This document shows, in pieces, positions 1-64,000 of a stretch of DNA of 64,000 nt; position 1 is the stretch's first letter; each line of letters opens with the position of its first letter. The stretch is from an uncultured Eubacteriales bacterium (lineage in GTDB: Bacteria > Bacillota > Clostridia > Peptostreptococcales > Anaerovoracaceae): assembly GCA_902786855.1 (NCBI GenBank), contig CADAEH010000002.1:1-64000 (forward strand). The letters are read 5' to 3'. The notes below the pieces were generated by a model that did not search any database, had not been told where the DNA came from, and saw only the letters and a list, made by a program, of their open reading frames with translations. The translations under genes and the position numbers were made by a program.

Positions 1-1
1 G

Positions 2-106
2 ATCCCGCAGCATATGGACGATACCGACACAGATTTCATTGAAGATCTGCTGCCGTGGTCCAGATCCCTGCCGCCGGAATGCCGTAAGAAAAAGGCATCA
101 AATTAA
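2..106 (+). CDS. IS66-like transposase, C-terminal fragment (partial at window edge)
   Basis: The reading frame is open from the window edge and ends at TAA 104-106. The 34 visible residues end in a block with LLPWS, SLP and CR followed by basic residues. This resembles the C-terminal tail of IS66-family transposases (LLPW followed by LP..CR). Only the tail is visible, so it is unknown whether the element is intact. A terminator follows directly. It points towards the 3' end of the pilus operon, so a mobile element borders that locus. The assignment rests on a short motif and could be wrong. Confidence 0.55.
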   Translation: MPQHMDDTDTDFIEDLLPWSRSLPPECRKKKASN

Positions 107-111
107 CACTC

Positions 112-143
112 AAGCCCGATGCTGTAGAAGCGTCGGGCTTTTG
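112..143 (+). terminator. Rho-independent terminator after the IS66-like fragment
   Basis: An 8-bp stem (112-119 with 133-140, AAGCCCGA/TCGGGCTT) is followed by a short T-rich tail. It lies 5 bp after the stop codon and converges with the terminator of the pilus operon. Confidence 0.7.
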
Positions 144-227
144 TAAGCTAAGGACGGATGGTTTACCGTTTACAAAATAACTAATTCCGATATTTCTCAT
201 TCTTTATAAAGCTATGCAGTTCCAATC

Positions 228-261
228 TAAAAACAAACTGCCGCACCTTACGATGCGGCAA
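228..261 (-). terminator. Rho-independent terminator of the pilus operon
   Basis: On the minus strand, TGCCGCA (260-254) pairs with TGCGGCA (245-239) and is followed by GTTTGTTTTT. It sits 24 bp past the stop of the adhesin gene and closes the operon that starts near 13,100. Confidence 0.8.
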
Positions 262-283
262 TTCACTTAAATTGTTTTGTTTA

Positions 284-3200
284 TCAGTTTATCCTGCGTC
301 TGCGAATAATAAGACCTGCAACTCCGATAGCAATCAATATTGAACCAAGTACGTAGTATATTATGGTACCGGATCCGCCTGTGACAGGAAGAGCTGTACC
401 AGGGATATTCTTCACAGTAATAGTTTTGCGGTTATTAGAGATGGATGCTTCCGGATTGCTGTTCGATCCGGTACCGCTTTCATCTGTCAAAGATGCTTTT
501 CCACTCTGATCAATATTGAAATATGTGTACTTGTTAAGTATCAGATACCCGTCAGGTGCATGTGTTTCTTCCAGGCGGTATCTTCCTACTGACAGCTTCT
601 TAAGGTCTATCGAATTCACTGTTGTAAGGTCGATATCGCTGTAATCACTTACCACTTCCCAGCTGGTTCCGAATTTGCACAGCCGGAACTTCGATCCGAG
701 AAGATTTGTTCCGCTTGCATCAACCTTTTTAAGGGTAACTGAAGCATTTAAATAGTTCTTAATGATCATTGTATAGACAAGTGTGCCTTCTGACCCTGAC
801 GAACTCTCTGTTTTTTCCAGTTGCACCCAATCTGAAGAGCTCATTGAAGGAAGCAGACTGATCTGGCCAGTTTTGCTTACAGTGAACTCTACATGTCCAG
901 GAAGTGTCTGATAACCTCTAGGTGAAGTTTTCTCACGCAGCTGATAAGTACCTGGTGGAAGAGTATTATCGATCCCCGGGATCGAACCATCAGAATCAGA
1001 TACCAGATCTTCATAACCTGTCATAACAGCATCATCAAATACTGTTATGCCACCGACCGTTACCTGCTTATGAAGTCCAAAATGTGCTCCGGACAGTTTT
1101 AATTCAGTATCACCATCCTGTTTGACAGCTTTGAATATATATGGTCGGTTTTTGATTATAAGCGTTGCAGGAGTGGTACCGCTTGCCTGCGTCAGATCAT
1201 AATACTCTGCATCCGGTCCGCTTACTGTAACGGTACTTCCGTTGTTACCTGACTGACTTCCCGAGCCATTGGTTATGACCTCTATGGTCATTGCCTCTTC
1301 CAGACCGTGATAACCCTGTGGCGTTGCGGTTTCTGTCAGTATATATTCCTTGTTTTCACTGAGGAAGGCTGTCGTAATGTTTCCATCAGCATCAGATGTA
1401 AATGTCCCGATCAGTTCTCCATCATTGTCTTTCAGTGTAAATGAAGTCCCTTCCAGCCCGTTGCCATTCCAATCCTGCTTTTTAAGGACGATTCCCGGAC
1501 GATCGTTGGTTACTGTATCGACACGAACATTTGACTCAACAGATATCTCACCCTGTACATAACGAACACTGTATGTGAACTCAGATTCTGACGATTCTCC
1601 CTTCTGTGTTCCGTTCAGCTTAAGCTCCCCGCCTTCGCCTATCGGTACGATCGTAAGGCTGTCCTGATTGGTTATGATCCCATCATCATCAAACACAGGT
1701 GTTCCGTTGGTGATCTTAACTTCACGGATCTTGTAGTTGCTGAATGATACATCAGTCACAGGCAGCTTCAGCCAATACCAGTATAATGTATCTGTGCCGT
1801 ATGGAAGCTTGCGCAGTGAGTAAGGGATAATGGTCAGCTGCTCACTGCTGTCTTTTGTATAGACGGCAAAATAGGTGTCATCTCTGCCTTCCATATAGTC
1901 AGTATCAGTCCAGACCTTATTTGCTCGAAGCCCCCAGCCCTTGAGGTTGCAGACATCTACATGTGGATCCTTGCCTGGCGCGATCACATTATAAAATGTA
2001 CCATCATGATCTGCACCATCCGGTGCACCGGCTTCAGCAACAGGATCTCCGCCTGAGTAAGTTGCTGTTGAATCCGGAGTATCGGGATCGGTCGGATCAT
2101 AGTCATCATAATACACATATTTCTGGAAAGAATAACCATCCGGTATTTCGTAAGGACGTTCCTGTACCTCATATTTTGTGCCTGCAAGGATCTGGCGCAC
2201 CTCAACAGTATAATCAATTGGTATCTTTGTGATTGAACCATACATGGATGTGCTGAAGCTTGCAGCAATTTTCTGTTCCGGTGTAAGTTGTGAATAATCA
2301 GTTATACCTTCACCGATCATCACAAATCTCTTATTTTGCTTATCCCAACTGCAATAATTACCATTCTTATCCTTTACATGATATGTATACATATTTGCAG
2401 CAGCCAGTTTAGTATCTGACTCTGTACCAAAATACAGACGGAAGTCAAAAACTGTAGAATCGTTGTGGATCTGTGTAGTTCCATCAGCATCATACAGATT
2501 CTTTCTGAACGTCAATGTCCTCATTGCTGTAGGATCTACATTGTTTTCGTATGTGACTCTCGGACGGTCTTCTGTAGACACGAAACCAATGCCATAGTCT
2601 TTTCTGTCTGCAGCTCCTGACACTGCCGTACCTTCGATCTCAGTCCCGTTGACGCTGACTCTATTGTAGACATCAGTATTAACACCGCACTCTATGATGG
2701 AATAAGATTCGATAAACTCTTCATTAGCATCACCGAATGTCGGGAAATTGATCACAGCAGTTTCATCAGGTTTCAGAGTGAATACATTTTCATATCTGAC
2801 TCCGCCGATCGTCTTAAACCGGTTGAAGGTTACAGGATTATCCGTGTTTTTATAGAACACATAATCTGTTCCGTCGATCCCGTTTGTCAGCGTATACTCA
2901 GTCTCATCATTCTTCTTCTTGTATTTGATCTGATAGTAAGCCTCAGCCATCGTGGATTCAGATTCATCGATTCCTGACAGTTTTTTGCTGAGTTCCACTG
3001 TGCCCGGTTTTACAGATGCAAGATTGAAGCGCATATGAAGATTGGATGCGCCGCCGCCTCGCTCCATGTAAAAGATATTCATCTTGTGGTTTGAATATGA
3101 TTTGAATATCTTACTGAATTCACCTGTAGCTTCATCATATTCAAAATACTCTTTCAGATGATTGATCAAACGCGGATCATTATTATTAGTTATTGAATTG

Positions 3201-6200
3201 CGCTTCTTATAATTATCACGGAATAAATCCAGTAAAGTAGTCTTTGTACCGTTAACATTAACTACGCCTGTGCTGAAATTTACGGAACCCGGCAGAGCGC
3301 TGTGTACGCCTCCGAGATCTATTATCAGTTCTCCGTCCACATACAGCCAGAAATCATCATCTCCGGTGAATTCAAAGATGATATCATGTCCCCAGTCATC
3401 GAGACCGTCAGGCGTCTGTGTAAAGCTGGCTTCAAGTTCTACTCCGAAGTATAGGTCTGCAGTACTAGGATCATTCACAAGATATAAGTTCTCGTACTTC
3501 CTTGGGTCTTTATCTGGTAGCGGATCACCTGTTGTGGAGTATAAATTTTGATTATTTACAGAAGCAAAACGACCTGCCTCTATATTGTTGTATGGGAGGA
3601 ACTGTCCATGTTTCAAGGTCGGTTTACTACTTGAATCATATGTGCCCAGTTGCTTATAAACTGTAAAGTCACCTGTAAAATCAGGTGTATATCTGCCTCC
3701 ACCGGCTCCATTCAGGCTGGCAAAATTCTGCGAGCTGTCGAACTCATAGTAACCACTTGCATTGTATGTACTCTGGATAAAGAGATGATTGACTTCCCTG
3801 GCATCATTAAACAGCTGAGCTAGAGACTTGTTTGTTTTAGTGGCTATAGGATAACCGTTGTCAAGATTAGTGCTTAACAGACCTGGCTGCTCATCCCACT
3901 GAGTAAACTTACTCGTTCCCATTACCTCATGCTGCTCTTTAGTTGTTGGAGTGCCGTCATGCTGTTCAACTTTGGTATTAAAATCTACCATCTTCATGGT
4001 GATCCCGTACTGCTTATGGTCGACCGTTTTTACCGGTGTCAGTTCATCATCAACCGGAATATCCTGCATGATCGCAAAGTAGAAGTCCATGGCCTCCGCT
4101 TTCGGGCATGATACGATCTTCCCATTCTCAACTTTAAGTCCTGCATAGGAATAATTGTCTTCATCCCATGCCACTATTGATGAGTAATACTGGCCATATC
4201 GGCGGCCGTTCATGTTGATGCCTATGGTCGAATCCGATATGATCTGACCGTCTGTAACCTGAGGGGCCAGATACTTCTGAGCATACTCGTTGTACAGTTC
4301 ATAGAAATATGTAGGGTCATTGTTATCATCGGTATACTCTGTAAACTGCCAGAGCATAGTATTTATGATGTTCCCAACCCATTCAATAGAATCACCATTC
4401 TCATAGCAACGAACCAGCTTTCCATCGTGATCTATTGCATAGTACTCATATTTCAGAGTCGTTTCATTCCATGCACGGGTATATACAATTACTTTTGAGC
4501 CGGTCGTAACGCTTTCATCCGATACACTGACTTTACTGGCCGAATACGTCTTGAGATAATCCGATGTGAGTTCAGAAGTTTCAACCAGATTAAGCCATTC
4601 TGATCCGACACTTCCTCCTGTGCTGAATCCCGTTTCTGTTTTTCCACTGTAAGTCAGTGTAGTATTACCGGATTTCAGACAGATCTGTCCTGAATGTGCG
4701 CCTGTACCAGGAACTACCTCAACCAAACTGGCTTCACTTTCACTATTGACCAGAGAAAGACCATCAGAACTGATCTTAAGATATTTTGTGCTTCCGTCAA
4801 CAGTTGCTGTCAGATAATATCTATCTCTATCCACCCAGTGGAAAGTCCACATGGAGATATCGCTGTCATTCGGTACAAATAACTGCTTTTTGTTATTCGC
4901 AGTTGCAAGCACCATAAGTGCCTTGGCATCCAGTGCAGCTGCAGTCTGGGAACTTGCCATCATAGCCTTACCATAGAGACTGTCATCCCAGAACATCAGG
5001 CCATATGAAATACCATCCAATCCATAAGGATCCTCTGTAGTTTCAGTGTAATACCAGAAATTGACATTATTGTTAGCATCATTAGCGTTGTTATAGGAAC
5101 AGAAACGCGTCCCGTTTGCACCTCCCTGCATGTTCCAGTACCAGGCGCCGTTATTGAGCTTAAATGTGCCATTACTGTTTTGTGTTATTGTGAAAGCTGT
5201 CCTGTTGGCTTCAGTTGTAAATGAAAGGCTGTTGTTCCCTCCATTATATACATACTGCTTAGTAGTGCCGTCAGGCGCATAGCAATAAGCGTAAACTTGA
5301 TTGTCAGTTCCAGGGACCTGCTCAAAATAGTACATAGCGGCATTATCTGCCGGATAAGACTGTGGAGGTTTGGTCTTGACAATACCCATTCTGGTGCTGT
5401 CACCAGTTAGAGTATTACCATAGTAATATCCATCTGGATGACCGATATATACTCCGGTACTTCCCATTGATAACAGCTCAGCAATAGACTGGACCTTATT
5501 CCATCCGGCTGAGCCGGCTTCCGGTCCCTGAACGATTGCATAGGCAGAGAATCCATCAGCAGCAAAACTGACAGTATTTCCATCTACATCAACGTTATTG
5601 ATAACATCCGGTGAGTCTTTGCCGTCTTCGAAGTGAACGACCTGAGTATTTGCTGCAAAGTCTTTTTCAGTCTCCTTGTCATCCAGTTCGATCCTTACAT
5701 CTACCGGTGCCTTGATCATGACTTTTTCGTTGTTCTTATCCACGATTGTGATATCAAACAGTCTTGAGTATGAAGAGCTTCCCGGCTCCCATCCAAGAGA
5801 TTTTTCTGTCTTATCAATATAATCACTGTAATCAGGATCCTCGGAAGTGATTTCGGATACTTCAAGATCTGCACCTTCAGGCACTTCTGCTTCCGGTCCG
5901 TATGTAACAGTGATCTTATAGTTGAGACCGTCGTTTGTAAGGAAATTCTTTTCTAAGGTAGTACTTAGAACCGCATAGACCGAGAAACTGTCTGTTTCAA
6001 ATACAGCCTCTGTCATCGCGTTGTTCTCTACAGAAACTTCAACATTTTCCTCATTGAGGATCTCAGGCTGCGTTTTACCAGAAATCTCATCCTGAGCAAA
6101 ATGTACGATCTTCACGCTGTCCGGATCATCGACACTCATTTCATGTGCCATATCTTTATCATATTCGATCCTGACACTGACGCCTTCACCAAGTTCTTTT

Positions 6201-6916
6201 ATCTCACTTCCTTCGGAGATAAGTGAAATATCATAGAATTTTGCAAACGCAAGCTCATTGATCTGTTTGTCATCGTCTTCGGCCTGCAAAGCTTCCAGAG
6301 CATCATTGTAATAGCCGTCGTATTCATCCTCCTCTTCCGAACGGATGATCTCATGTACTCTGATCTCAGTATCCTCATGAAGTACAGAATACTTGTCAAT
6401 TACAGTGATGGTATAGCCTTCGCCTTCATATTCAAGTTCGGATGCCGGAACGTTATCGACCTTTTCTGTATTCTCATCGTTACGCTCATCGAATTCATCA
6501 TTACTTTCGCCTTGAGCATTGCGTGGTTCCTCGCTGCTATTATTCAGCAGAGGCTCATCTTCGGCATCAGCCGGACTTGATGATTTATCGTCTTCAGGTG
6601 TAACATCCGCAGATTCTGATTTATCAGGATCCTGTTCCTTTGCAGTATCCGGTGATTCTGAATTCTGATCGGTTTCCAGCGAATCACCTGTGTCTTCAGA
6701 CACAGATTCTACAGATTCTTCTACAGCTAAATCAGATGCAGGCACAGAAATACCGCCCATCTCTGCCGCTTTATCATGTTCGAGCGTGATAGCAGGCAGG
6801 ATAAGCATGTAAGACGTAACAAATACCACGGTTGCCATCATTACTCTGAGAGCAACACGGTATTTTGAGCCTCTGCTCGATAATTCAATTAGTATCCTGT
6901 GCAATAAGTCTTTCAT
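284..6916 (-). CDS. Giant LPXTG-anchored adhesin with fibro-slime and SpaA/CnaB-type domains (probable pilus tip protein)
   Basis: This 2,210-residue surface protein is probably the tip or ancillary subunit of the sortase-assembled pilus. Residues 1-45 are basic and hydrophobic and end in LILPAITLE, the export signal type seen on many large clostridial Cna_B proteins. An acidic Ser/Asp/Glu linker (about 50-160) and two related beta-rich modules (about 163-470) follow. Near residues 1,090-1,330 is a fibro-slime/PA14-like region with GDDDFWLYVDGELIIDLGGVH. Several SpaA/CnaB domains fill residues 1,460-2,130. The last three carry E-box-like ends (TETATPQGY, REKTSPRGY, EETHAPDGY), which usually mark isopeptide-forming folds. 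The C-terminus has LPVTG (about 2,175), a membrane helix and RRRRIN. The start lies 8 bp after the small sortase stop and has no strong RBS, so translation is probably coupled. The ligand cannot be predicted. Confidence 0.85.
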   Translation of the reverse strand: MKDLLHRILIELSSRGSKYRVALRVMMATVVFVTSYMLILPAITLEHDKAAEMGGISVPASDLAVEESVESVSEDTGDSLETDQNSESPDTAKEQDPDKSESADVTPEDDKSSSPADAEDEPLLNNSSEEPRNAQGESNDEFDERNDENTEKVDNVPASELEYEGEGYTITVIDKYSVLHEDTEIRVHEIIRSEEEDEYDGYYNDALEALQAEDDDKQINELAFAKFYDISLISEGSEIKELGEGVSVRIEYDKDMAHEMSVDDPDSVKIVHFAQDEISGKTQPEILNEENVEVSVENNAMTEAVFETDSFSVYAVLSTTLEKNFLTNDGLNYKITVTYGPEAEVPEGADLEVSEITSEDPDYSDYIDKTEKSLGWEPGSSSYSRLFDITIVDKNNEKVMIKAPVDVRIELDDKETEKDFAANTQVVHFEDGKDSPDVINNVDVDGNTVSFAADGFSAYAIVQGPEAGSAGWNKVQSIAELLSMGSTGVYIGHPDGYYYGNTLTGDSTRMGIVKTKPPQSYPADNAAMYYFEQVPGTDNQVYAYCYAPDGTTKQYVYNGGNNSLSFTTEANRTAFTITQNSNGTFKLNNGAWYWNMQGGANGTRFCSYNNANDANNNVNFWYYTETTEDPYGLDGISYGLMFWDDSLYGKAMMASSQTAAALDAKALMVLATANNKKQLFVPNDSDISMWTFHWVDRDRYYLTATVDGSTKYLKISSDGLSLVNSESEASLVEVVPGTGAHSGQICLKSGNTTLTYSGKTETGFSTGGSVGSEWLNLVETSELTSDYLKTYSASKVSVSDESVTTGSKVIVYTRAWNETTLKYEYYAIDHDGKLVRCYENGDSIEWVGNIINTMLWQFTEYTDDNNDPTYFYELYNEYAQKYLAPQVTDGQIISDSTIGINMNGRRYGQYYSSIVAWDEDNYSYAGLKVENGKIVSCPKAEAMDFYFAIMQDIPVDDELTPVKTVDHKQYGITMKMVDFNTKVEQHDGTPTTKEQHEVMGTSKFTQWDEQPGLLSTNLDNGYPIATKTNKSLAQLFNDAREVNHLFIQSTYNASGYYEFDSSQNFASLNGAGGGRYTPDFTGDFTVYKQLGTYDSSSKPTLKHGQFLPYNNIEAGRFASVNNQNLYSTTGDPLPDKDPRKYENLYLVNDPSTADLYFGVELEASFTQTPDGLDDWGHDIIFEFTGDDDFWLYVDGELIIDLGGVHSALPGSVNFSTGVVNVNGTKTTLLDLFRDNYKKRNSITNNNDPRLINHLKEYFEYDEATGEFSKIFKSYSNHKMNIFYMERGGGASNLHMRFNLASVKPGTVELSKKLSGIDESESTMAEAYYQIKYKKKNDETEYTLTNGIDGTDYVFYKNTDNPVTFNRFKTIGGVRYENVFTLKPDETAVINFPTFGDANEEFIESYSIIECGVNTDVYNRVSVNGTEIEGTAVSGAADRKDYGIGFVSTEDRPRVTYENNVDPTAMRTLTFRKNLYDADGTTQIHNDSTVFDFRLYFGTESDTKLAAANMYTYHVKDKNGNYCSWDKQNKRFVMIGEGITDYSQLTPEQKIAASFSTSMYGSITKIPIDYTVEVRQILAGTKYEVQERPYEIPDGYSFQKYVYYDDYDPTDPDTPDSTATYSGGDPVAEAGAPDGADHDGTFYNVIAPGKDPHVDVCNLKGWGLRANKVWTDTDYMEGRDDTYFAVYTKDSSEQLTIIPYSLRKLPYGTDTLYWYWLKLPVTDVSFSNYKIREVKITNGTPVFDDDGIITNQDSLTIVPIGEGGELKLNGTQKGESSESEFTYSVRYVQGEISVESNVRVDTVTNDRPGIVLKKQDWNGNGLEGTSFTLKDNDGELIGTFTSDADGNITTAFLSENKEYILTETATPQGYHGLEEAMTIEVITNGSGSQSGNNGSTVTVSGPDAEYYDLTQASGTTPATLIIKNRPYIFKAVKQDGDTELKLSGAHFGLHKQVTVGGITVFDDAVMTGYEDLVSDSDGSIPGIDNTLPPGTYQLREKTSPRGYQTLPGHVEFTVSKTGQISLLPSMSSSDWVQLEKTESSSGSEGTLVYTMIIKNYLNASVTLKKVDASGTNLLGSKFRLCKFGTSWEVVSDYSDIDLTTVNSIDLKKLSVGRYRLEETHAPDGYLILNKYTYFNIDQSGKASLTDESGTGSNSNPEASISNNRKTITVKNIPGTALPVTGGSGTIIYYVLGSILIAIGVAGLIIRRRRIN

Positions 6917-6924
6917 TTAATGTA

Positions 6925-7491
6925 TCAGTCAATCGTCGTCCCTGATGTGCATCCAACAACGAAAAAAGTATCTTTATCTGATTCATAACACAGCATCATC
7001 TCATTGTCTCCTTCATCCCATTTCTTGAGGTGATACTGTGTTGTTACTTCATACATGTAACGTACGCCGTCGATATCTGTGAAAACTACCCTGTCTCCCG
7101 GGTTAAGTTTACTTAGCTTTCGAAACAGATCGTTCCTGCCTCCAAGAATCTTAAAATGTCCTTTCACTGGTGATCCGCCTATCCAGCTGGCAAAATAGTC
7201 TTCTGAAAAATTTTCTGTTGTTACCGGTGCCATGATATCCAGTGACGGGACCTCGATGACGCCGACTATGTCTATTCCGTCGATAGAAACCGCTGCGAGC
7301 GGATCACGCCCGGTTCCCATATTGATATCATGTTCTTCGCCTAGGTTCGGTATTATATTTTTCAGCGATTCCAGGGCATTATCTGCTTTTATGCTGCTCT
7401 GATTACCAACATATAATTGCCATCCTGCCAAAGCTGCAATGCCAATAAGCATCATGGATAATATGATTTTAATCAGGGGTCTTATCTTCAT
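6925..7491 (-). CDS. Small class B/D-like sortase, probably degenerate (no catalytic Arg visible)
   Basis: This 188-residue protein has one N-terminal membrane segment (8-27) and a sortase-like core. The core contains VIEVPSLDIMAPV (about 78-90), a GH at 111-112 in the position of the catalytic His, then F..L..L.PGD.V.F and Y.YEV. The end is unusual. The strand that should carry TLxTC reads FFVVGCTSG (Cys181), and the protein stops at residue 188, where the Arg strand should begin. Cys168 (MMLCYE) is an alternative nucleophile, but no Arg follows it either. The gene lies between the FctA-like pilin (2 bp upstream) and the adhesin (8 bp downstream). Possible explanations are a natural non-catalytic sortase, a different active site, or a frameshift. 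The +1 frame after the Cys reads G-R-R-L-T. Confidence 0.65.
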   Translation of the reverse strand: MKIRPLIKIILSMMLIGIAALAGWQLYVGNQSSIKADNALESLKNIIPNLGEEHDINMGTGRDPLAAVSIDGIDIVGVIEVPSLDIMAPVTTENFSEDYFASWIGGSPVKGHFKILGGRNDLFRKLSKLNPGDRVVFTDIDGVRYMYEVTTQYHLKKWDEGDNEMMLCYESDKDTFFVVGCTSGTTID

Positions 7492-7493
7492 TA

Positions 7494-8978
7494 TTATTTT
7501 TTCTTCCGCTTGATGATAAGGATCACAAGTAATATAAGTGCTCCGGCAAATGCTGCGACAGGAAGAACGAGATTTGTGTCATCTCCTGTCTTTATCTTTT
7601 TTGAACCTCCGGGTACATCTTCATCCGTATATTCGTTTACGAACTCATACTGAGCGATATCAACTGCTTTACCATTCTTAGAAGTAGTAAGCTTCATATC
7701 GAGTTTGGTACCATCGACAGTCACCGTATAGTGCAGACTGTATATTGATGTATCGTACTTATATCCATCAAGTCCGGTATCAACTTCGCTGATCTCATAA
7801 TAGTACTCACCAGGCGCCCTGAATATGATGTCGCCGAATTCTTTTGGTGTACCAGCTTTAGCCTGAATTGTCTTGGTCTTGCCATCTGATCCCGAAGGCA
7901 TAGGCATCTCAATGTTTGCCGTTGTACTGACAGCTTTCAGCTTGAACTCGAACATTTCATCCTCATCAGGTTCATCTCCTTTTACAGTCTTGAGCACCGG
8001 AGGATTGTGTATAACTGGAGTGAGCAGAGTATTCGTTATGCTGAAATACTCAGTTTTGCCGTCATCTGAGCCGGTCACTTTGATACTTCTGGTATACAGG
8101 CTCTGACCGGAAACGATCTCATCAACTCTCCATGATCCCTGCATATCACCAAGATCAAGTTTAAAGTCGTTATCAGCATTCAGTTTCTCGGTAGTAACAC
8201 CCTGACTGCCAGGTACATCCGGGTCCTTGCTTGTATAGACAAGGCTGTCATAATTTGTAGTAAACCATGTATATGACCAGTTATTAGCTCCGCTAAGTTC
8301 AACTGTATCTACAAGATTTGATCCGCAGTAGATCCCAACCTTCACTGACGTAGGTCTGCCAGCGTCATATTCGGTATCCTGCCAGAGTTTTGTTACTATA
8401 TGTTTGTCAGCAATGCTTCTTGATTTGACCTTGAGGTCTGTGTCGGACAGATCAAAATCAGTATCACCATTGAGTACCATGATCAGGACAGGCACCGGAG
8501 CCCAATAAGTCTGATCAATAAGTCTCTCTTCCCCAACGAGCAGATAGATCCCGTTATTCTGGCTCCCATCTCCCACCAGCTGCCTGGTCTCCTGGTTTAC
8601 CAGTTCTCCGGTCCAATCAGGAGATACAGAAGCACCGGAGGTTAAGATCCAGTTTTCAAGATCACTTGCTTTAGCCAGCCATTTTTCAATCCATTCCTTG
8701 TCCGGTGTTTCAGGAATCTCTATGTCATTGAGGTCTATACCGCAGCTAGCGAAATCACCGTAAGGTACAATTATCGACTTCCCGGCAGAATCATGCCCGA
8801 ATTCCCCTACTTGATAAAGTCTGAAAGTAGTCTTTTCCAACGGTACATCCGGATTGAACTTCACGTAAATATTGCCTCCTGCCGCGGAAACCGGCAGAGC
8901 TGTGACTGATAACGCAATGAACATTGTCAGAGCCAGAAACAGGCTTGCAATATTTTTCAATAGAGGTGTTTTGTTCAT
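7494..8978 (-). CDS. FctA-like ancillary/basal pilin with IKTGD sorting signal
   Basis: This 494-residue protein has a signal peptide (cleavage near ALPVSAAG, about residue 32). A CnaB-type domain (about 192-310) carries the KLWQD..YDAGRPTSVKVGIY pattern. A pilin isopeptide-linkage (FctA/Spy0128-type) domain follows (about 320-440), with MFEFKLKAV and GEYYYEISE. The C-terminus has the variant sorting signal IKTGD, a hydrophobic helix and KRKKK. It is shorter and simpler than the adhesin and lies between the two sortases, which suits a basal or minor pilin. Its signal differs from the LPSTG and LPVTG of its partners, so it may be handled by a different sortase. The RBS sequence (GAAGGTATATCT before ATG) nearly repeats that of the major pilin. 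Confidence 0.8.
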   Translation of the reverse strand: MNKTPLLKNIASLFLALTMFIALSVTALPVSAAGGNIYVKFNPDVPLEKTTFRLYQVGEFGHDSAGKSIIVPYGDFASCGIDLNDIEIPETPDKEWIEKWLAKASDLENWILTSGASVSPDWTGELVNQETRQLVGDGSQNNGIYLLVGEERLIDQTYWAPVPVLIMVLNGDTDFDLSDTDLKVKSRSIADKHIVTKLWQDTEYDAGRPTSVKVGIYCGSNLVDTVELSGANNWSYTWFTTNYDSLVYTSKDPDVPGSQGVTTEKLNADNDFKLDLGDMQGSWRVDEIVSGQSLYTRSIKVTGSDDGKTEYFSITNTLLTPVIHNPPVLKTVKGDEPDEDEMFEFKLKAVSTTANIEMPMPSGSDGKTKTIQAKAGTPKEFGDIIFRAPGEYYYEISEVDTGLDGYKYDTSIYSLHYTVTVDGTKLDMKLTTSKNGKAVDIAQYEFVNEYTDEDVPGGSKKIKTGDDTNLVLPVAAFAGALILLVILIIKRKKK

Positions 8979-9013
8979 AGATATACCTTCATCTACGGTA
9001 TCGTATTATCGAC

Positions 9014-9895
9014 TTATTGATCGAGTTTCATGCTATCCATATAGGCGTGTTTTACATCATCTGAATTAAATCTCTTCGCACGCCTTGTGCTGACGAGCAA
9101 TATGATCAGAAGCAATATGATAGCCGGGATAGCAAGGATCGGAGCGATATATATCGGCTCGATCTGTATTCCGTCCGCAGTGACTTCAGCTGAACCCTGA
9201 GCGTTAGGTACTCTGTGCCCGCGTACTAGCAGACGATGTGTATTAATGCCATAAGGTGTGCACGTAATGAGTGTGCACAAGTCTTCTCCTTCTATCAGGC
9301 CGAGTTCAGAGAAATCTTCCGGCTCAACTATCCTTATCTGGTCACATTCATATGTCAGAGTCTCGTTGAGAACGGTGATGGTCCATGTATCACCCTCTTT
9401 GATCTTATCAAGATCTGTAAAAAGTCTTGCAGACGGCAGTCCACGATGCCCCGACACCTGAGTGTGCGTGCTTTTGCCACCTACAGGAAGCGAAGTAGTT
9501 TCCAGATGCCCGATCGCTACCTGCAGCACGCTTTCCTCTGTTCCATGGTAGATAGGCACCTTGATGTGAAACTTAGGAACGCTGATGTATCCCATGATGC
9601 CGGAGCCATCGATGTTGAGTTCTTTCTCATATGCTGCTCTATCGGCATCATTCATCACCCAGTGCAGCCCTCGCTCAGCAAGTCTTACATTATATTCCCT
9701 TGCGCTATTGAGAATCTTTTTGTAATCCTCAGTGCTCATATTATCTACAGCCTCACTGTACGACATGATGGCACGTGTCTGGTGAAACTGGTTCCAGTAG
9801 TTCGCTACCGATGGATATGCGAGCAGTCCTATTCCTACCAGAAGTCCAATGACCATGACCCCTGATAACAGATTTCTACGTATCCATCCGATCAT
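9014..9895 (-). CDS. Class C (pilin-polymerising) sortase
   Basis: This 293-residue transpeptidase would cleave LPXTG pilins and join them through a lysine of the next subunit. It has an N-terminal membrane helix (8-27), MGYISVPKF at the start of the barrel (101-109), SGHRG with His150, TLITC with Cys212 and Arg221 (NTHRLLVRG). A second C-terminal membrane helix (248-269) is typical of class C. The usual DPW/DPF lid motif is not obvious in the expected stretch (about 70-95), which reads RGLHWVMNDADRAAY, so the lid may be divergent. The gene follows the major pilin after a 290-bp structured gap and precedes the FctA-like pilin by 35 bp. It is the only sortase here with a complete His-Cys-Arg triad. 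Confidence 0.92.
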   Translation of the reverse strand: MIGWIRRNLLSGVMVIGLLVGIGLLAYPSVANYWNQFHQTRAIMSYSEAVDNMSTEDYKKILNSAREYNVRLAERGLHWVMNDADRAAYEKELNIDGSGIMGYISVPKFHIKVPIYHGTEESVLQVAIGHLETTSLPVGGKSTHTQVSGHRGLPSARLFTDLDKIKEGDTWTITVLNETLTYECDQIRIVEPEDFSELGLIEGEDLCTLITCTPYGINTHRLLVRGHRVPNAQGSAEVTADGIQIEPIYIAPILAIPAIILLLIILLVSTRRAKRFNSDDVKHAYMDSMKLDQ

Positions 9896-10185
9896 CCGAA
9901 ATACTAAGTCTCCTCTAAGTTTCTACTGCTAAAGCGTCCATGAGCCTCCGGAAAGCTACTAAAACAACATTCTGCCTCTTTGTACAGAGATTTAGTGGTT
10001 TTCCGCAGGTCATGAAAGCGCAATTATATTCTGCCTGCGCGCTCCCGGCCCTAAGCCCCCGGGAACATCTTTCATAGTCTTCAGTCAATTCCTGAAAGAC
10101 CATTAGCCCCGAGTGGCTGAAACATCAGCCACCCGAAGCTTTTTAGTTTGTTTTGATCAGTTGATTAGCTGATACATTCAGCCAA
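9896..10185 (-). other. Structured intergenic RNA between major pilin and sortase, at least six hairpins
   Basis: No credible gene is present. Paired segments are 9976-9989, 10004-10039 (CGCAGG/CCTGCG), 10043-10064 (TCCCGG/CCGGGA), 10077-10100 (GTCTT-CAG/CTGAAGAC), 10113-10132 (GTGGCTGA/TCAGCCAC) and 10156-10173 (ATCAG/CTGAT). None is followed by a U-tract on the coding strand, so this is not a simple terminator. It may be an mRNA processing or stability zone at the 3' end of the pilin message. Confidence 0.55.
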
Positions 10186-11691
10186 TTACTTATTGTTCAT
10201 TCTCCTTCTGCTGACCAGAACGATGCCGCATCCGATCACAAGCAGTGAACCCACAATGTAGAAAATAGTAGTACCGATACCACCAGTTGATGGGAGTTCT
10301 GTGCCAGAACGGTTTTCTATATCAACAATAGTGTTGTTGTCTGTATTGACAGCAACAGAGACTTCAGCCGAAAGTTTATTATATCCTTCTGGTGCCTTAA
10401 GCTCTTGAAGTTTATAAATATCATTGTTATCACTATCAACACCCCATACAACAACATCACCTGTATCAGTAGTAATCAGATATTCAGTTACATCACCATT
10501 TGAAAGAGCAAGCTGATCAATAGTCTTACTTTCATCAAAAGTCTTGACATTAGCGCCTGCAGCTGTTACTTCTGCGGCAGTTGCAATTCGATAGTTATTA
10601 GCATCGATCTTAACTAATTTCTGAACAGCATCATTTCTCTTTAAAGCGAATACTGCATTTGCAAGATCTACCTTTCCAGTTGCATGTTTATTTATTGCAA
10701 ATTTGTAGGTCTTAGTTGTGGTTTTATCTTCACTGGTCTTCTGTTTATCACCGAATGTCAGATGTGTCTTATTTTCCAATGTCGCAAATCCAGGGCCACT
10801 TGTTATGGCAGCTTCAGTAACAGTTGCTGTATAAGTTGCAGTCAATGTTACTGTAGCTGGGCTTACCTTACCTGTTTCAGGTTCTAAGCTTTTAAGATAT
10901 GTATCGGTGAAAGTAATTGTAAAGGTAGTTGGATTACCAGCTTCATCGGTGCCAGGAGCTGAAACAGTATAATCTGTGCCCGCTGTAAGTCCAGCAATGG
11001 CTACATCACCGTTATAACTAAGACCGGTAGTCATTGTATCGTACAACTTTACATTACGAGTGAAAGGAGTAAGTGTGACTTCAGTCTTGAAGTCAACAGT
11101 ATCTCCAACCTGTACATCGTTCTCATCACCGTAAGTTGAGCCATCATCTTCTTTAACAGTCTTGTCGATAGTATCGACTGGGTTCTTCTCAGCAATGGTT
11201 GGATTAGGTTCAACTGGAGTCGTATCGATTATGGATTTTGTACCGAGAGTGGAAGTTATCAAATAGTATCCAGGTTCAAGGTTGCTGAAAGTATAGGAAC
11301 CAGTATCACCCAACGTACCAGAAGATGTTCCTCCACCAATTGTAAGAGCAGCAGCTGCTGCCTTTTGACCGAGTTCAATCATCTTATCCTCTGTATCCAT
11401 ACCATCCTTCCAAGTAACATGACCATCAGTTGGATCGATGTTTACATAATCTTTACCATCACCAGTAGTGAAGAAAGCGGTCCAATTACTTGCCACTGTA
11501 TAACGGAAAGCTGTAGGTGCAGTCTCACTGTCAACAGACAAGTCAAACATCTTATAGATAGTGAGTTTTTCACCTTCTTTTGTGCCGGTAACAGTGATAC
11601 TGTTATTTCCGGCTGCCATTGCAGGTAACGTCATTACTATGCACATAATAAGCGTTGCTAGCAAAGCTATTATCTTGCTTAATTTTTTCAT
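10186..11691 (-). CDS. Major pilin, SpaA-type backbone subunit (LPSTG)
   Basis: This 501-residue protein is the likely pilus shaft subunit. It has a signal peptide (cleavage near PAMAAG, about residue 27), beta-rich repeats, and a segment at about 160-170 (VEPNPTIAEKNP) in the usual place of the YPK-type pilin motif, with lysines that could be the polymerisation site. Near the C-terminus an E-box (LQELKAPEGY) precedes ELPSTGG, a membrane helix and RRRMNNK. The start is supported by a strong RBS (AAGGAAGG, 6 bp before ATG). The cistron is bracketed by two hairpin-rich non-coding regions and the class C sortase lies immediately downstream. This suggests its expression level is set separately from the rest of the operon. 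Confidence 0.9.
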   Translation of the reverse strand: MKKLSKIIALLATLIMCIVMTLPAMAAGNNSITVTGTKEGEKLTIYKMFDLSVDSETAPTAFRYTVASNWTAFFTTGDGKDYVNIDPTDGHVTWKDGMDTEDKMIELGQKAAAAALTIGGGTSSGTLGDTGSYTFSNLEPGYYLITSTLGTKSIIDTTPVEPNPTIAEKNPVDTIDKTVKEDDGSTYGDENDVQVGDTVDFKTEVTLTPFTRNVKLYDTMTTGLSYNGDVAIAGLTAGTDYTVSAPGTDEAGNPTTFTITFTDTYLKSLEPETGKVSPATVTLTATYTATVTEAAITSGPGFATLENKTHLTFGDKQKTSEDKTTTKTYKFAINKHATGKVDLANAVFALKRNDAVQKLVKIDANNYRIATAAEVTAAGANVKTFDESKTIDQLALSNGDVTEYLITTDTGDVVVWGVDSDNNDIYKLQELKAPEGYNKLSAEVSVAVNTDNNTIVDIENRSGTELPSTGGIGTTIFYIVGSLLVIGCGIVLVSRRRMNNK

Positions 11692-12057
11692 GATATACCT
11701 TCCTTTCTTGCCCTCTCGGGGCTCATTTTCTATGACCTTTCGGTCGTGTGTAGTATCAGAGTCCGTTTCCGACTCGTTGTGAGCCTGAATCAGGCTCTGA
11801 TCTTGACCTTACGGTCATAGTTTTGCCCTTAGGGCTGATTTTTTCCGCGTCATGCGGTCGGTTTTCTGCAAAGTCACCCTTGCAGCCGGGTCCGCTTGCC
11901 GCGGCGGGGCCTGTTCCTATTCTATATGCCCGGATCAGTGGGCAGCGCCGGTGTACGGCCTAGGGTATCGTACGTACACGGGCAATTGTTAGTTGTTTTA
12001 TCTTCATCGGTCGGCCGTGCCGCGGTAAGCAGACGGTCTACCGGCGAATACTGTTTA
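11692..12057 (-). promoter_or_regulatory. 366-nt leader of the major pilin: array of about a dozen short hairpins
   Basis: Reading towards the pilin start, paired segments on the plus coordinates are 12023-12043, 11947-11983, 11927-11944, about 11888-11911, 11866-11885, 11845-11857, 11825-11835, 11804-11817, 11781-11797, 11759-11775, 11734-11745 and 11710-11722. Stems are 4-7 bp with 3-8-nt loops, and at least two close on GNRA loops (GACC-GAAA-GGTC and TGACC-GTAA-GGTCA). A/U-rich spacers separate them. The last hairpin ends about 10 nt before the RBS. I do not recognise a known riboswitch consensus and see no convincing second promoter inside. Confidence 0.6.
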
Positions 12058-12675
12058 TTAATGTATTGGTCCTATCACATTAAGCGGCCACACTCGGAAG
12101 ACTATTCTTCCAACAATTTGTTCGGAAGTGATACAGCCTATTTCCGAGTTTCGTGAGTCTACTGAGACTGATCTGTTATCTCCCAAAACGAAAATTCTCT
12201 CGTCAGGCACCTGATAAGGAAAATCAATGTTCGGTTCCCCGAATGACTTTTCTTCCAGATAAGGCTCATCTATGAGCTGCTGGTCTACATATACATTACC
12301 CTGCAGATCTATATCGACCCACTGGCCTGAAGTCGCGATTACTCTTTTGACGAGTATGTTGTTATTATAGTAAAAGGCTATAACATCGCCGGTCTTAAAA
12401 CTCGAGTTCTTCACAGATACCACGAGTTCGCCGCTGTGGAGCGTGGCATTCATCGACTGACCATATATCCTTAGTACAGGCAGAAACAACATCGCTACCA
12501 ATATAGCCAAAGCTGCAACGACTATCAGTATGTTAGTTGTACTGATTATTGAATTCCTGAGCCTGTCTCTGAATGATACTTGCTCATAGGCTTCCTGCAG
12601 TTCTTCTGTAGTAGGAAGTGCTGCTATATCTGTTTCACTGTCAGTCAGGGCAATGTTACTTGCTTTGCTTCTCAT
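12058..12675 (-). CDS. lepB: Signal peptidase I (type I, Ser-Lys) of the pilus operon
   Basis: This 205-residue membrane protease removes signal peptides and is probably devoted to the pilins. It has one membrane helix (about 48-70), then YGQSMNATL with nucleophile Ser74, KRVIATSG with general base Lys110, and the LGDNR..S.DSR box near the C-terminus. Ser-Lys catalysis identifies the prokaryotic type, not the Ser-His SipW type. The frame is open upstream to 12717, but ATG at 12675 has an ideal AGGAGG 4 bp upstream and is chosen. It overlaps the end of the coiled-coil gene by 20 bp. The region before the helix (1-47) is long for this family and rich in acidic residues. Confidence 0.9.
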   Translation of the reverse strand: MRSKASNIALTDSETDIAALPTTEELQEAYEQVSFRDRLRNSIISTTNILIVVAALAILVAMLFLPVLRIYGQSMNATLHSGELVVSVKNSSFKTGDVIAFYYNNNILVKRVIATSGQWVDIDLQGNVYVDQQLIDEPYLEEKSFGEPNIDFPYQVPDERIFVLGDNRSVSVDSRNSEIGCITSEQIVGRIVFRVWPLNVIGPIH

Positions 12676-12976
12676 ATATCCTCCTGACATTATCAAGATA
12701 TATCCTGGCAGCCTCATCAGCTTCTTTGAATATATTTGTCACAGCCAGAGAAGCTTCAGCTATCGATCCTATCTTCAGGAATTCGAATTCTCTGTTTTCC
12801 AGTTCTGCCTCAAGCTCTGATACCCTGTCCCGAAGTCTGTCGATTTCCTTGCTCTGTGCAAGCATGATCTCGAGCAGATCTTTCTTTTTCATTTTGACAA
12901 GATCCGACTTCTTCTCAGCTGGTTTATCCTGATCTCTTTTATTCTTCTTTTGATCAGAATCACGCTCATTTCTCAT
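12656..12976 (-). CDS. Small charged coiled-coil protein, first gene of the pilus operon
   Basis: This 106-residue protein of unknown function has a Lys/Asp-rich start (1-30), a coiled coil (about 32-66, LLEIMLAQSKEIDRLRDRV) and an amphipathic end with SIAEASLAVTNIFKEAD. It has no signal peptide, so it is probably cytoplasmic. Similar small proteins occur beside signal peptidases in clostridial pilus loci and are sometimes labelled DNA repair proteins without evidence; this is from memory. It overlaps the signal peptidase gene by 20 bp and is the first gene after the operon promoter. The RBS is GAAAGG, 12 bp upstream. Confidence 0.7.
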   Translation of the reverse strand: MRNERDSDQKKNKRDQDKPAEKKSDLVKMKKKDLLEIMLAQSKEIDRLRDRVSELEAELENREFEFLKIGSIAEASLAVTNIFKEADEAARIYLDNVRRIYEKQSK

Positions 12977-13101
12977 TCTGTCGTATTTATCCTTTCAACA
13001 AAACATACGATGCGCGAATTGTATGCATCGTTTTTTCAGCACTTTCATATGCTATCCCAAAAATGTTGTTATATGTAGCTCTACCATAAAAATAGTAAAA
13101 T

Positions 13102-13130
13102 ATTATATGGATTGCTGATCGCAATTACAA
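13102..13130 (-). promoter_or_regulatory. Sigma-A-type promoter of the pilus operon
   Basis: On the minus strand, TTGTAA (13130-13125), a 17-nt spacer and a perfect TATAAT (13107-13102). Transcription would begin near 13,095 and leave a 5' UTR of about 120 nt containing the hairpin at 13031-13007. Confidence 0.7.
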
Positions 13131-13449
13131 GCTCATTACTTATTCTTCACAATTCTATCATATACTTTTTAAGCTTGATAGAATTTGCCCTGTTCTTTCT
13201 GTTTATATTAATAATTTTTTAGATTATTTTTGTACTAAATGACTAAGAACGAGCAATCATATTCCTTGTAAATTTCCAGTACATTCCTGCACTATTCAAT
13301 ACAAAAAATACCACCTAAAATTCCTATCTTATTTTAAAGACCGCCTTGAATAAGGTCAAACTGAAATTGGTTAAAAAATCACCCGTTTCGCCTAATGTTT
13401 GCACTTTATACAGTGCAATAGAAAAAGCATGTAAAATCCGCCATTTTCT

Positions 13450-13476
13450 TTGAAACTTTAGGCTTTTTCGTATAAT
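13450..13476 (+). promoter_or_regulatory. Putative promoter of the pseudouridine synthase gene
   Basis: TTGAAA at 13450-13455 and TATAAT at 13471-13476. The spacing is 15 bp; a shifted -10 (TAATAA, 13473-13478) would give 17. It lies about 75 bp before the chosen start. Confidence 0.5.
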
Positions 13477-13553
13477 AATTATAGTAAATACTGCTTATAA
13501 TGTGTCAGGAAGGATTATCCAATAAAGCCGTTTTACATAGAAGGAAAATGCAG

Positions 13554-14306
13554 ATGAGACTCGATAAATATCTTTCAGATATGGGTGCAGGCACCCGCAG
13601 CGAACTTAAAAAAGATATAAAATCCGGACTGGTCACAGTTGATGGTATCACTGTGCGTGATCCGGGCACCCAGGTCACCCCCGATTCCCTTATCACCTAC
13701 CGCGGTGAAGCTGTCGGTTATGAGGAGTATTCATACTATATGCTCAACAAACCCGCCGGTGTCATCAGTGCAAGCGAAGATCTTCATGAAACTACAGTTG
13801 TCGATCTTATCACAGATCAGAAGCGCAAAGATCTCTTCCCTGTCGGTCGTCTTGACCGTGATACAGAAGGACTTCTGATAATAACAAATGACGGTGAGAT
13901 GGCTCATCGCCTGCTCTCTCCCCGTCATCATGTAGATAAGACTTATTATGCACGAGTCACAGGAATAGTGACTGCTGATACAGTTGAAGCTTTCGCATCA
14001 GGACTTGTGCTGCCCGACGGCCTGGAATGTCTCCCGGCTGATCTTAAGATACTCGGTATCAGTAATGTCTCTGCAGAAGATATCAGTAATTCTGATTCAT
14101 TATCTAGTCAAAAGTACACCGACACAGAAGTGAGGATCCGCGAAGGAAAATTCCATCAGATCAAGCGTATGTTCCTTGCAACCGGTCATGAAGTCATATA
14201 TCTCAAGCGCCTTTCAATGGGACCGCTTACCCTTGACCCTTCACTTGAACCCGGCGAATACCGTCGCCTCACTTCAGATGAGATCAAGGAGCTTAAATCC
14301 ATATAA
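13554..14306 (+). CDS. RsuA/RluB-family pseudouridine synthase
   Basis: This 250-residue enzyme isomerises a uridine of ribosomal RNA to pseudouridine. It has an N-terminal S4 RNA-binding domain (1-50, RLDKYLSDMGAGTRSELKK), then the catalytic domain with GRLDRDTEGLLIITNDG, whose Asp101 is the nucleophile position, and KTYYARV. The frame is open back to 13500. AAGGA at 13541-13545 favours the second of two close ATGs (13554), which gives the canonical MRLDKYL start. The target (16S or 23S) cannot be fixed. It is a stand-alone gene with its own promoter, divergent from the pilus operon. No clear terminator separates it from the convergent gene at 14398. Confidence 0.88.
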   Translation: MRLDKYLSDMGAGTRSELKKDIKSGLVTVDGITVRDPGTQVTPDSLITYRGEAVGYEEYSYYMLNKPAGVISASEDLHETTVVDLITDQKRKDLFPVGRLDRDTEGLLIITNDGEMAHRLLSPRHHVDKTYYARVTGIVTADTVEAFASGLVLPDGLECLPADLKILGISNVSAEDISNSDSLSSQKYTDTEVRIREGKFHQIKRMFLATGHEVIYLKRLSMGPLTLDPSLEPGEYRRLTSDEIKELKSI

Positions 14307-14397
14307 GAGTTTCATGGAAATGCTGAATGTACTAACTAAAATTTACATTTACACATTTAGATTTAATCCTTAGACTGTGTTACTGTGTTCCTTTTAC

Positions 14398-15279
14398 TCA
14401 ATATCTTTTCAATATCGCAAGTGTTTCTTCATCAGGAGGAGGCGCAGCTAACATAGATATCTTTCTGAACAGAGCTTGTATATCCAGTATATTTTCCTTT
14501 GATCCGTATGTTAGCAGCAAATTGCTTTCAGGGTAAAACCCAATTTGCAAATAAGCATCCATTTTTTGGATCGCTTCTCTCCTGTAATTGTTTCTCTTTA
14601 CCTCATTAGTATGAAACCAGTTTCCAAGATGCTCCCATATTTTCGTTTCCATTTGGAATACATCCAAAGTAGAGAAATCCGGCCTGTATATTTCTCCATC
14701 TATCTTATACGGATATTCAAATACTACCGGAATATCATATATGTAAAACCCAACCAGATGTAACGCTTCTGCTCTTGATCTTACTTTGGTACCATCAAAA
14801 GCTGTAACTGTAAGACCTGCCTCATCAAATACAGGGAACTTGCTTTTCTTTCTTTTCATTTCATTCAGCCACTCATCAGCTGCCCTGTTTTCGAGCCGCA
14901 ATAGTTGTGGTCTTGATATCGAATAAGCCCGCTTGAGGAGCTCATTGATATGTTCAGCATGCGTATTCTGATATACTCTGAGGAAATCTTCCATCACCTC
15001 TATATTAGACTCTATTACTTCGATAACCTTCTTATAAAAAGCGTATTCCTTTGCAAGTATGATATCTTCATCCTCTTCCTTCCCTCTATAAACGTACTTA
15101 TCACTTTCAGGCATCTTTACACAGTAATAACTATGTCCCTCCTTCCCGTTTATCTTCTTCAGAAAGCAATCTTCATATAAACTTCGCGATTTTAGCTCTT
15201 CGGAATATTGATCATGCAGCTTATAATGCATCATCAGATCATATTCAACCGATTTTTTACATGAGTATCTCATTTTCAC
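14398..15279 (-). CDS. Uncharacterised protein with a possible PD-(D/E)XK nuclease-like core
   Basis: The function of this 293-residue protein is unknown. The N-terminal half (1-145) is highly charged and helical. The C-terminal half has RSRAE (167-171), YDIPVVFEYPYKI (181-193), RPDF (199-202), METK (210-213) and IWEHLGNW. The order Glu, then PD, then E-x-K followed by WEH fits the PD-(D/E)XK nuclease superfamily, with candidates E171, D201, E211 and K213. I recall similar orphan proteins in Clostridia with a PDF...WEHLG pattern. The RBS is GAGGTG, 5 bp before ATG. It is monocistronic in an AT-rich neighbourhood. No partner methylase or ATPase is nearby, so a defence role is not supported. 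Confidence 0.6.
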   Translation of the reverse strand: MKMRYSCKKSVEYDLMMHYKLHDQYSEELKSRSLYEDCFLKKINGKEGHSYYCVKMPESDKYVYRGKEEDEDIILAKEYAFYKKVIEVIESNIEVMEDFLRVYQNTHAEHINELLKRAYSISRPQLLRLENRAADEWLNEMKRKKSKFPVFDEAGLTVTAFDGTKVRSRAEALHLVGFYIYDIPVVFEYPYKIDGEIYRPDFSTLDVFQMETKIWEHLGNWFHTNEVKRNNYRREAIQKMDAYLQIGFYPESNLLLTYGSKENILDIQALFRKISMLAAPPPDEETLAILKRY

Positions 15280-15775
15280 CTCAATCTATCCTACATTTTT
15301 GCAATTTATTCTTTATAAAGGCATATAGTTATAAAGGGTCATAATACTTCTACGGTTGATTTTATCCATCTTCTTGCAGGTTTCTATAAGCATGTATAAA
15401 TTAGAGATTTGATTGCAGAAATTAGTGATACATAATTTTATTCGTAAACTGTTTTTTCATTTAGACATGATTGACAGATTCGGATATACGTTTTAACTGA
15501 TGCATATTTAACCTATTTTTTAAGAAGTATATCCATTATGTCTCACCCTCTTCCTAGACGAATTTCAGCTATCAAAAGTATAACTATTATTCCATCGAGT
15601 GTTCTTTTGATCACCTTACTGCATCAAAAGTAAAGGGATTATTACAGTCGTTCTTCTTCTAAGAATCAACAGCTATCAAAAGTATAACTATTATTCCATC
15701 GAGTGTTCCTTTGATCACCTTACTGCATCAAAAGTAAACATTAAACATTTCAGACCTTTAAATCTTCATGTTTAA
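15280..15775. other. AT-rich intergenic region carrying the 69-bp repeats
   Basis: No coding potential is seen in these 496 bp. The upstream part (15280-15560) is plain AT-rich DNA and probably contains the promoter of the gene at 14398. The distal part holds the direct repeats listed separately. Confidence 0.5.
15566..15738. repeat. 69-bp direct repeat, two copies 35 bp apart
   Basis: Copy 1 spans 15566-15634 and copy 2 spans 15670-15738. They differ at one position (T15605 versus C15709). Each copy contains ATCAAAAG twice (15571 and 15623; 15675 and 15727) with an inverted CTTTTGAT between (15604; CCTTTGAT at 15708), so each can fold into alternative 8-bp hairpins. There is no coding frame. 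Confidence 0.85.
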
Positions 15776-15820
15776 CAAATCAAAAGCCCCTTTTGCCATT
15801 TGTAAAGACAAAAGGGGCTG
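15776..15820 (-). terminator. Rho-independent terminator of rpsO-pnp
   Basis: On the minus strand, an 11-bp stem (15819-15809 with 15795-15785, AGCCCCTTTTG/CAAAAGGGGCT) is followed by TTTGATTTG, about 75 bp beyond the pnp stop. Confidence 0.85.
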
Positions 15821-15893
15821 ATTTGATTTCTGATAACGATCGACAAGTCCACTACGAGATTGGATCGATGCTGTTACATTTGTCGGTTTCAGC

Positions 15894-18011
15894 TTAGTCC
15901 TCTACGAGTTCTTTTCTGGACAGATTGATTCTGTTCTGGTTGTCGATCTCTGTGACCTTGACGGTTACCTTATCACCGATGTTCATGACATCTTCGACCT
16001 TGGCAACTCTGTGGTTAGCCATCTTGGAGATGTGCAGCAGGCCTTCTTTGCCCGGGAGGATCTCGATGAATGCACCGAAGTTCATGATTCTCTTGACTTC
16101 GCCTGTATAGACCTTACCTACTTCGACGTCAGCTGTGATGAGTTCGATCTCTCTCTTAGCTGCTTCAGCACTTTCCTGATCTACAGCATAGATAGCGATG
16201 AATCCGACATCATCGTCAGAAATGTCGATCTTAGCACCTGTCTCTTCAACGATTCTGTTGACTGTCTTTCCTCCAGGTCCGATGACAAGTCTGATCTTGT
16301 CAGGGTCGATTCTCATGCTGATGAATCTTGGAGCATATGGGCTGAGTTCCTTGCGTGGCTCAGGAATCTCTTCGAGCATGCTCTCGAGGATGTGAGCTCT
16401 GCCGACCTTAGCCTGATCAAGAGCCTGCTTGAGGATTTCTCTGCTCAGTCCGTGGACCTTGATATCCATCTGAAGAGCTGTTACACCGTCAGGTGTACCG
16501 GTTACCTTGAAGTCCATATCTCCGAGGAAGTCTTCCATGCCCTGGATATCGGACAGGATAGCGAACTTGCTTGATCCGTCTTCATTGAATCCCTCGATGA
16601 GACCCATAGCGATACCGCTTACAGGCTTTTTGATAGGAACGCCTGCATCCATCAGAGCCAGGCATGATCCGCATGTGGATGCCATGGATGATGAACCGTT
16701 GGATGAGAGTATCTCAGAGACGACTCTGATCGCATAAGGGAATTCCTCTTCGCTTGGCAGTACAGGCAGGAGTGCTCTTTCAGCAAGAGCTCCGTGACCG
16801 ATCTCTCTTCTTCCAGGGGATCTGCTAGGCTTTGCCTCACCTGTGCAGTATCCAGGGAAGTTGTACTGATGCATATATCTCTTACGGGTGACGTCCATGT
16901 CGATACCGTCAAGCCACTGTGCCTCGCTGAGAGGTGCAAGTGTAGCTATTGAAAGAGCCTGTGTCTGTCCTCTTTTGAAAAGTCCGGATCCGTGTGCTCT
17001 TGGCAGGTATCCTGTCTCGCTCCACAGAGGTCTGATCTCGTCAGGTCTTCTGTCATCAGGACGAACGCCATCTTCGAGAATACGGCGTCTTACCTCTTCC
17101 TTCTTGACGTTGTAGAGAACTTCGTCTACCTCGGCCATTCTGCCTTCGAATTCCTCGGCAAAATGCTCTTTTGTCTCAGCAGTTACTGCATCGATGTTAG
17201 CCATTCTTTCCTGCTTCTCGAAGGTGTAGATAGCATCAACCATCTTCTGTGTAGCATAAGCTCTGACTGCTGCATCAACGTCTTCACCTGCTTTGAATAC
17301 AGTGTATTCCTGCTTTTCCTTACCAACTTCTGATACGATCTCTTTGATGAATCTGCAGATGGTTTTGATCTCCTCATGACCGAAGAGAATTGCTTCGAGC
17401 ATCTCGTCTTCAGGGACTTCCTGTGCTCCTGCTTCTACCATCATGATAGCTTCTTCAGTACCGCATACTGTCAGGTTGATGTCGGAAGCCTGTCTCTGTT
17501 CAAATGTAGGGTTGATGATCAGTTCACCGTCAACTCTTCCTACGATGACGCCTGCTGTCGGGCCGTCCCATGGGATATCCGAAATAGCGATGGCGACTGA
17601 TGTACCTATCAGCGAAGCTGCCTCAGGCTGGCAGTCAGGATCTACCGAAAGAGCGGTAGCAGTGACTACTACATCATTTCTGTACCCCTTAGGGAAAAGC
17701 GGTCTGAGCGGTCTGTCGATGAGTCTGGAAATAAGAGTCGCCTTGTCAGAAGGACGGCCCTCTCTTTTGATATATCCGCCCGGGATCTTACCTACGGCAT
17801 ACATCTTCTCTTCGAAATTGCATGTCAGCGGGAAGAAATCCACGTCCTGTTTTGGCTCTTTGCTGGCGCATACTGTACAGCTGACAACTGTGTCGCCGTA
17901 TCTTACTACAGCCTGGCCGTTAGCCTGCTCTGCGATCTTGCCGATCTCGACCTCGAGCAGTCTGCCGCCGAGAGCCGTTCTGAATGTCTTATAATCTGTA
18001 AATCTACCCAT
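15894..18011 (-). CDS. pnp: Polyribonucleotide nucleotidyltransferase (PNPase)
   Basis: This 705-residue phosphorolytic 3'-5' exoribonuclease acts in mRNA decay. Two RNase PH cores flank a helical linker. The first opens with LLEVEIGKIAEQANG. The second contains the active-site stretch DFLGDMDFKVTG. A KH domain (IGPGGKTVNRIVEETG) and an S1 domain (GEVKRIMNFGAFIEI...EGLLHIS) complete the usual order and length. The frame runs up to a TTG at 18020 only 3 nt from AGGAGG. ATG at 18011 gives the family-typical start MGRF and is chosen, with a slightly long 12-nt spacing. It follows rpsO after 114 bp containing a stem-loop, the common rpsO-pnp arrangement in which the spacer hairpin can be an RNase site. 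Confidence 0.97.
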   Translation of the reverse strand: MGRFTDYKTFRTALGGRLLEVEIGKIAEQANGQAVVRYGDTVVSCTVCASKEPKQDVDFFPLTCNFEEKMYAVGKIPGGYIKREGRPSDKATLISRLIDRPLRPLFPKGYRNDVVVTATALSVDPDCQPEAASLIGTSVAIAISDIPWDGPTAGVIVGRVDGELIINPTFEQRQASDINLTVCGTEEAIMMVEAGAQEVPEDEMLEAILFGHEEIKTICRFIKEIVSEVGKEKQEYTVFKAGEDVDAAVRAYATQKMVDAIYTFEKQERMANIDAVTAETKEHFAEEFEGRMAEVDEVLYNVKKEEVRRRILEDGVRPDDRRPDEIRPLWSETGYLPRAHGSGLFKRGQTQALSIATLAPLSEAQWLDGIDMDVTRKRYMHQYNFPGYCTGEAKPSRSPGRREIGHGALAERALLPVLPSEEEFPYAIRVVSEILSSNGSSSMASTCGSCLALMDAGVPIKKPVSGIAMGLIEGFNEDGSSKFAILSDIQGMEDFLGDMDFKVTGTPDGVTALQMDIKVHGLSREILKQALDQAKVGRAHILESMLEEIPEPRKELSPYAPRFISMRIDPDKIRLVIGPGGKTVNRIVEETGAKIDISDDDVGFIAIYAVDQESAEAAKREIELITADVEVGKVYTGEVKRIMNFGAFIEILPGKEGLLHISKMANHRVAKVEDVMNIGDKVTVKVTEIDNQNRINLSRKELVED

Positions 18012-18094
18012 TATTAACAACTACCTCCTGTTAATCTTTCATTCTTCATACATGGGCTTTAACTGCATGTGTCTTATTATGACACTAATATACA

Positions 18095-18123
18095 ATCAAA
18101 GCGGGAGCTGGACACTCCCGCTT
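18095..18123 (-). terminator. rpsO-pnp intercistronic stem-loop (weak terminator or processing site)
   Basis: A 9-bp stem AAGCGGGAG/CTCCCGCTT with a 7-nt loop is followed on the minus strand by TGATTGTATATT. The tail is too poor in U for full termination, so partial read-through into pnp is likely. Confidence 0.6.
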
Positions 18124-18134
18124 GGTTGCCGCTA

Positions 18135-18401
18135 TTATTTTCTCAGTCCGAGACGAGCGATGAGGCTTCTGTATCTCTCAATGTCAGTCTCTCTGAGGTA
18201 CTTGAGAAGGCTTCTTCTCTGACCTACCATCTTGAGCAGACCTCTTCTTGAATGGAAGTCTTTGTGGTGCTCTTTGAGGTGCTCATTCAGATCGTTGATC
18301 CTGTAAGTAAGGATAGCTACCTGAACTTCCGGGGAACCGGTGTCGCCTTCTTTGATTGCGTATTCTTTGATGATTTCCTGTTTCTTTTCTTTTGTAAGCA
18401 T
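18135..18401 (-). CDS. rpsO: 30S ribosomal protein S15
   Basis: This 88-residue primary binder of 16S rRNA has the family length. [17 protein letters not shown] (19-35) and [19 protein letters not shown] are diagnostic of S15. The RBS is AAGGAG, 8 bp before ATG. It is transcribed from its own promoter (18516-18544) behind a folded leader and is followed by pnp. In other bacteria S15 represses its own translation by binding its leader; whether it does so here is an inference from the structured 5' UTR. Confidence 0.97.
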
Positions 18402-18515
18402 TTTGTTTTCTCCTTTTCTGTAGTTCGCCCGGGCTGCGAGATCGCCGGAGCAGCGAGTCTCTGCGGTACGGGTAAAAAATAAGTTCGTACTCTGTTCTCA
18501 CAGAGCAACGCATGT
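18402..18515 (-). promoter_or_regulatory. Structured rpsO leader (candidate S15 autoregulatory RNA)
   Basis: The roughly 110-nt GC-rich leader has a hairpin CTCTGT-GAGA-ACAGAG closed by a GNRA loop (about 18490-18506). Near the start codon is a larger GC-rich fold with CTGC...GCAG and CCCGGGCG. S15 leaders are known to fold and bind S15, but I cannot match this one to a specific class. Confidence 0.45.
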
Positions 18516-18544
18516 ATATTAACACGAAAGTGTGTTAATGTCTA
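18516..18544 (-). promoter_or_regulatory. Promoter of rpsO-pnp
   Basis: TAGACA (18544-18539), a 17-nt spacer and TAATAT (18521-18516) on the minus strand, just after the terminator of the upstream operon. Confidence 0.6.
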
Positions 18545-18552
18545 TCTTTTTA

Positions 18553-18584
18553 TGAAAAAAGTTCATTGCCGGACAACACCGGCA
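18553..18584 (-). terminator. Terminator of the rimP-to-ribF operon
   Basis: TGCCGG (18584-18579) pairs with CCGGCA (18572-18567) on the minus strand, followed after a few bases by TTTTTT. It lies 27 bp beyond the ribF stop. Confidence 0.75.
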
Positions 18585-18610
18585 TTTATATTGCTATTGC
18601 ATCAATATCT

Positions 18611-19606
18611 TTAATCTTCAACGTAGTGGAAAGCTCTGGCCTGCTCACAGTCACGCGATATCTGATCGAACAGTTCCTCTTTGGACCTGAACTTGCGCTC
18701 TCCCCTTGAGAAATGATCGAAATATACGGTTATCTTCTCATCATATATTTCCCTGTCAAAATCGAATATGTAGGTTTCTATGGTCTTAGGCAGCCTGCGT
18801 GATTTTGAGGCCAAGTCTTTATTACTGGCATATTCTTCAGAATCACTGTTTACCGTAGGATTAATTCCGATATTGGATATGCTGCAGTATTCTCTGCCGT
18901 CGATGATGATCCGGCTGAAATAAACACCGCTCGGCGGAAGCATTTGCCTGTCCGGAGCCGGAATATTAACAGTAGGAAAACCATTTTTGCTGCCCAGCCT
19001 TTTACCATGTCTTACAGTGCCTGAAAATGCATATGGTCTGCCAAGATACATCGCCGTGCGTTCCATGTTTCCTGTTGCGATCATCTCACGTATCAGGGTC
19101 GAACTGACCACACGTCCGCCAACTGTGACAGCCTCATGGATATTGAGACCGATATCTGCAGCTGAGCATTCTCTGGCAAGATCAGCCGGTTTGCCCTCTG
19201 CCCTGGCTCCGTAAGTGTAATTGAAACCTACAGATACACAGCCTGCATTGAGTCTTTCTATAATGATATTCTGAAAGAAATCATGGGACCGCATTTTCAT
19301 GATGGTCTCATCAAAAGGCACATTGACGAGAATATCAAATCCCATATCTCTCACCAGCTCTGCCTTTTCATCCTCAGTGCAGATAAGCTTGACCGCGTCC
19401 GGATCATCATCTGACCGCTGAAGTATGAAATTGAACGGGTGATTGGAGAAAGTAAAACAAAGAGATCTCAATCCGTTTTCTCTGGCGGATCTGATCGCGT
19501 CTTCCATGATCACACGGTGTCCTACATGGAGCCCGTCGAAATTCCCAAGTGCTACTGATGTTCTTGTTTCAAAATTCAGTTGTTCAAGTGAAGTGTATAT
19601 TTCCAT
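18611..19606 (-). CDS. ribF: Bifunctional riboflavin kinase / FMN adenylyltransferase
   Basis: This 331-residue cytoplasmic enzyme phosphorylates riboflavin to FMN and adenylates it to FAD. The N-terminal nucleotidyltransferase domain shows ALGNFDGLHVGHRVIM (19-34) and STLIREMI. The C-terminal kinase domain begins at about 188 with GTVRHGKRLGSKNGFPTVN and ends in a short helix. It is slightly longer than the usual 310 residues because of a polar insertion near 255-270 (SDSEEYASNKDLASKSRR). It is the last gene of the operon, 12 bp after truB, and a terminator follows. Linkage of truB with ribF is widespread in Firmicutes. Confidence 0.95.
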   Translation of the reverse strand: MEIYTSLEQLNFETRTSVALGNFDGLHVGHRVIMEDAIRSARENGLRSLCFTFSNHPFNFILQRSDDDPDAVKLICTEDEKAELVRDMGFDILVNVPFDETIMKMRSHDFFQNIIIERLNAGCVSVGFNYTYGARAEGKPADLARECSAADIGLNIHEAVTVGGRVVSSTLIREMIATGNMERTAMYLGRPYAFSGTVRHGKRLGSKNGFPTVNIPAPDRQMLPPSGVYFSRIIIDGREYCSISNIGINPTVNSDSEEYASNKDLASKSRRLPKTIETYIFDFDREIYDEKITVYFDHFSRGERKFRSKEELFDQISRDCEQARAFHYVED

Positions 19607-19618
19607 AACTATCGCTGA

Positions 19619-20605
19619 CTATCGCAATATGACCTTGGCTGGTACAAGTTCCCTGCCATCGAGAAAAGCTGTTCCGAGGAAGCATTCCCGGTTATATACC
19701 CTGTATATTTTCCTGTTTTGTGTTTTTTTACAGGATGAAATCGAAAATTTCGACTCAGTAAGAACTTTATAGCCGGTACCGGATGTGTTTCCGTTGATAA
19801 AAGCGGTAAAACGGTTATCGTTAAGTTCTATGATCCCCAGATTGAGAAGCGTTTTGTCCATCGGTATAATGCATTCCCCGATCTCTTCATCGCTCATTTC
19901 AAGCAGATCTGTAAGATCCAAAGCATCATGGATATCAAAATACCCGCTTTTAGTCCTGACAAGTGAAGTCATTGCCGCCCCGCATCCCAGTGTCCGGCCT
20001 ATATCATCGCAAATAGTCCGTATATAAGTTCCCTTAGAGCATGTTACATCGAAATCGATCGTACCGGCAGCATTATCGATAGCTGTGATCTCATTTTTCG
20101 CTATCGTTATCTCGCGGGATTTTATCTCGAACTCCTTGCCTTCCCTGGCAAGGTCATAAGCTCTCTTGCCATTTATCCTGAGAGCCGAATACTTAGGCGG
20201 TATCTGAGAGACTGTTCCGGTGTAATCATCAAATGCTTTCAGGATGTCTTCCGTCCGGATCAGGATCGCAGCATTCTCTTCTGCGTTGATACTCGCTGCA
20301 TCCGGGTTTTCAGACTTATTTATGATCCTGACGCTCTTCTCTTGCAGTACTTCTCCCCAGATATCAAGTGTGTCTGTTGTGACTCCAAGCTTCATGCAGG
20401 CATGGTATGTCTTGAAGTCTTCGTCGTAGTATTCGATAATGCGGGTAGCTTTTCCGATGCAAACAGGCAAAACGCCCGTAGCCATAGGGTCGAGCGTTCC
20501 AGTGTGTCCTATTCTCTTGATATGGAGCCTGCTGCGGAGCTTTGCACAGACGTCCTGCGACGTCCAGCCTTCAGGCTTATTTATATTGAGTATCCCGTCT
20601 TTCAT
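19619..20605 (-). CDS. truB: tRNA pseudouridine(55) synthase
   Basis: This 328-residue enzyme forms pseudouridine 55 in the T-loop of tRNAs. [15 protein letters not shown] (33-48) carries the catalytic Asp39. [29 protein letters not shown] and [15 protein letters not shown] are the conserved TruB blocks. It lies between nrnA (72 bp upstream) and ribF (12 bp downstream), as in many Firmicutes. An insertion between about 90 and 115 ([19 protein letters not shown]) makes it slightly long. The C-terminal PUA-like part (about 255-328) is present but divergent. Confidence 0.95.
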
Positions 20606-20677
20606 CGAATAGTCTTATTTTTCAGTTCATGCTTCCAAAGTCGATCGACCATAGTCCGATCATAACTTGATACAGTG

Positions 20678-21646
20678 TTATCTCAGTTCAGAGATGAGTA
20701 CCGGCACTATGGTTTTCTCAGCCGTCTCAAGGTCTGCCTCGATCGTGCAGCCGGATGCGAGGAAATGTCCTCCGCCGCCGAACTGGGTAGCGACCTTGCA
20801 CATATTTATATACGAACGGCCTCTGAGACTGATCCTTGTGACATCACCTTTCTCTTTAAGAAGAACTCCCCCTTCGACACCGTCGATGCTCATGATCCTC
20901 TGGATGATCCCGTCAGTTTCATCCATAGTGCAGCCGTATTCGTCAAGCATATTCTGGCTGACGACTCCTACTGCCAGCCTGCCTTCAGCATAAAAATGCA
21001 GTTTTGACAGTACGTATCCTTCAAGCTTGAGAGCCCCCTTTGACTTGCGGTCGTATATCATCGCGGAGATGACCTTTGAATTGAAGCCTTCTACCTTATA
21101 CAGATGTCCGACTATTTCATGTGACCTGCTCGTCGTATTGACATGCTGGAAATTGCCCGTATCAGTTGTGATAGCAGTAAAAATGCAGTTTGCTATATCG
21201 AGTGTGATCTCCGCTCCGAGATCCTTGATAAGTCTGTAAACGATCTCAGCCGTCGCGGCTGATTTAGGCTCGATGCGCTGAAAATCGAAGCGTATATCTT
21301 TTGACGTAGTAGAATGATGATCTATACAGCCTTTGAGTCTCCCTCTTTCCCATGCTGCCTCCCTGCCCGGTATCCTGCCGAGTCCGTTGCAGTCAAGCAT
21401 TAGTGAGAGCTGGACATCATCGAGCACTGAGTCATCTTCAGTTGTGCATCCAAGTTCGAGAAAATCGAGGTTCTTAGGCACGGGCTCATTGACCATAACA
21501 TATGCCTTCTTGCCGAGACTTCGGAGAGCCAGACATAAAGCTGTGCTGGAGCCGAGCGCATCACCGTCCATGCTGATGTGCGGGTATAAGAGGATCCCGT
21601 CGAGATCACTCATTATTGTAGCTATACTTCTTATAGTGTCATTCAT
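20678..21646 (-). CDS. nrnA: DHH/DHHA1 phosphoesterase, NrnA-type (oligoribonuclease / pAp phosphatase)
   Basis: This 322-residue enzyme degrades short oligoribonucleotides and, in characterised homologues, dephosphorylates pAp. The metal site is seen in HISMDGDALGS (His23, Asp27, Asp29), LDCNG (Asp85) and CIDHH (Asp109-His111). The DHHA1 substrate domain has GGGGHFLASG near 291. It belongs to the conserved run infB-rbfA-nrnA-truB-ribF, which puts RNA turnover beside ribosome assembly. The choice of NrnA over other DHH subtypes rests on length and context. Confidence 0.9.
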   Translation of the reverse strand: MNDTIRSIATIMSDLDGILLYPHISMDGDALGSSTALCLALRSLGKKAYVMVNEPVPKNLDFLELGCTTEDDSVLDDVQLSLMLDCNGLGRIPGREAAWERGRLKGCIDHHSTTSKDIRFDFQRIEPKSAATAEIVYRLIKDLGAEITLDIANCIFTAITTDTGNFQHVNTTSRSHEIVGHLYKVEGFNSKVISAMIYDRKSKGALKLEGYVLSKLHFYAEGRLAVGVVSQNMLDEYGCTMDETDGIIQRIMSIDGVEGGVLLKEKGDVTRISLRGRSYINMCKVATQFGGGGHFLASGCTIEADLETAEKTIVPVLISELR

Positions 21647-21690
21647 TAATTGATCCTGATATGTGATAGCATAAGATATGCCATGTATTT

Positions 21691-22068
21691 TTATTCTTCA
21701 TCCTGAGGTATGTCGAGCGTCTCAAGGATGGAGTCGATATGTCTGCCGTAGTCCATTGAAGTATCAAGTTTGAAGATCAGCTCCGGTGTATATCTGAGCT
21801 TGATATCCCTTGACACCTGGCTTCTCAGCGCGCCTTTTGCTCTGTTAAAGCCTTCGAGCACTTCTGAATAGACTTGTTCTTTGTTCTCGTCCGAAAGGCA
21901 GACAGGTGAAACGTAAACAGTCGCATAACTGCCGTCTCTTGTAACATCAACACCTGTGATGCTTATTATTCTGGATGTAAGTCTTGGGTCCTTGGCCCCG
22001 TTGATCAGGAAAGAGCTGATGCTTTTCTTGATCTCTTCGCTGAGCCTGCCCTGTCTGTGTTTAGCCAT
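21691..22068 (-). CDS. rbfA: 30S ribosome-binding factor A
   Basis: This 125-residue KH-like factor is needed for 16S rRNA maturation and 30S assembly. RQGRLSEEIKKSISSFL opens the first helix, DPRL..RIISITGV and D.SYATVYVSP follow, and LRYTPELIFKLDTSMDYG is the signature C-terminal block. The frame extends upstream to 22125, overlapping infB, but ATG at 22068 (MAKHRQGR) has AGGAT 8 bp upstream and gives the standard length. The gap to infB is 26 bp. Confidence 0.93.
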   Translation of the reverse strand: MAKHRQGRLSEEIKKSISSFLINGAKDPRLTSRIISITGVDVTRDGSYATVYVSPVCLSDENKEQVYSEVLEGFNRAKGALRSQVSRDIKLRYTPELIFKLDTSMDYGRHIDSILETLDIPQDEE

Positions 22069-22094
22069 GTTATTGATCCTGTGTAAACAAATCA

Positions 22095-25040
22095 TTATCT
22101 CTTGACTTCTACCATGTTGAAGCATTCGATAACATCATCAGGTTTAATATCGTTATACTTCTCTATGCCAAGACCGCATTCATATCCTGCTGCAACTTCT
22201 CTTACATCGTCTTTGAATCTCCTCAGAGAACTGATAACGCCTTCGTGTATAACGATACCATCTCTGACCAGTCTGATCTGAGCGTTTCTCTTTACGATGC
22301 CTTCATTGACATAGCAGCCGGCAATGATACCGATATTAGGTACCTTGAAGGTATCTCTGACAACAGCTTTTCCGAGTACCTCTTCCTTGTACTCAGGATC
22401 GAGCATACCCTTCATAGCATCCTGGATCTCATCAATGATATCGTAAATTACTCTGTAGAGTCTGATCTCGACATTGGCAGCGGCAGCCTGATTGACAACT
22501 GCTGTAGTAGGTCTTACATTGAAGCCGATGATGATAGCGTTAGATGTCTCAGCAAGCATAACGTCAGACTCATTAACGGTACCTACACCGCTGTGGATAA
22601 CATTGATCTTGACTTCCGGTGTCTGGAGTTTTTCAAGCGATGTGACGATAGCTCCGACAGAACCCTGTACGTCTGCCTTGACGATAAGGTTGAGTTCTTT
22701 TGCCTCGCCTTCCTGGATCTGGCTGAAGAGCTTGTCGAGAGTCATGCTGGCGTTCCTTGCCAATACTTCTTCTCTCATCTTTTCCTTACGGTTAGCAGCG
22801 ATCTCTCTTGCAGTCTTATCGTCTCTTACTGCATTGAAAGCATCACCTGCGTCAGGTACGTCGGAAAGTCCGAGGATCTCAACTGCAGTAGCCGGACCAG
22901 CTTTGCGGATCGGCTTACCCTTGAAGTCGGTCATCACTCTGATCTTACCTGAAGTAGTTCCTGCAACGATGCTCTGACCGGTCTTGAGTGTACCATTGCT
23001 TACGAGGAGAGTTGCGACAGGACCTTTGGCCTTGTCAAGTCTCGCCTCTATGACAGTACCCATAGCCAGCCTGTCCGGATTAGCCCTGAGCTCGAGGACT
23101 TCTGCCTGAAGAAGGATCATCTCAAGGAGATCGGTTATACCCTCGCCCTTCTTGGCTGAAACAGGTACGCTGATCACATCGCCGCCCCAGTCTTCGACAA
23201 GAATGCCGTGCTCAGTGAGTTCCTGCTTGACCCTGTCAGGGTTTGCGCCAGGCTTATCCATTTTATTGATAGCTACGATGATAGGTACATTAGCAGCTTT
23301 TGCGTGGCTGATCGATTCTACAGTCTGTGGCATTACGCCGTCATCTGCAGCAACAACAAGTACTGCGATATCTGTGACCTGTGCGCCTCTTGCACGCATG
23401 GTTGTGAATGCTTCATGTCCCGGTGTATCAAGGAAGACGATCTTTTTACCGTTGATCTCTACTTCGGAAGCACCGATGTGCTGTGTGATGCCTCCGGACT
23501 CTCCTGCAGTTACGTTGGTGTTGCGGATAGCATCGAGGAGAGATGTCTTACCATGGTCAACGTGGCCCATAACTGTTATGATAGGCGGACGCGGCTGCAG
23601 ATCATTCTCACTGTCCTCGTGTGTATCGATGCCTTCTTCTACGATCTCTGCTTCTTCCTCGGTAACTACGATGTCGAGTCCGAGGTCTTCTGCGAGCATC
23701 TCGATCGCATCTTTATCAAGTGACTGGTTGACTGTCACCATTACTCCCATCTGCATCATTGACATGATGATCTTGCTGACGCTGACCTCAGCCTGCTCGC
23801 TGAGTCCGGCAACAGTGATAGGAGCTGTGATAGCGATCGTGCCCTCTGGGAGAAGTTCTTCTACCGTAGGCTCTTCGACGGTTTTTGTCTTATATTTTTT
23901 CTTATGACGTTCCTGCTTTTCAAGAGCGCGCTCATCATAAACATTGTTCTGATTGTTTCTGCGTCCGCCCGGGCCATCTTCACGTCTGTCGAATCTGGAT
24001 TGTTTGTCTTTGTCCTTATTATCGAAGAACTTTTTACTTTTGCCCTTGGAGGATTTAGCATTTCCTGCCGGTGCAGGTGCAGGTGCTGCAGCTCCACCGG
24101 AAGAGGTTCTCTTCTGGGATGGTCTTCTGTCATCTCCGGAAGCCTTTCTGTTATCACGATCGCGATGGTCACGTCCATCCCGATTATCACGGCTTTCCTT
24201 ACCGTCTCTGCCTTTTCTGCCGCCCTCTCTGCCAGAGTCTTTGTTCTTTCTGTTTCTGTTTTCACTCTGGCTTGCAAGTCTTTCCTGCTGACGCTTTTTC
24301 TGCTCTTCTGCTTTTTTCTTTTCAGTTGCAGCATCAGAGATCTTCTTGAACCTCATCGGTTTGCCCGGAGCATTTTGATATTCATCAGCGCTCTCAGCAG
24401 ATGTTTCAGCCTTTTTAGCAGCCTCTTTTTCTTCATCCGGCTCATTGACCGGTTCAGGCTTCTTTTCTGCCTCTGGAGCCGTTTTTTCAGGTTCTGCAGG
24501 CGCTGCAACAGCAGCCACCTCTTCAGGTTCAACCTTTTCAGTTGCTTTCGGCTCTGCCTTTGCTTCCGGCTTCATTTCCTCTGCAGCAGCAGGTTCTTCG
24601 GTCCTGATATCCTCGGCAGGTGCTTCTTCCTTGATAGCAGGCTTCTTTTCTGCTTCTGCAGCAGGAGCTTCAGGCTTTTCTACAACGATCTCTGCAGGTG
24701 CAGGAGCTGCTGCAATTTCTTCGGCTTCGGCAGGTTCCTCTTCCTTTTTAGGAGGCACCACTGTCTTCTTAGGTATAACCGGTTTAGCTGCAGGTCTCGC
24801 CTTGGAAGAATCCCTGTTTATCACAGGGGTTGCCTTTATCTTAGGTTTTGAACTTCCGGTCTGAGCACCGGAAGAATTACCTCTCATCAGGTTGATGGTA
24901 CTTGTCAGTCTTGCAGCATCTACATCATCGACTTTGCTCTGAGCAGTCTTGATCTCAATGCCCATCTTGGATGCGTAATCCTTGAGTTCCTGTAATGTGA
25001 TGTCAAGTTCTTTGGTAAGTTCGCTAACTTTTTTTGACAT
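22095..25040 (-). CDS. infB: Translation initiation factor IF-2
   Basis: This 981-residue GTPase delivers initiator tRNA to the 30S subunit. A short IF2_N domain (1-50) is followed by a very long low-complexity stretch (about 60-385), first Ala/Glu/Pro/Lys-rich and then Arg/Asp/Lys/Asn-rich. A second IF2_N-like segment occupies about 400-455. The G domain carries GHVDHGKTS (about 490), DTPGHEAF and NKMDKP. The beta-barrel, IF2-specific domain 3 and C-terminal initiator-tRNA-binding domain are all present. The linker is longer than in Bacillus. The RBS is AAGGAGG, 6 bp before ATG. It follows rnpM by 11 bp, with no L7Ae-like gene (YlxQ) between them, unlike Bacillus. Confidence 0.97.
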
Positions 25041-25051
25041 TCATATCCTCC

Positions 25052-25297
25052 TTAGTTTTCATTGAGAGCAGATTCTATCGCTCTCATGATCTCTTCAGTG
25101 TTTACCGCGGATCTGCAGATACGGTTCCATGCTTTACGCTTGAATGACTTCTGTATGCACTCATCGTTCCTGCACAGGTAGATCCCGCGTCCTTCATTTC
25201 TGATATCCGTATCCGCTTTGAATGCACTGCCGTTATATGTCAGCCTCAAAAGTTCACTTTGAGGTCTTGAATGATAACAGCCAATGCATCTACGCAT
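25052..25297 (-). CDS. rnpM: YlxR/RnpM family RNA-binding protein
   Basis: This 81-residue protein of the nusA-infB operon is a YlxR-family member, reported in Bacillus to bind and modulate RNase P. The signature RRCIGC..S.P...LLRL (2-20) and GRGIYLC...C...A (about 44-64) are present. The frame is open further upstream to 25369, but that would overlap nusA by 80 bp. ATG at 25297 overlaps the nusA end by only 8 bp (GATGCGTAG), starts right at the conserved core and suits translational coupling. Confidence 0.88.
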   Translation of the reverse strand: MRRCIGCYHSRPQSELLRLTYNGSAFKADTDIRNEGRGIYLCRNDECIQKSFKRKAWNRICRSAVNTEEIMRAIESALNEN

Positions 25298-26417
25298 CGG
25301 TTCCGTCGTCTGATGTCTCCTCAATTGTCTGGCCCTCTGCAGTTGTATCATCAGCATCTTCGTACTCATCGAATGCGAAGCCCATTTCCTTGAGCTGCTG
25401 ATGGCTCTTGATATCTATCTTCCAGTTGCTTACTCTTGCAGCAAGTCTTACATTCTGACCCTCTCTTCCGATAGCCAGTGAAAGCTGCTGCTCAGGTACC
25501 ACAGCTGTTGCCGACTTTTCATCCTCATTGATGTATACGCCTTCTACGATAGCCGGTCTGAGAACATTGCTGATGAATACGGCAGGATCCTCATCCCACA
25601 CTATGATGTCTATCTTTTCTCCGAAAAGCTCATCAGTAATGTTCTGGACTCTTGCTCCGCGGTTTCCTACGCATGCTCCGACAGGATCGACATTCTCATC
25701 TGTAGAGTAAACTGCGATCTTGGTACGTGATCCGGCTTCTCTTGCAATACCCTTGATTTCGACCGTTCCGTCAGCGATTTCAGGGATCTCAAGTTCAAAA
25801 AGTCCTCTGACGAGTCCCGGGTGTGATCTTGAAAGGAGTACCTGAGGTCCTTTGTTGTCCTTCTTGACATCCATAACGTAGACCTTGATCCTGTCTCCAG
25901 GTCTGAACGTCTCTGTTCTTACCTGCTCAGAGCTTGGGACTCTTCCCTCTGTCCTGCCAAGTGAGATCAGCATAGTGCCGTTATTGATCCTTTCGACTCT
26001 GCCGGTGACGATCTGACCTTTCTTGCCGATGAACTCGTTATAGGAATTGATTCTCTCTGCTTCCCGGTTCTTCTGAACGAATACCTGTTTTGCACCCTGC
26101 GCTGCAATACGGTTGAAGTCTTTAGGATCGATCTGATACTCTACAACATCACCGATCTCATACTCATCATAGATCTCTCTTGCCTCTTCAAGTGAGATCT
26201 GAGTGAGATCGTCCTCAACTTCTTCAACTACTTCAAGTCCCATGAGAACTGTGACATCTCCGGTCTCCATATCAACTTCCACTCTTACATTGGAAGCTCC
26301 GTAGTTCTTCTTATATGCGTTTTCGATAGAGTCTTTTATAGCTCCGATTATTTCTTCTTCCGACAGGTTCTTCTCTTTCTTAAGATCCGCAAACGCATCC
26401 AGAAAATCCTTGTTCAT
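25290..26417 (-). CDS. nusA: Transcription termination/antitermination factor NusA
   Basis: This 375-residue RNA polymerase-associated factor modulates pausing, termination and antitermination. The N-terminal domain (1-130) binds polymerase, S1 (about 135-200) contains GQIVTGRVERINNGTMLISLG, and two KH domains follow (VGACVGNRGARVQNI and LAIGREGQNVRLAARVSNW). The length matches Firmicute NusA without C-terminal repeats. A short acidic tail (DDTTAEGQTIEETSDD) ends the protein. It lies 11 bp after rimP and overlaps rnpM by 8 bp. Confidence 0.97.
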   Translation of the reverse strand: MNKDFLDAFADLKKEKNLSEEEIIGAIKDSIENAYKKNYGASNVRVEVDMETGDVTVLMGLEVVEEVEDDLTQISLEEAREIYDEYEIGDVVEYQIDPKDFNRIAAQGAKQVFVQKNREAERINSYNEFIGKKGQIVTGRVERINNGTMLISLGRTEGRVPSSEQVRTETFRPGDRIKVYVMDVKKDNKGPQVLLSRSHPGLVRGLFELEIPEIADGTVEIKGIAREAGSRTKIAVYSTDENVDPVGACVGNRGARVQNITDELFGEKIDIIVWDEDPAVFISNVLRPAIVEGVYINEDEKSATAVVPEQQLSLAIGREGQNVRLAARVSNWKIDIKSHQQLKEMGFAFDEYEDADDTTAEGQTIEETSDDGTDA

Positions 26418-26428
26418 CTTTTCCTCCC

Positions 26429-26905
26429 TTAGAACACTATAGCTAAATTTATCTTTGAAATCTTATCCGCAGGTATCTCCAGTCTTTTGCCCCCGACATC
26501 TATGATCACTATGTCATCCTGTCTTGCTACCAGAGTACCTTCAAAGTTCTTGCTTCCTTCTATCTGCTGGTAAGTCTTTACTTCTACCTCTCTTCCGGCA
26601 AAACGGACAAAGTCCGATTCGCGGATCAGCTCTCGATCGAGCCCCGGAGAACTTACCTCGAGGTTATAACTCCTGTCTATGAAGTCCAGTTCATCAAGTT
26701 TATCGCTGAGATATCTTGTAACTTCTTCACATTCTTCGATACTTACATATTCACTCTCAGCGCCCATAGGCTTGTCAAGAAATACCCTGAGGACCCAGCC
26801 CGGTCCTTCTTTTTTATATATGACATTATAGATCTCAAGTTCTCTGCCTTCAGTGAATTCTTCAAGCATTGATGTGACCTTTGCCGGTATGTCTTCTCTT
26901 GCCAT
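26429..26905 (-). CDS. rimP: Ribosome maturation factor RimP
   Basis: This 158-residue factor assists 30S subunit assembly and is first in the nusA-infB operon. It shows WVLRVFLDKP, VSIEECEEVTRYLSDKLDE, YNLEVSSPGLDREL and the C-terminal Sm-like domain ending in ISKINLAIVF. The frame is open to 26938, but ATG at 26905 has GGAGG 6 bp upstream and is preferred. A promoter and a conserved-looking leader hairpin lie upstream. Confidence 0.95.
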   Translation of the reverse strand: MAREDIPAKVTSMLEEFTEGRELEIYNVIYKKEGPGWVLRVFLDKPMGAESEYVSIEECEEVTRYLSDKLDELDFIDRSYNLEVSSPGLDRELIRESDFVRFAGREVEVKTYQQIEGSKNFEGTLVARQDDIVIIDVGGKRLEIPADKISKINLAIVF

Positions 26906-27010
26906 ATAACCTCCGTATGAGATGGCATGTATACGCATGTCACCACAGCAAAATTCTTAACATAAGTGAAAGAGTGGGGTTCGCCCACTCTTTCGGAGTT
27001 ACAACTTACT
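26906..27010 (-). ncRNA. rimP leader RNA (11-bp hairpin in the 5' UTR of the nusA operon)
   Basis: GAAAGAGTGGG (26994-26984 on the minus strand) pairs perfectly with CCCACTCTTTC (26978-26968) around a 5-nt loop. No U-tract follows. A similar AAAGAGTGGG hairpin upstream of rimP (ylxS) is common in Firmicutes and was described as a rimP-leader motif. The match is from memory. Confidence 0.6.
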
Positions 27011-27015
27011 TGCTA

Positions 27016-27044
27016 TATATATCATTAAACAGTACATATTGCAA
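27016..27044 (-). promoter_or_regulatory. Promoter of the rimP-nusA-infB operon
   Basis: TTGCAA (27044-27039), a 17-nt spacer and TATATA (27021-27016) on the minus strand. It lies between the PBP stop and the leader hairpin. Confidence 0.7.
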
Positions 27045-27110
27045 GGTTTTTTTAATACTTCGCCCTTGCAGGCCGATAGATCCGGCTTACGACCGGCTGT
27101 GGTTTTGCTG

Positions 27111-30100
27111 CTATCCGACCGGCTGTGGTTCTTCTGCAGGAGCAGGTGCAGGTGCGGGTGCAGGAGCAGGTGCTGCAGGGTTAGCCGGTGCTGCAGGGTT
27201 AGCCGGAGTACCCTCTGCAGGCTTTTCTTCTTCCGGTTCAGGTTCCGGCGGCGGTGGTGGTTCCTCAGGTTCTGTTCCTTTTGTATAGTATTCTCCATCC
27301 CAGGCACGGATTACATTTTTAGGCATTTTCTTGTATTCTCCGCCCCTTGCGATCTTGACTTTTCCGATTATTTTACCCCACAGAGCTGAAGCTTTCTCTG
27401 ACATCGAATCCATCTGGACATTGTCATCCGTACCGATCCATAATGCCGCAGAGATGGTCGGAGTGAATCCACAGAACCATATATCGAACTTATCATCGGT
27501 GGTACCTGTTTTGCCGCCTACCTCGATACCGTCAACCTTGGCAGGAGTTGCGATTCCTCTGGTGACTACGCTCTGAAGCACGTTGGTCATGATCCAGGCG
27601 ACTCCCTTGTCAAGCACACGAACGGTTTCGGATTTTGCTTCGAGAAGAGTCCGCCCGCCGCTGTCTTCTACCTTGGTGTAGCAGATAGTAGTATTTCTGA
27701 CTCCTCCGTTAGGGAATGTAGCGTAAGCGGCAGACATTTCAAGCGGTGATATGCCGTATGTCATGGCACCGAGTCCGAGTGCAGCAAGGTTAAGGTCGTT
27801 GACAGACTGCGAAGTATCTGTTACTACCGACGTGATGCCAAATCTCTGGAGAGTATCCATCGAATAATCTACGCCGATCTGTATAAGGATCTTGACTGCG
27901 CAGGTATTAATTGACTTCTGTATAGCAGTCCGGAAAGTATTCCTGCCGGAATATGTCCTGGTGACATTTTTAGGCCATGTCCTTCCTTCTATCTGCATCG
28001 GTTCATCTATGACTGTAGAAGAAACTGTCAGGAAGTCTCCCCAGCCGTCTGTTCCCTGCTTGTCATATCTCTTACCATTGACTTTATCTGTAAACTTGAA
28101 TATCTTGCCTTCATCCTGATATTCAAGGCTTCTCTGAAGTGCCGGTGCATATACAGCAAGGGGCTTGATCGATGATCCCGGCTGCCGCGGGTTGGTAGCT
28201 CTGTTGAACAGCATCTGACCGGTTACCTTACGCGTCCCGACCATTGCTTTGATCTCGCCTGTTCCGACTTCGGTGATAACCATTGCAGCTTCTACTTCGC
28301 CTTCGCCTTTAGTGACATTAGGGAAGTTTTTCTTTTTCTTGAACTGCTCGGTTATGACCTCCTGAGCCTGACTGTTAAGTGTAGTATAAATGTTGAGACC
28401 TTTGGTATAAATGATCTTTACCGCCTGTTCCTCGTCTATACCGTACTCATTCATCAGATCTTTTTTAATCGTTTCGATGAGATAATCCTTGAATGCAGAA
28501 GTCGATGAAGCTGAAGAACGGCTGCCCGGCTTTATGAAGTCAATTAAAGGTCTTGTAGCAGCGTCTTTCTCTTCCTGTGTGATCATTCCCTGCTGCAGCA
28601 TAAGATTGAGTATCATGTTGCGGCGGTCTGCACTGGCATCGTTAACGTAGATGCCTTTTGCATACTCAACAGTTGTGTCCGTAGGTTCATTGGTAAGAAG
28701 AGAATATGAACCAGGTGCCTGCGGGAGTGCCGCAAGCGCAGCACATTGCTCAAGTGTAAGGCCTTCGACATCAGTAGAGAAATAAGTATTTGCAGCTGTA
28801 TCAACCCCATAGCAGCCATACCCCAGATATATGGTATTGAGATATGCTGTTATGATCTCTTCTTTGCTGAGTTCCTGCTCTATCTGGTACGCATAATACA
28901 TCTCTATTATTTTACGCTTGATAGAACGGACGCTCTTGTCTTCAGGCAGGAACACATTGCGGGCAAGCTGCTGCGTGATAGTGCTGGTACCGCTTATCCT
29001 GCCTCCGTGGAATCTCTCCAGTATAGCTCCGATTATACGTCTGAAATTGAATCCGCTGTGTGTCCAGAACGTCTTATCTTCGACAGCTATAAATGCATTT
29101 TTGAGATTTTCCGGCAGCTGATCATATGTGGACAGTTCTCTGTTCTCAGAGAAATAGATCTCGTCAACCAGATTTTCCTTATCATCATATATATGTGAGC
29201 TCACATCCAGCGTATCGTAGATGTTCTTAGGATGGATCGTAGGTGCATGACTTACTACATAGGCAGTGTATCCTGCGCCGGCAATGCAGCCTATAAGAGC
29301 AAAAATAATGAAAGTCCTTATAAATGCCCTGACAAAGCCTACCCATTTTTTCTTTTTTTTGCGAGGCTTCTTTCTCTTGCTGCCGGATTTGTTCGCATTT
29401 CTGCTGTTGTACTCAGACAGTTTAAATGCTGTCGTGTTTTTAGACATTTTTACATTGGCAAGAGTCTTACTGTTCCTTGCTGCTTTGGATTTTCCCTTGG
29501 CAGAAGAACCGGAAGATTTATTGCCCGACGATTTTGTTCCGGATGAATTTTTCTTTCTTTTAGTTGCCATCCTTTTGATCTTTCCACCAAAACTGTTAGC
29601 CTTCTTCTCAGCTTCTGCCTCAGCGGCAGCAGCCAGTTCGAGACTTTTTATTTCTCTAGTGTATGGTTTGAATCCGTATCTTTTTTCTTCTTCAGCCTTA
29701 TCTGTATCAGAGTCAGCCGTCTCTTTTTCAGAATTGTCTTCTGCAGCTTTTGCCCCGATCTCTTCATTGACAAGTTCCTGAAGCAGAGCATCAGTGTCCT
29801 TTTCCGGTTCTGTATCTTTTGAGGGATCCGAAGGTTTATCCTTGCTGTCTTGTTGATCAGAAGGTTTGCTTTCCGGATAGAAATAATCGCTGATATCTAT
29901 GTCATCACGGGATTTGCTCCCGGAGTCAGGCTCTTCTGCTGCTTTCTTTCCGGATTCTGTATCGGCAGACTTTTCTATAGCTAAAGTACGCTTCGGATCC
30001 TTTTCTGCGTTTTTCAGATCTTCACTGAAAGTTGCCCTGTCTACTACTTTGGTATCAGCACCCTTCTTTTCCGGTGCTGAAAGTTCGCGGTCAAGGCCCT

Positions 30101-30428
30101 CAAGGGCAAAGAAATCATCCACTTCTGCATCAGCTATGCCGGATATCTCTGCTATCTCAAGTGCACGAGTCCTTCTCTCTTCTGCAGCTTTTCTTCTGCG
30201 GATAACAGCAAGAATATCGTCATCAGCATCGATATCAGGATCAGTATCAGCCGCAGACCGGTTTGATTTAGGCATAGCGTGAGCGGAACTGGCATTCTTA
30301 TCATCCGAAGTTACAGTAACCCCTCTCCCGGTTTCCGGGACAGACTTTTCGTCAGTCTGTTTCACTTTATCCGAATCTGAAGTCTCTATATTTATATTTT
30401 CAGTTTTATTTTTTTTATCTTCTGCCAT
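27111..30428 (-). CDS. Class A penicillin-binding protein (PBP1A-type) with long cytoplasmic and proline-rich tails
   Basis: This 1,105-residue bifunctional peptidoglycan synthase is well above the usual 700-900. Residues 1-360 form a very acidic, then very basic, low-complexity cytoplasmic region. A membrane helix spans about 362-392 (RTFIIFALIGCIAGAGYTAYVV). The glycosyltransferase 51 domain follows, with EDKTFWTHSGFNFRRI (about 447) and GGRISGTSTITQQLARN. The transpeptidase has SSIK (about 752), SIN and KTGT (about 973). The C-terminal 60 residues are a Pro/Glu/Ala/Asn tail. It is monocistronic with its own promoter. In other bacteria disordered cytoplasmic tails on PBPs bind division or elongation partners; here that is only a suggestion. 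Confidence 0.93.
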   Translation of the reverse strand: MAEDKKNKTENINIETSDSDKVKQTDEKSVPETGRGVTVTSDDKNASSAHAMPKSNRSAADTDPDIDADDDILAVIRRRKAAEERRTRALEIAEISGIADAEVDDFFALEGLDRELSAPEKKGADTKVVDRATFSEDLKNAEKDPKRTLAIEKSADTESGKKAAEEPDSGSKSRDDIDISDYFYPESKPSDQQDSKDKPSDPSKDTEPEKDTDALLQELVNEEIGAKAAEDNSEKETADSDTDKAEEEKRYGFKPYTREIKSLELAAAAEAEAEKKANSFGGKIKRMATKRKKNSSGTKSSGNKSSGSSAKGKSKAARNSKTLANVKMSKNTTAFKLSEYNSRNANKSGSKRKKPRKKKKKWVGFVRAFIRTFIIFALIGCIAGAGYTAYVVSHAPTIHPKNIYDTLDVSSHIYDDKENLVDEIYFSENRELSTYDQLPENLKNAFIAVEDKTFWTHSGFNFRRIIGAILERFHGGRISGTSTITQQLARNVFLPEDKSVRSIKRKIIEMYYAYQIEQELSKEEIITAYLNTIYLGYGCYGVDTAANTYFSTDVEGLTLEQCAALAALPQAPGSYSLLTNEPTDTTVEYAKGIYVNDASADRRNMILNLMLQQGMITQEEKDAATRPLIDFIKPGSRSSASSTSAFKDYLIETIKKDLMNEYGIDEEQAVKIIYTKGLNIYTTLNSQAQEVITEQFKKKKNFPNVTKGEGEVEAAMVITEVGTGEIKAMVGTRKVTGQMLFNRATNPRQPGSSIKPLAVYAPALQRSLEYQDEGKIFKFTDKVNGKRYDKQGTDGWGDFLTVSSTVIDEPMQIEGRTWPKNVTRTYSGRNTFRTAIQKSINTCAVKILIQIGVDYSMDTLQRFGITSVVTDTSQSVNDLNLAALGLGAMTYGISPLEMSAAYATFPNGGVRNTTICYTKVEDSGGRTLLEAKSETVRVLDKGVAWIMTNVLQSVVTRGIATPAKVDGIEVGGKTGTTDDKFDIWFCGFTPTISAALWIGTDDNVQMDSMSEKASALWGKIIGKVKIARGGEYKKMPKNVIRAWDGEYYTKGTEPEEPPPPPEPEPEEEKPAEGTPANPAAPANPAAPAPAPAPAPAPAEEPQPVG

Positions 30429-30486
30429 TTATTTTACCTGTGTAATAGTCTTGAGCAGGTCATTCCGGATTCCGGATATGACAAAA

Positions 30487-30517
30487 CTCCGGAGCGCATA
30501 ACTCCGGAGCTATTATA
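30487..30517 (-). promoter_or_regulatory. PBP promoter -10 with a hairpin at the transcription start
   Basis: TATAAT at 30517-30512 on the minus strand; the -35 is weak (TTTTAC, 30540-30535). Directly after it an 8-bp stem of palindromic CTCCGGAG units (30509-30502 with 30494-30487) starts at or next to +1 and is followed by TTTTGTC. It could stabilise the 5' end, act as an operator or attenuate transcription. Two further TCCGGA units follow at about 30460-30475. Confidence 0.5.
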
Positions 30518-30613
30518 CCACAACATATTGATAAGTAAAATCGAAATGCACTTGTATTTTACTATATTTGGTAGATTTTAGCAGTTTACCGATATATTAT
30601 TATCGATATATAT

Positions 30614-30633
30614 ATGTAAAGTGGCCTTTACAT
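30614..30633 (-). terminator. Stem-loop after the metal ATPase gene
   Basis: ATGTAAAG (30614-30621) pairs with CTTTACAT (30626-30633) around a TGGC loop, one base past the ATPase stop. It is followed by an AT-alternating tract instead of pure U, so termination strength is uncertain. Confidence 0.5.
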
Positions 30634-30634
30634 C

Positions 30635-32536
30635 CTATTTTTTTACGATCATCCTCATGGAATTGAGTATGCAGATCACTGCAACGCCTACATCTGCAAA
30701 CACTGCGACCCACATATTTGCTATTCCCAGTGCTCCGAGTACAAGGCAAGCGAATTTTACCAGCAGTGCAAATGCAATATTCGCGCCTGAGATACTGATA
30801 GTTTTGCGTGCGATCTGTATGACTGCCGGTATTCTCAGCAGATTGTCATCCATAATTACTATATCTGCCGCCTCGATCGCAGCATCTGACCCAAGGGATC
30901 CCATAGCAATACCTACATCCGCTCGCGAAAGGACAGGCGCATCATTTATACCATCACCTATGAAGCCCAGTTTTTTCTTAGGATCTTCTCCGTTTCCTGC
31001 TCCTTTGATAAGATCCTCCACGATGCCGACTTTGTCCTGTGGAAGCAAGCCTGCCCTGTAATCAGTTATTCCAAGCTCTTCTGCGATCGCCCTGGCAGCG
31101 CTCTCAGAGTCTCCTGTCAGCATGACGATCTTTCTGACTCCGGCAGCAAGGATATCTTTTACAGCCTGTCCGGCTTCTGACTTAGGCATGTCCGCAACGA
31201 CTATGGTGCCGATATATCTTCCGTCTCTTGCGACATAGCAGCATGTTCCCGGTAATTGATCGTCAGGGATCCCGATGCCGTTTTCCGCCATAAACCCGCC
31301 GTTTCCGACAAGAGTCTTCACCCCGGCTACGACTGCACTTATGCCCTTGCCGGCATAGTTCTCTTCATCTGTTATCTCAGACATAGGAAACTGATCAGTG
31401 CATGCTGTCGTTATAGCGGTTGCTATAGGATGTGTCGATCCTGATTCGACTGCTGCTGCAAATCGCAGGACCTCTTCTTTCGTATATCCATCTGCCGCAG
31501 TTACAGAATTGACCTTGAAGCGGCCTTCTGTGAGAGTTCCTGTTTTATCTGTGACCAGCGTATCGAGATGAGCCATCATCTCAAGAAAATTGGAACCTTT
31601 TACAAGCACACCTTCTCTGGAAGCTGCTCCTATTCCGCCGAAAAAGGCCAGCGGAACTGAAATGACCAGTGCGCACGGGCAGGAAATGACCAGGAACGTG
31701 CAGGCTCTCAGTACCCATTTCCCGAACTCCCCGGTAAAGTCCCCGGATATAAGCGGCGGCAGGAATGCCAGAATAACTGCACCGAAAACTACTGCAGGTG
31801 TATAGTAATGCGCGAATCTGGTGATGAAGTTTTCAGTCTTGGACTTTTTAGAAGCTGCGTTCTCAACCATCTCCAGTATCTGCACAACCGTAGAATCATC
31901 ATATGCTTTATCTGCTCTGATCCTAAGCAGGTTTTCGCCGTTGATGCAGCCTGAGATAACCTGATCTCCTGCCTTCACTGCTCTTGGCATCGATTCTCCT
32001 GTCAGAGCTGATGTGTTGATCAGTCCTTCTCCATCTATGACTGAGCCGTCAGCAGGGATTTTTTCACCCGGCTTAATGACGAGTATGTCACCTATCTCTA
32101 TGTCATCCGGATCTATCACTTCGATCCCGCCATCCTCAGTTTCTCTGTTCGCAAACTCAGGAGCGATATCCATCAGCTCCGTTATTGCTCCTCTCGACTT
32201 TCCGACAGCATAGCTCTGGAAAAACTCTCCGACCTGATAGAACAGCATTACAGCTACAGCTTCTTCAAGTTCGCCGCAGCCGAATGCTCCGACTGTAGCC
32301 AATGTCATCAGAAAACATTCATCAAACATCTGACCATGAGCTATCCCGAGAAAACATTTGCGGATAACATCGTATCCTACAAGAAAATACGGTACTAAAT
32401 ATGCAGCTATGACGGCTATATTTCTGTTATCAGGCAGCAGACCTGCATGCTCTGAGATCATCAGCACCGCAAACATAACAAGAGATATTATGATCCTTGT
32501 GAGATCTTTTTTCTGTTTCTTAGTCAAACTACTCAT
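30635..32536 (-). CDS. P1B-type Zn(2+)/Cd(2+)-exporting ATPase without N-terminal metal-binding domain
   Basis: This 633-residue membrane pump exports soft divalent metals at the cost of ATP. It shows the transport motif SCPCALV (about 285), the phosphorylation site DKTGTLT (about 330), the STHPIA motif of heavy-metal pumps, TGE in the actuator (LTGES), and GDGINDAPVLSRADVGIAMG. CPC together with STHPIA fits the ZntA/CadA class. The usual N-terminal heavy-metal-associated domain is absent and is encoded as a separate 73-residue protein 65 bp upstream. The gene is the third of arsR-HMA-ATPase, so expression should respond to metal through the ArsR protein. Confidence 0.93.
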   Translation of the reverse strand: MSSLTKKQKKDLTRIIISLVMFAVLMISEHAGLLPDNRNIAVIAAYLVPYFLVGYDVIRKCFLGIAHGQMFDECFLMTLATVGAFGCGELEEAVAVMLFYQVGEFFQSYAVGKSRGAITELMDIAPEFANRETEDGGIEVIDPDDIEIGDILVIKPGEKIPADGSVIDGEGLINTSALTGESMPRAVKAGDQVISGCINGENLLRIRADKAYDDSTVVQILEMVENAASKKSKTENFITRFAHYYTPAVVFGAVILAFLPPLISGDFTGEFGKWVLRACTFLVISCPCALVISVPLAFFGGIGAASREGVLVKGSNFLEMMAHLDTLVTDKTGTLTEGRFKVNSVTAADGYTKEEVLRFAAAVESGSTHPIATAITTACTDQFPMSEITDEENYAGKGISAVVAGVKTLVGNGGFMAENGIGIPDDQLPGTCCYVARDGRYIGTIVVADMPKSEAGQAVKDILAAGVRKIVMLTGDSESAARAIAEELGITDYRAGLLPQDKVGIVEDLIKGAGNGEDPKKKLGFIGDGINDAPVLSRADVGIAMGSLGSDAAIEAADIVIMDDNLLRIPAVIQIARKTISISGANIAFALLVKFACLVLGALGIANMWVAVFADVGVAVICILNSMRMIVKK

Positions 32537-32601
32537 AAATCTGCACTACAACATTGAATACATCTACCTACATTCTTTCTGATATCAGAAGGAGTGCCTC
32601 A

Positions 32602-32823
32602 CTATTTCAGCACTACCTGACAGTCAGGCTCTACCTTTGCAATGCACTTTACAGCTTCTGCAAGCACCTGATCGAACACGGCATCATCAGCCTCTATCAT
32701 CATTTTCTGTGTCATAAAGCTTACGGATGCGTCTGTAACGCCATCAATCTTCTTGATTGCTTTTTCCATCTTAGCTGCACAGTTTGCACAATCCAGGTCG
32801 ATCAGTTTGAATTTCTTTTTCAT
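32602..32823 (-). CDS. Stand-alone heavy-metal-associated (HMA) domain protein
   Basis: This 73-residue ferredoxin-like metal chaperone has LDCANCAAKME with the metal-binding Cys12 and Cys15, followed by GVTDASVSFMTQKMMIE. That is the beta-alpha-beta pattern of the domain usually fused to the N-terminus of CadA/ZntA. Here the domain and pump are separate genes with independent starts (AAGGAG 7 bp before this ATG). It is either an expressed donor for the ATPase or a product of gene fission. An acidic residue just before CxxC (Asp11) suits Zn/Cd more than Cu. Confidence 0.9.
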   Translation of the reverse strand: MKKKFKLIDLDCANCAAKMEKAIKKIDGVTDASVSFMTQKMMIEADDAVFDQVLAEAVKCIAKVEPDCQVVLK

Positions 32824-32880
32824 TTCAGTTCTCCTTATATATATGTTATTTGAATTAGCTTGATCCAGCGGATATGCTGT

Positions 32881-33195
32881 TCACTCTTCTATGTGATCCC
32901 TTCCCATCTCTATGATGGTTTTGACATGATCATCATCCAGAGAGTAAAGCACCTGCTTTCCTTCACGTCTGCTCTTGATAAGTTTAGATATTTTGAGAGC
33001 TTTCAGCTGGTGCGATACGGCTGACTGGTTCATCTCAATATCTTCGCAGATCTCAGACACACTCTTCTCACCGTCAAAAAGATCATATAGAATCTTGATC
33101 CTGGTCGAATCTGCAAACATCTTGAACAGATCGGCCAGTTCGAGAAGTTCCTGTTCGCGCAAGCCCTTGAGCATGTATTCTTCTTTTTTTGGCAT
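32881..33195 (-). CDS. ArsR/SmtB-family metal-sensing repressor (alpha-5 site, Zn/Cd type)
   Basis: This 104-residue winged-helix dimeric repressor has the ArsR core LADLFKMFADSTRIKILYDL (21-40) and recognition helix QSAVSHQLKALK. The C-terminal helix reads DDDHVKTIIEMGRDHIEE. The spacing Asp-x-His-x10-His-x2-Glu is exactly the alpha-5 zinc site of SmtB/CzrA (D104, H106, H117, E120 in SmtB). The cysteine pair of the CadC alpha-3 site is missing; only SEICED remains. Zinc is therefore the likeliest inducer. The gene heads the operon with the HMA protein and ATPase. Its RBS is AAGGAG, and a palindromic operator overlaps the promoter. Confidence 0.92.
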   Translation of the reverse strand: MPKKEEYMLKGLREQELLELADLFKMFADSTRIKILYDLFDGEKSVSEICEDIEMNQSAVSHQLKALKISKLIKSRREGKQVLYSLDDDHVKTIIEMGRDHIEE

Positions 33196-33240
33196 GTGGC
33201 TCTCCTTGTCCGAATATATTCACATGAACAGTTTTTCATA

Positions 33241-33273
33241 TGAATATATTATCATATGTTCATTTTATGTCAA
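33241..33273 (-). promoter_or_regulatory. Promoter and operator of the metal efflux operon
   Basis: TTGACA (33273-33268), a 16-nt spacer and TAATAT (33251-33246) on the minus strand. A 9-4-9 inverted repeat (TGAACATAT/ATATATTCA, 33262-33241, one mismatch) covers the -10 and most of the spacer, as expected for an SmtB/CzrA-type operator. A second perfect TTCATATGAA lies at about 33234-33245 and another TTCA/TGAA pair just downstream, so several dimers may bind. Confidence 0.75.
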
Positions 33274-33290
33274 CCATTTTATTCACTTTT

Positions 33291-33336
33291 TGCAAAATAA
33301 ATGCAGACACAACCTGTTTTCAGGTTTTGTCTGCAT
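33291..33336 (-). terminator. Terminator after the Nudix hydrolase gene
   Basis: On the minus strand, ATGCAGACA (33336-33328) pairs with TGTCTGCAT (33309-33301), with an inner AACCTG/CAGGTT extension, followed by TTATTTTG. It separates this gene pair from the metal efflux operon. Confidence 0.8.
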
Positions 33337-33377
33337 TCTTTTACTACATTGTTAAGCCGGGGGACATCCGGCGTCTG

Positions 33378-33875
33378 TTATATTTGTTGCTCATCCAGGT
33401 AGGATACGAGGAAGTATTCTGCAAGGCTGTCAGGTCTGATATTTTTCCTGGCTTCTTCTCTTGTGAACCAGCCGTATGAATCGATCTCATAATTAGGATC
33501 GAACCCGGCATCATCATCAACAAAAGCTGTAAAGTTACACATAAGAGCATCTGATTTCTCAAAGTACTGTGATCTGTTGAATTTCAGGGAAGAAACTGTC
33601 ATCCCGGTCTCTTCTCTTACTTCACGTCGAACCGCATCTTCAAGAGATTCTCCTCTCGTTACATATCCTGCAACAAGTATAAAGAACGGCCGTCCGTATT
33701 GCCTGATCAGAAGTATTTTATCATTTGATTTATTGATGACTATCATAATGACAGCCACATTGTACTGCGGGAATCTGAATTGATCACATTTCGGGCAAAA
33801 CGGGATCATCCCTTCATGCTCCAGTTCCTTTTCTATTAACTTTGTTCCGCATTCGCGGCAATATTTACTGCTCAT
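33378..33875 (-). CDS. Nudix hydrolase with N-terminal zinc ribbon (NudC-like)
   Basis: This 165-residue pyrophosphohydrolase opens with a zinc ribbon, CRECG (6-10) and CPKC (27-30). The Nudix box follows as GYVTRGESLEDAVRREVREETG (its 23-residue span starts near residue 70), giving the Gx5Ex7REVxEE pattern. Zinc ribbon plus Nudix box is the arrangement of NudC-type NAD(H) pyrophosphatases/decapping enzymes, but the protein is shorter than NudC (about 260). The SQPWPFPxS substrate motif after the box is not evident, so the substrate is uncertain. It starts 3 bp after the stop of the secreted amidotransferase, which makes co-transcription likely. Confidence 0.85.
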   Translation of the reverse strand: MSSKYCRECGTKLIEKELEHEGMIPFCPKCDQFRFPQYNVAVIMIVINKSNDKILLIRQYGRPFFILVAGYVTRGESLEDAVRREVREETGMTVSSLKFNRSQYFEKSDALMCNFTAFVDDDAGFDPNYEIDSYGWFTREEARKNIRPDSLAEYFLVSYLDEQQI

Positions 33876-33878
33876 TTC

Positions 33879-34853
33879 CTACTCTGCAAGCTGCGTTTTG
33901 ATTACCTTGGTAAATTTCTTGAATAGCTTAAATCCCTTACCGGAAAACGGACTTTCAGGATGCCATTGCACACCGTACACAGGCAAGGTTTTGTGCTCAA
34001 AGCCTTCAATTGTACCGTCGGCCTTGTCCCACTGTGTTGCTCTGAGTCCTTTTCCAAGCTTATTAACAGCCTGATGATGTGCATGGTATACCGGGCCTGA
34101 ATATGTTCCTTTCTGCCATGCCCCGCTTCGGGTGGATATGCTCCTTCTGCCGATATGCCATCCGATATGCTGGTTCAGGGTACCTCCGAATGCCACGTTG
34201 ATCACCTGCGATCCCCTGCATATGCCAAGAACAGGTTTTCCTTCCTTTGCAAAGGCTTTTACAGCTGCTATCTGCACTTTGTCCAGTTTCTTGTTGATCC
34301 AGTAGTTGCGGCTGTCATTATTCTGACCGTAAAAGCTTGCATCTATGTCACCGCCTCCCGGTATAACGAGAGCATCATATTTTTTAGGATCGACCTTAGA
34401 GGCTTTTGTGGTCCTTGTGGTCTTGCATCCTGCCTTTTTTAGCTTTCTCACTATAGGAGTATTACGCACAGACGTATCTACAACAAGTACCTTAGGTGCT
34501 CTTTTTTTGGCTTTGATATTAACAGGTGAAGTGAATGCGCTGTACTGTCCGTCAGCCGTAAATGCCCGCACCTGATATGTATATTTTTTCTTGGCCTTAA
34601 GACCGGTGTTTCTATAAGTATTCTCAGTTGTTGAAGTAAGGAGTTTTCCGTTTCTCCATACTTCATAGCCAGCTGCACCCTCAACCTGTGTCCATGTCAT
34701 AATGGCTTTGTTGTTGTACTGTGATGATACGCTTAGCTCAGCCGGTGCTCCGACAGCAGGCGTTTCCCCTTCAGCAAAAACAGGGAACACTGCCGCCAGC
34801 TGTATTATAAGTATCATAGCCAATGTGACAACAAGCGATTTTCTTTTTTTCAT
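33879..34853 (-). CDS. Secreted FN3 plus class I glutamine amidotransferase-like (peptidase C26) protein
   Basis: This 324-residue protein has a signal peptide (about 1-27, ending VFAEG) and no obvious cell-wall anchor. A fibronectin type III domain (about 36-115) shows ATWTQVEGAAGYEVWRN-like features and YTYQVRAFTADG. A C26 domain follows (about 120-320) with VIPGGGDIDASFY, GICRGSQVINVAFGG (nucleophile Cys near 212) and YGVQWHPES (His and Glu near 296). This family hydrolyses gamma-glutamyl bonds, as in gamma-glutamyl-GABA hydrolase PuuD, but normally in the cytoplasm. Export suggests an extracellular gamma-glutamyl substrate such as peptide stems or glutamyl peptides. The gene follows the aldo-keto reductase by 33 bp and precedes the Nudix gene by 3 bp. 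Confidence 0.82.
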   Translation of the reverse strand: MKKRKSLVVTLAMILIIQLAAVFPVFAEGETPAVGAPAELSVSSQYNNKAIMTWTQVEGAAGYEVWRNGKLLTSTTENTYRNTGLKAKKKYTYQVRAFTADGQYSAFTSPVNIKAKKRAPKVLVVDTSVRNTPIVRKLKKAGCKTTRTTKASKVDPKKYDALVIPGGGDIDASFYGQNNDSRNYWINKKLDKVQIAAVKAFAKEGKPVLGICRGSQVINVAFGGTLNQHIGWHIGRRSISTRSGAWQKGTYSGPVYHAHHQAVNKLGKGLRATQWDKADGTIEGFEHKTLPVYGVQWHPESPFSGKGFKLFKKFTKVIKTQLAE

Positions 34854-34886
34854 AAATCCACCTCTTTCTGCCGAAAAAGCAGCCGG

Positions 34887-36038
34887 TCACTCAAATCTTT
34901 CTGCAACTTTCTTCAGCAGGTCTCTGATCTCAAGGTGCTGCGGACACACACTTTCACACATACCGCATTCTATGCAGTCGCTCGCTTTGCCGTGTCCTTC
35001 TGATGTAAGCATCTCATATGTCATCCACGGAAGGACTTCGTCGAACATGATCTTTCTGTTATAACTTGAGAACAGTGATGGTATACGGATCTCCATCGGA
35101 CAATGATTTTCCTCTATGCAATATCTGCACTGAGTACATGGTATCACGCCCTTAGCATTGAATATCCCGGCTACCTTTTCGACTGCTGCATACTCAAGAT
35201 CATTGAATGGGATAAACCCATTTTCTCCATCTGCACTGAACACATTAAGGTTGTCTTCCATCTGCTCAATATTGCTCATTCCTGAAAGGACTACTTCAAT
35301 GCCTTCGAATCCGGCTGCGAATCTCAGCGCGTATCCTGCATTGCTGCAGTCACTGCCGGTTTCGGAACGGAGTTCGTCAAACACTTTCTGCGCTTCTTCC
35401 GGCAGCTTGACCAGATTACCGCCCCTGACCGGCTCCATGATCAGAACCGGTTTGTTATGCTTGCGGCATACTTCATACACCTTTCGACTCTCTACCTCAA
35501 GGCTCTCATAGTCAATATAGTTGAACTGGATCTGCACGATCTCTATCTGAGGATATTCATTGAGGATCCTGTCGAGCATTTCCGCTTTGTCGTGGAAAGA
35601 AAGCCCTACATGGCGTACTTTGCCTTCTTTTTTAAGTTCGAAGGCAGTCTCATATGCACGGCATTCCTTGAAAAAACCGAAATTTTTCGAATTCTGGTTG
35701 TGCATCAGCAAAAAGTCAAAATACTCCACACCGCAGGTATCGAGTTGCTGCTGTATCAGCGGTCTGATGTCTTCTTCCGATTTGAAATACTCATCTGTCA
35801 GCTTATCTGTCAGAAGATACTCACTGCGCTCGTGACGGGAAGTCAGGCACTCTCTCACAGCGATCTCACTTTTTCCATCATGATAGCCGTGTGCAGTATC
35901 GAAATAATTGAAACCTCTATCGATAAAACGATCGACCATAGTGCACACGGTTTCGTTATCGATAGCACCATCCTTCATAGGAAGACGCATCATGCCGAAT
36001 CCAAGATGTCCTTTGATTTCTTTAAATGCTCTGCTCAT
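34887..36038 (-). CDS. Aldo-keto reductase with C-terminal 4Fe-4S ferredoxin-like domain
   Basis: This 383-residue oxidoreductase has an AKR barrel with catalytic residues Asp47, Tyr52, Lys79 and His113 (FDTAHGYHDGKSE, LTDKL, LLMHNQ). A C-terminal region carries two cysteine clusters, CTQCRYCIEENHC (about 305-320) and CIECGMCESVC (about 360-372), for two 4Fe-4S centres. This class is common in anaerobes, and the electron donor may be ferredoxin as well as NAD(P)H. The frame opens at 36062, but ATG 36038 has GGAGAAGG immediately upstream. It follows the GNAT gene by 20 bp. The substrate is unknown. Confidence 0.9.
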   Translation of the reverse strand: MSRAFKEIKGHLGFGMMRLPMKDGAIDNETVCTMVDRFIDRGFNYFDTAHGYHDGKSEIAVRECLTSRHERSEYLLTDKLTDEYFKSEEDIRPLIQQQLDTCGVEYFDFLLMHNQNSKNFGFFKECRAYETAFELKKEGKVRHVGLSFHDKAEMLDRILNEYPQIEIVQIQFNYIDYESLEVESRKVYEVCRKHNKPVLIMEPVRGGNLVKLPEEAQKVFDELRSETGSDCSNAGYALRFAAGFEGIEVVLSGMSNIEQMEDNLNVFSADGENGFIPFNDLEYAAVEKVAGIFNAKGVIPCTQCRYCIEENHCPMEIRIPSLFSSYNRKIMFDEVLPWMTYEMLTSEGHGKASDCIECGMCESVCPQHLEIRDLLKKVAERFE

Positions 36039-36058
36039 ATTTCCTTCTCCCTGAACGA

Positions 36059-36574
36059 TCAATCGTTAAGAATTATTTCCATCTCGTGCCAGATCTCTCC
36101 TCCCCACGCTGAACCTGACATTCCAAGATCAGTATATCCGAATTTCCTGTACATTTCCACAAGATGCGGCAGACATGTCAGTATGAGCTTTTTCCTGCCT
36201 TTTATCTGTTCTCTCCGGCAATACTTTTTCATGATCTCTCTTCCGAGTCCCTGCCTCTGATACTCCGGCAGGACATCAAGACCCAGCAGCATCACATTTG
36301 ATCCATTATGATCATGCAGACTTTTGTCGGTAAAGAATTCATCTCTGAATCTCACCTCGTTTGTTGCTATTCCATAGAGAAACCCTGCAATTGCACCCGT
36401 CTGTCTGTCAACTGCGACCAGGAAACAGTCCGGTGCTATTTTGGCCTGCGCTTTCACATCATCCGGAAAAACAGCTTCGTTCGGAGGAAAAACTATCTGC
36501 TCTATCTCAGCGGCACGATCATGTTCTTCCGGCTTTATATCTCTGAATTCAAACCTTTTCTCTAAATCGGTCAT
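36059..36574 (-). CDS. GNAT-family N-acetyltransferase
   Basis: This 171-residue protein has the acetyl-CoA fold. MLLGLDVLPEYQRQGLGREIMKKYC (the 25-residue stretch near 94-118) holds the RxxGxG/A acetyl-CoA loop, preceded by a beta-strand with AIAGFLYG and followed by LVEMYRKFGYTDLG. The substrate could be an amine or a protein N-terminus and cannot be read from sequence. It probably shares a transcript with the downstream aldo-keto reductase. Its promoter region is shared with the divergent SOS-boxed gene, so LexA might influence it too. Confidence 0.85.
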   Translation of the reverse strand: MTDLEKRFEFRDIKPEEHDRAAEIEQIVFPPNEAVFPDDVKAQAKIAPDCFLVAVDRQTGAIAGFLYGIATNEVRFRDEFFTDKSLHDHNGSNVMLLGLDVLPEYQRQGLGREIMKKYCRREQIKGRKKLILTCLPHLVEMYRKFGYTDLGMSGSAWGGEIWHEMEIILND

Positions 36575-36617
36575 AGGATCCTGTTCTTTCTGTTCTTTAT
36601 GAAAAACTCATCTGATA

Positions 36618-36647
36618 TTGAAATAAGAACATTTGTTCTGCTATAAT
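36618..36647 (+). promoter_or_regulatory. Promoter with LexA/DinR SOS box
   Basis: TTGAAA (36618-36623), an 18-nt spacer and TATAAT (36642-36647). A perfect GAAC-ATTT-GTTC palindrome (36627-36638) sits in the spacer. This is the Gram-positive LexA box form (consensus CGAACRNRYGTTYC). LexA bound here would block polymerase. Confidence 0.75.
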
Positions 36648-36681
36648 TATCCTGCCGGGATAGAAAGGCAGCAACAACCTG

Positions 36682-36936
36682 ATGAGGCAGCCAGTTGACG
36701 TGCTTGCAATTTTTGATATAGGTGCGATGTCGCCCCGTCCTATCCGTTTCAAAGTGCTTGAGCGAGGTATCAAGACCACTGTTCGTGTGACTGATATACG
36801 CAGGATAGAATGGCTTGGTGCAGGCGGTGTTACGCGTATAGAGTATGATTGCGTCACTGTCAACAATGGCCGGCAACTGAACTACAAGCTTCTGTATTTC
36901 TACAATGAATGCAAGTGGGAACTCGAAGTCAGCTGA
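36682..36936 (+). CDS. Small conserved hypothetical protein, probably SOS-regulated
   Basis: This 84-residue protein is predicted to be mostly beta. It has PRPIRFKVLERG near 18-29, a VTRIEYDCVTVNNGRQLNYKL core and a CKWEL end. I recall small Firmicute proteins with the same pattern (RPIRFR..., I.Y.C......YEL+Y....CKWYL) encoded beside DNA polymerase IV genes, but no dinB is present here. It is the only plus-strand gene in this stretch and has its own promoter with an SOS box. The nearest RBS-like sequence (AAAGG) is about 13 nt upstream, which is long. The function is unknown; DNA damage response is inferred from the promoter. Confidence 0.7.
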   Translation: MRQPVDVLAIFDIGAMSPRPIRFKVLERGIKTTVRVTDIRRIEWLGAGGVTRIEYDCVTVNNGRQLNYKLLYFYNECKWELEVS

Positions 36937-36972
36937 TGAAACGACAGAACTTCTGCATCCGATATCTGCAGA

Positions 36973-39900
36973 TCACAGGTCAAATATACTGATCTGCGCT
37001 GAGTCAGGCAGACCTTTGAACAGCCCATGCCTTTTAAGGTCATCAATATTGGTTGCTGACAGCCTTGTCCTGGACCTGACATCATCAATTGTAGAAAAGT
37101 CCTGCTCTTTGTAAGCGGACACCAATGATTCTGCAGCAGTATCCCCTATACCGCTGATCGCATTAAAAGGAAGCATTACTTTTCCATCAACAACAGAGAA
37201 CCTGCACGCTTTTGCGGTACCCAGCACCGGCTCTGTAAATTCGTATCCCCTTGACAACATCTCATATATTACCTCGTATACGGTGAGATGTTCTTTTTGC
37301 TTAGCAGTGGCAGTGTTGCCCAGCTTCTCTATTTCATCCATCCTGCGTTCTATCTCAGGTATTCCGCGCCATATGGATTCAGCATCGAAATTATCAACCT
37401 TCGAGGAGAACCATGCCGCATAGAAAGCCTCCGGATAGTTCACCTTGAACCATGCCATCCTTATAGACATCATTACATACGCAGCAGCATGTGCACGCGG
37501 GAACATGTACTTGAGTGTCTCGCATGACCATATATACCAGTCAGGCACGCCATGCTCTTTCATCATGTCAAGCTGTTCCTGGCTCAGGACCCTGTTTTTA
37601 CGAACTATCTCCATTATCTTGAAAGCATCGCCATTAGGAAGGCCTTTGCTTATCAGGAAATTCATGATATCGTCACGGCACGAAATAACTTCATCGATCG
37701 TTGCTGTTCCATTCCTGAGAAGATCCTGAGCGTTGTTGGTCCATACATCAGTACCATGTGAGAACCCGGACATCTTGATCAGAGCTGAAACAGTCGTTGG
37801 ATGTATGTCATCGAGCATTCCACGGGTAAAATTCGTGCCAAACTCCGGGATAGCATAGGTGCCGTGTGTGAATCGGTAGTCCGGATTCTTTATGTTAAGA
37901 GCGTCAAGTGATGTGAAAATACTCAGAGTTTCTCTGTCATCAAGCGGTATGTTCATGGGATCAACACCTGTCATGACTTGCAGATGTCTTATAAGCTGCG
38001 GCACATCGTGTCCAAGTATATCCAGCTTGAGCAGATTTTCATCAATTTTGTGATAATCAAAATGTGTCGTGATCACATCCGTATCACGCTTGTTGGCAGG
38101 TTTCTGGACCGGACAGAACTCATAGATCTCATGGTCGTCAGGCACTACTATGATACCGCCCGGATGCTGGCCGGTCGTACGTTTTACCCCTGTACAGCCC
38201 TTTACCAGATAATCGATATCATACTTGCTGGCATGGATATTATTATCCTCGACGTAATGTTTGACATAGCCGAAAGCTGTTTTGTCAGCTATCGTAGCGA
38301 CCGTTCCGGCCTTAAATACATTTTTCTCTCCGAAGATCTCACCGACATATCTGTGCGCTACCGGTTGATACTCTCCGGCAAAGTTAAGGTCTATATCAGG
38401 TTCCTTATCACCCTTGAATCCCAGGAAGGTTGCAAATGGAATATTGAGGCCTTCTTTTTTCATCCGTGCGCCGCATTCAGGACAGACCTTATCAGGCATA
38501 TCGTAACCTGTATCATATTTGTCAGGTTCATCTGACCACTGAAAGTGTTTGCATTCAGGGCAGACGTAATGAGGCGCGAGTGGATTGACCTCCGTGATAC
38601 CTGCCATCGTTGCGGCAAATGAAGATCCTACAGAACCTCTCGACCCTACAAGATATCCGTCTGAATTCGACTTGCTTACCAGCATCTGAGCAGCAATATA
38701 CATGACAGCATATCCATTGCCTATGATCGAACTGAGCTCGGTCTCGAGTCTCTCTTCTATCTCAGGCGGCAGTGGATCACCGTATATTGATCTCGCTTTG
38801 GCATAGCAGCTTTCCCTCAGCTGATCTTCTGCGCCGGCTATCTTAGGCGGGAATTTGCCCTTTGGTACAGGTAGGACCTCTTCTACCATATCTGCGATCT
38901 TGTTGGTATTGGTAACAACGATCTCCTCGGCACGATCTCCCAGATACTCAAATTCTTTCATCATTTCATCTGTTGTACGCAGATAAAGTGAATCCGACGG
39001 AGTATCCCGGAAGCCTATGCCGGCCATGATGATATTGCGGTAAATCGAGGCTTCTCTTGTCGGATAATGAGCATCTGTAGTAGCGACCGTGAGTTTACCC
39101 AGTCTGTCGGCTACCTGTATTATCTTTTTGTTGAAGGCAATGAGATCGTCTGCACTTCTCACACGGCCTTCTTCGATCATGAATTGGTTGTTGCCAAGCG
39201 GCTGTATCTCAAGGTAATCATAGAAAGAAGCGATGCTGTCAAGTTCTTCGTCTGAGGCACCCCTCTCTACAGCCTGGTATACCTCACCTGCTTCACATGC
39301 ACTTCCGATGATCAGACCCTCTCTGTGTGCCTGCAGCACTGAGCGAGGAAGTCTCGGGCGTTTATAGAAATAGTCTATATGTGAAAGGCTTACCAGCTTG
39401 TATATGTTCTTAAGTCCTGTCTGGTTTTTTGCAAGAAGTATGATGTGATAAGTCCTGTTTTTTCTTATATCTATAGTGCCGTCTTCGAGCATGGCGTTTT
39501 CATCAGGATACAGATATCCCTCGACACCGTATATGATCTTGATGTTTTTACCTGCCTTGGCAAGTTTTCCGGCAGTTTTTGCTGCATCAGGAAAGCCTTG
39601 CACAACTCCGTGGTCTGTTATTGCTACCGCGGGTTGTCCCCATAAAGCTGCGGTCTTCACGATGTCTTCCACTTCATTGAATCCATCGTTATCGCTCATC
39701 TTGGAGTGGCAATGGAGTTCTACACGTCTTCCGCCCGGATATGTGTCCTGCTTCACATGCTTTTCAACTTTTTTAAGTGCACTCAGCATCATGATATTCT
39801 CATGCTCATAAGTATCGTATTCAACACTTCCTTTTGCTCTGATCATATCTCCTTCGCTGAGGTTCTCAGATATCTCAGTCATCTTTTCTGAGGAGATGAA

Positions 39901-40470
39901 TGCTTTAAGGCAGAAGGTCCGGACCTTGTCCGCGACCAGAATGCTTACTAGTATCTTGCCTGATCTTATTGGCTGAGATTCTGTTTTAAATACTTCTCCT
40001 TCCAGACAGACCTTATCCTTGCTTCCGACATATCCCTCCAGATCTTTATAATCTAACGGATCATCACTGAAATCTTTCCCCATAAGAATAAGCTCTCCAA
40101 GGCTATTCTCATGTGCTGGTTCTTCTTTTCCTCCGCGTCTTTTGTAAGTGGAATTACCATTTCCGTTTCCGCCTCTGTATCCGTTTGAACTATTGTCTTC
40201 ATTTCTGTCCGACGTCTGGATCTTGATGCCTGTATACATGTAGTTGATCATGATCCTGGAGACTGAGCCTATCCTTGCTCTGATCCGTTCTTTCATGACC
40301 CTTTCCACGCTTCTTGGCATCACAAAATTGAGCTTGGTGTCTATATTAAGCACCAGGCCCTGTCTGTCAACTGAGATACCAGTTATTTCTATATCAAGAT
40401 TTTTCGCATCTCTGCCTGTAGCTTCTGTCAGCTCTTCGGCAGTCAATATATCAGATGGTATCTTTATCAT
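36973..40470 (-). CDS. polC: DNA polymerase III PolC-type alpha subunit lacking the DEDDh exonuclease domain
   Basis: This 1,165-residue replicative polymerase compares with about 1,440 in Bacillus. Order: short N-terminal domain (1-90), Gly/Asn-rich linker (91-115), OB-fold (about 145-235), PHP domain (about 246-480), then PolC fingers/palm with VGSRGSVGSS (608-617), Zn module (C637, C640, C663, C666), PDIDLNF (Asp692, Asp694) and LDILGHD (Asp817), and a QISIFDL clamp-binding tail. In Bacillus a proofreading exonuclease of about 190 residues (FDVETTG onwards) interrupts PHP between GMEANL and YHATLL. Here only about 25 residues join GVEGYL to YHIILL. All nine PHP ligands look present: H253, H255, D260 or D262, H287, E317, H342, C392, D466, H468. 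Start overlaps the ispG stop by 1 bp. Confidence 0.95.
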   Translation of the reverse strand: MIKIPSDILTAEELTEATGRDAKNLDIEITGISVDRQGLVLNIDTKLNFVMPRSVERVMKERIRARIGSVSRIMINYMYTGIKIQTSDRNEDNSSNGYRGGNGNGNSTYKRRGGKEEPAHENSLGELILMGKDFSDDPLDYKDLEGYVGSKDKVCLEGEVFKTESQPIRSGKILVSILVADKVRTFCLKAFISSEKMTEISENLSEGDMIRAKGSVEYDTYEHENIMMLSALKKVEKHVKQDTYPGGRRVELHCHSKMSDNDGFNEVEDIVKTAALWGQPAVAITDHGVVQGFPDAAKTAGKLAKAGKNIKIIYGVEGYLYPDENAMLEDGTIDIRKNRTYHIILLAKNQTGLKNIYKLVSLSHIDYFYKRPRLPRSVLQAHREGLIIGSACEAGEVYQAVERGASDEELDSIASFYDYLEIQPLGNNQFMIEEGRVRSADDLIAFNKKIIQVADRLGKLTVATTDAHYPTREASIYRNIIMAGIGFRDTPSDSLYLRTTDEMMKEFEYLGDRAEEIVVTNTNKIADMVEEVLPVPKGKFPPKIAGAEDQLRESCYAKARSIYGDPLPPEIEERLETELSSIIGNGYAVMYIAAQMLVSKSNSDGYLVGSRGSVGSSFAATMAGITEVNPLAPHYVCPECKHFQWSDEPDKYDTGYDMPDKVCPECGARMKKEGLNIPFATFLGFKGDKEPDIDLNFAGEYQPVAHRYVGEIFGEKNVFKAGTVATIADKTAFGYVKHYVEDNNIHASKYDIDYLVKGCTGVKRTTGQHPGGIIVVPDDHEIYEFCPVQKPANKRDTDVITTHFDYHKIDENLLKLDILGHDVPQLIRHLQVMTGVDPMNIPLDDRETLSIFTSLDALNIKNPDYRFTHGTYAIPEFGTNFTRGMLDDIHPTTVSALIKMSGFSHGTDVWTNNAQDLLRNGTATIDEVISCRDDIMNFLISKGLPNGDAFKIMEIVRKNRVLSQEQLDMMKEHGVPDWYIWSCETLKYMFPRAHAAAYVMMSIRMAWFKVNYPEAFYAAWFSSKVDNFDAESIWRGIPEIERRMDEIEKLGNTATAKQKEHLTVYEVIYEMLSRGYEFTEPVLGTAKACRFSVVDGKVMLPFNAISGIGDTAAESLVSAYKEQDFSTIDDVRSRTRLSATNIDDLKRHGLFKGLPDSAQISIFDL

Positions 40471-41534
40471 CAGTATTCCTGTTCTATGATCTCGATCAGT
40501 CTGTCGATCAATCTGTCTTCTGTCGTCTTCTCAATTATCTCGCCATGTGAGAAAACAAGTCCTTCGCCTTTTCCGCCTGCGATTCCGTAATCTGCTTCTC
40601 TGCTTTCTCCCGGTCCGTTTACAGCACAGCCCATAACTGCGACCTTAAGCGGCCTCATTCCGGCCAGGCTTCTCTTCTGCGCAACTGCTTCAAGCCTTCT
40701 CTCAGCTTCGTTAGCCAGTCCAATGAGGTCTATTTCTGTTCTTCCGCATGTCGGACATGAAACGATCTCTATCGCCTTTTGCCGCATACCGACAGTCTCC
40801 AGTATCCTTTTTGCAAAAAGCACTTCCCTGACAGGATCATCGGTCAATGACACTCTCATCGTATCACCAATTCCCGCGAGAAGAAGCGCTCCGATACCAA
40901 CGGCAGATTTGAGCTCACCGTTTCTCGGAGTACCTGACTCTGTAATGCCTATATGCATAGGGCAGTCCGTCAGTTCTCTGAGTTTCATATGCGCTTCATA
41001 ATTCATCTTAACATTGGATGACTTGATCGATACGACAAGCTGATCGTAATCCATGTCCTGGATTATTCTGAGCATATTTGCTCCGCTCACTGCAAGCGCT
41101 TCAGCGGTAACTCCGCCGTACTTTTCTATAAGATCTTTTTCAAGAGATCCGGAATTCACACCGACTCTTATAGGAATATTCCTGGATCTTGCGGCCTCTA
41201 CAACTGCTTTTACCCTGTCAAGGCTCCCGATGTTGCCCGGATTGATCCTGATCTTATCTGCACCGTTTTCGATGGCAGCTATCGCCAGCCTGTAATCAAA
41301 ATGGATATCCGCTACCAGCGGAACTTTTACGCGTTTTCTCGCACGACCGAAAGACTCTGCAGCTGTCATATCAGGCACTGCACACCTGACTATCTCACAA
41401 CCTGCATCAGCAAGTTCATCTATCTGTCTTACAAGCCTGTCTGTATCTCTTGTGTCGACATTAGTCATTGACTGTATTGAAACCGGCGCTCCTCCTCCGA
41501 TGAGGACTCCGCCGCAGTTAACCTGTCTGGTCAT
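40470..41534 (-). CDS. ispG: 4-hydroxy-3-methylbut-2-en-1-yl diphosphate synthase
   Basis: This 354-residue Fe-S enzyme of the MEP isoprenoid pathway converts MEcPP to HMBPP. The TIM-barrel part shows PVSIQSMTN, VADIHFDYRLA and IRINPGNIG. The C-terminal part has the cluster ligands in SCPTCGRTEID and MGCAVNGPGE. It sits between rseP (50 bp upstream, with a stem-loop at 41550-41586) and polC (1-bp overlap), as in many Clostridia. Together with dxr and uppS it shows that isoprenoids for the undecaprenyl carrier come from the MEP route. Confidence 0.96.
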   Translation of the reverse strand: MTRQVNCGGVLIGGGAPVSIQSMTNVDTRDTDRLVRQIDELADAGCEIVRCAVPDMTAAESFGRARKRVKVPLVADIHFDYRLAIAAIENGADKIRINPGNIGSLDRVKAVVEAARSRNIPIRVGVNSGSLEKDLIEKYGGVTAEALAVSGANMLRIIQDMDYDQLVVSIKSSNVKMNYEAHMKLRELTDCPMHIGITESGTPRNGELKSAVGIGALLLAGIGDTMRVSLTDDPVREVLFAKRILETVGMRQKAIEIVSCPTCGRTEIDLIGLANEAERRLEAVAQKRSLAGMRPLKVAVMGCAVNGPGESREADYGIAGGKGEGLVFSHGEIIEKTTEDRLIDRLIEIIEQEY

Positions 41535-41584
41535 AAATCAGCTCCTCCGAATGTGCCGTGATGAAACCGTTTCCGATCGGCACA

Positions 41585-42592
41585 TTAATTAAAAATGTTC
41601 ATAATGTCATTATATGTTACCAGAACGAAGAGTGCGATCAACAGTGCCATCCCTACAACTGTCGCCTTATACTCCATATCATCATTGATGCGTCCGCCGC
41701 TGATCACTTTGAGCAGGATAAAGAAGATCTTGCCTCCGTCAAGTCCGGGTATCGGTATTATGTTGAAAAAAGCGAGGTTAAGACTTACAAGTGCGAGCAG
41801 CATCAGATATGACTCTATACCATATGATGATGCCTGACCGACTACTCTGACAAGACCGACAGGCCCGGCAACATCATCCTTGTGGACACCTTTTCTGATC
41901 ATTCCCTGGAACGCCTGCAGCATCATTTTATTCATCTGCCAGGTCATAGCTATTCCGCCGGTGATACAGGCAATCGGATTTCGTGTGGTTCCGGCTACGA
42001 TCCCTACCATATATCTCTGGGTCTCTTCATCATATTCAGGAACCAGGAAGGCCTCATATGTCTTTCCTTCTCTCCTGTAGACGATCTCCATTTTATCGCC
42101 CTCATGATACCCGTCTATCGTAGTGATGACATCATCCCAGCCTCTTATAGCAGTACCGTCTATCTCGATTATCTTGTCCCCTGCCTGTAATCCTGCTGCT
42201 TCTGCCGGTGATCCGGGAGTTATCGAACCGAGTGTATTTGAAGGCAGTCCGGAAATAGCGTATGCAAGAGTGATAGCGAGTATTGCAATGATTATATTCA
42301 TCGTGACACCAGCCAGAAGTATCGCGATCTTCTGAAGAGGAGTCTTGCTGCTGTATGAACGGGGATCGTCTACTGCTGTCTCTTCTCCTTCAAGTGCGCA
42401 ATATCCGCCGAGAGGCAGAAGTCTGACAGAGTACTGGGTCTCGCCCTTTTGCCTTTTGAACAGGAGCGGTCCCATACCGACAGAGAATTCATTGACCTTG
42501 ACACCGCACAATTTTGCAACAATAAGGTGACCCCACTCATGAGGGATCACTAATACAAGCAGCATTACCACAAACAAAATAGCTGTCTTCAA
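41585..42592 (-). CDS. rseP: Site-2 intramembrane zinc metalloprotease RseP
   Basis: This 335-residue membrane protease cleaves transmembrane regulators such as anti-sigma factors. The first helix holds HEWGH (His18, Glu19, His22) and the later helix NIIPIPGLDGGK supplies the third zinc ligand. A PDZ domain (about 118-200, GSPAEAAGLQAGDKIIEIDG) lies between helices. It belongs to the conserved uppS-cdsA-dxr-rseP-ispG-polC order, but a GH3 gene is inserted before it (12 bp gap). The substrate is not evident in the window. Confidence 0.94.
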   Translation of the reverse strand: MKTAILFVVMLLVLVIPHEWGHLIVAKLCGVKVNEFSVGMGPLLFKRQKGETQYSVRLLPLGGYCALEGEETAVDDPRSYSSKTPLQKIAILLAGVTMNIIIAILAITLAYAISGLPSNTLGSITPGSPAEAAGLQAGDKIIEIDGTAIRGWDDVITTIDGYHEGDKMEIVYRREGKTYEAFLVPEYDEETQRYMVGIVAGTTRNPIACITGGIAMTWQMNKMMLQAFQGMIRKGVHKDDVAGPVGLVRVVGQASSYGIESYLMLLALVSLNLAFFNIIPIPGLDGGKIFFILLKVISGGRINDDMEYKATVVGMALLIALFVLVTYNDIMNIFN

Positions 42593-42604
42593 TTCTTATC
42601 TCCT

Positions 42605-43738
42605 TTATTCTATGATACCTCTGCGGATCTTCATTATAAGGATCCTCTTAACGGAAGCATCTATCTGTTCAGTATCTATCGTTCCCTTTTTAACGGCTTT
42701 TTTCAGAGCTTCAAAGCATTTGCTGTAATTTCCGGTAGCGCATATCATATCATTTCCTGCCTGAACAGCAAGGACGGCAGCTTTGCCCTGATCTCCGCCC
42801 GCAAATTCCGTAACACCTTTCATTCCCAGGCCATCCGTTATGAGAACTCCATCGAACCCCATATTGTCACGTATATAATTATGAATATTTTTAGATAGTG
42901 ACGCAGGATTCTGTTTGTCAAAAGCGTTCACTACTGTGTGAGAAAGCATGATCATGTCAGCTCCGGCATCTATTCCGGCATTGAACGGTCTGAGATCTCT
43001 TGTCAGAAATGTTACGAAAGATCTCTTGTCCCGTATGATCTTCCCGTGGGTATCGCCATTTTTGCCATAACCCGGAAAATGCTTGAGCACAGAAACCATA
43101 TTGTCTCTGTCCATCTGTTCTACGGTGATACGAACGAATTTGCTGACCTTTGCCGCTTTTGTGCCGAAAGATCTGGCATACATAAAATTGGACTTCTTAT
43201 ATGCCACATCTGCTACCGGACCAAAGTTGCAGTTAATGCCAAGGTCTCTGAGAAATTGATCTTTTGACTTTGTGTCTTTTTCTATTGCCGCATACTTGCC
43301 TGCCTTGTAGACCTGCCTCGGCGATCTGAATTTCCTTTTGCGGAATTTCTTATAATATGATGCTCTGACTACTGTACCGCCTTCCTCATCGACACCGATG
43401 AGCATACCTGTATCGGAGACATCCTGACATGCCGCTATCTCTCTGATAAGACCTTTTCTGCTTGACCTCTTGAAATCACGGGCGAAAAGGATATATCCAC
43501 CGAACTGGTACTCAGACTGTACGCTTCTGGCTTTTTTCTGCGGCATGCTCACGACCATCATCTGGGCTATCTTTTCATCCATGGACATCCCGGACAGGAT
43601 CTTATCAGCCTTCAGTTCAGTTTCGTCGGCAGCAAAAGCAGGTGTTGCTGTATCTGAAAGCAGCACCGAGATCAGCAAAAGCAGGATGAGTATCCTGCTT
43701 ATCTTTATTCGTAAATGTAGTTTATTACTGTCCCGCAT
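42605..43738 (-). CDS. Secreted glycoside hydrolase family 3, NagZ-like beta-N-acetylhexosaminidase
   Basis: This 377-residue enzyme probably trims GlcNAc-containing cell-wall fragments outside the membrane. A basic, strongly hydrophobic signal peptide (ending TPAFAADE) leads into a GH3 barrel. NagZ hallmarks are IGVDEEGGTVVR, KHFPGYGKNGDTHG (His in the flexible loop acts as acid/base in NagZ) and VLITDGLGMKGV with the Asp nucleophile. The frame begins at 43846 inside dxr, but ATG 43738 is the start that gives a proper signal peptide. It lies 19 bp after dxr and 12 bp before rseP, which interrupts an otherwise conserved order. Confidence 0.88.
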   Translation of the reverse strand: MRDSNKLHLRIKISRILILLLLISVLLSDTATPAFAADETELKADKILSGMSMDEKIAQMMVVSMPQKKARSVQSEYQFGGYILFARDFKRSSRKGLIREIAACQDVSDTGMLIGVDEEGGTVVRASYYKKFRKRKFRSPRQVYKAGKYAAIEKDTKSKDQFLRDLGINCNFGPVADVAYKKSNFMYARSFGTKAAKVSKFVRITVEQMDRDNMVSVLKHFPGYGKNGDTHGKIIRDKRSFVTFLTRDLRPFNAGIDAGADMIMLSHTVVNAFDKQNPASLSKNIHNYIRDNMGFDGVLITDGLGMKGVTEFAGGDQGKAAVLAVQAGNDMICATGNYSKCFEALKKAVKKGTIDTEQIDASVKRILIMKIRRGIIE

Positions 43739-43757
43739 ATGCTGTTCGCTTTTTCCA

Positions 43758-44972
43758 TCAGACCAAAGCAGCGGCCTTCCTTCTGGCATCTCTGTCGATT
43801 GCCAGGATCTCTTCCACGGTCTGTGGGGCCGGATAATCTGCATCATCCATCACTCTGGATATGGTATCAGGGATATCGAGGAATCCGATCCTGCCGGCAA
43901 GGAACATTGCCACCAGTTCTTCATTGGCTCCATTCATCACGACCGGTGCGGCACCGCCCTCTTCAAGTGCGGCATAGGCCAGGTCGATACATCTGAAAAC
44001 TTTTCTGTCAGGTTTTTCGAATGTAAGGCATGAACCAGTCGTAAAAAGATCCAGGCTGCCGTCGGAAGACCTTTCAGAATCGGAAAAAGCCGGTAGCAGG
44101 TCCAGTCTGTCAGGATAGCACAATGCCAGTCCGATAGGGATTTTCATATCAGGAAGGCCCATCTGAGCCATCACAGAACCGTCCATGAATTCAACCATAG
44201 AATGAACAATACTCTGAGGATGCACATGTACGTCTATCTGATCTGCAGGCACATCAAAAAGCCATCTGGCTTCTATCACCTCAAGGCCTTTATTCATCAT
44301 AGTAGCAGAGTCTATGGTGATCTTAGATCCCATACTCCATTTAGGATGGTTGAGCGCCTGCTCTATAGTAACGCCGCGCATCTCCTCGAGTGTTCTTCCT
44401 CTGAACGGTCCGCCGGATGCAGTAAGGAGTATACGGCGGACGGGTCTGTATGGACCGGAGGATGGCTCTGTGTACGCCCGTCCGCAGGCACTTCCTCCAT
44501 TGCCCTCAAGGCACTGGAAAATCGCGCTGTGTTCACTGTCTACAGGAAGGAGCCTGACCCCTTTTTCTCTGCATAGCTCTGTTATGAGAGCGCCGCCTGC
44601 AACGAGGGTCTCTTTGTTAGCAAGAGCTATATCTCTGCCGCACTCTATTGCTTTGTATGTCGGAGCAAGTCCGCTGATACCAAGCAATGAGTTAAGAACG
44701 ATATCGCAATCCATCTGAGCGATATGTACAAGGCCATATTCACCATAGTACACATCGATCCCCGGGAACTCTGCCTGAACTCTTGCAGCATCTTCAGCCG
44801 TTCCGACAGAAACTGCCTCAGGAGCAAATTCCCTTACCTGCATGATAAGATCGTCAATACGGCTCCTGCATGTAAGCCCTGCCACACTGAACTTATCACT
44901 GTTATTTCTGATAATCTCGAGAGCCTGTGTTCCTATGGAACCGGTGCTCCCCATTATTAATACTTTTTTCAT
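43758..44972 (-). CDS. dxr: 1-deoxy-D-xylulose 5-phosphate reductoisomerase
   Basis: This 404-residue NADPH enzyme is the first committed step of the MEP pathway. GSTGSIGTQAL (8-18) is the nucleotide-binding loop, ALANKETLVAGG and LLPVDSEHSAIFQCL carry metal and substrate residues, and PKWSMGSKITIDSATMMNKG is the signature. An insertion near 165-175 (GGSACGRAYTEPSSGPYR) is slightly longer than usual. It follows cdsA by 23 bp in the uppS-cdsA-dxr run. Confidence 0.96.
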   Translation of the reverse strand: MKKVLIMGSTGSIGTQALEIIRNNSDKFSVAGLTCRSRIDDLIMQVREFAPEAVSVGTAEDAARVQAEFPGIDVYYGEYGLVHIAQMDCDIVLNSLLGISGLAPTYKAIECGRDIALANKETLVAGGALITELCREKGVRLLPVDSEHSAIFQCLEGNGGSACGRAYTEPSSGPYRPVRRILLTASGGPFRGRTLEEMRGVTIEQALNHPKWSMGSKITIDSATMMNKGLEVIEARWLFDVPADQIDVHVHPQSIVHSMVEFMDGSVMAQMGLPDMKIPIGLALCYPDRLDLLPAFSDSERSSDGSLDLFTTGSCLTFEKPDRKVFRCIDLAYAALEEGGAAPVVMNGANEELVAMFLAGRIGFLDIPDTISRVMDDADYPAPQTVEEILAIDRDARRKAAALV

Positions 44973-44995
44973 AAGGCAATCGACAACAAGGATCG

Positions 44996-45820
44996 TTATC
45001 CGATCAAAATATCAGCGATGAAAATAATATAGTATACGACCGGTGCAACAAAGATCACACTGTCAAACCTGTCCATAATGCCCCCGTGACCAGGTATCAG
45101 GGTACCATAATCTTTGATGCCCATCTTGCGCTTGAATGCCGATGCAGTCAGATCGCCGGCCATACCTGCCATGCCTCCGACAAGCCCCAGAACAAGGCAG
45201 ACTCCGGCCATTTCTTTCATGAATATGAAGCCGAACAGCCATCCTAATAATGAGCTGCCTGCAAGTCCTCCGACCGCACCTTCTATGGTCTTTTTAGGAC
45301 TGAGATTAGGTGCCATTTTGTGCTTTCCAAGGAAGTAACCGGTAAAATAAGCACAGATATCTGAGCCGAATGCAGCGATCACCACCATCCACACAAGCAG
45401 TCTGTATTCCGTCATATCTATCAGTATCATGTGATAAGTGAAAAACGGAATATAAACAAGACCCGTCACAGTTGCGATAGAGTCGTATGGTCCTCTCTCA
45501 TTGATCTTCCAACCGTAGATAACACCGGCAGCGACTGCCAGGAAAAGCCATATGCATATGACCATCATGTTTGCATAGTACTTCGGCATCGCCGGTGCAT
45601 TTCCGGTGTTGTAAGGAACTGCAGTCACGAACAGCAGTACTGTCATGATGTAGCCGATCTCTCTTGATGGATGCACATCAAGGTTATTCCATCCTTTGTA
45701 AAATTCCTGGAGTCCCATTACAGCTATAAGAAGAGCTGCGGCCCATAGCCACCAGCCGCCCAGATAGAGAACTATCAGGAGCGGTGCCATAACAAGTCCC
45801 GAAATGATCCTGGTTTTCAT
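44996..45820 (-). CDS. cdsA: Phosphatidate cytidylyltransferase
   Basis: This 274-residue multi-pass membrane enzyme makes CDP-diacylglycerol from phosphatidate and CTP. It has about eight hydrophobic helices and the family signature near the C-terminus (DLTASAFKRKMGIKDYG, then PGHGGIMDRFDS). It lies between uppS (24 bp upstream) and dxr. Confidence 0.95.
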   Translation of the reverse strand: MKTRIISGLVMAPLLIVLYLGGWWLWAAALLIAVMGLQEFYKGWNNLDVHPSREIGYIMTVLLFVTAVPYNTGNAPAMPKYYANMMVICIWLFLAVAAGVIYGWKINERGPYDSIATVTGLVYIPFFTYHMILIDMTEYRLLVWMVVIAAFGSDICAYFTGYFLGKHKMAPNLSPKKTIEGAVGGLAGSSLLGWLFGFIFMKEMAGVCLVLGLVGGMAGMAGDLTASAFKRKMGIKDYGTLIPGHGGIMDRFDSVIFVAPVVYYIIFIADILIG

Positions 45821-45844
45821 TGTTCTTTCCCCTCAGTTCTAAGG

Positions 45845-46576
45845 TTATTTCTTTTCTGCTTCTTTGCGCCCGCCGAAGCGTCTGTCACGTTCAGCGTATG
45901 CTTTTATCATCTCAGCGTATTCTTCAGGAGTGAAGTCAGGCCAGAGTGTGTCCGTGAACATCAGCTCACTGTATGCGGACTGCCATGTCAGAAAATTGGA
46001 TATCCTTTCCTCACCGCTCGTTCGGATTATCAGATCCGGATCAGGTACGCCAAAATTCGCTTCGCCGGACCACAGATAGCGTGATATGTCATCTTCCGTC
46101 AATCCGGAAGGGTCACGTCCTTCTTCTGCGCATTGTCTCGCGAGTTCTTTTACACTTCTCAGGATCTCGTCTCTGCCTCCGTAATTAAGTGCTATATTGA
46201 ATATCAGCCCGTCATTATCGGCAAGACGTCCGACCATTTTGTCTATAGCATCAATTGAAGCCTGAGGCAGCATGCTGTAATCTCCGAAGATATTGATGTG
46301 AACATTGTTTTCATCAAGCTCCTCAAGTTCAGAATTAACATACTTGACGATAAGCTTGAAAATGCCACTTACCTCTTCAGTACTTCTCTTCCAGTTTTCA
46401 GTCGAAAAAGCATAGACTGTCAGATATTTTATTCCCATATCAGAAGTGGCGATCACGATCTTCTTCATTGACTGCATGCCGGCATTGTGACCCATTACTC
46501 TCGGTACCCCATGAGCTTTTGCCCATCGTCCGTTTCCATCCATGATAATTCCGATGTGGGTCGGTATTTTCTTCAT
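45845..46576 (-). CDS. uppS: Undecaprenyl diphosphate synthase
   Basis: This 243-residue cis-prenyltransferase makes the C55 carrier lipid for peptidoglycan. HIGIIMDGNGRWAK (Asp13) is the catalytic loop, and YAFSTENWKR, NIALNYGGRDEI and DLIIRTSGEERISNFL are the other conserved regions. A TTG at 46603 also opens the frame, but ATG 46576 has CAGGAG 9 bp upstream and is the family-standard start. A 10-bp hairpin precedes it at 46615-46637. Confidence 0.95.
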   Translation of the reverse strand: MKKIPTHIGIIMDGNGRWAKAHGVPRVMGHNAGMQSMKKIVIATSDMGIKYLTVYAFSTENWKRSTEEVSGIFKLIVKYVNSELEELDENNVHINIFGDYSMLPQASIDAIDKMVGRLADNDGLIFNIALNYGGRDEILRSVKELARQCAEEGRDPSGLTEDDISRYLWSGEANFGVPDPDLIIRTSGEERISNFLTWQSAYSELMFTDTLWPDFTPEEYAEMIKAYAERDRRFGGRKEAEKK

Positions 46577-46614
46577 AATATCAAGCTCCTGTGACTTCTC
46601 CAAAAACTACAGCA

Positions 46615-46637
46615 AACGTGGCTTTTTAAGCCACGTT
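46615..46637 (-). terminator. frr-uppS intergenic hairpin
   Basis: AACGTGGCTT (46637-46628 on the minus strand) pairs with AAGCCACGTT (46624-46615) around a tiny A-rich loop. It is followed after 9 nt by TTTTT. This could be a partial terminator that lowers read-through into uppS. Confidence 0.5.
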
Positions 46638-46717
46638 GTCTGCTGAAATAATAGTCCGATACGTAAAACGCAATGTGTTTTGCCTATGCACTATATACAT
46701 AAGATCCATGCAGGTTA

Positions 46718-47266
46718 TTAAACCTCCATGAGCTCCTTTTCCTTGTCAGCGATGATGGCATCGATATCCTTGATCGCCTTTTCGACCTTTTTCTGGACTT
46801 CTTCGAGTTCATCTTTGAGGTCGTCTTCAGTCAGCTCGCCGTCTTTCTGCATTTTCTTGAGTTCGTCGTTTTCCTCACGTCTGAGGTTCCTGACTGCTAC
46901 CTTGGCATCCTCACCGTAATTCTTGACGACTTTGGTCAGTTCCTTACGTCTCTCCTCTGTAAGCTGAGGAATGACAAGTCTGATCACTTTGCCGTCATTT
47001 GAAGGGTTGATGCCGATATTGGCCTCAAGGATAGCTCTCTCGATGTCTCCGACTGATTTTGGGTCGAATGGCGATATGAGAAGCTGCCTTGGATCAGGTA
47101 CTGAGATGTTAGCAAGTGACTTGAGCGGTGTCGGCATCCCGTAGTAATTGACCTGGATCCTGTCGAGAAGCGCAGGATTAGCTCTTCCGGCTCTTACAGT
47201 ATTGAGCTCCTCTTTGAGATAGTTTTTTGTACTCTCGATTCTCTCTTCAAGTGATTTCTTTGCCAT
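46718..47266 (-). CDS. frr: Ribosome recycling factor
   Basis: This 182-residue protein, with EF-G, splits post-termination ribosomes. It shows the complete three-helix-bundle pattern: LNTVRAGRANPALLDRIQVNYYG, PLKSLANISVPDPRQL, IRLVIPQLTEERRKELTKVVK and VAVRNLRREENDELKK. It starts 10 bp after pyrH, the usual pair. Confidence 0.97.
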   Translation of the reverse strand: MAKKSLEERIESTKNYLKEELNTVRAGRANPALLDRIQVNYYGMPTPLKSLANISVPDPRQLLISPFDPKSVGDIERAILEANIGINPSNDGKVIRLVIPQLTEERRKELTKVVKNYGEDAKVAVRNLRREENDELKKMQKDGELTEDDLKDELEEVQKKVEKAIKDIDAIIADKEKELMEV

Positions 47267-47276
47267 AGTATGCCTC

Positions 47277-47981
47277 CTATTGAATGAGTGTTCCTACGTT
47301 CTCTCCGTTTATAACTTTCATCAGATTGCCCGGTACAGCAAGGGCGAATACATATATCTTAGTTCCTGTGTCCTTGCAGAGCGTTGCTGCAGTCAGATCC
47401 ATGACCTTGAGGTCTCTGTCGATGATATCCATGTAAGATAGTTCAGTATACCTCTCAGCGTCAGGATTGGTCCTTGGATCATCTGAGTAAACAGCATCTA
47501 TATTCTTGGCCAGAAGCAGCACATCTGCTCCGATCTCAGCTGCCCTGAGAGCTGCTGTTGTGTCTGTTGTGAAGAACGGGCTGCCCGTTCCTCCACCGAA
47601 CACTACTACCTTTCCTTCATCCAGATAGTCAAGAGCCTTGCGTCTCGCATAACCTTCTGCCATATCTCTGATCTCGATGGCTGTCATAAGCTTAGCATCG
47701 CAGCCCACAGAAAGCAGTGCATCCTGAAGTGCCAGTCCATTCATAACTGTAGCCAGCATACCCATGTAATCCGCTGTAGGTCTGTCGATGTTTTCTCCTG
47801 TCCTGCCACGGAAGAAATTGCCTCCGCCGCATACCACTGCAACATCGACTCCGGCTGCTCTTATCTCTTTTATCTGACGGGCGACTTTTTCAAGCTCAGC
47901 TGCATTGACGCCAAATCTGTCTTCACCTGCGAGGGCTTCGCCGCTGACCTTTATCAATACTCTTTTGTATTTTACTGCCAT
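47277..47981 (-). CDS. pyrH: UMP kinase
   Basis: This 234-residue amino-acid-kinase-fold enzyme phosphorylates UMP. KVSGEAL (9-15), VCGGGNFFRG, DYMGMLATVMNG and FGGGTGSPFFTTDTTAALRA are diagnostic. The rpsB-tsf pair that often precedes pyrH is absent. Instead thrS lies 95 bp upstream, and an extended -10 promoter is found in the gap. It probably leads the pyrH-frr-uppS-cdsA-dxr-GH3-rseP-ispG-polC transcript. Confidence 0.97.
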   Translation of the reverse strand: MAVKYKRVLIKVSGEALAGEDRFGVNAAELEKVARQIKEIRAAGVDVAVVCGGGNFFRGRTGENIDRPTADYMGMLATVMNGLALQDALLSVGCDAKLMTAIEIRDMAEGYARRKALDYLDEGKVVVFGGGTGSPFFTTDTTAALRAAEIGADVLLLAKNIDAVYSDDPRTNPDAERYTELSYMDIIDRDLKVMDLTAATLCKDTGTKIYVFALAVPGNLMKVINGENVGTLIQ

Positions 47982-48055
47982 AGATCACAGCACCTTTCTA
48001 TATTTTGATCACAGTAACATAGTTTGATACCATGGACACTGTGCACACCTTTTAC

Positions 48056-48064
48056 ATTATAGCA
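48056..48064 (-). promoter_or_regulatory. Extended -10 promoter upstream of pyrH
   Basis: TGCTATAAT (48064-48056 on the minus strand) is a perfect extended -10 (TGnTATAAT). The -35 is poor (CTGAAT). It lies just past the thrS stop, so pyrH and downstream genes need not depend on the thrS T-box. Confidence 0.55.
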
Positions 48065-48076
48065 TCTTTACAGAAA

Positions 48077-50113
48077 CTATTCAGCCTTCTTTTCTATCTT
48101 GCGGATAGATTTGGTATTGATCTCCTCACAGAGTGCGCTGATGAATTCATCAAGAGGCTTCACGCCCTCGTCACCGGCATATCTGGATCTGACTGAGACC
48201 TTGCCTTCTGCAGCTTCGTTTGCTCCGACGACCAGCATATAAGGGATCTTCTCCATCTGTGCGCGGCGGATCTTATATCCGATACGTTCACTGTCAGTGT
48301 CGACTGTTACATCGACTCCGTGCTTTCTAAGCTCCTTGCGGACTTCCTCAGCATAGTCTGCGACCTTGTCAGATATAGGCAGGATCCTTACCTGCTCAGG
48401 GCAGAGCCATGTCGGCAGGTTACCGGAATACTTTTCAATGAGCCATGCTAGTGTACGCTCATAGCAGCCGATCGATGTACGGTGGATGATGTACGGACGT
48501 TTTCTCTGTCCGTCCTTGTCGATATAGTACATGTCATATCTCTCAGAAAGGAACATATCGAGCTGGATAGTGATCATCGTGTCTTCCTTGCCGTATACAT
48601 TCTTTGCCTGTATGTCGAGTTTCGGGCCGTAGAAAGCAGCCTCGCCTGCTTCCTCTGTATAGTCAATGCCTATCTCATCGAGGATCTCTCTCATAAGATC
48701 CTGAACGCGCTCCCATGACTCGGCATCTCCAAGGTAATCATCTGCCTTTTCAGGATCCCATTTTGAGAATCTGTATGTAACATCCTCTTCCAGGCCGAGA
48801 GTAGTCAGGCAATATCTCGCAAGATCTACACATCCCTTGAACTCGTCCTTGATCTGCTCAGGTGTGCAGACAAGGTGCCCTTCAGAGATCGTGAACTGAC
48901 GTACTCTGGTAAGTCCGTGCATCTCGCCGGCCTGCTCGTTTCTGAAAAGTGTCGAAGTCTCGCCCATCCTGTATGGGAGATCTCTGTAGCTCTTCTGACG
49001 CGCTTTGTACACATAATACTGGAACGGGCATGTCATAGGTCTGAGAGCCAGTACATTCGCATCGGCATCATTTTCAATGAGCTTGACGTCCTCTACTCCA
49101 TGGATCTCATGGGAACGGTCTTCAGCAGCCATGATCTCATCCAAGCTGTCATATCCGAGCAGGAACATACCATCCTTATAGTGATACCAATGGTCAGAGA
49201 TTTTGTACAGTGTGGACTTAGCCATGAGAGGTGTCCTTGTACGTACATAGCCCCACTCATACTCTTCAAGATCTTCTATCCATCTCTGCATCTTCTGGAT
49301 TATCTTTGTACCCTTAGGCATGAAGAGCGGCAGACCCTGACCGATAACATCAACAGTTGTGAAGATGTCCATTTCCCTTCCGAGACGGTTGTGATCGCGG
49401 TTCTTGATGTCTGCAAGATACTCAAGATATTCGTTCAGATCGTCTTTCTTTGTATATGCAGTTCCGTAGATACGTGTGAGCATCTTGTTGTGCTCATCAC
49501 CTCTCCAATATGCTCCGGAGCTCGATGTCAGGGCAAAAGCCTTGATAGGTTTTGTGCTCATGATATGCGGACCGGCACAGAGCTCAACGAAATCGCCCTG
49601 CTGATAAAATGATATTTCTTCGTCTTCCGGAAGGTCTTCTATCAGCTGTACCTTGTAAGGTTCATCCTTATCCTTATACATCTGAATAGCTTCATCTCTA
49701 GGCATGGTGAAGTAATTCAGTCTGTCCCCTTTCTTGATGATCTTTTTCATCTCTGCTTCGATCTTGTCAAGGTCCTCTCTTGAAAGAGGCGGCATATCGA
49801 AGTCATAATAAAATCCGTTATCGATCGAAGGTCCTATCGCAAGCTTTGCCTCAGGGTAGAGGTTCTTAACGGCCTCAGCAAGTACATGTGAACATGTATG
49901 TCTGTAAGCCTTTTTACCTGCTTCCGAGTCAAAAGTCAGGATGTTCAGGTCACAGTCATGATCGATAACAGTACGAAGATCGCATGTTTTGCCATCTACT
50001 TCTGCGATGCAGGCAACTCTGGCAAGCCCATCGCTTATGTCTCTTGCGATGTCATAAGCCGACATCGGCTCAGCATATTCCTTTTTGCTTCCGTCTTTAA
50101 GTGTGATAATCAA
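48077..50113 (-). CDS. thrS: Threonyl-tRNA synthetase
   Basis: This 678-residue class II synthetase charges tRNA-Thr. It has a TGS domain (1-60), an editing domain with HTCSHVLAEAV and the CAGPHI cysteine/histidine, then the catalytic core with MTCPFQYYVY, RMGETSTLFRNEQAGEMHGLTRVRQF and IGCYERTLAWLIE, and the anticodon-binding domain starting near LPTWLCPEQVRILPI. Motifs and length are normal. Expression is set by a T-box leader immediately upstream. Confidence 0.97.
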   Translation of the reverse strand: MIITLKDGSKKEYAEPMSAYDIARDISDGLARVACIAEVDGKTCDLRTVIDHDCDLNILTFDSEAGKKAYRHTCSHVLAEAVKNLYPEAKLAIGPSIDNGFYYDFDMPPLSREDLDKIEAEMKKIIKKGDRLNYFTMPRDEAIQMYKDKDEPYKVQLIEDLPEDEEISFYQQGDFVELCAGPHIMSTKPIKAFALTSSSGAYWRGDEHNKMLTRIYGTAYTKKDDLNEYLEYLADIKNRDHNRLGREMDIFTTVDVIGQGLPLFMPKGTKIIQKMQRWIEDLEEYEWGYVRTRTPLMAKSTLYKISDHWYHYKDGMFLLGYDSLDEIMAAEDRSHEIHGVEDVKLIENDADANVLALRPMTCPFQYYVYKARQKSYRDLPYRMGETSTLFRNEQAGEMHGLTRVRQFTISEGHLVCTPEQIKDEFKGCVDLARYCLTTLGLEEDVTYRFSKWDPEKADDYLGDAESWERVQDLMREILDEIGIDYTEEAGEAAFYGPKLDIQAKNVYGKEDTMITIQLDMFLSERYDMYYIDKDGQRKRPYIIHRTSIGCYERTLAWLIEKYSGNLPTWLCPEQVRILPISDKVADYAEEVRKELRKHGVDVTVDTDSERIGYKIRRAQMEKIPYMLVVGANEAAEGKVSVRSRYAGDEGVKPLDEFISALCEEINTKSIRKIEKKAE

Positions 50114-50200
50114 TTTCTATTCCTCCTTCTTATGTCTTCGGCACGTCACCCTATATTGCGAGGAGACGAGTCTTCTGACACATTCTTTCTTACGGGAGTT

Positions 50201-50450
50201 ACAAAAAATAGTCCCTCCCGACATAAGTCAGAAGGGACGCATACTCTTTTATCAGTATCCGTGGTTCCACCCATCTTCCGGCAGGATCGCCTGCCGGCAC
50301 TCATTCAGGCTGATAACGCGGCCAAAGCGGGCAGGATTGGTGCCACTCGGAGGTGGTGTTCAGTTCGCCAGGCCTGGGATGATTCCAGCTGCCATCCCTC
50401 TCTCTTGAGGCCATCCGGCGGACCTACTGTCCTCGTCAACGTTTTACCCG
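50201..50450 (-). promoter_or_regulatory. T-box riboswitch (tRNA-Thr) of thrS
   Basis: The T-box sequence GGGTGGAACCACGG lies at 50272-50259 on the minus strand. It is preceded by a long Stem I region containing an AGAGAGAGGGATGG segment and GAACACCACC, where a threonine ACC specifier is plausible. The intrinsic terminator (50238-50211, GTCCCT/AGGGAC with inner extension) ends in TATTTTTTGT (50210-50201). Uncharged tRNA-Thr would stabilise the antiterminator and allow thrS transcription. Confidence 0.92.
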
Positions 50451-50453
50451 CAA

Positions 50454-50482
50454 ATGCTATCACCTTGTACAAAACTTGTCAA
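50454..50482 (-). promoter_or_regulatory. Promoter of the T-box-thrS unit
   Basis: TTGACA (50482-50477), a 17-nt spacer and TAGCAT (50459-50454) on the minus strand, directly upstream of the T-box leader. Confidence 0.7.
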
Positions 50483-50517
50483 GATGTGTCAAAGCAGAAC
50501 CTGCTGCATATGACAAT

Positions 50518-51696
50518 TTACGGTCTTATATCTATTATCTCTTCAGAAGCGACAGCAGCATCAACGAGTGCCTTAACGTCAAGAGCAGACTCTGATTTCT
50601 CTATCCTTGCCAGCTTAGGCTTAGTGACAGGATGCTTAGGCAGGAATACTGTGCAGCAATCCTCATACGGCTGTATGGAGATATCGTAAGTGCCTATCTC
50701 ACGCGCCTTATCCATGATGTCAACCTTGTCCATGGCAATAAGCGGTCTCATGACAGGCATTGTCACGACAGAATCTGTGACAACGAGTGCTTCTGCGGTC
50801 TGACTGGCGACCTGACCGAGATCCTCACCGGTTATAAGCATCATATCGCCATTCTTCAGTGCTATCTGCTCTGCGATCCTCATCATAAACCTTCGGACAA
50901 GAAGCGTAGTCTCGTCCTCAGGACAGTTCATGACTATCTGTTCCTGTATCGGCAGCAAGTTGATAACATGCATCCTGACCGTACCCATGTAACCTGCAAG
51001 GACATGAACAAGATCTTCTACTTTCTTCTGTGCTCTCTGACTGGTATACGGATATGAGTGGAAATGCACCGCCTCGATGCTCATTCCTCTTTTGGCCATC
51101 ATAAAAGCAGCTACAGGGCTGTCGATACCGCCTGACATCAGAATAAGGCCTTTGCCGTTGGTTCCCAGCGGTAATCCGCCGAAACCTTTGATTTTGTCTC
51201 TGAAAATGTATGCCCCTTCCCGTCTTACGTCAACTGTGAGCAGAACATCAGGTTCATGAACGTTGACACTCAGAACTTTGCACCTCTTAAGAATGATAGC
51301 TCCGACCATCCTTCCTATCTCAGGTGACTGAACAGCAAATGACTTATCAGCCCTCTTTCCCTTGACTTTGAATGTCTGAACTCCTTCTTCGTCAATTATC
51401 TTCTGCATGAATTCTGCAGCAAGTCTGCCGATCTCATCAATGTCTTTCGGCGCCTCAACTGCAGGGCTGACGCTGGCAACACCGAAGACTCTGACGCACT
51501 TAGCGATGACATCGTCTTCCGGGACGGATACAGGTACTCTCACAAACATGAGTCCCTCTACCCATTTTGCCTCAGCATCATCAAAGCATTCTATCGCTTT
51601 TCTGACTCTTTCAAGCAATACTCTTTCGAAGTACGGTTTATTCATTCCTTTGAGAGCGACTTCGCCGCACCTGACAATATATAATTTCTTTTCCAA
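50518..51696 (-). CDS. thiI: tRNA 4-thiouridine synthase ThiI
   Basis: This 392-residue enzyme activates U8 of tRNA and inserts sulfur (and in some species serves thiamine synthesis). It has a ferredoxin-like NFLD and a THUMP domain (about 60-165), then the PP-loop ATP site LMSGGIDSPVAAF and the domain with CPEDETTLLVRRFMMRIAE. The rhodanese domain of the E. coli form is absent, as in Bacillus, where a dedicated cysteine desulfurase feeds sulfur. That partner lies 50 bp upstream here. Confidence 0.94.
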   Translation of the reverse strand: MEKKLYIVRCGEVALKGMNKPYFERVLLERVRKAIECFDDAEAKWVEGLMFVRVPVSVPEDDVIAKCVRVFGVASVSPAVEAPKDIDEIGRLAAEFMQKIIDEEGVQTFKVKGKRADKSFAVQSPEIGRMVGAIILKRCKVLSVNVHEPDVLLTVDVRREGAYIFRDKIKGFGGLPLGTNGKGLILMSGGIDSPVAAFMMAKRGMSIEAVHFHSYPYTSQRAQKKVEDLVHVLAGYMGTVRMHVINLLPIQEQIVMNCPEDETTLLVRRFMMRIAEQIALKNGDMMLITGEDLGQVASQTAEALVVTDSVVTMPVMRPLIAMDKVDIMDKAREIGTYDISIQPYEDCCTVFLPKHPVTKPKLARIEKSESALDVKALVDAAVASEEIIDIRP

Positions 51697-51746
51697 ATCT
51701 TATCTCCTTTAGCAGCAGGCTGCCTGTCAGGCAGCATATGTTACTG

Positions 51747-52937
51747 TTATCTGAAGCTGCCCAGCTTGCGGAATCTCGTGACTGCAGCTTTTGTTTTGTC
51801 TATCACTATGTCCATCTCTTCTTTTGTATTGAATTCCGAGAGACTGAATCTGATGGCTCCCTCGATGGCTTTATGATCGAGCCCCATTGCCTGGAGCACA
51901 TGGCTGTCTCCTGTCTTATGTGAGGAGCAAGCCGATCCGGTAGAAACATAGATCCTGTCCTGCTCAAGAGTGTGCAGCAACACTTCTCCTCTCGTCCCTT
52001 TGAATGTGAGATTCAGGACTCCGGGACATCTTTTCCCGTGATCATGCAGGTTGTATCCCAGTTCTTCAGGACCGTTAAGGTACACATCCGGAAGCTCCGT
52101 GATCAGACCTTTTCTGAGATATTCGTTGAGTTCACCCATTCGTGACATTTTTGTAAAAAGGTTCTCATAGGAAATCCTTGCCGCAAGTCCCAGTCCGGCT
52201 ATTCCCGGTGTATTTTCCGTTGAGGAGCGGTAACCGTTTTCCTGTCCGCCGCCTGTAATAAAAGCCGGGAGTTTAAGGTCTTTATTCATATATAGAAATC
52301 CTATGCCCTTCGGACCGTGAAATTTGTGTCCGCTTACAGATACGAGATCAAATGATGCGTCATCCATCGGGAGCTTGCCAAATGCCTGAACTGCATCTGT
52401 ATGGAAAATGATCTTAGTACCATGCATCCTGTTATATTCTCTGACCGCTCTTGACACCGGCAAAACAGGCTGAATAGTTCCGGTTTCGTTATTGACTGTC
52501 ATAATCGATACGATGATCGTATCATCAGTCAGTGCATCACTGACTGCGTCCGGATCGACATACCCTGTACTGTCAACACTAAGGTAATCGACGGAGTAAC
52601 CATCGTCAGCAAGCCGGCGACAGGTCTCGAGGACAGCCGGATGCTCTACTCTTGTTGTGAGTATACGCTTTCCTCTGCGCTTCATTTTACGCACTGATGA
52701 AACCAAAGCCATATTATCACTCTCTGTACCGCCTGAAGTGAAAATTATCTCACCTCCCGGATGCATCAGATCTTCTATGGCAGCTCTGGCATCAAAAAGG
52801 ATATTTCCGGCATCAAAACCAAGAGCATGGAGTGATGAAGGATTTCCATAGTTCTCTTTTGCCATTTTATAGACGAGGTCAGTTACTTCGTCATATTGTC
52901 TTGTAGTTGCACTGTTGTCAAGATAGATCATATTCAT
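51747..52937 (-). CDS. Cysteine desulfurase (NifS/IscS family), partner of ThiI
   Basis: This 396-residue PLP enzyme releases sulfur from cysteine as a persulfide. IYLDNSATT opens the chain, SGHKFHGPKG holds the PLP lysine, and STGSACSSHK holds the active-site cysteine in a short loop. The pairing with thiI matches the NifZ-ThiI system of Bacillus, so the main role is probably tRNA thiolation, not general Fe-S assembly. The start ATG 52937 lacks a clear RBS; ATG 52931 is equally possible. Confidence 0.93.
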   Translation of the reverse strand: MNMIYLDNSATTRQYDEVTDLVYKMAKENYGNPSSLHALGFDAGNILFDARAAIEDLMHPGGEIIFTSGGTESDNMALVSSVRKMKRRGKRILTTRVEHPAVLETCRRLADDGYSVDYLSVDSTGYVDPDAVSDALTDDTIIVSIMTVNNETGTIQPVLPVSRAVREYNRMHGTKIIFHTDAVQAFGKLPMDDASFDLVSVSGHKFHGPKGIGFLYMNKDLKLPAFITGGGQENGYRSSTENTPGIAGLGLAARISYENLFTKMSRMGELNEYLRKGLITELPDVYLNGPEELGYNLHDHGKRCPGVLNLTFKGTRGEVLLHTLEQDRIYVSTGSACSSHKTGDSHVLQAMGLDHKAIEGAIRFSLSEFNTKEEMDIVIDKTKAAVTRFRKLGSFR

Positions 52938-52984
52938 TTCGTTTTTTCAGGGAATCAGTTTTACTGCAATCTCTCTCTTCTGTT

Positions 52985-53015
52985 AAAAGACTCCCCGGAT
53001 ATTGGGGAGTCTTTT
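52985..53015 (-). terminator. Terminator of rny
   Basis: A 12-bp perfect stem (52985-52996 with 53004-53015, AAAAGACTCCCC/GGGGAGTCTTTT) has a 7-nt loop and T-runs on both strands. It lies 23 bp beyond the rny stop. Confidence 0.85.
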
Positions 53016-53038
53016 TAATTGTTTCTGTTGCACATTTA

Positions 53039-54577
53039 TTACTTAGCGTATTCTGTTGCCTTTGTCTCTCTGATGACGTTGACCTTGATCTGACCAGGAT
53101 ATTCGAGTTCTGCCTCGATCTTCTTGGCGATCTCTCTGGCCAGCATTGGTACCTCATCGTCCTTGACAACATTTGGTTTGACAGCGACCCTAATTTCACG
53201 CCCTGCCTGAATAGCGTAGGACTTGTCTACGCCCTTGGTCGAATTGGCGATCTGCTCGAGGTTCTCAAGTCTCTTGATATATGACTCGAGAGTTTCTCTT
53301 CTTGCTCCAGGTCTTGCAGCTGAAAGAGCATCGGCAGCACCAACGAGCATGGATTCAAGTGTAGTTGCCTCTACATCGCCGTGATGAGATTCAACAGCGT
53401 TGATGACTTTCCATGATTCTTTATACTTCTTACAGATATTGACTCCGATCTCGACATGTGTTCCCTCTACCTCATGGTCGATGGATTTGCCGATATCATG
53501 GAGGAGTCCGCCTCTTCTTGCGAGCTTCGGATCGAGTCCCAGCTCATCAGCCATCATACCTGCAAGTGTAGCGACCTCTATTGAGTGCTGGAGAACGTTC
53601 TGACCATAAGATGTCCTGTATTTGAGTCTGCCGAGAAGCTTGACCAGCTCAGGATGGAGATTATGAACTCCTGTCTCAAAGCATGCGCGCTCACCCTCTT
53701 CTTTGATTATGTTGTTGACTTCCTTGGCAGCCTTCTGGACCATTTCTTCGATTCTGGCCGGATGGATACGCCCGTCAACGATGAGTTTCTCAAGAGCGAT
53801 TCTTGCGATCTCTCTTCTGACAGGGTCAAAGCCTGAAAGGATGACAGCCTCTGGCGTATCATCGATAATGAGATCTACACCGGTAAGGGTCTCGATTGCC
53901 CTGATATTACGGCCTTCTCTTCCGATGATCCTGCCCTTCATGTCATCATTAGGCAGGCTTACGACGCTGACAGTGCTCTCTGTGACCTGATCAGCCGCAT
54001 ATCTCTGGATAGCGGTAGTGATGATCTCTCTTGCTCTCTTGTCGCCTTCTTCCTTGGCTTCATTCTCGATCCTTACGATCATCTCGCTGGCATCTTTGCG
54101 GATGTCTCCTTCGACCTCCTTGAGAAGGATCTCACGGGCCTCTTCTCTTGAGTATCCGGATATCCTTTCAAGTTCAGCAACCTGCTTGGCAATGTACGAA
54201 TCGATTTCTTTGTGTTTTTCGTTCATCGACTGTTCTCTTTTTGCGAGACCATTTTCACGCTTCTCGATGTTTTCAAGCTTGCGGTCGATGTTTTCTTCTT
54301 TCTGCTGGATCCTTCTTTCGGACTTCTGAACTTCGTTCCTTCTTATCTTGAACTCTTTTTCGTAGTCCTCTCTCAGCTTGTGAATTTCCTCCTTTGCTTC
54401 GAGAACCTTTTCTTTTTTCAGATTCTCCGCAGTATTCTGCGCATCGAGCAGCATATTTTTTGCCTGCATCTCTGCGCTTCCGATTGCCTTCTCTCCAATG
54501 TTCTTGCGATAGATATAACCAATCAGTATACCGACAATAAGGAGGACGATGCTGACTGCAATACCTAATGGTGTCAT
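53039..54577 (-). CDS. rny: Ribonuclease Y
   Basis: This 512-residue membrane-tethered endoribonuclease initiates mRNA decay in Firmicutes. One N-terminal helix (about 5-25), a long coiled coil (about 30-190, Lys/Glu/Arg-rich), a KH domain ([21 protein letters not shown], 21-residue span starting near 210) and an HD domain with [12 protein letters not shown] (about 360) are in the canonical order and size. A GTG at 54583 is in frame, but ATG 54577 has AGGAGG 5 bp upstream. It is monocistronic between its own promoter and terminator. Confidence 0.97.
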
Positions 54578-54720
54578 AAGCACCTCCTTATGTTATTGAG
54601 ATTTGTAATATATATACAGCTTCATTGCTGCCGGCAATGCCCCGCATCGTGCACAGCACCTCAACTTCGTGAGTCGGAGCTGAACCAAACAGCATTAAGA
54701 ATGCATAAATTTACCCAAAT

Positions 54721-54749
54721 ATTATACTCACTCAAGCATGTCTAGTCAA
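54721..54749 (-). promoter_or_regulatory. Promoter of rny
   Basis: TTGACT (54749-54744), a 17-nt spacer and TATAAT (54726-54721) on the minus strand. The 5' UTR of about 140 nt includes a CATTGC/GCAATG hairpin at 54623-54639. Confidence 0.8.
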
Positions 54750-54775
54750 TGACCGGTGTTTTAACTGTCACTCAA

Positions 54776-54804
54776 TTGTTATGCTTCCATCTGTGTGTTA
54801 CAAT
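54776..54804 (+). promoter_or_regulatory. Promoter of the DegT-like gene
   Basis: TTGTTA (54776-54781), a 17-nt spacer and TACAAT (54799-54804), divergent from the rny promoter. The RBS GGAGGG (54826-54831) follows. Confidence 0.7.
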
Positions 54805-54837
54805 TTTATAAATCAACGCGTTTTCGGAGGGCTTAAC

Positions 54838-56049
54838 ATGGTTAAAAAGAAGAATTCCGGCCTCATAGGGAGTGACATACCGGAATGTACAGAGCTGAAA
54901 GAGCTTCTTGCCAGACGCACAGGGACCTGTCCGGATGACTGGTTCCTGACTTTCCGTGCAAGAGAAGCTCTGCAGGTTGCTTTTGAAGAGATTCGCCGAA
55001 TCATCCGCCGCTCAGATGCTGTTGTCCAGCCGTTCACATGTTCTACAGTTGCTGAGGCCGTGCTGGCAGGCGGTATGGTCCCTGTTTATTCTGACATATC
55101 CGAAGATAACCTTTCAGCAGATCCGGAGAAAATACCTTTTTCCTCATATACAGGCGCAGTTGTGATACAGCACACTTTTGGTATGATAGATGAACGCTCA
55201 TTGCTTAAGTTAAGAGAAGTGATACATGAGGCAGGAGCCGTTCTGATAGAGGATTGTGCTCAGTGTTCTTCCAGAATGGCGCTTGATGCATCAGGAAAGC
55301 CTATTGCCGATATCTCAGTCCATTCTTTCGGTCTGGAGAAAATGACTTCGACATATTTCGGAGCAGCAGTCTGGATCGATCCTGAGATGGAGAACACGGA
55401 TCTGCATGATGCTCTTATACGGCATTTCAGTTCCCTTCCACCTTCAGACAGACGTGTCAGCAGATCTGTTCCCAGCTATCTGATCAGGATCAGGATACTC
55501 AATCATCTTCCATCTGCTGTAAGACGCCCCCTGAGAGATCATTGGACTGCGAAGCGAAAATTCATACCGGGAATATCTCCTGTTGAGCTCAGAGGCCGCA
55601 CTCTTCTTGATCCTTCGGTTCCCGGATATGAGGTCATATCACGTATTATCGATGCTATGAAAAGTATTGATGAAAATGAATCTCAGAGATCAGATGCAGT
55701 ACGGGTATATGCAAAGGCTTTCAGAGATAAATCAACGAGTCTTGCAGTTCCTTCTTTTGCACTGGATACAGATCAGCCATTGCTGTGGTTCCCTGTCATT
55801 GCGGAAAGCGAAAATACCGCTGAGCGTATAACATCCGCACTTAATGCAGCCGGTTATTACAGCAGTGGCTGGGGAAGGCCCCTGCTGTTCCCGGGTGTGG
55901 CAGATACTGCCATATTCAGGCTTGATCAGGCACTGTGCAATTGTCCGGTATCAAAAAAATGTTCAGACGGCATAATCCTGCTGCCGACGAGAGTGTCAGC
56001 CGAAGATGCCGTCCGTATCATTGAGATCGTATCAGGCGCAGAGTCCTGA
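54838..56049 (+). CDS. DegT/DnrJ/EryC1-like PLP-dependent aminotransferase-fold protein
   Basis: This 403-residue protein resembles sugar aminotransferases of the DegT family. QPFTCSTVAEAVLAGGMVPVY (64-84) matches the P..T...A....G..PV..D start, VLIEDCAQ has Asp139 and Gln142, and VHSFGLEKMTSTYFGAAV places the PLP lysine at 168. The C-terminus has the usual LP......DA.RIIEIV ending. The strand after the lysine and the region 210-260 are divergent, so the substrate is unclear. It is divergent from rny and its stop lies only 2 bp from that of the convergent ATP-grasp gene. That suggests, but does not prove, a link to the cell-wall genes. The start is fixed by GGAGGG 6 bp upstream. Confidence 0.75.
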   Translation: MVKKKNSGLIGSDIPECTELKELLARRTGTCPDDWFLTFRAREALQVAFEEIRRIIRRSDAVVQPFTCSTVAEAVLAGGMVPVYSDISEDNLSADPEKIPFSSYTGAVVIQHTFGMIDERSLLKLREVIHEAGAVLIEDCAQCSSRMALDASGKPIADISVHSFGLEKMTSTYFGAAVWIDPEMENTDLHDALIRHFSSLPPSDRRVSRSVPSYLIRIRILNHLPSAVRRPLRDHWTAKRKFIPGISPVELRGRTLLDPSVPGYEVISRIIDAMKSIDENESQRSDAVRVYAKAFRDKSTSLAVPSFALDTDQPLLWFPVIAESENTAERITSALNAAGYYSSGWGRPLLFPGVADTAIFRLDQALCNCPVSKKCSDGIILLPTRVSAEDAVRIIEIVSGAES

Positions 56050-56051
56050 GA

Positions 56052-57260
56052 TCATTTCATGTACATATGATATTTTCTGTAGAGATTGATGTCACGGAGC
56101 TTCAGGTATACAAGCCTTTTAAAGCTCCTGTCTTTTTTATATTCAAGAGAGCTGCATGTCCGGCCCTCTTTTACCAGCTTTTTTATCTGCTTCAGCACTT
56201 CTTTATCCCTGACATACTTCTGGACTATGCCCATAGGAACTGTATGCCAGAAAAAAGGTTCTGTAACGTATTTCGGTCCTTCTATATCTTTGTGGAGAAT
56301 AAAGTCATCAACATAAAGCCTGGCCAGGTTATCTCCGCCTCCGGTTATCCTGTAGTTGCTGCGGCCCTGCCTGATGTTGATCTCGAGCATCTTATACTTT
56401 CCGTCTCTGTGATCGTACTTTAAATCACCATCGCAGGCACCTTCCCATCCTATGCCCTCAAGCATAGCAGTCACCTTCTCCATTACTTCCGGGTGCGGAG
56501 AAACGATGGTCGCAGCATTGTTTCCGACAGTCGTCGGACCGTGCTCCTCAAGAACGACATTGCCCATATTCATAAGCTTGACCTTATGGTCTGTTCCAAC
56601 ATATGCATGCAGATCATATATGTTGGCGTCATCACCGGGGATCAGATCCTGGATGATCATATGGTCATCATACCCGGCAGCATAGATCTTCTTAAGAGTC
56701 TCATCCAGTTCTTCCCGTGTATCAATGAAGAACACTTTATGAAAGCCCTCGAAGTCATGTTTCTGATACTTTACGCTGTCTGAAGGCTTCAGGACCACAG
56801 GGAAACCAAAACCGAGCTCGTAATCATATCCTGTTTCCGGTGTATGGACGAAAGTCGCTGCATAGTCAAGCCCGTATTTATCGCAAAGGGCGTAAAAATC
56901 CTCTTTAAGAACCATCTTGTCCATTGCCTCTTGCCCCGGATAAGTGATGATATAATCATCTTTGAGCTGTTCTCTATAGGAAACAATAAGCCTGACATAG
57001 TGATCTGCGCAGCCGATAAGGATCAATTTATTATCCTTGCCGTAATCAGATGCTATGCGACGCATCACAGCAAGAAAATGCTCCGGTTCATCCAGTGAAG
57101 GCTCAAGGATACAGTCCCAGATAACACTGGTAGTATCCAGAGCAGACAGAGCACGTGAAGCCATAACGGAACGAACTCCGTAAGCTTCATGAAAAGCCCT
57201 TGCCATGCTGTATGCATTGATACCGTTGCCGAGAAAAACCGGGGTGAAATCAATATTCAT
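56052..57260 (-). CDS. ATP-grasp carboxylate-amine ligase, D-aspartate ligase (Aslfm)-like
   Basis: This 402-residue ATP-grasp protein begins FTPVFLGNGINAYSMARAFHEAYG, close in pattern to the start of Enterococcus faecium D-Asp ligase. A FGFPVVLKPSDSVKY lysine strand, QDLIPGDDANIYDL hinge and LEINIRQGRSNYR metal/ATP site complete the fold. In enterococci this family joins D-Asp to the side chain of residue 3 of the UDP-MurNAc-pentapeptide as cross-bridge. Neighbours MurE-like and FemAB fit such a role, but other carboxylates are possible. It is the last gene of the radC-murE-femAB unit, 49 bp after the FemAB gene, with no clear terminator before the convergent gene. Confidence 0.8.
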   Translation of the reverse strand: MNIDFTPVFLGNGINAYSMARAFHEAYGVRSVMASRALSALDTTSVIWDCILEPSLDEPEHFLAVMRRIASDYGKDNKLILIGCADHYVRLIVSYREQLKDDYIITYPGQEAMDKMVLKEDFYALCDKYGLDYAATFVHTPETGYDYELGFGFPVVLKPSDSVKYQKHDFEGFHKVFFIDTREELDETLKKIYAAGYDDHMIIQDLIPGDDANIYDLHAYVGTDHKVKLMNMGNVVLEEHGPTTVGNNAATIVSPHPEVMEKVTAMLEGIGWEGACDGDLKYDHRDGKYKMLEINIRQGRSNYRITGGGDNLARLYVDDFILHKDIEGPKYVTEPFFWHTVPMGIVQKYVRDKEVLKQIKKLVKEGRTCSSLEYKKDRSFKRLVYLKLRDINLYRKYHMYMK

Positions 57261-57309
57261 TGAAATATTACGCCTCCTGACGATAATTTGTTATCAGTTA
57301 AATACAGTT

Positions 57310-58596
57310 TTATTGTACTTGTTTCTTTAATCTTTTGTTCATCATTTTATGATATGCAGGTATCAGCTTGCTGTAAGCAAGAAAAACCGGCTTGTTGAGG
57401 ATATAATCGAACTCACCGATGAACTCTGTCAGTTCCCCTCCCCATTTCTTTTTGAACTCATATAGTCCGGCAGTGCTTCCGGCTTCTTCAGGTCTGCCTA
57501 CAGTTCCAAATACATCGAATACTTTTCGTCCTTCGGATCTAGCATCTCTTATCTGCTGCTGATAAACAGCATAATTTGCAAAGAATTTGCCGTATTCCAT
57601 ATCGTTAGCCGCATACAGAGCCCACGTTTTATCTGCATACTGAGCATCGAGATATGTTGAAACTGTCACTACTTCTTTCGGCTTGTCTGCAAGACCGTCA
57701 AGCTGCTTCTCTACAGCAGTCAGCTTCTTTTGAGCTTCTTTTATCTTTCCGGCAGCCTTTTTACCTGTTTTGCCTTCAAGTTCCGCAAGCTCTTTTTTAA
57801 CTGTTTCTCTGTCAGATTCAAGTTTCGCTATGACCTCAGGTACATTTACCTTGCCGAAATACAGCCTCGCCATGTTTCCTTCAGACATGATATCGTAGAA
57901 ATACTGGAAAAATTCCGGATCATGAGAATAAAACCCCTGCCTTTTTTCCGTCATTTCCATGAGTCTGACGAATTCCGGTATGTCCTCGCTGCTCCCCTCA
58001 GATACAATGACTCCGGATTCGTGGGCCTGACGTATCCTTGTTTTGGTGGTACGGCTGTACCTTCCTTCTATCTCGTCTATGGAACTGTCAAGAGGTATGC
58101 GGAATGTGAATCTCGGCTGCTCATTTTCAAAGCCATAGTTGAGAGGCTTTCTTCTGTAGCCGATTTTCTCAAGATACTTTACCAGGTCTTCGTTGTCCTC
58201 TCCTTCTGTCACGTTTCCGTCTATATCGACCGTGTGCAGCTTGATATCAGGATCTATTCTGAAATACAGGGCGCGATGCTTTTTCCCCATAGCTTTGAGA
58301 CTCTCAGTAAAAAAGTTCAGGAGTTCTCTGTCCGAATAGTCCATAGTAAAACCGCGCGGGATATAAAAATAAGTATAGCCCGCAACAAGAGACCTTTTCA
58401 GGACAAGTGCAGTCGCAACAAGCCTGCCGTCTTCATAAACGCCAGTATAGTAAGGGGTACGGTTCCTTTTCGCAGATACCTCTCCCCATTCATATGAACT
58501 TAAGAAATGAGCTTTTACCCTGCTGCTATTTAGCAGAGCAAGTGAATTGAACTCATCCCTGCCGAGTTTTTCAGTAAAAGTGAAATTTCTCATCAA
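57310..58596 (-). CDS. FemAB-family aminoacyltransferase (peptidoglycan interpeptide bridge)
   Basis: This 428-residue tRNA-dependent transferase is of the FemX/FemA/MurM fold. It consists of two GNAT-like lobes with a charged coiled-coil arm (about 256-305, KLESDRETVKKELAEL onwards) like the seryl-tRNA-synthetase-like arm of FemA. SSYEWGEVSAKRNR, YFYIPRGF, RTTKTRIRQAHESGV and TWALYAAND are typical blocks, and FDVFG...PEEAGSTAGLYEFKKKWGGE is the C-terminal hallmark. It overlaps murE by 4 bp (ATGA), so the two are translationally coupled. It would add one or more amino acids to the stem-peptide cross-bridge; which ones cannot be read. Confidence 0.9.
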   Translation of the reverse strand: MMRNFTFTEKLGRDEFNSLALLNSSRVKAHFLSSYEWGEVSAKRNRTPYYTGVYEDGRLVATALVLKRSLVAGYTYFYIPRGFTMDYSDRELLNFFTESLKAMGKKHRALYFRIDPDIKLHTVDIDGNVTEGEDNEDLVKYLEKIGYRRKPLNYGFENEQPRFTFRIPLDSSIDEIEGRYSRTTKTRIRQAHESGVIVSEGSSEDIPEFVRLMEMTEKRQGFYSHDPEFFQYFYDIMSEGNMARLYFGKVNVPEVIAKLESDRETVKKELAELEGKTGKKAAGKIKEAQKKLTAVEKQLDGLADKPKEVVTVSTYLDAQYADKTWALYAANDMEYGKFFANYAVYQQQIRDARSEGRKVFDVFGTVGRPEEAGSTAGLYEFKKKWGGELTEFIGEFDYILNKPVFLAYSKLIPAYHKMMNKRLKKQVQ

Positions 58597-60215
58597 AGAT
58601 ACTCCATTACTACATCAGCATCAGAAGGAGTGTCGATATACTGTATCCCGCGCTTCTCCCTTGTCTCTCTGCCCTTACCTGGCAGGAAAAGAATGGTATC
58701 GTCATCCATAAGCGTTATTGCCCGTTTGATCGCTTCGACTCTGTCTGTGATGATCTCATAGGCTCCGCCTGCAGCACTTACGAATTCACCGATCTCGCGG
58801 CAGATCTTGTTGACATCTTCCTCGCCGTAATCTTCCTCTGTTATGATGGTATATGTACAATTCCTGCCGGCAATGGTCCCAAGCTCCTCGCGTCTGGCAA
58901 ACGCTTTACCACCAGGACAGCCGAATACGATCATCATCTTTTTATCAGGAAATTCTTCTTTAATGGTCTCGAAGAATCTCTCGTAACTGAGCTTGTTGTG
59001 TGCATAGTCGACAATCGCTATACGCCTGCCGTCTTTGCTGTAAAAAACCTCCATACGGCCGGGAGAGTTCGCCTTGGCAAGCCCTGATACCATGTATTCT
59101 TTCGGGATTCTGAGAAGAGCTGAAAGAGCTATCGAAGCCAGAGCATTCTCCACATTGATAGTGCCGAATGTTCCAAGTGTAAAATCTTCATCAAAATCAG
59201 CTACGCCTTCTACACCACTGACATGTACCCTCACACTCACCTTTCCTTCGCTGGATCTTACATCATATCCGTACACATTTGCACTGCTGTCCTTCTGACT
59301 GAAAGTGATCACATAAGGGCAATCTTCTGATGCCTTTTGTATCCTTTCCTGCTCTTCACAGTCCAGATTGATACAGGCTCTGCGGCAGTGTGAAAACAAC
59401 CTGAGCTTGGATTCAAGATAGTCGTCAAAATCAGGATGCTCTATGGCACTGATGTGGTCCGAACCGATATTCAGGAACGCTCCGGCTTCAAAGGTAATGC
59501 CATTGACACGGTCATATTTGAGGGCCTGACTTGAGACCTCCATTGTCATATACTCTATGCCACTTCTGAGAGCATTGTCCATGTGCTGATAAAGCTCCAT
59601 GATCTCAGGTGTGGTCAGATGAGACTCCTCTTCTATAACTCCATCATAATTGTCTATTCCGGAGCATATTGCTGTGCGTTTTCCACCGATTGCTGCCATG
59701 TAGTCATCAAGGATATATCGCATGAAATATGCAGTCGTCGACTTACCCTTGGTGCCGGTTATACCTACCAGATGTAATTTGTCTGAAAGCCTGCCGTAGA
59801 ATGTTTCGGCTATGACCGGCATCGCTTTTCTGATATCACTCACCGTGATACGGATGCATCCGGGTCTTATTGCAAATTCGCTGTTGCATGCACTGTCTAT
59901 GCTGCATGTGAGACCGGCTTTTCCCTCAGGATCTTCCCTTACATAGCATACAGCTCCGGCAGCTATAGAATCCTCAAGGTACTGTTCTTTGAAGTGGGCA
60001 CCCTTGCAGACGAAAAGTGAGCCCCGTCCTGTTTCCCTTGAATTGTACGTGACTCCGGTGACCTCTTTTGCTGCCCTTGCAACTTTTTCAGGATCTGTCA
60101 CATATGATATCACCGATGAGCAGGCTGACTCTCCATCAACAGATGTCAGCAGTCCTGCAAGACCGAGATTGTCGATGAAATCGATTACTTTTACTTTTTG
60201 TGTCTTGCTATACAT
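58593..60215 (-). CDS. murE: MurE-like Mur ligase (UDP-MurNAc-tripeptide synthetase) without the DAP-type DNPR motif
   Basis: This 540-residue cytoplasmic ligase adds residue 3 to UDP-MurNAc-L-Ala-D-Glu. It has the N-terminal uridine-binding domain (SRETGRGSLFVCKGAHF), the ATP loop GITGTKGKSTTA (about 155), TTPEIMEL, SSQALKYDRVNGI, NIGSDHISAIEHPDFDDYL and the C-terminal domain with FGCPGGKAFARREELG. At the position of the DAP-recognition motif DNPR it reads TEEDYGEED (about 455). Meso-DAP is therefore unlikely, and L-Lys, L-Orn or another amino acid is more plausible. The protein is longer than usual (about 490), partly from the N-terminal 40 residues. It lies 16 bp after radC. Confidence 0.88.
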   Translation of the reverse strand: MYSKTQKVKVIDFIDNLGLAGLLTSVDGESACSSVISYVTDPEKVARAAKEVTGVTYNSRETGRGSLFVCKGAHFKEQYLEDSIAAGAVCYVREDPEGKAGLTCSIDSACNSEFAIRPGCIRITVSDIRKAMPVIAETFYGRLSDKLHLVGITGTKGKSTTAYFMRYILDDYMAAIGGKRTAICSGIDNYDGVIEEESHLTTPEIMELYQHMDNALRSGIEYMTMEVSSQALKYDRVNGITFEAGAFLNIGSDHISAIEHPDFDDYLESKLRLFSHCRRACINLDCEEQERIQKASEDCPYVITFSQKDSSANVYGYDVRSSEGKVSVRVHVSGVEGVADFDEDFTLGTFGTINVENALASIALSALLRIPKEYMVSGLAKANSPGRMEVFYSKDGRRIAIVDYAHNKLSYERFFETIKEEFPDKKMMIVFGCPGGKAFARREELGTIAGRNCTYTIITEEDYGEEDVNKICREIGEFVSAAGGAYEIITDRVEAIKRAITLMDDDTILFLPGKGRETREKRGIQYIDTPSDADVVMEYL

Positions 60216-60231
60216 GGTGTACCTCAGTTCA

Positions 60232-60918
60232 CTATTCGGGTATAATTCCCGAGTCTTTAAGGCTTATATAACTATCTCTGCCCGCTATTATATGATCAAG
60301 AAGCTTTATGCCGATTATCCTGGATGCTTCAATAAGCCTTTTTGTAATCGCTATATCCTGATCGCTTGGAGCAGGGTCTCCGCTTGGATGATTATGAGCT
60401 ACTATTATTGCTGCAGCTCCGCTCTTTACGGCTGGTCTGAAGACCTCTCTTGGATGAACCGGAGCCGTATCCAGACATCCTATCGAAACTATGCGTTTGG
60501 ATTCGATCTCCATCCTTGTATTAAGATGTATGGACATGAACAGCTCGCGCTTCTCATACATCATTTCCTGCATGAGAACATCGTAGACATCCTTGCCCGT
60601 TGAGAGTTTGCATTTGCTCTCCATGACCCTGCCAGGTGCGAGCCTCTTGCTGAGCTCGATGGCTGCTACTATCGAACATGCCTTGGCTGTGCCGATACCG
60701 TGGATACTCATCAATTCACGGACATCTGCCATACCGAGATCACCTGCATTCTCCGCAGCATATGATAATACTTCTTCTGCAAGCCTGACAGCAGACATTT
60801 CTTCTGTACCTGTCCTTATGATAAGGGCAAGCAGTTCAGCATTGCTCAGCCCTCCCGGTCCGGCAAACATTAGCTTTTCCTGTGGGCGTTCACTCGCAGG
60901 CATTTCTCTTATCTGCAT
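60232..60918 (-). CDS. radC: RadC/JAB1-MPN domain protein
   Basis: This 229-residue protein has a helix-hairpin-helix part (IHGIGTAKACSIVAAIELSKR) and a JAMM metalloprotease-like domain with HNHPSGDPAPSDQD near residue 170. The RadC family was once linked to DNA repair, but its biochemical role remains unsettled. GGGAG lies just before two adjacent ATGs; the second (60918, MQIREMPASERPQEKL) has better spacing and is the usual start. It leads the murE-femAB-ligase unit and is separated from cmk by a hairpin region. Confidence 0.93.
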   Translation of the reverse strand: MQIREMPASERPQEKLMFAGPGGLSNAELLALIIRTGTEEMSAVRLAEEVLSYAAENAGDLGMADVRELMSIHGIGTAKACSIVAAIELSKRLAPGRVMESKCKLSTGKDVYDVLMQEMMYEKRELFMSIHLNTRMEIESKRIVSIGCLDTAPVHPREVFRPAVKSGAAAIIVAHNHPSGDPAPSDQDIAITKRLIEASRIIGIKLLDHIIAGRDSYISLKDSGIIPE

Positions 60919-60960
60919 CATTTCTCCCTTCCCGGGAAGCACACATGCAGATGATATCAT

Positions 60961-60996
60961 ATTTCAGGCCCCGCTAACTGGGGCGAGGCCTGAAAT
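60961..60996 (-). other. Stem-loop between cmk and radC
   Basis: ATTTCAGGCC (60961-60970) pairs with GGCCTGAAAT (60987-60996), with an inner CCCC/GGGG stem. No U-tract follows on the minus strand. It lies in the radC 5' region, so it is more likely an mRNA structure than a terminator. Confidence 0.45.
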
Positions 60997-61046
60997 ATGT
61001 GTGTATTATTGTTGTTGATGTACTGAATATGAATGCAATACAGCAA

Positions 61047-61064
61047 AGCCCGCATTAACGGGCT
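61047..61064 (-). terminator. Hairpin overlapping the cmk stop codon
   Basis: AGCCCG (61064-61059 on the minus strand) pairs with CGGGCT (61052-61047), with the TAA stop in the loop, followed by TTGCTGTATT. The tail is weak, so it is perhaps a partial terminator. Confidence 0.5.
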
Positions 61065-61723
61065 GCTATAACGCCTGTTTTGGCAGTGATTATTGTGGAT
61101 ATCGCGTCTACTACTTCTTCACGGGTAAGATACGATGTGTCAAGAAGTTCGGCATCTTCAGCCTGTCTCAGTGGATTGAGTGCTCTGTGTGAATCCTGAT
61201 AATCCCTTTTCTGTATCTCTTCGAATATCTGGTCGTAGTCTGCGCTCTTGCCTGCCTCAATAAGCTGATCGTATCTTCTCTGAGCTCTTATTTCAGGAGA
61301 TGCAGTCATGAAAATCTTGACCTCAGCATCCGGGATCACCACGGTCGTAATGTCTCGCCCTTCCATAACAACATTTCTTGTAGCTGCAAGATGTTTACTC
61401 AGCTCATCAGCTTTTGCTCTTACACATGGAAGTTTTGAGATGTCTGAAGCAGCCATCGAAATTTCATTGGTCCTGATAAGCCCCCCGACATCTTCGCCGT
61501 CGAGATACATGCGGCCGTCTCTGAAATCTATTGAAGTTTCCTCAAGCATTGCTGCCACGGCTGTCTCATCAGATGGAGATACGCCTGTACGGACAGCCTT
61601 GAGAGCCATCGATCTGTACATCGCACCCGTGTCTATATATTCTAAGCCGAATTTTGCTCCTATAGCTTTTGCTATAGTGCTCTTGCCCGTTCCGCCAGGG
61701 CCGTCTATCGCTACTCTAAGCAT
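61055..61723 (-). CDS. cmk: Cytidylate kinase
   Basis: This 222-residue enzyme phosphorylates CMP/dCMP. VAIDGPGGTGKSTIAKAI is the P-loop, YIDTGAMYRSMAL and VVMEGRDITTVV bind substrate, and RRYDQL is the lid arginine motif. The frame extends upstream to 61843 across nrdR, but ATG 61723 (MLRVAIDG) follows GAGGT and leaves a 13-bp gap to nrdR. Confidence 0.95.
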   Translation of the reverse strand: MLRVAIDGPGGTGKSTIAKAIGAKFGLEYIDTGAMYRSMALKAVRTGVSPSDETAVAAMLEETSIDFRDGRMYLDGEDVGGLIRTNEISMAASDISKLPCVRAKADELSKHLAATRNVVMEGRDITTVVIPDAEVKIFMTASPEIRAQRRYDQLIEAGKSADYDQIFEEIQKRDYQDSHRALNPLRQAEDAELLDTSYLTREEVVDAISTIITAKTGVIAAR

Positions 61724-61736
61724 ATGAAAGTAACCT

Positions 61737-62183
61737 CTATCTAAGTTTGTTGATCTCATCGATAAATGTATCGACACTCTTGAACTCCTGATAAACCGAA
61801 GCGAAACGCACATAAGCGACCTGATCGATCTTCTTGAGTTCATCCATTATGAGTCTGCCGATGATAGTCGACTGGATCTCCTTTTCCATCGTATTACTGA
61901 GTCCTCTCTCGATGTTATCAGCGATCTTCTGGACATCATCATATGTGACTTTAGTCTTCTGGCATGCTTTCATGATGCCGTTGACGATCTTGTTCTTGTC
62001 AAAACTCTCGCGTGTACCGTCTTTCTTTACGACCACAAGCAGAGAATTCTCTATCTTCTCAAATGTCGTAAATCTCTTGTGGCACTTAGTACACTCTCTT
62101 CTTCTTCTGGTGGCCAGTCCGTCTTCTACAGGTCTTGAGTCTACAACCTTTGTATCCTCATAATTACAGTACGGGCATTTCAT
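61737..62183 (-). CDS. nrdR: Transcriptional repressor NrdR
   Basis: This 148-residue nucleotide-sensing repressor controls ribonucleotide reductase genes. The zinc ribbon CPYCNYEDTKVVDSRP with CTKCHKRF and the ATP-cone domain (VVKKDGTRESFDKNKI to about 140) are complete and normal in length. The RBS is CGGAGG, 8 bp before ATG. Its own promoter contains a near-perfect NrdR box, so autoregulation is likely. No nrd genes are visible in the window. It is co-transcribed with cmk. Confidence 0.97.
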   Translation of the reverse strand: MKCPYCNYEDTKVVDSRPVEDGLATRRRRECTKCHKRFTTFEKIENSLLVVVKKDGTRESFDKNKIVNGIMKACQKTKVTYDDVQKIADNIERGLSNTMEKEIQSTIIGRLIMDELKKIDQVAYVRFASVYQEFKSVDTFIDEINKLR

Positions 62184-62262
62184 TGTAAATTTCCTCCGCT
62201 TACATATAGCACCCTAGTCAATTTCCGGATAGATGGTCATCAAAAAATGATATTCCTAATAG

Positions 62263-62291
62263 AGAATATCACAATATATAGTGTTTTTCAA
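62263..62291 (-). promoter_or_regulatory. nrdR promoter with an NrdR box
   Basis: TTGAAA (62291-62286), a 17-nt spacer and TATTCT (62268-62263) on the minus strand. The spacer contains ACACTATATATTGTGA (62284-62269), 15 of 16 positions of the NrdR-box consensus acaCwAtATaTwGtgt. A further inverted repeat GATATTC/GAATATC (62270-62249) overlaps the -10. Only one clear box is seen, although NrdR boxes usually occur in pairs. Confidence 0.75.
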
Positions 62292-62324
62292 GGATACAGG
62301 AATACCATACTCCTCGGTCATTTC

Positions 62325-62365
62325 TGCAAAAAACACACCGGACCATTACCTGAATGATCCGGTGT
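62325..62365 (-). terminator. Terminator of the infC-rpmI-rplT operon
   Basis: A 13-bp stem with one G-U pair (62365-62353 with 62347-62335, ACACCGGATCATT/AATGGTCCGGTGT) is followed by GTTTTTTGC on the minus strand, directly after the 61-residue protein gene. Confidence 0.85.
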
Positions 62366-62373
62366 AATCAGTT

Positions 62374-62559
62374 CTACTCTGTATCAGTATCTTCTTCAAC
62401 TGCTTTTCTTGCAGCAGCTGCAGCTGCTTTCCTCGCCTCAGCACGCTGTCTTTTGAGCCTGGCGTTCCTGTCAGTAAGATACCACCATGCCACGGCGCAT
62501 ACAGCAACAAAGCATGCAGCGATAAAGATGACGCCTAAATGGCTTACAAAATAGTCCAT
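62374..62559 (-). CDS. Small single-pass membrane protein at the end of the ribosomal operon
   Basis: This 61-residue protein has one N-terminal membrane helix (about 8-29, GVIFIAACFVAVCAVAWWYL), a basic stretch (NARLKRQRAEARK), an Ala-rich helix and an acidic end (EEDTDTE). I do not recognise it. It lies 15 bp after rplT and 9 bp before the operon terminator, so it should be co-transcribed with L35 and L20. The upstream sequence has no good RBS (CAATTTATATTG), which lowers confidence. The clean gene-sized fit between rplT and the terminator supports it. Confidence 0.6.
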   Translation of the reverse strand: MDYFVSHLGVIFIAACFVAVCAVAWWYLTDRNARLKRQRAEARKAAAAAARKAVEEDTDTE

Positions 62560-62574
62560 ATCAATATAAATTGA

Positions 62575-62928
62575 TTAGCAGTACTTCTTAGCTGTCTCAC
62601 AGAGTGTTGCGAAACCTGCTGCGTCATAGATAGCCATTTCGGAGAGCATCTTGCGGTTGATCTCAATGCCTGCCTTCTTAAGGCCGTTCATGAGCTTGCT
62701 GTAGGAGATGCCGTTTGCTCTGGAAGCAGCGTTGATTCTTGCGATCCAAAGTCTTCTGTATTCTCTCTTCTTGTTCTTGCGGCCGACGTATGCAGATCTG
62801 AGGCTTCTCATAACTGCAGGGTTAGCTGCTCTGAAAGTGTTCTTTCTTCTGCCGTAGAAACCCTTTGCCTGCTTCAGTACCTTTTTATGTCTCTTATGAG
62901 CGTTTACGCCCTTCTTAACTCTTGCCAT
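62575..62928 (-). CDS. rplT: 50S ribosomal protein L20
   Basis: This 117-residue protein is an early 23S rRNA binder. [29 protein letters not shown] and [19 protein letters not shown] are invariant blocks, each typical of L20. In Bacillus L20 represses the infC-rpmI-rplT operon through leader termination, and the attenuator upstream of infC suggests the same here. It lies 18 bp after rpmI with a GGAGG RBS. Confidence 0.98.
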
Positions 62929-62946
62929 ATCTCTAAACCTCCTGAA

Positions 62947-63147
62947 TTACTTAGCCATTGATCTCAGCATACGCTTCAGATCTGCACTTGTAAGAGTAGT
63001 TGCCTTACGCAGGCCTCTTTTTCTCTTAGCTGTCTTCTTGGTAAGAATATGGCTCTTATATGCCTTGTTTCTCTTGACCTTGCCGGAGCCTGTAACGTGC
63101 AGACGCTTCATAGCGCCTCTGTGTGACTTCATCTTGTTCTTAGCCAT
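62947..63147 (-). CDS. rpmI: 50S ribosomal protein L35
   Basis: This 66-residue basic protein shows [29 protein letters not shown], split as usual, and the [11 protein letters not shown]-terminal part. It is normal in length and lies between infC (32 bp upstream) and rplT. Confidence 0.98.
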
Positions 63148-63179
63148 TTTGGGTCTTCCTCCTATGTGAATGTTTTTTC

Positions 63180-63710
63180 TTACTTCTTATCCTTCCTCGG
63201 CGCGAGGAACATGTTCATCCTGCGACCTTCCATCTTGGCCGGCTTTTCGATAACACCATATTCTGAAACCAGATCAGCGAACTTTTCCATCGCGTCATAA
63301 CCAAGCTGTGTGTAATCACGCTCTCTGCCGCGGAATCTCAGGCTGACCTTGACTTTGTCTCCATCCTGCAGGAACTTGATCGCATTCTTGGCCTTGACCT
63401 CAACGTCATGATCCTCGATGGAAGCACTGAGTCTTATCTCTTTGATCTCAGTTACATGCTGATTTTTCTTAGCAGTTTTCTCTTTCTTCTGCTGCTCATA
63501 ACGATACTTTCCGTAATCAAGTATCTTGCATACAGGAGGAACAGCATTAGGCGAAATATTGACGAGGTCAAGATCTGCCTCTTCAGCAAGTCTGAGAGCT
63601 TCGTCTATGCTGACGATGCCTACCATTACGCCGTTCTCATTGATAAGACGTATTTCAGATGCTCTGATTTCCTCATTGATCTGTGTCTGTTTGTTGTCCT
63701 TGGTACTAAT
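63180..63710 (-). CDS. infC: Translation initiation factor IF-3, AUU start
   Basis: This 176-residue factor prevents premature 50S joining and proofreads initiation. [33 protein letters not shown] and [20 protein letters not shown] form the N-domain and linker; [13 protein letters not shown] and [10 protein letters not shown] form the C-domain. The frame is open to 63875, but the promoter lies at 63865-63893, so that start is not transcribed. GGAGG at 63723-63719 is followed 8 nt later by ATT (63710), which reads (M)[16 protein letters not shown]3 genes commonly start at AUU, which lets IF3 repress its own translation. Confidence 0.93.
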
Positions 63711-63860
63711 CGTTCTTACCTCCAAAATTCTATCAGGGGACCAGTACATATAAAAAATTGCGGACACACAAGCATCCGCAACAATAGAATCTGTCTTACT
63801 ATTGAGCCCTACCAACGCTAGTCTGTAAGGCGAGAAGCGGATAACTTCTGCTTTAACCTC
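63711..63860 (-). promoter_or_regulatory. infC leader with attenuator (L20-type leader)
   Basis: The roughly 150-nt 5' UTR has an intrinsic terminator at 63781-63752 on the minus strand: TTGCGGA/TCCGCAA with a 10-nt loop, then TTTTTTAT. It ends about 30 nt before the RBS. Upstream sequence could form a competing fold. This matches the organisation of L20-regulated infC leaders in Firmicutes. Confidence 0.7.
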
Positions 63861-63864
63861 AAAT

Positions 63865-63893
63865 ATTATATTCATTTGTCAGAATGAAGTCAA
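63865..63893 (-). promoter_or_regulatory. Promoter of infC-rpmI-rplT
   Basis: TTGACT (63893-63888), a 17-nt spacer and TATAAT (63870-63865) on the minus strand. Nothing further is recognised between 63,894 and the window end. Confidence 0.8.
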
Positions 63894-64000
63894 CAGATAT
63901 TTTGTTATTTTTCTTGCCGGATCAGGATGTTTCTATACTGATTTGCCCGATCCATTAGATTCATTGTTCTATGCGTGGCGCTTCTTCATCATTATACTAA

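Follow-up and report, generated by a model that had tools for sequence, protein, structure and literature searches.

PolC replicases without a DEDDh exonuclease domain (hereafter exo-less) were reported in 2013 by Timinskas et al. (PMC3919608), in whose available text they make up 6% of PolCs and 16% of those in genomes with both PolC and DnaE1, and are confined to Clostridia and Negativicutes except for one extra copy in Thermotogae. According to the accessible part of PMC5636811, the D226N change in DnaE1 of Mycobacterium tuberculosis abolishes the PHP exonuclease and leaves the metal content unaffected, and the PolC of G. kaustophilus, with one residue changed, is reported to be without PHP exonuclease. 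Proofreader replacement is described in one direction only, from PHP to DEDDh, in the available portions of that paper and of a 2020 review, the latter stating that DnaQ-type exonucleases replaced PHP in three events (PMC7694242). A 2025 study, as far as its accessible text describes the selection, retained only PolCs with an RNase_T insert and would omit the exo-less kind (PMC11963600). None of the papers surveyed, which covered the journals in part, was recognised as testing whether the PHP of an exo-less PolC proofreads.

The window, a stretch of 64,000 nucleotides, contains a polC reading frame on the minus strand with an ATG start and no internal stop codons (Table 1), and its product has the 1,165 residues given by the first-pass annotation. 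The name PolC was assigned from NCBIfam (NF001688, 1397.8 bits against a cut-off of 873; TIGR01405, 1303 bits against 1043.45), and Pfam identified PHP (251–421), DNA_pol3_alpha, DNA_pol3_finger and HHH_6. The top match among solved structures was G. kaustophilus PolC 3f2b (1040.5 bits, residues 142–1163), and it is solely through this alignment that the domain at residues ~142–240, which we take to be called OB, was placed. The OB region N-terminal to PHP, the zinc module and the C-terminal clamp motif are all of PolC type, and motif positions and alignment bear out the earlier description of the palm motifs, zinc cysteines and clamp tail as intact. The DEDDh insertion in PHP that is typical of PolC is absent, as in a published subset, and together with the presence of DnaE1 in the same genome this places the protein among the exo-less clostridial PolCs.

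Table 1. Positions, strands and basis of assignment of the features discussed; coordinates refer to the window unless a contig or locus is named.
Feature	Position	Strand	Basis
polC ORF	36973..40470	-	Family profiles and 3f2b match
N-terminal domain, residues ~1–90	40201..40470	-	Approximate boundary; matches first part of longer sister-genus N-terminal regions
OB domain, residues ~142–240	39751..40047	-	3f2b alignment start at residue 142
PHP first part, residues 248–320, ligands H253 H255 D262 H287 E317	39511..39729	-	Pfam and alignment
20-residue junction, the DEDDh site of other PolCs	39451..39510	-	Alignment
PHP second part, residues 341–480, ligands H342 C392 D466 H468	39031..39450	-	Alignment
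Zinc module C637 C640 C663 C666	38473..38562	-	Invariant in 61 aligned exo-less PolCs
Polymerase core with PDIDLNF (691–697) and KLDILG (815–820)	38011..38823	-	Pfam, 3f2b, motifs
Clamp-binding tail QISIFDL, residues 1159–1165, C-terminal	36976..36996	-	Motif, alignment
P0002, DEDDh-PC4 fusion, 281 aa	G000 contig C3:138276-139118; locus L001:1237-2082	-	Domain search

The part of PolC ahead of the OB domain (window 40048-40470) is 141 residues long, compared with 120 in M. kristiansenii (G359, open frame), 242–273 in five sister-genus rows and 150–258 in the other rows compared, by open-frame counts. The short form aligns with the first half of the long forms, and a second N-terminal subdomain seems, from this alignment, to have been lost in the window protein. 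The same-strand genes upstream of polC are presumably pyrH, frr, uppS, cdsA, dxr, a glycosidase-like gene, rseP and ispG, an order that we take to be close to the Bacillus polC neighbourhood.

The absence of the exonuclease domain was observed directly. In the window PolC, GVEGYL (residues 315–320) and YHIILL (341–346) are separated by 20 residues, so that the short gap first described is real and its length of about 25 residues is not; counted from E317 to H342, 24 residues lie between. The same stretch spans 199–211 residues in aligned exo-bearing PolCs, whose DEDDh domain occupies ~190 aa. No repeats were present at the 20-residue junction, the Pfam scan of the whole protein gave no RNase_T match, and neither Pfam nor NCBIfam scans matched any exonuclease family elsewhere in it. 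The earlier statement that no FDxE motif occurs elsewhere was incorrect, as FDAE is found once, at residues 1028–1031. F1028 and D1029 are almost invariant in 61 aligned exo-less PolCs and FDAE is therefore part of the polymerase, not of an exonuclease.

The exonuclease domain is consistently missing in the relatives, as read directly from their genomes. PHP is uninterrupted in the PolC of 35 of the 36 other genus genomes, including two in which the gene is broken elsewhere and still spans the junction (G032 and G019); from the 36th (G020, 59% complete) no polC was recovered. All 29 aligned genus rows have the junction without an insert. Uninterrupted PHP was likewise found in 7/7 genomes from six sister genera of the family, and Mogibacterium kristiansenii, Baileyella intestinalis, Emergencia timonensis, Aminicella lysinilytica and Clostridium aminobutyricum are exo-less by match span, with no room for an insert. 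Among genomes from other families of the order, 22 of 24 are exo-bearing and two (G058, G059) were not assessable. The source assembly is fragmented, with 62 contigs at 87% completeness, and a misassembled deletion was considered as the cause of the missing domain; the independent genomes of the genus and sister genera refute such a fault, the junction being shared by 29/29 genus rows and the cultured relatives agreeing by match span, and its probability is negligible. Nor was a second full-length polC found, the genome having one PolC match and one DnaE match, although at 87% completeness a second copy could sit outside the assembly. The first-pass reading of a PolC without DEDDh exonuclease is thus upheld by family scans, alignments and genus-wide conservation.

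All nine PHP ligand positions are occupied in the alignment, as had been claimed, in the order HHDHEHCDH and including the catalytic Asp of the M. tuberculosis DnaE1 type; the equivalence of D466 with D226 of that enzyme rests on motif order. To place this site in context, 138 PolC rows chosen by hand were compared, comprising 61 exo-less rows (31 of 64 listed class places, these being 63 and the G380 copy; 21 closed or nearly closed phylum ones; 8 of 30 genus rows; and L122) and 77 exo-bearing rows (from the order and class genome sets and 31 of 40 further genomes). The motif is complete in 60 of the 61 exo-less rows, which is 60/60 of the primary PolCs, since the lone exception (L096) is a second PolC copy in a genome, G380, that also has an exo-bearing PolC. 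It is also complete in 63 of the 77 exo-bearing rows, the others having Asn at the eighth position (13 rows) or Thr at the seventh (one row, C-to-T). Within the 138 rows, every primary PolC without DEDDh has the complete motif, and every one with a broken motif has DEDDh. The 13 Asn rows fall inside one clade of 14 rows and therefore represent one event, not 13; G. kaustophilus has this Asn too, and the clade is on that ground presumably Bacillus-like.

On these alignments a complete PHP with Asp is the clostridial norm and is not special to the window PolC. Asp466 is correctly read where Bacillus has Asn, and it is its distinctiveness that did not hold. A newly perfected PHP as compensation was rejected, because exo-bearing clostridial PolCs carry the same nine ligands and PHP therefore did not arise in that way. 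The relative rate of PHP evolution also did not differ in exo-less families, the PHP:core rate ratio averaging 1.24 in 10 exo-less families and 1.49 in 11 others (Mann-Whitney p 0.22).

Three unusual PolC-like frames were recorded during this comparison. L096 (G380:C69) is a 781-aa frame whose PHP motif is degenerate (HHDHEPANH). In L122 (G080:C112), ~56 low-complexity residues rich in Ala, Lys and Ser replace the exonuclease domain and contain no exonuclease motif. A diverged second PolC-like frame of 611 aa and ~38% identity (G030:C18:168367-170127) stands beside a normal exo-less PolC in a genus member.

Exo-less PolC is common as well as known since 2013, and the window protein is not new in kind. 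By hand count it occurs in at least 62 of 393 class genomes (at least 63 places, from an uninterrupted-PHP profile) and in at least 149 of 398 phylum genomes (at least 150 places, all listed ones uninterrupted). The loss first flagged as noteworthy therefore stands as a loss and was overstated as a novelty, given these counts and the available text of PMC3919608.

Repeated origin within the phylum was directly apparent in the PolC trees. The 129-row core tree gave 10 changes of the exo-less state, six of them forced by well-supported branches, a rough figure in that the tree is not the optimum, lying 138 log units below a constrained one; the 82-row tree gave eight changes, five forced. L096, L126, L067, L092 and five close genus rows are absent from the 129-row tree, and L122, labelled exo-bearing in the tree tests, still leaves 10 changes when relabelled exo-less. 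Placement of all exo-less PolCs in one clade, and with it a single origin of the state, was rejected by the AU test (p-AU 2.2e-56). Holding the window family together with its order was not rejected (p-AU 0.976), and with 22 of the 24 genomes from its other families exo-bearing, these trees make loss of the domain in the window lineage, not primitive absence, the most likely course. Exonuclease and core distances among the 77 exo-bearing PolCs were correlated (Mantel r 0.64, matched by 0 of 2000 shuffles), which fits an old DEDDh insertion, vertical inheritance and many losses.

The exo-less genomes were then considered for other exonucleases. No RNase_T match (PF00929) was found in 22 of 37 genus genomes (15/37 match), with six of the nine genus genomes at least 94% complete among the negative ones, nor in 20 of 32 other exo-less class genomes or 8 of 30 exo-less phylum genomes. 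Overall, 49 of 98 exo-less genomes were RNase_T-negative and the other 49 have RNase_T proteins (G020, with PolC not recovered, is excluded). PF00929 matched in all 62 comparison genomes (24 of the order, 22 of them shown to be exo-bearing, and sets of 18 and 20), largely through their own PolC, so that they are a control for search sensitivity only. Many of the RNase_T matches in the exo-less phylum genomes sit in frames of 860–970 aa, which we take to be the typical length of DinG helicases.

A PolC exonuclease profile run on 37 exo-less genomes (36 RNase_T-negative and G271) gave E<=1 in 10 of them, with a best value of 1.3e-5, compared with 1.7e-75 or better in five exo-bearing controls. 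The weak hits in family f1 (L434, L437, L438) were rejected as hidden DnaQ proteins, RNase_H_2 (PF13482) being their best match, and the G271 hit was also best matched by RNase_H_2. Proteins of this family, which match exonuclease-related families, thus persist in at least some RNase_T-negative genomes. The G189 hit lies in a 1623-aa frame of which the scanned 615-aa part matched helicase families only; the start of the frame resembles, by eye, a diverged DnaQ-type motif, and exo-less genomes may for this reason contain RNase_T-like domains that score under the Pfam threshold. The G494 hit is a 252-aa frame opening with a DnaQ-like C-terminal stretch. Similar split weak matches occur in 358–386-aa frames of the exo-bearing G037 and G046, and the protein concerned therefore probably does not track exonuclease loss.

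A search of the window genome for stand-alone DEDDh exonucleases, suggested by the first-pass annotation, recovered two RNase_T proteins: P0002 (Table 1), which carries a C-terminal PC4/YdbC-type ssDNA-binding domain behind its DEDDh exonuclease and is the RNase_T protein of the genome most like the exonuclease of PolC, and a 190-aa protein nearest KapD models. Full-length P0002 homologues are present in seven of the 37 genus genomes, G036 having two of them, and P0002 is therefore not a shared proofreader of the genus. It was also rejected as an excised PolC domain, as its exonuclease part groups with stand-alone DEDDh proteins in a weakly resolved tree and its distribution is patchy. No description of the DEDDh-PC4 fusion was recognised among the papers listed in the literature survey. 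Short frames with the PC4/YdbC part alone are abundant in genus genomes, some of which have several of them and G000 five besides P0002; mobile elements may carry these copies. At L065:6101-7863, a few genes from a DEDDh-PC4 gene, lie a DinB-like polymerase of the Y family and a NUDIX-like protein, both named by sequence reading.

The partner DnaE of the window genome, assigned as DnaE1 by its intact PHP and its lineage, lies in a 1221-aa open frame, and the PHP motif of DnaE1 was directly seen to be complete in all nine genus genomes read. If DnaE1 copied most of the chromosome and PolC had a limited role, loss of the PolC proofreader would cost nothing. Such a division has been proposed for clostridial systems with PolC and DnaE1 in the accessible part of PMC3919608, and the length and intact PHP of DnaE1 here agree with it. 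PolC is nevertheless kept in 35 of the 36 other genus genomes with its catalytic motifs conserved, and S. aureus PolC deprived of its N-terminal domain and Exo is very fast (kpol 330 per s; PMC3656037, available text), so that such a domain set suits bulk synthesis; a limited role for PolC is credible but unlikely.

Proofreading in trans by a stand-alone exonuclease of DEDDh or DnaQ fold, as by epsilon in E. coli, could draw on the two RNase_T proteins of the window genome, and RNase_H_2 proteins were found in the three f1 genomes checked. The separate DnaQ-like protein proposed in the first-pass annotation therefore has candidates, weakened by their distribution: a DEDDh subunit conserved with the replicase, as epsilon-type systems have, was not found in the genus, where DEDDh-PC4 reaches 7/37 genomes and any RNase_T protein 15/37, the most complete genomes being largely among the negative ones, and the split weak matches recur in exo-bearing genomes. 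This arrangement is accordingly quite improbable. It is also improbable that PolC proofreading is simply absent, with mismatch repair carrying fidelity or the lineage mutating faster, and PHP retained for structure or as a pyrophosphatase. Both roles have been proposed for the PHP of E. coli DnaE (PMC3666897 and PMC4822814, in the portions available), yet all nine ligands are kept in each of the 60 primary exo-less PolCs compared, unlike in E. coli, and they include the Asp that is dispensable for metal content in M. tuberculosis.

Proofreading by PHP itself is the best explanation predicted from these data, because the primary exo-less PolCs compared invariably keep the motif and half of the exo-less genomes searched are without RNase_T matches. 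PolC of the Mogibacterium/Emergencia-type lineage would have lost DEDDh from the PHP loop, leaving the 24 residues between E317 and H342; the PHP site with its catalytic Asp D466 would remove mismatched 3' ends in cis, like M. tuberculosis DnaE1; and DEDDh, redundant beside it, could then be lost. We regard this secondary loss beside a PHP site that proofreads in cis as somewhat probable. In its favour, the D-to-N change that kills the PHP exonuclease of M. tuberculosis was seen, among primary PolCs, in exo-bearing ones only. Against it, most clostridial PolCs that have DEDDh possess just as complete a motif, the D-to-N association is one event, PHP shows no rate shift, 49 of the 98 exo-less genomes carry RNase_T, and RNase_H_2 proteins persist in at least some of the others. 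The PHP proofreader of the first-pass annotation is thus a plausible candidate with a complete site, and that site is ordinary among Clostridia.

A broader reading is that replacement of PHP by DEDDh has run backwards repeatedly in Bacillota. In lineages with a surviving catalytic Asp, PolC would have shed DEDDh and other RNase_T exonucleases would often have disappeared from the cell as well, so that a large share of the phylum would now depend on PHP-only proofreading in PolC and DnaE1. We put this forward tentatively, with doubt slightly outweighing belief. Repeated loss and frequent RNase_T absence add to the interest of the system, and PHP proofreading by PolC is a clean prediction. DEDDh masks any PHP proofreading in exo-bearing PolCs, and natural exo-less PolCs remove this mask; with no RNase_T found in half of their genomes, the question can be addressed with a single protein and its Asp-to-Asn mutant. 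If the PHP of PolC does proofread, the one-way view of proofreader replacement needs revising.

The window PolC resembles the exo-less PolCs of Timinskas et al. in its uninterrupted PHP, its DnaE1 partner and the conservation of the PHP metal site within the group, and the present analysis extends the accessible part of that report (PMC3919608) by sampling more genomes, by giving evidence that the state arose repeatedly and by finding half of the exo-less genomes searched to be RNase_T-negative. With M. tuberculosis DnaE1 as described in the available text of PMC5636811, it shares nine ligands (five His, three Asp/Glu and one Cys), the catalytic Asp and a loop without DEDDh at the same site, of 29 residues in DnaE1 and 24 (E317–H342) here by counts that use different ends. 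That enzyme is, however, of the DnaE family with PHP activity and zinc demonstrated, whereas the window protein is a PolC known from its sequence. Bacillus-type PolC shares the OB, PHP, polymerase core, HhH and clamp tail, but has DEDDh and Asn where the window PolC is without DEDDh and has Asp. In domain set, the window PolC approximates the G. kaustophilus (3F2B) and S. aureus PolCs from which the N-terminal domain and Exo were removed (PMC3656037, portion available). Those constructs were made by engineering, whereas the window PolC is natural; in the G. kaustophilus chain, Asn takes the place of the catalytic Asp.
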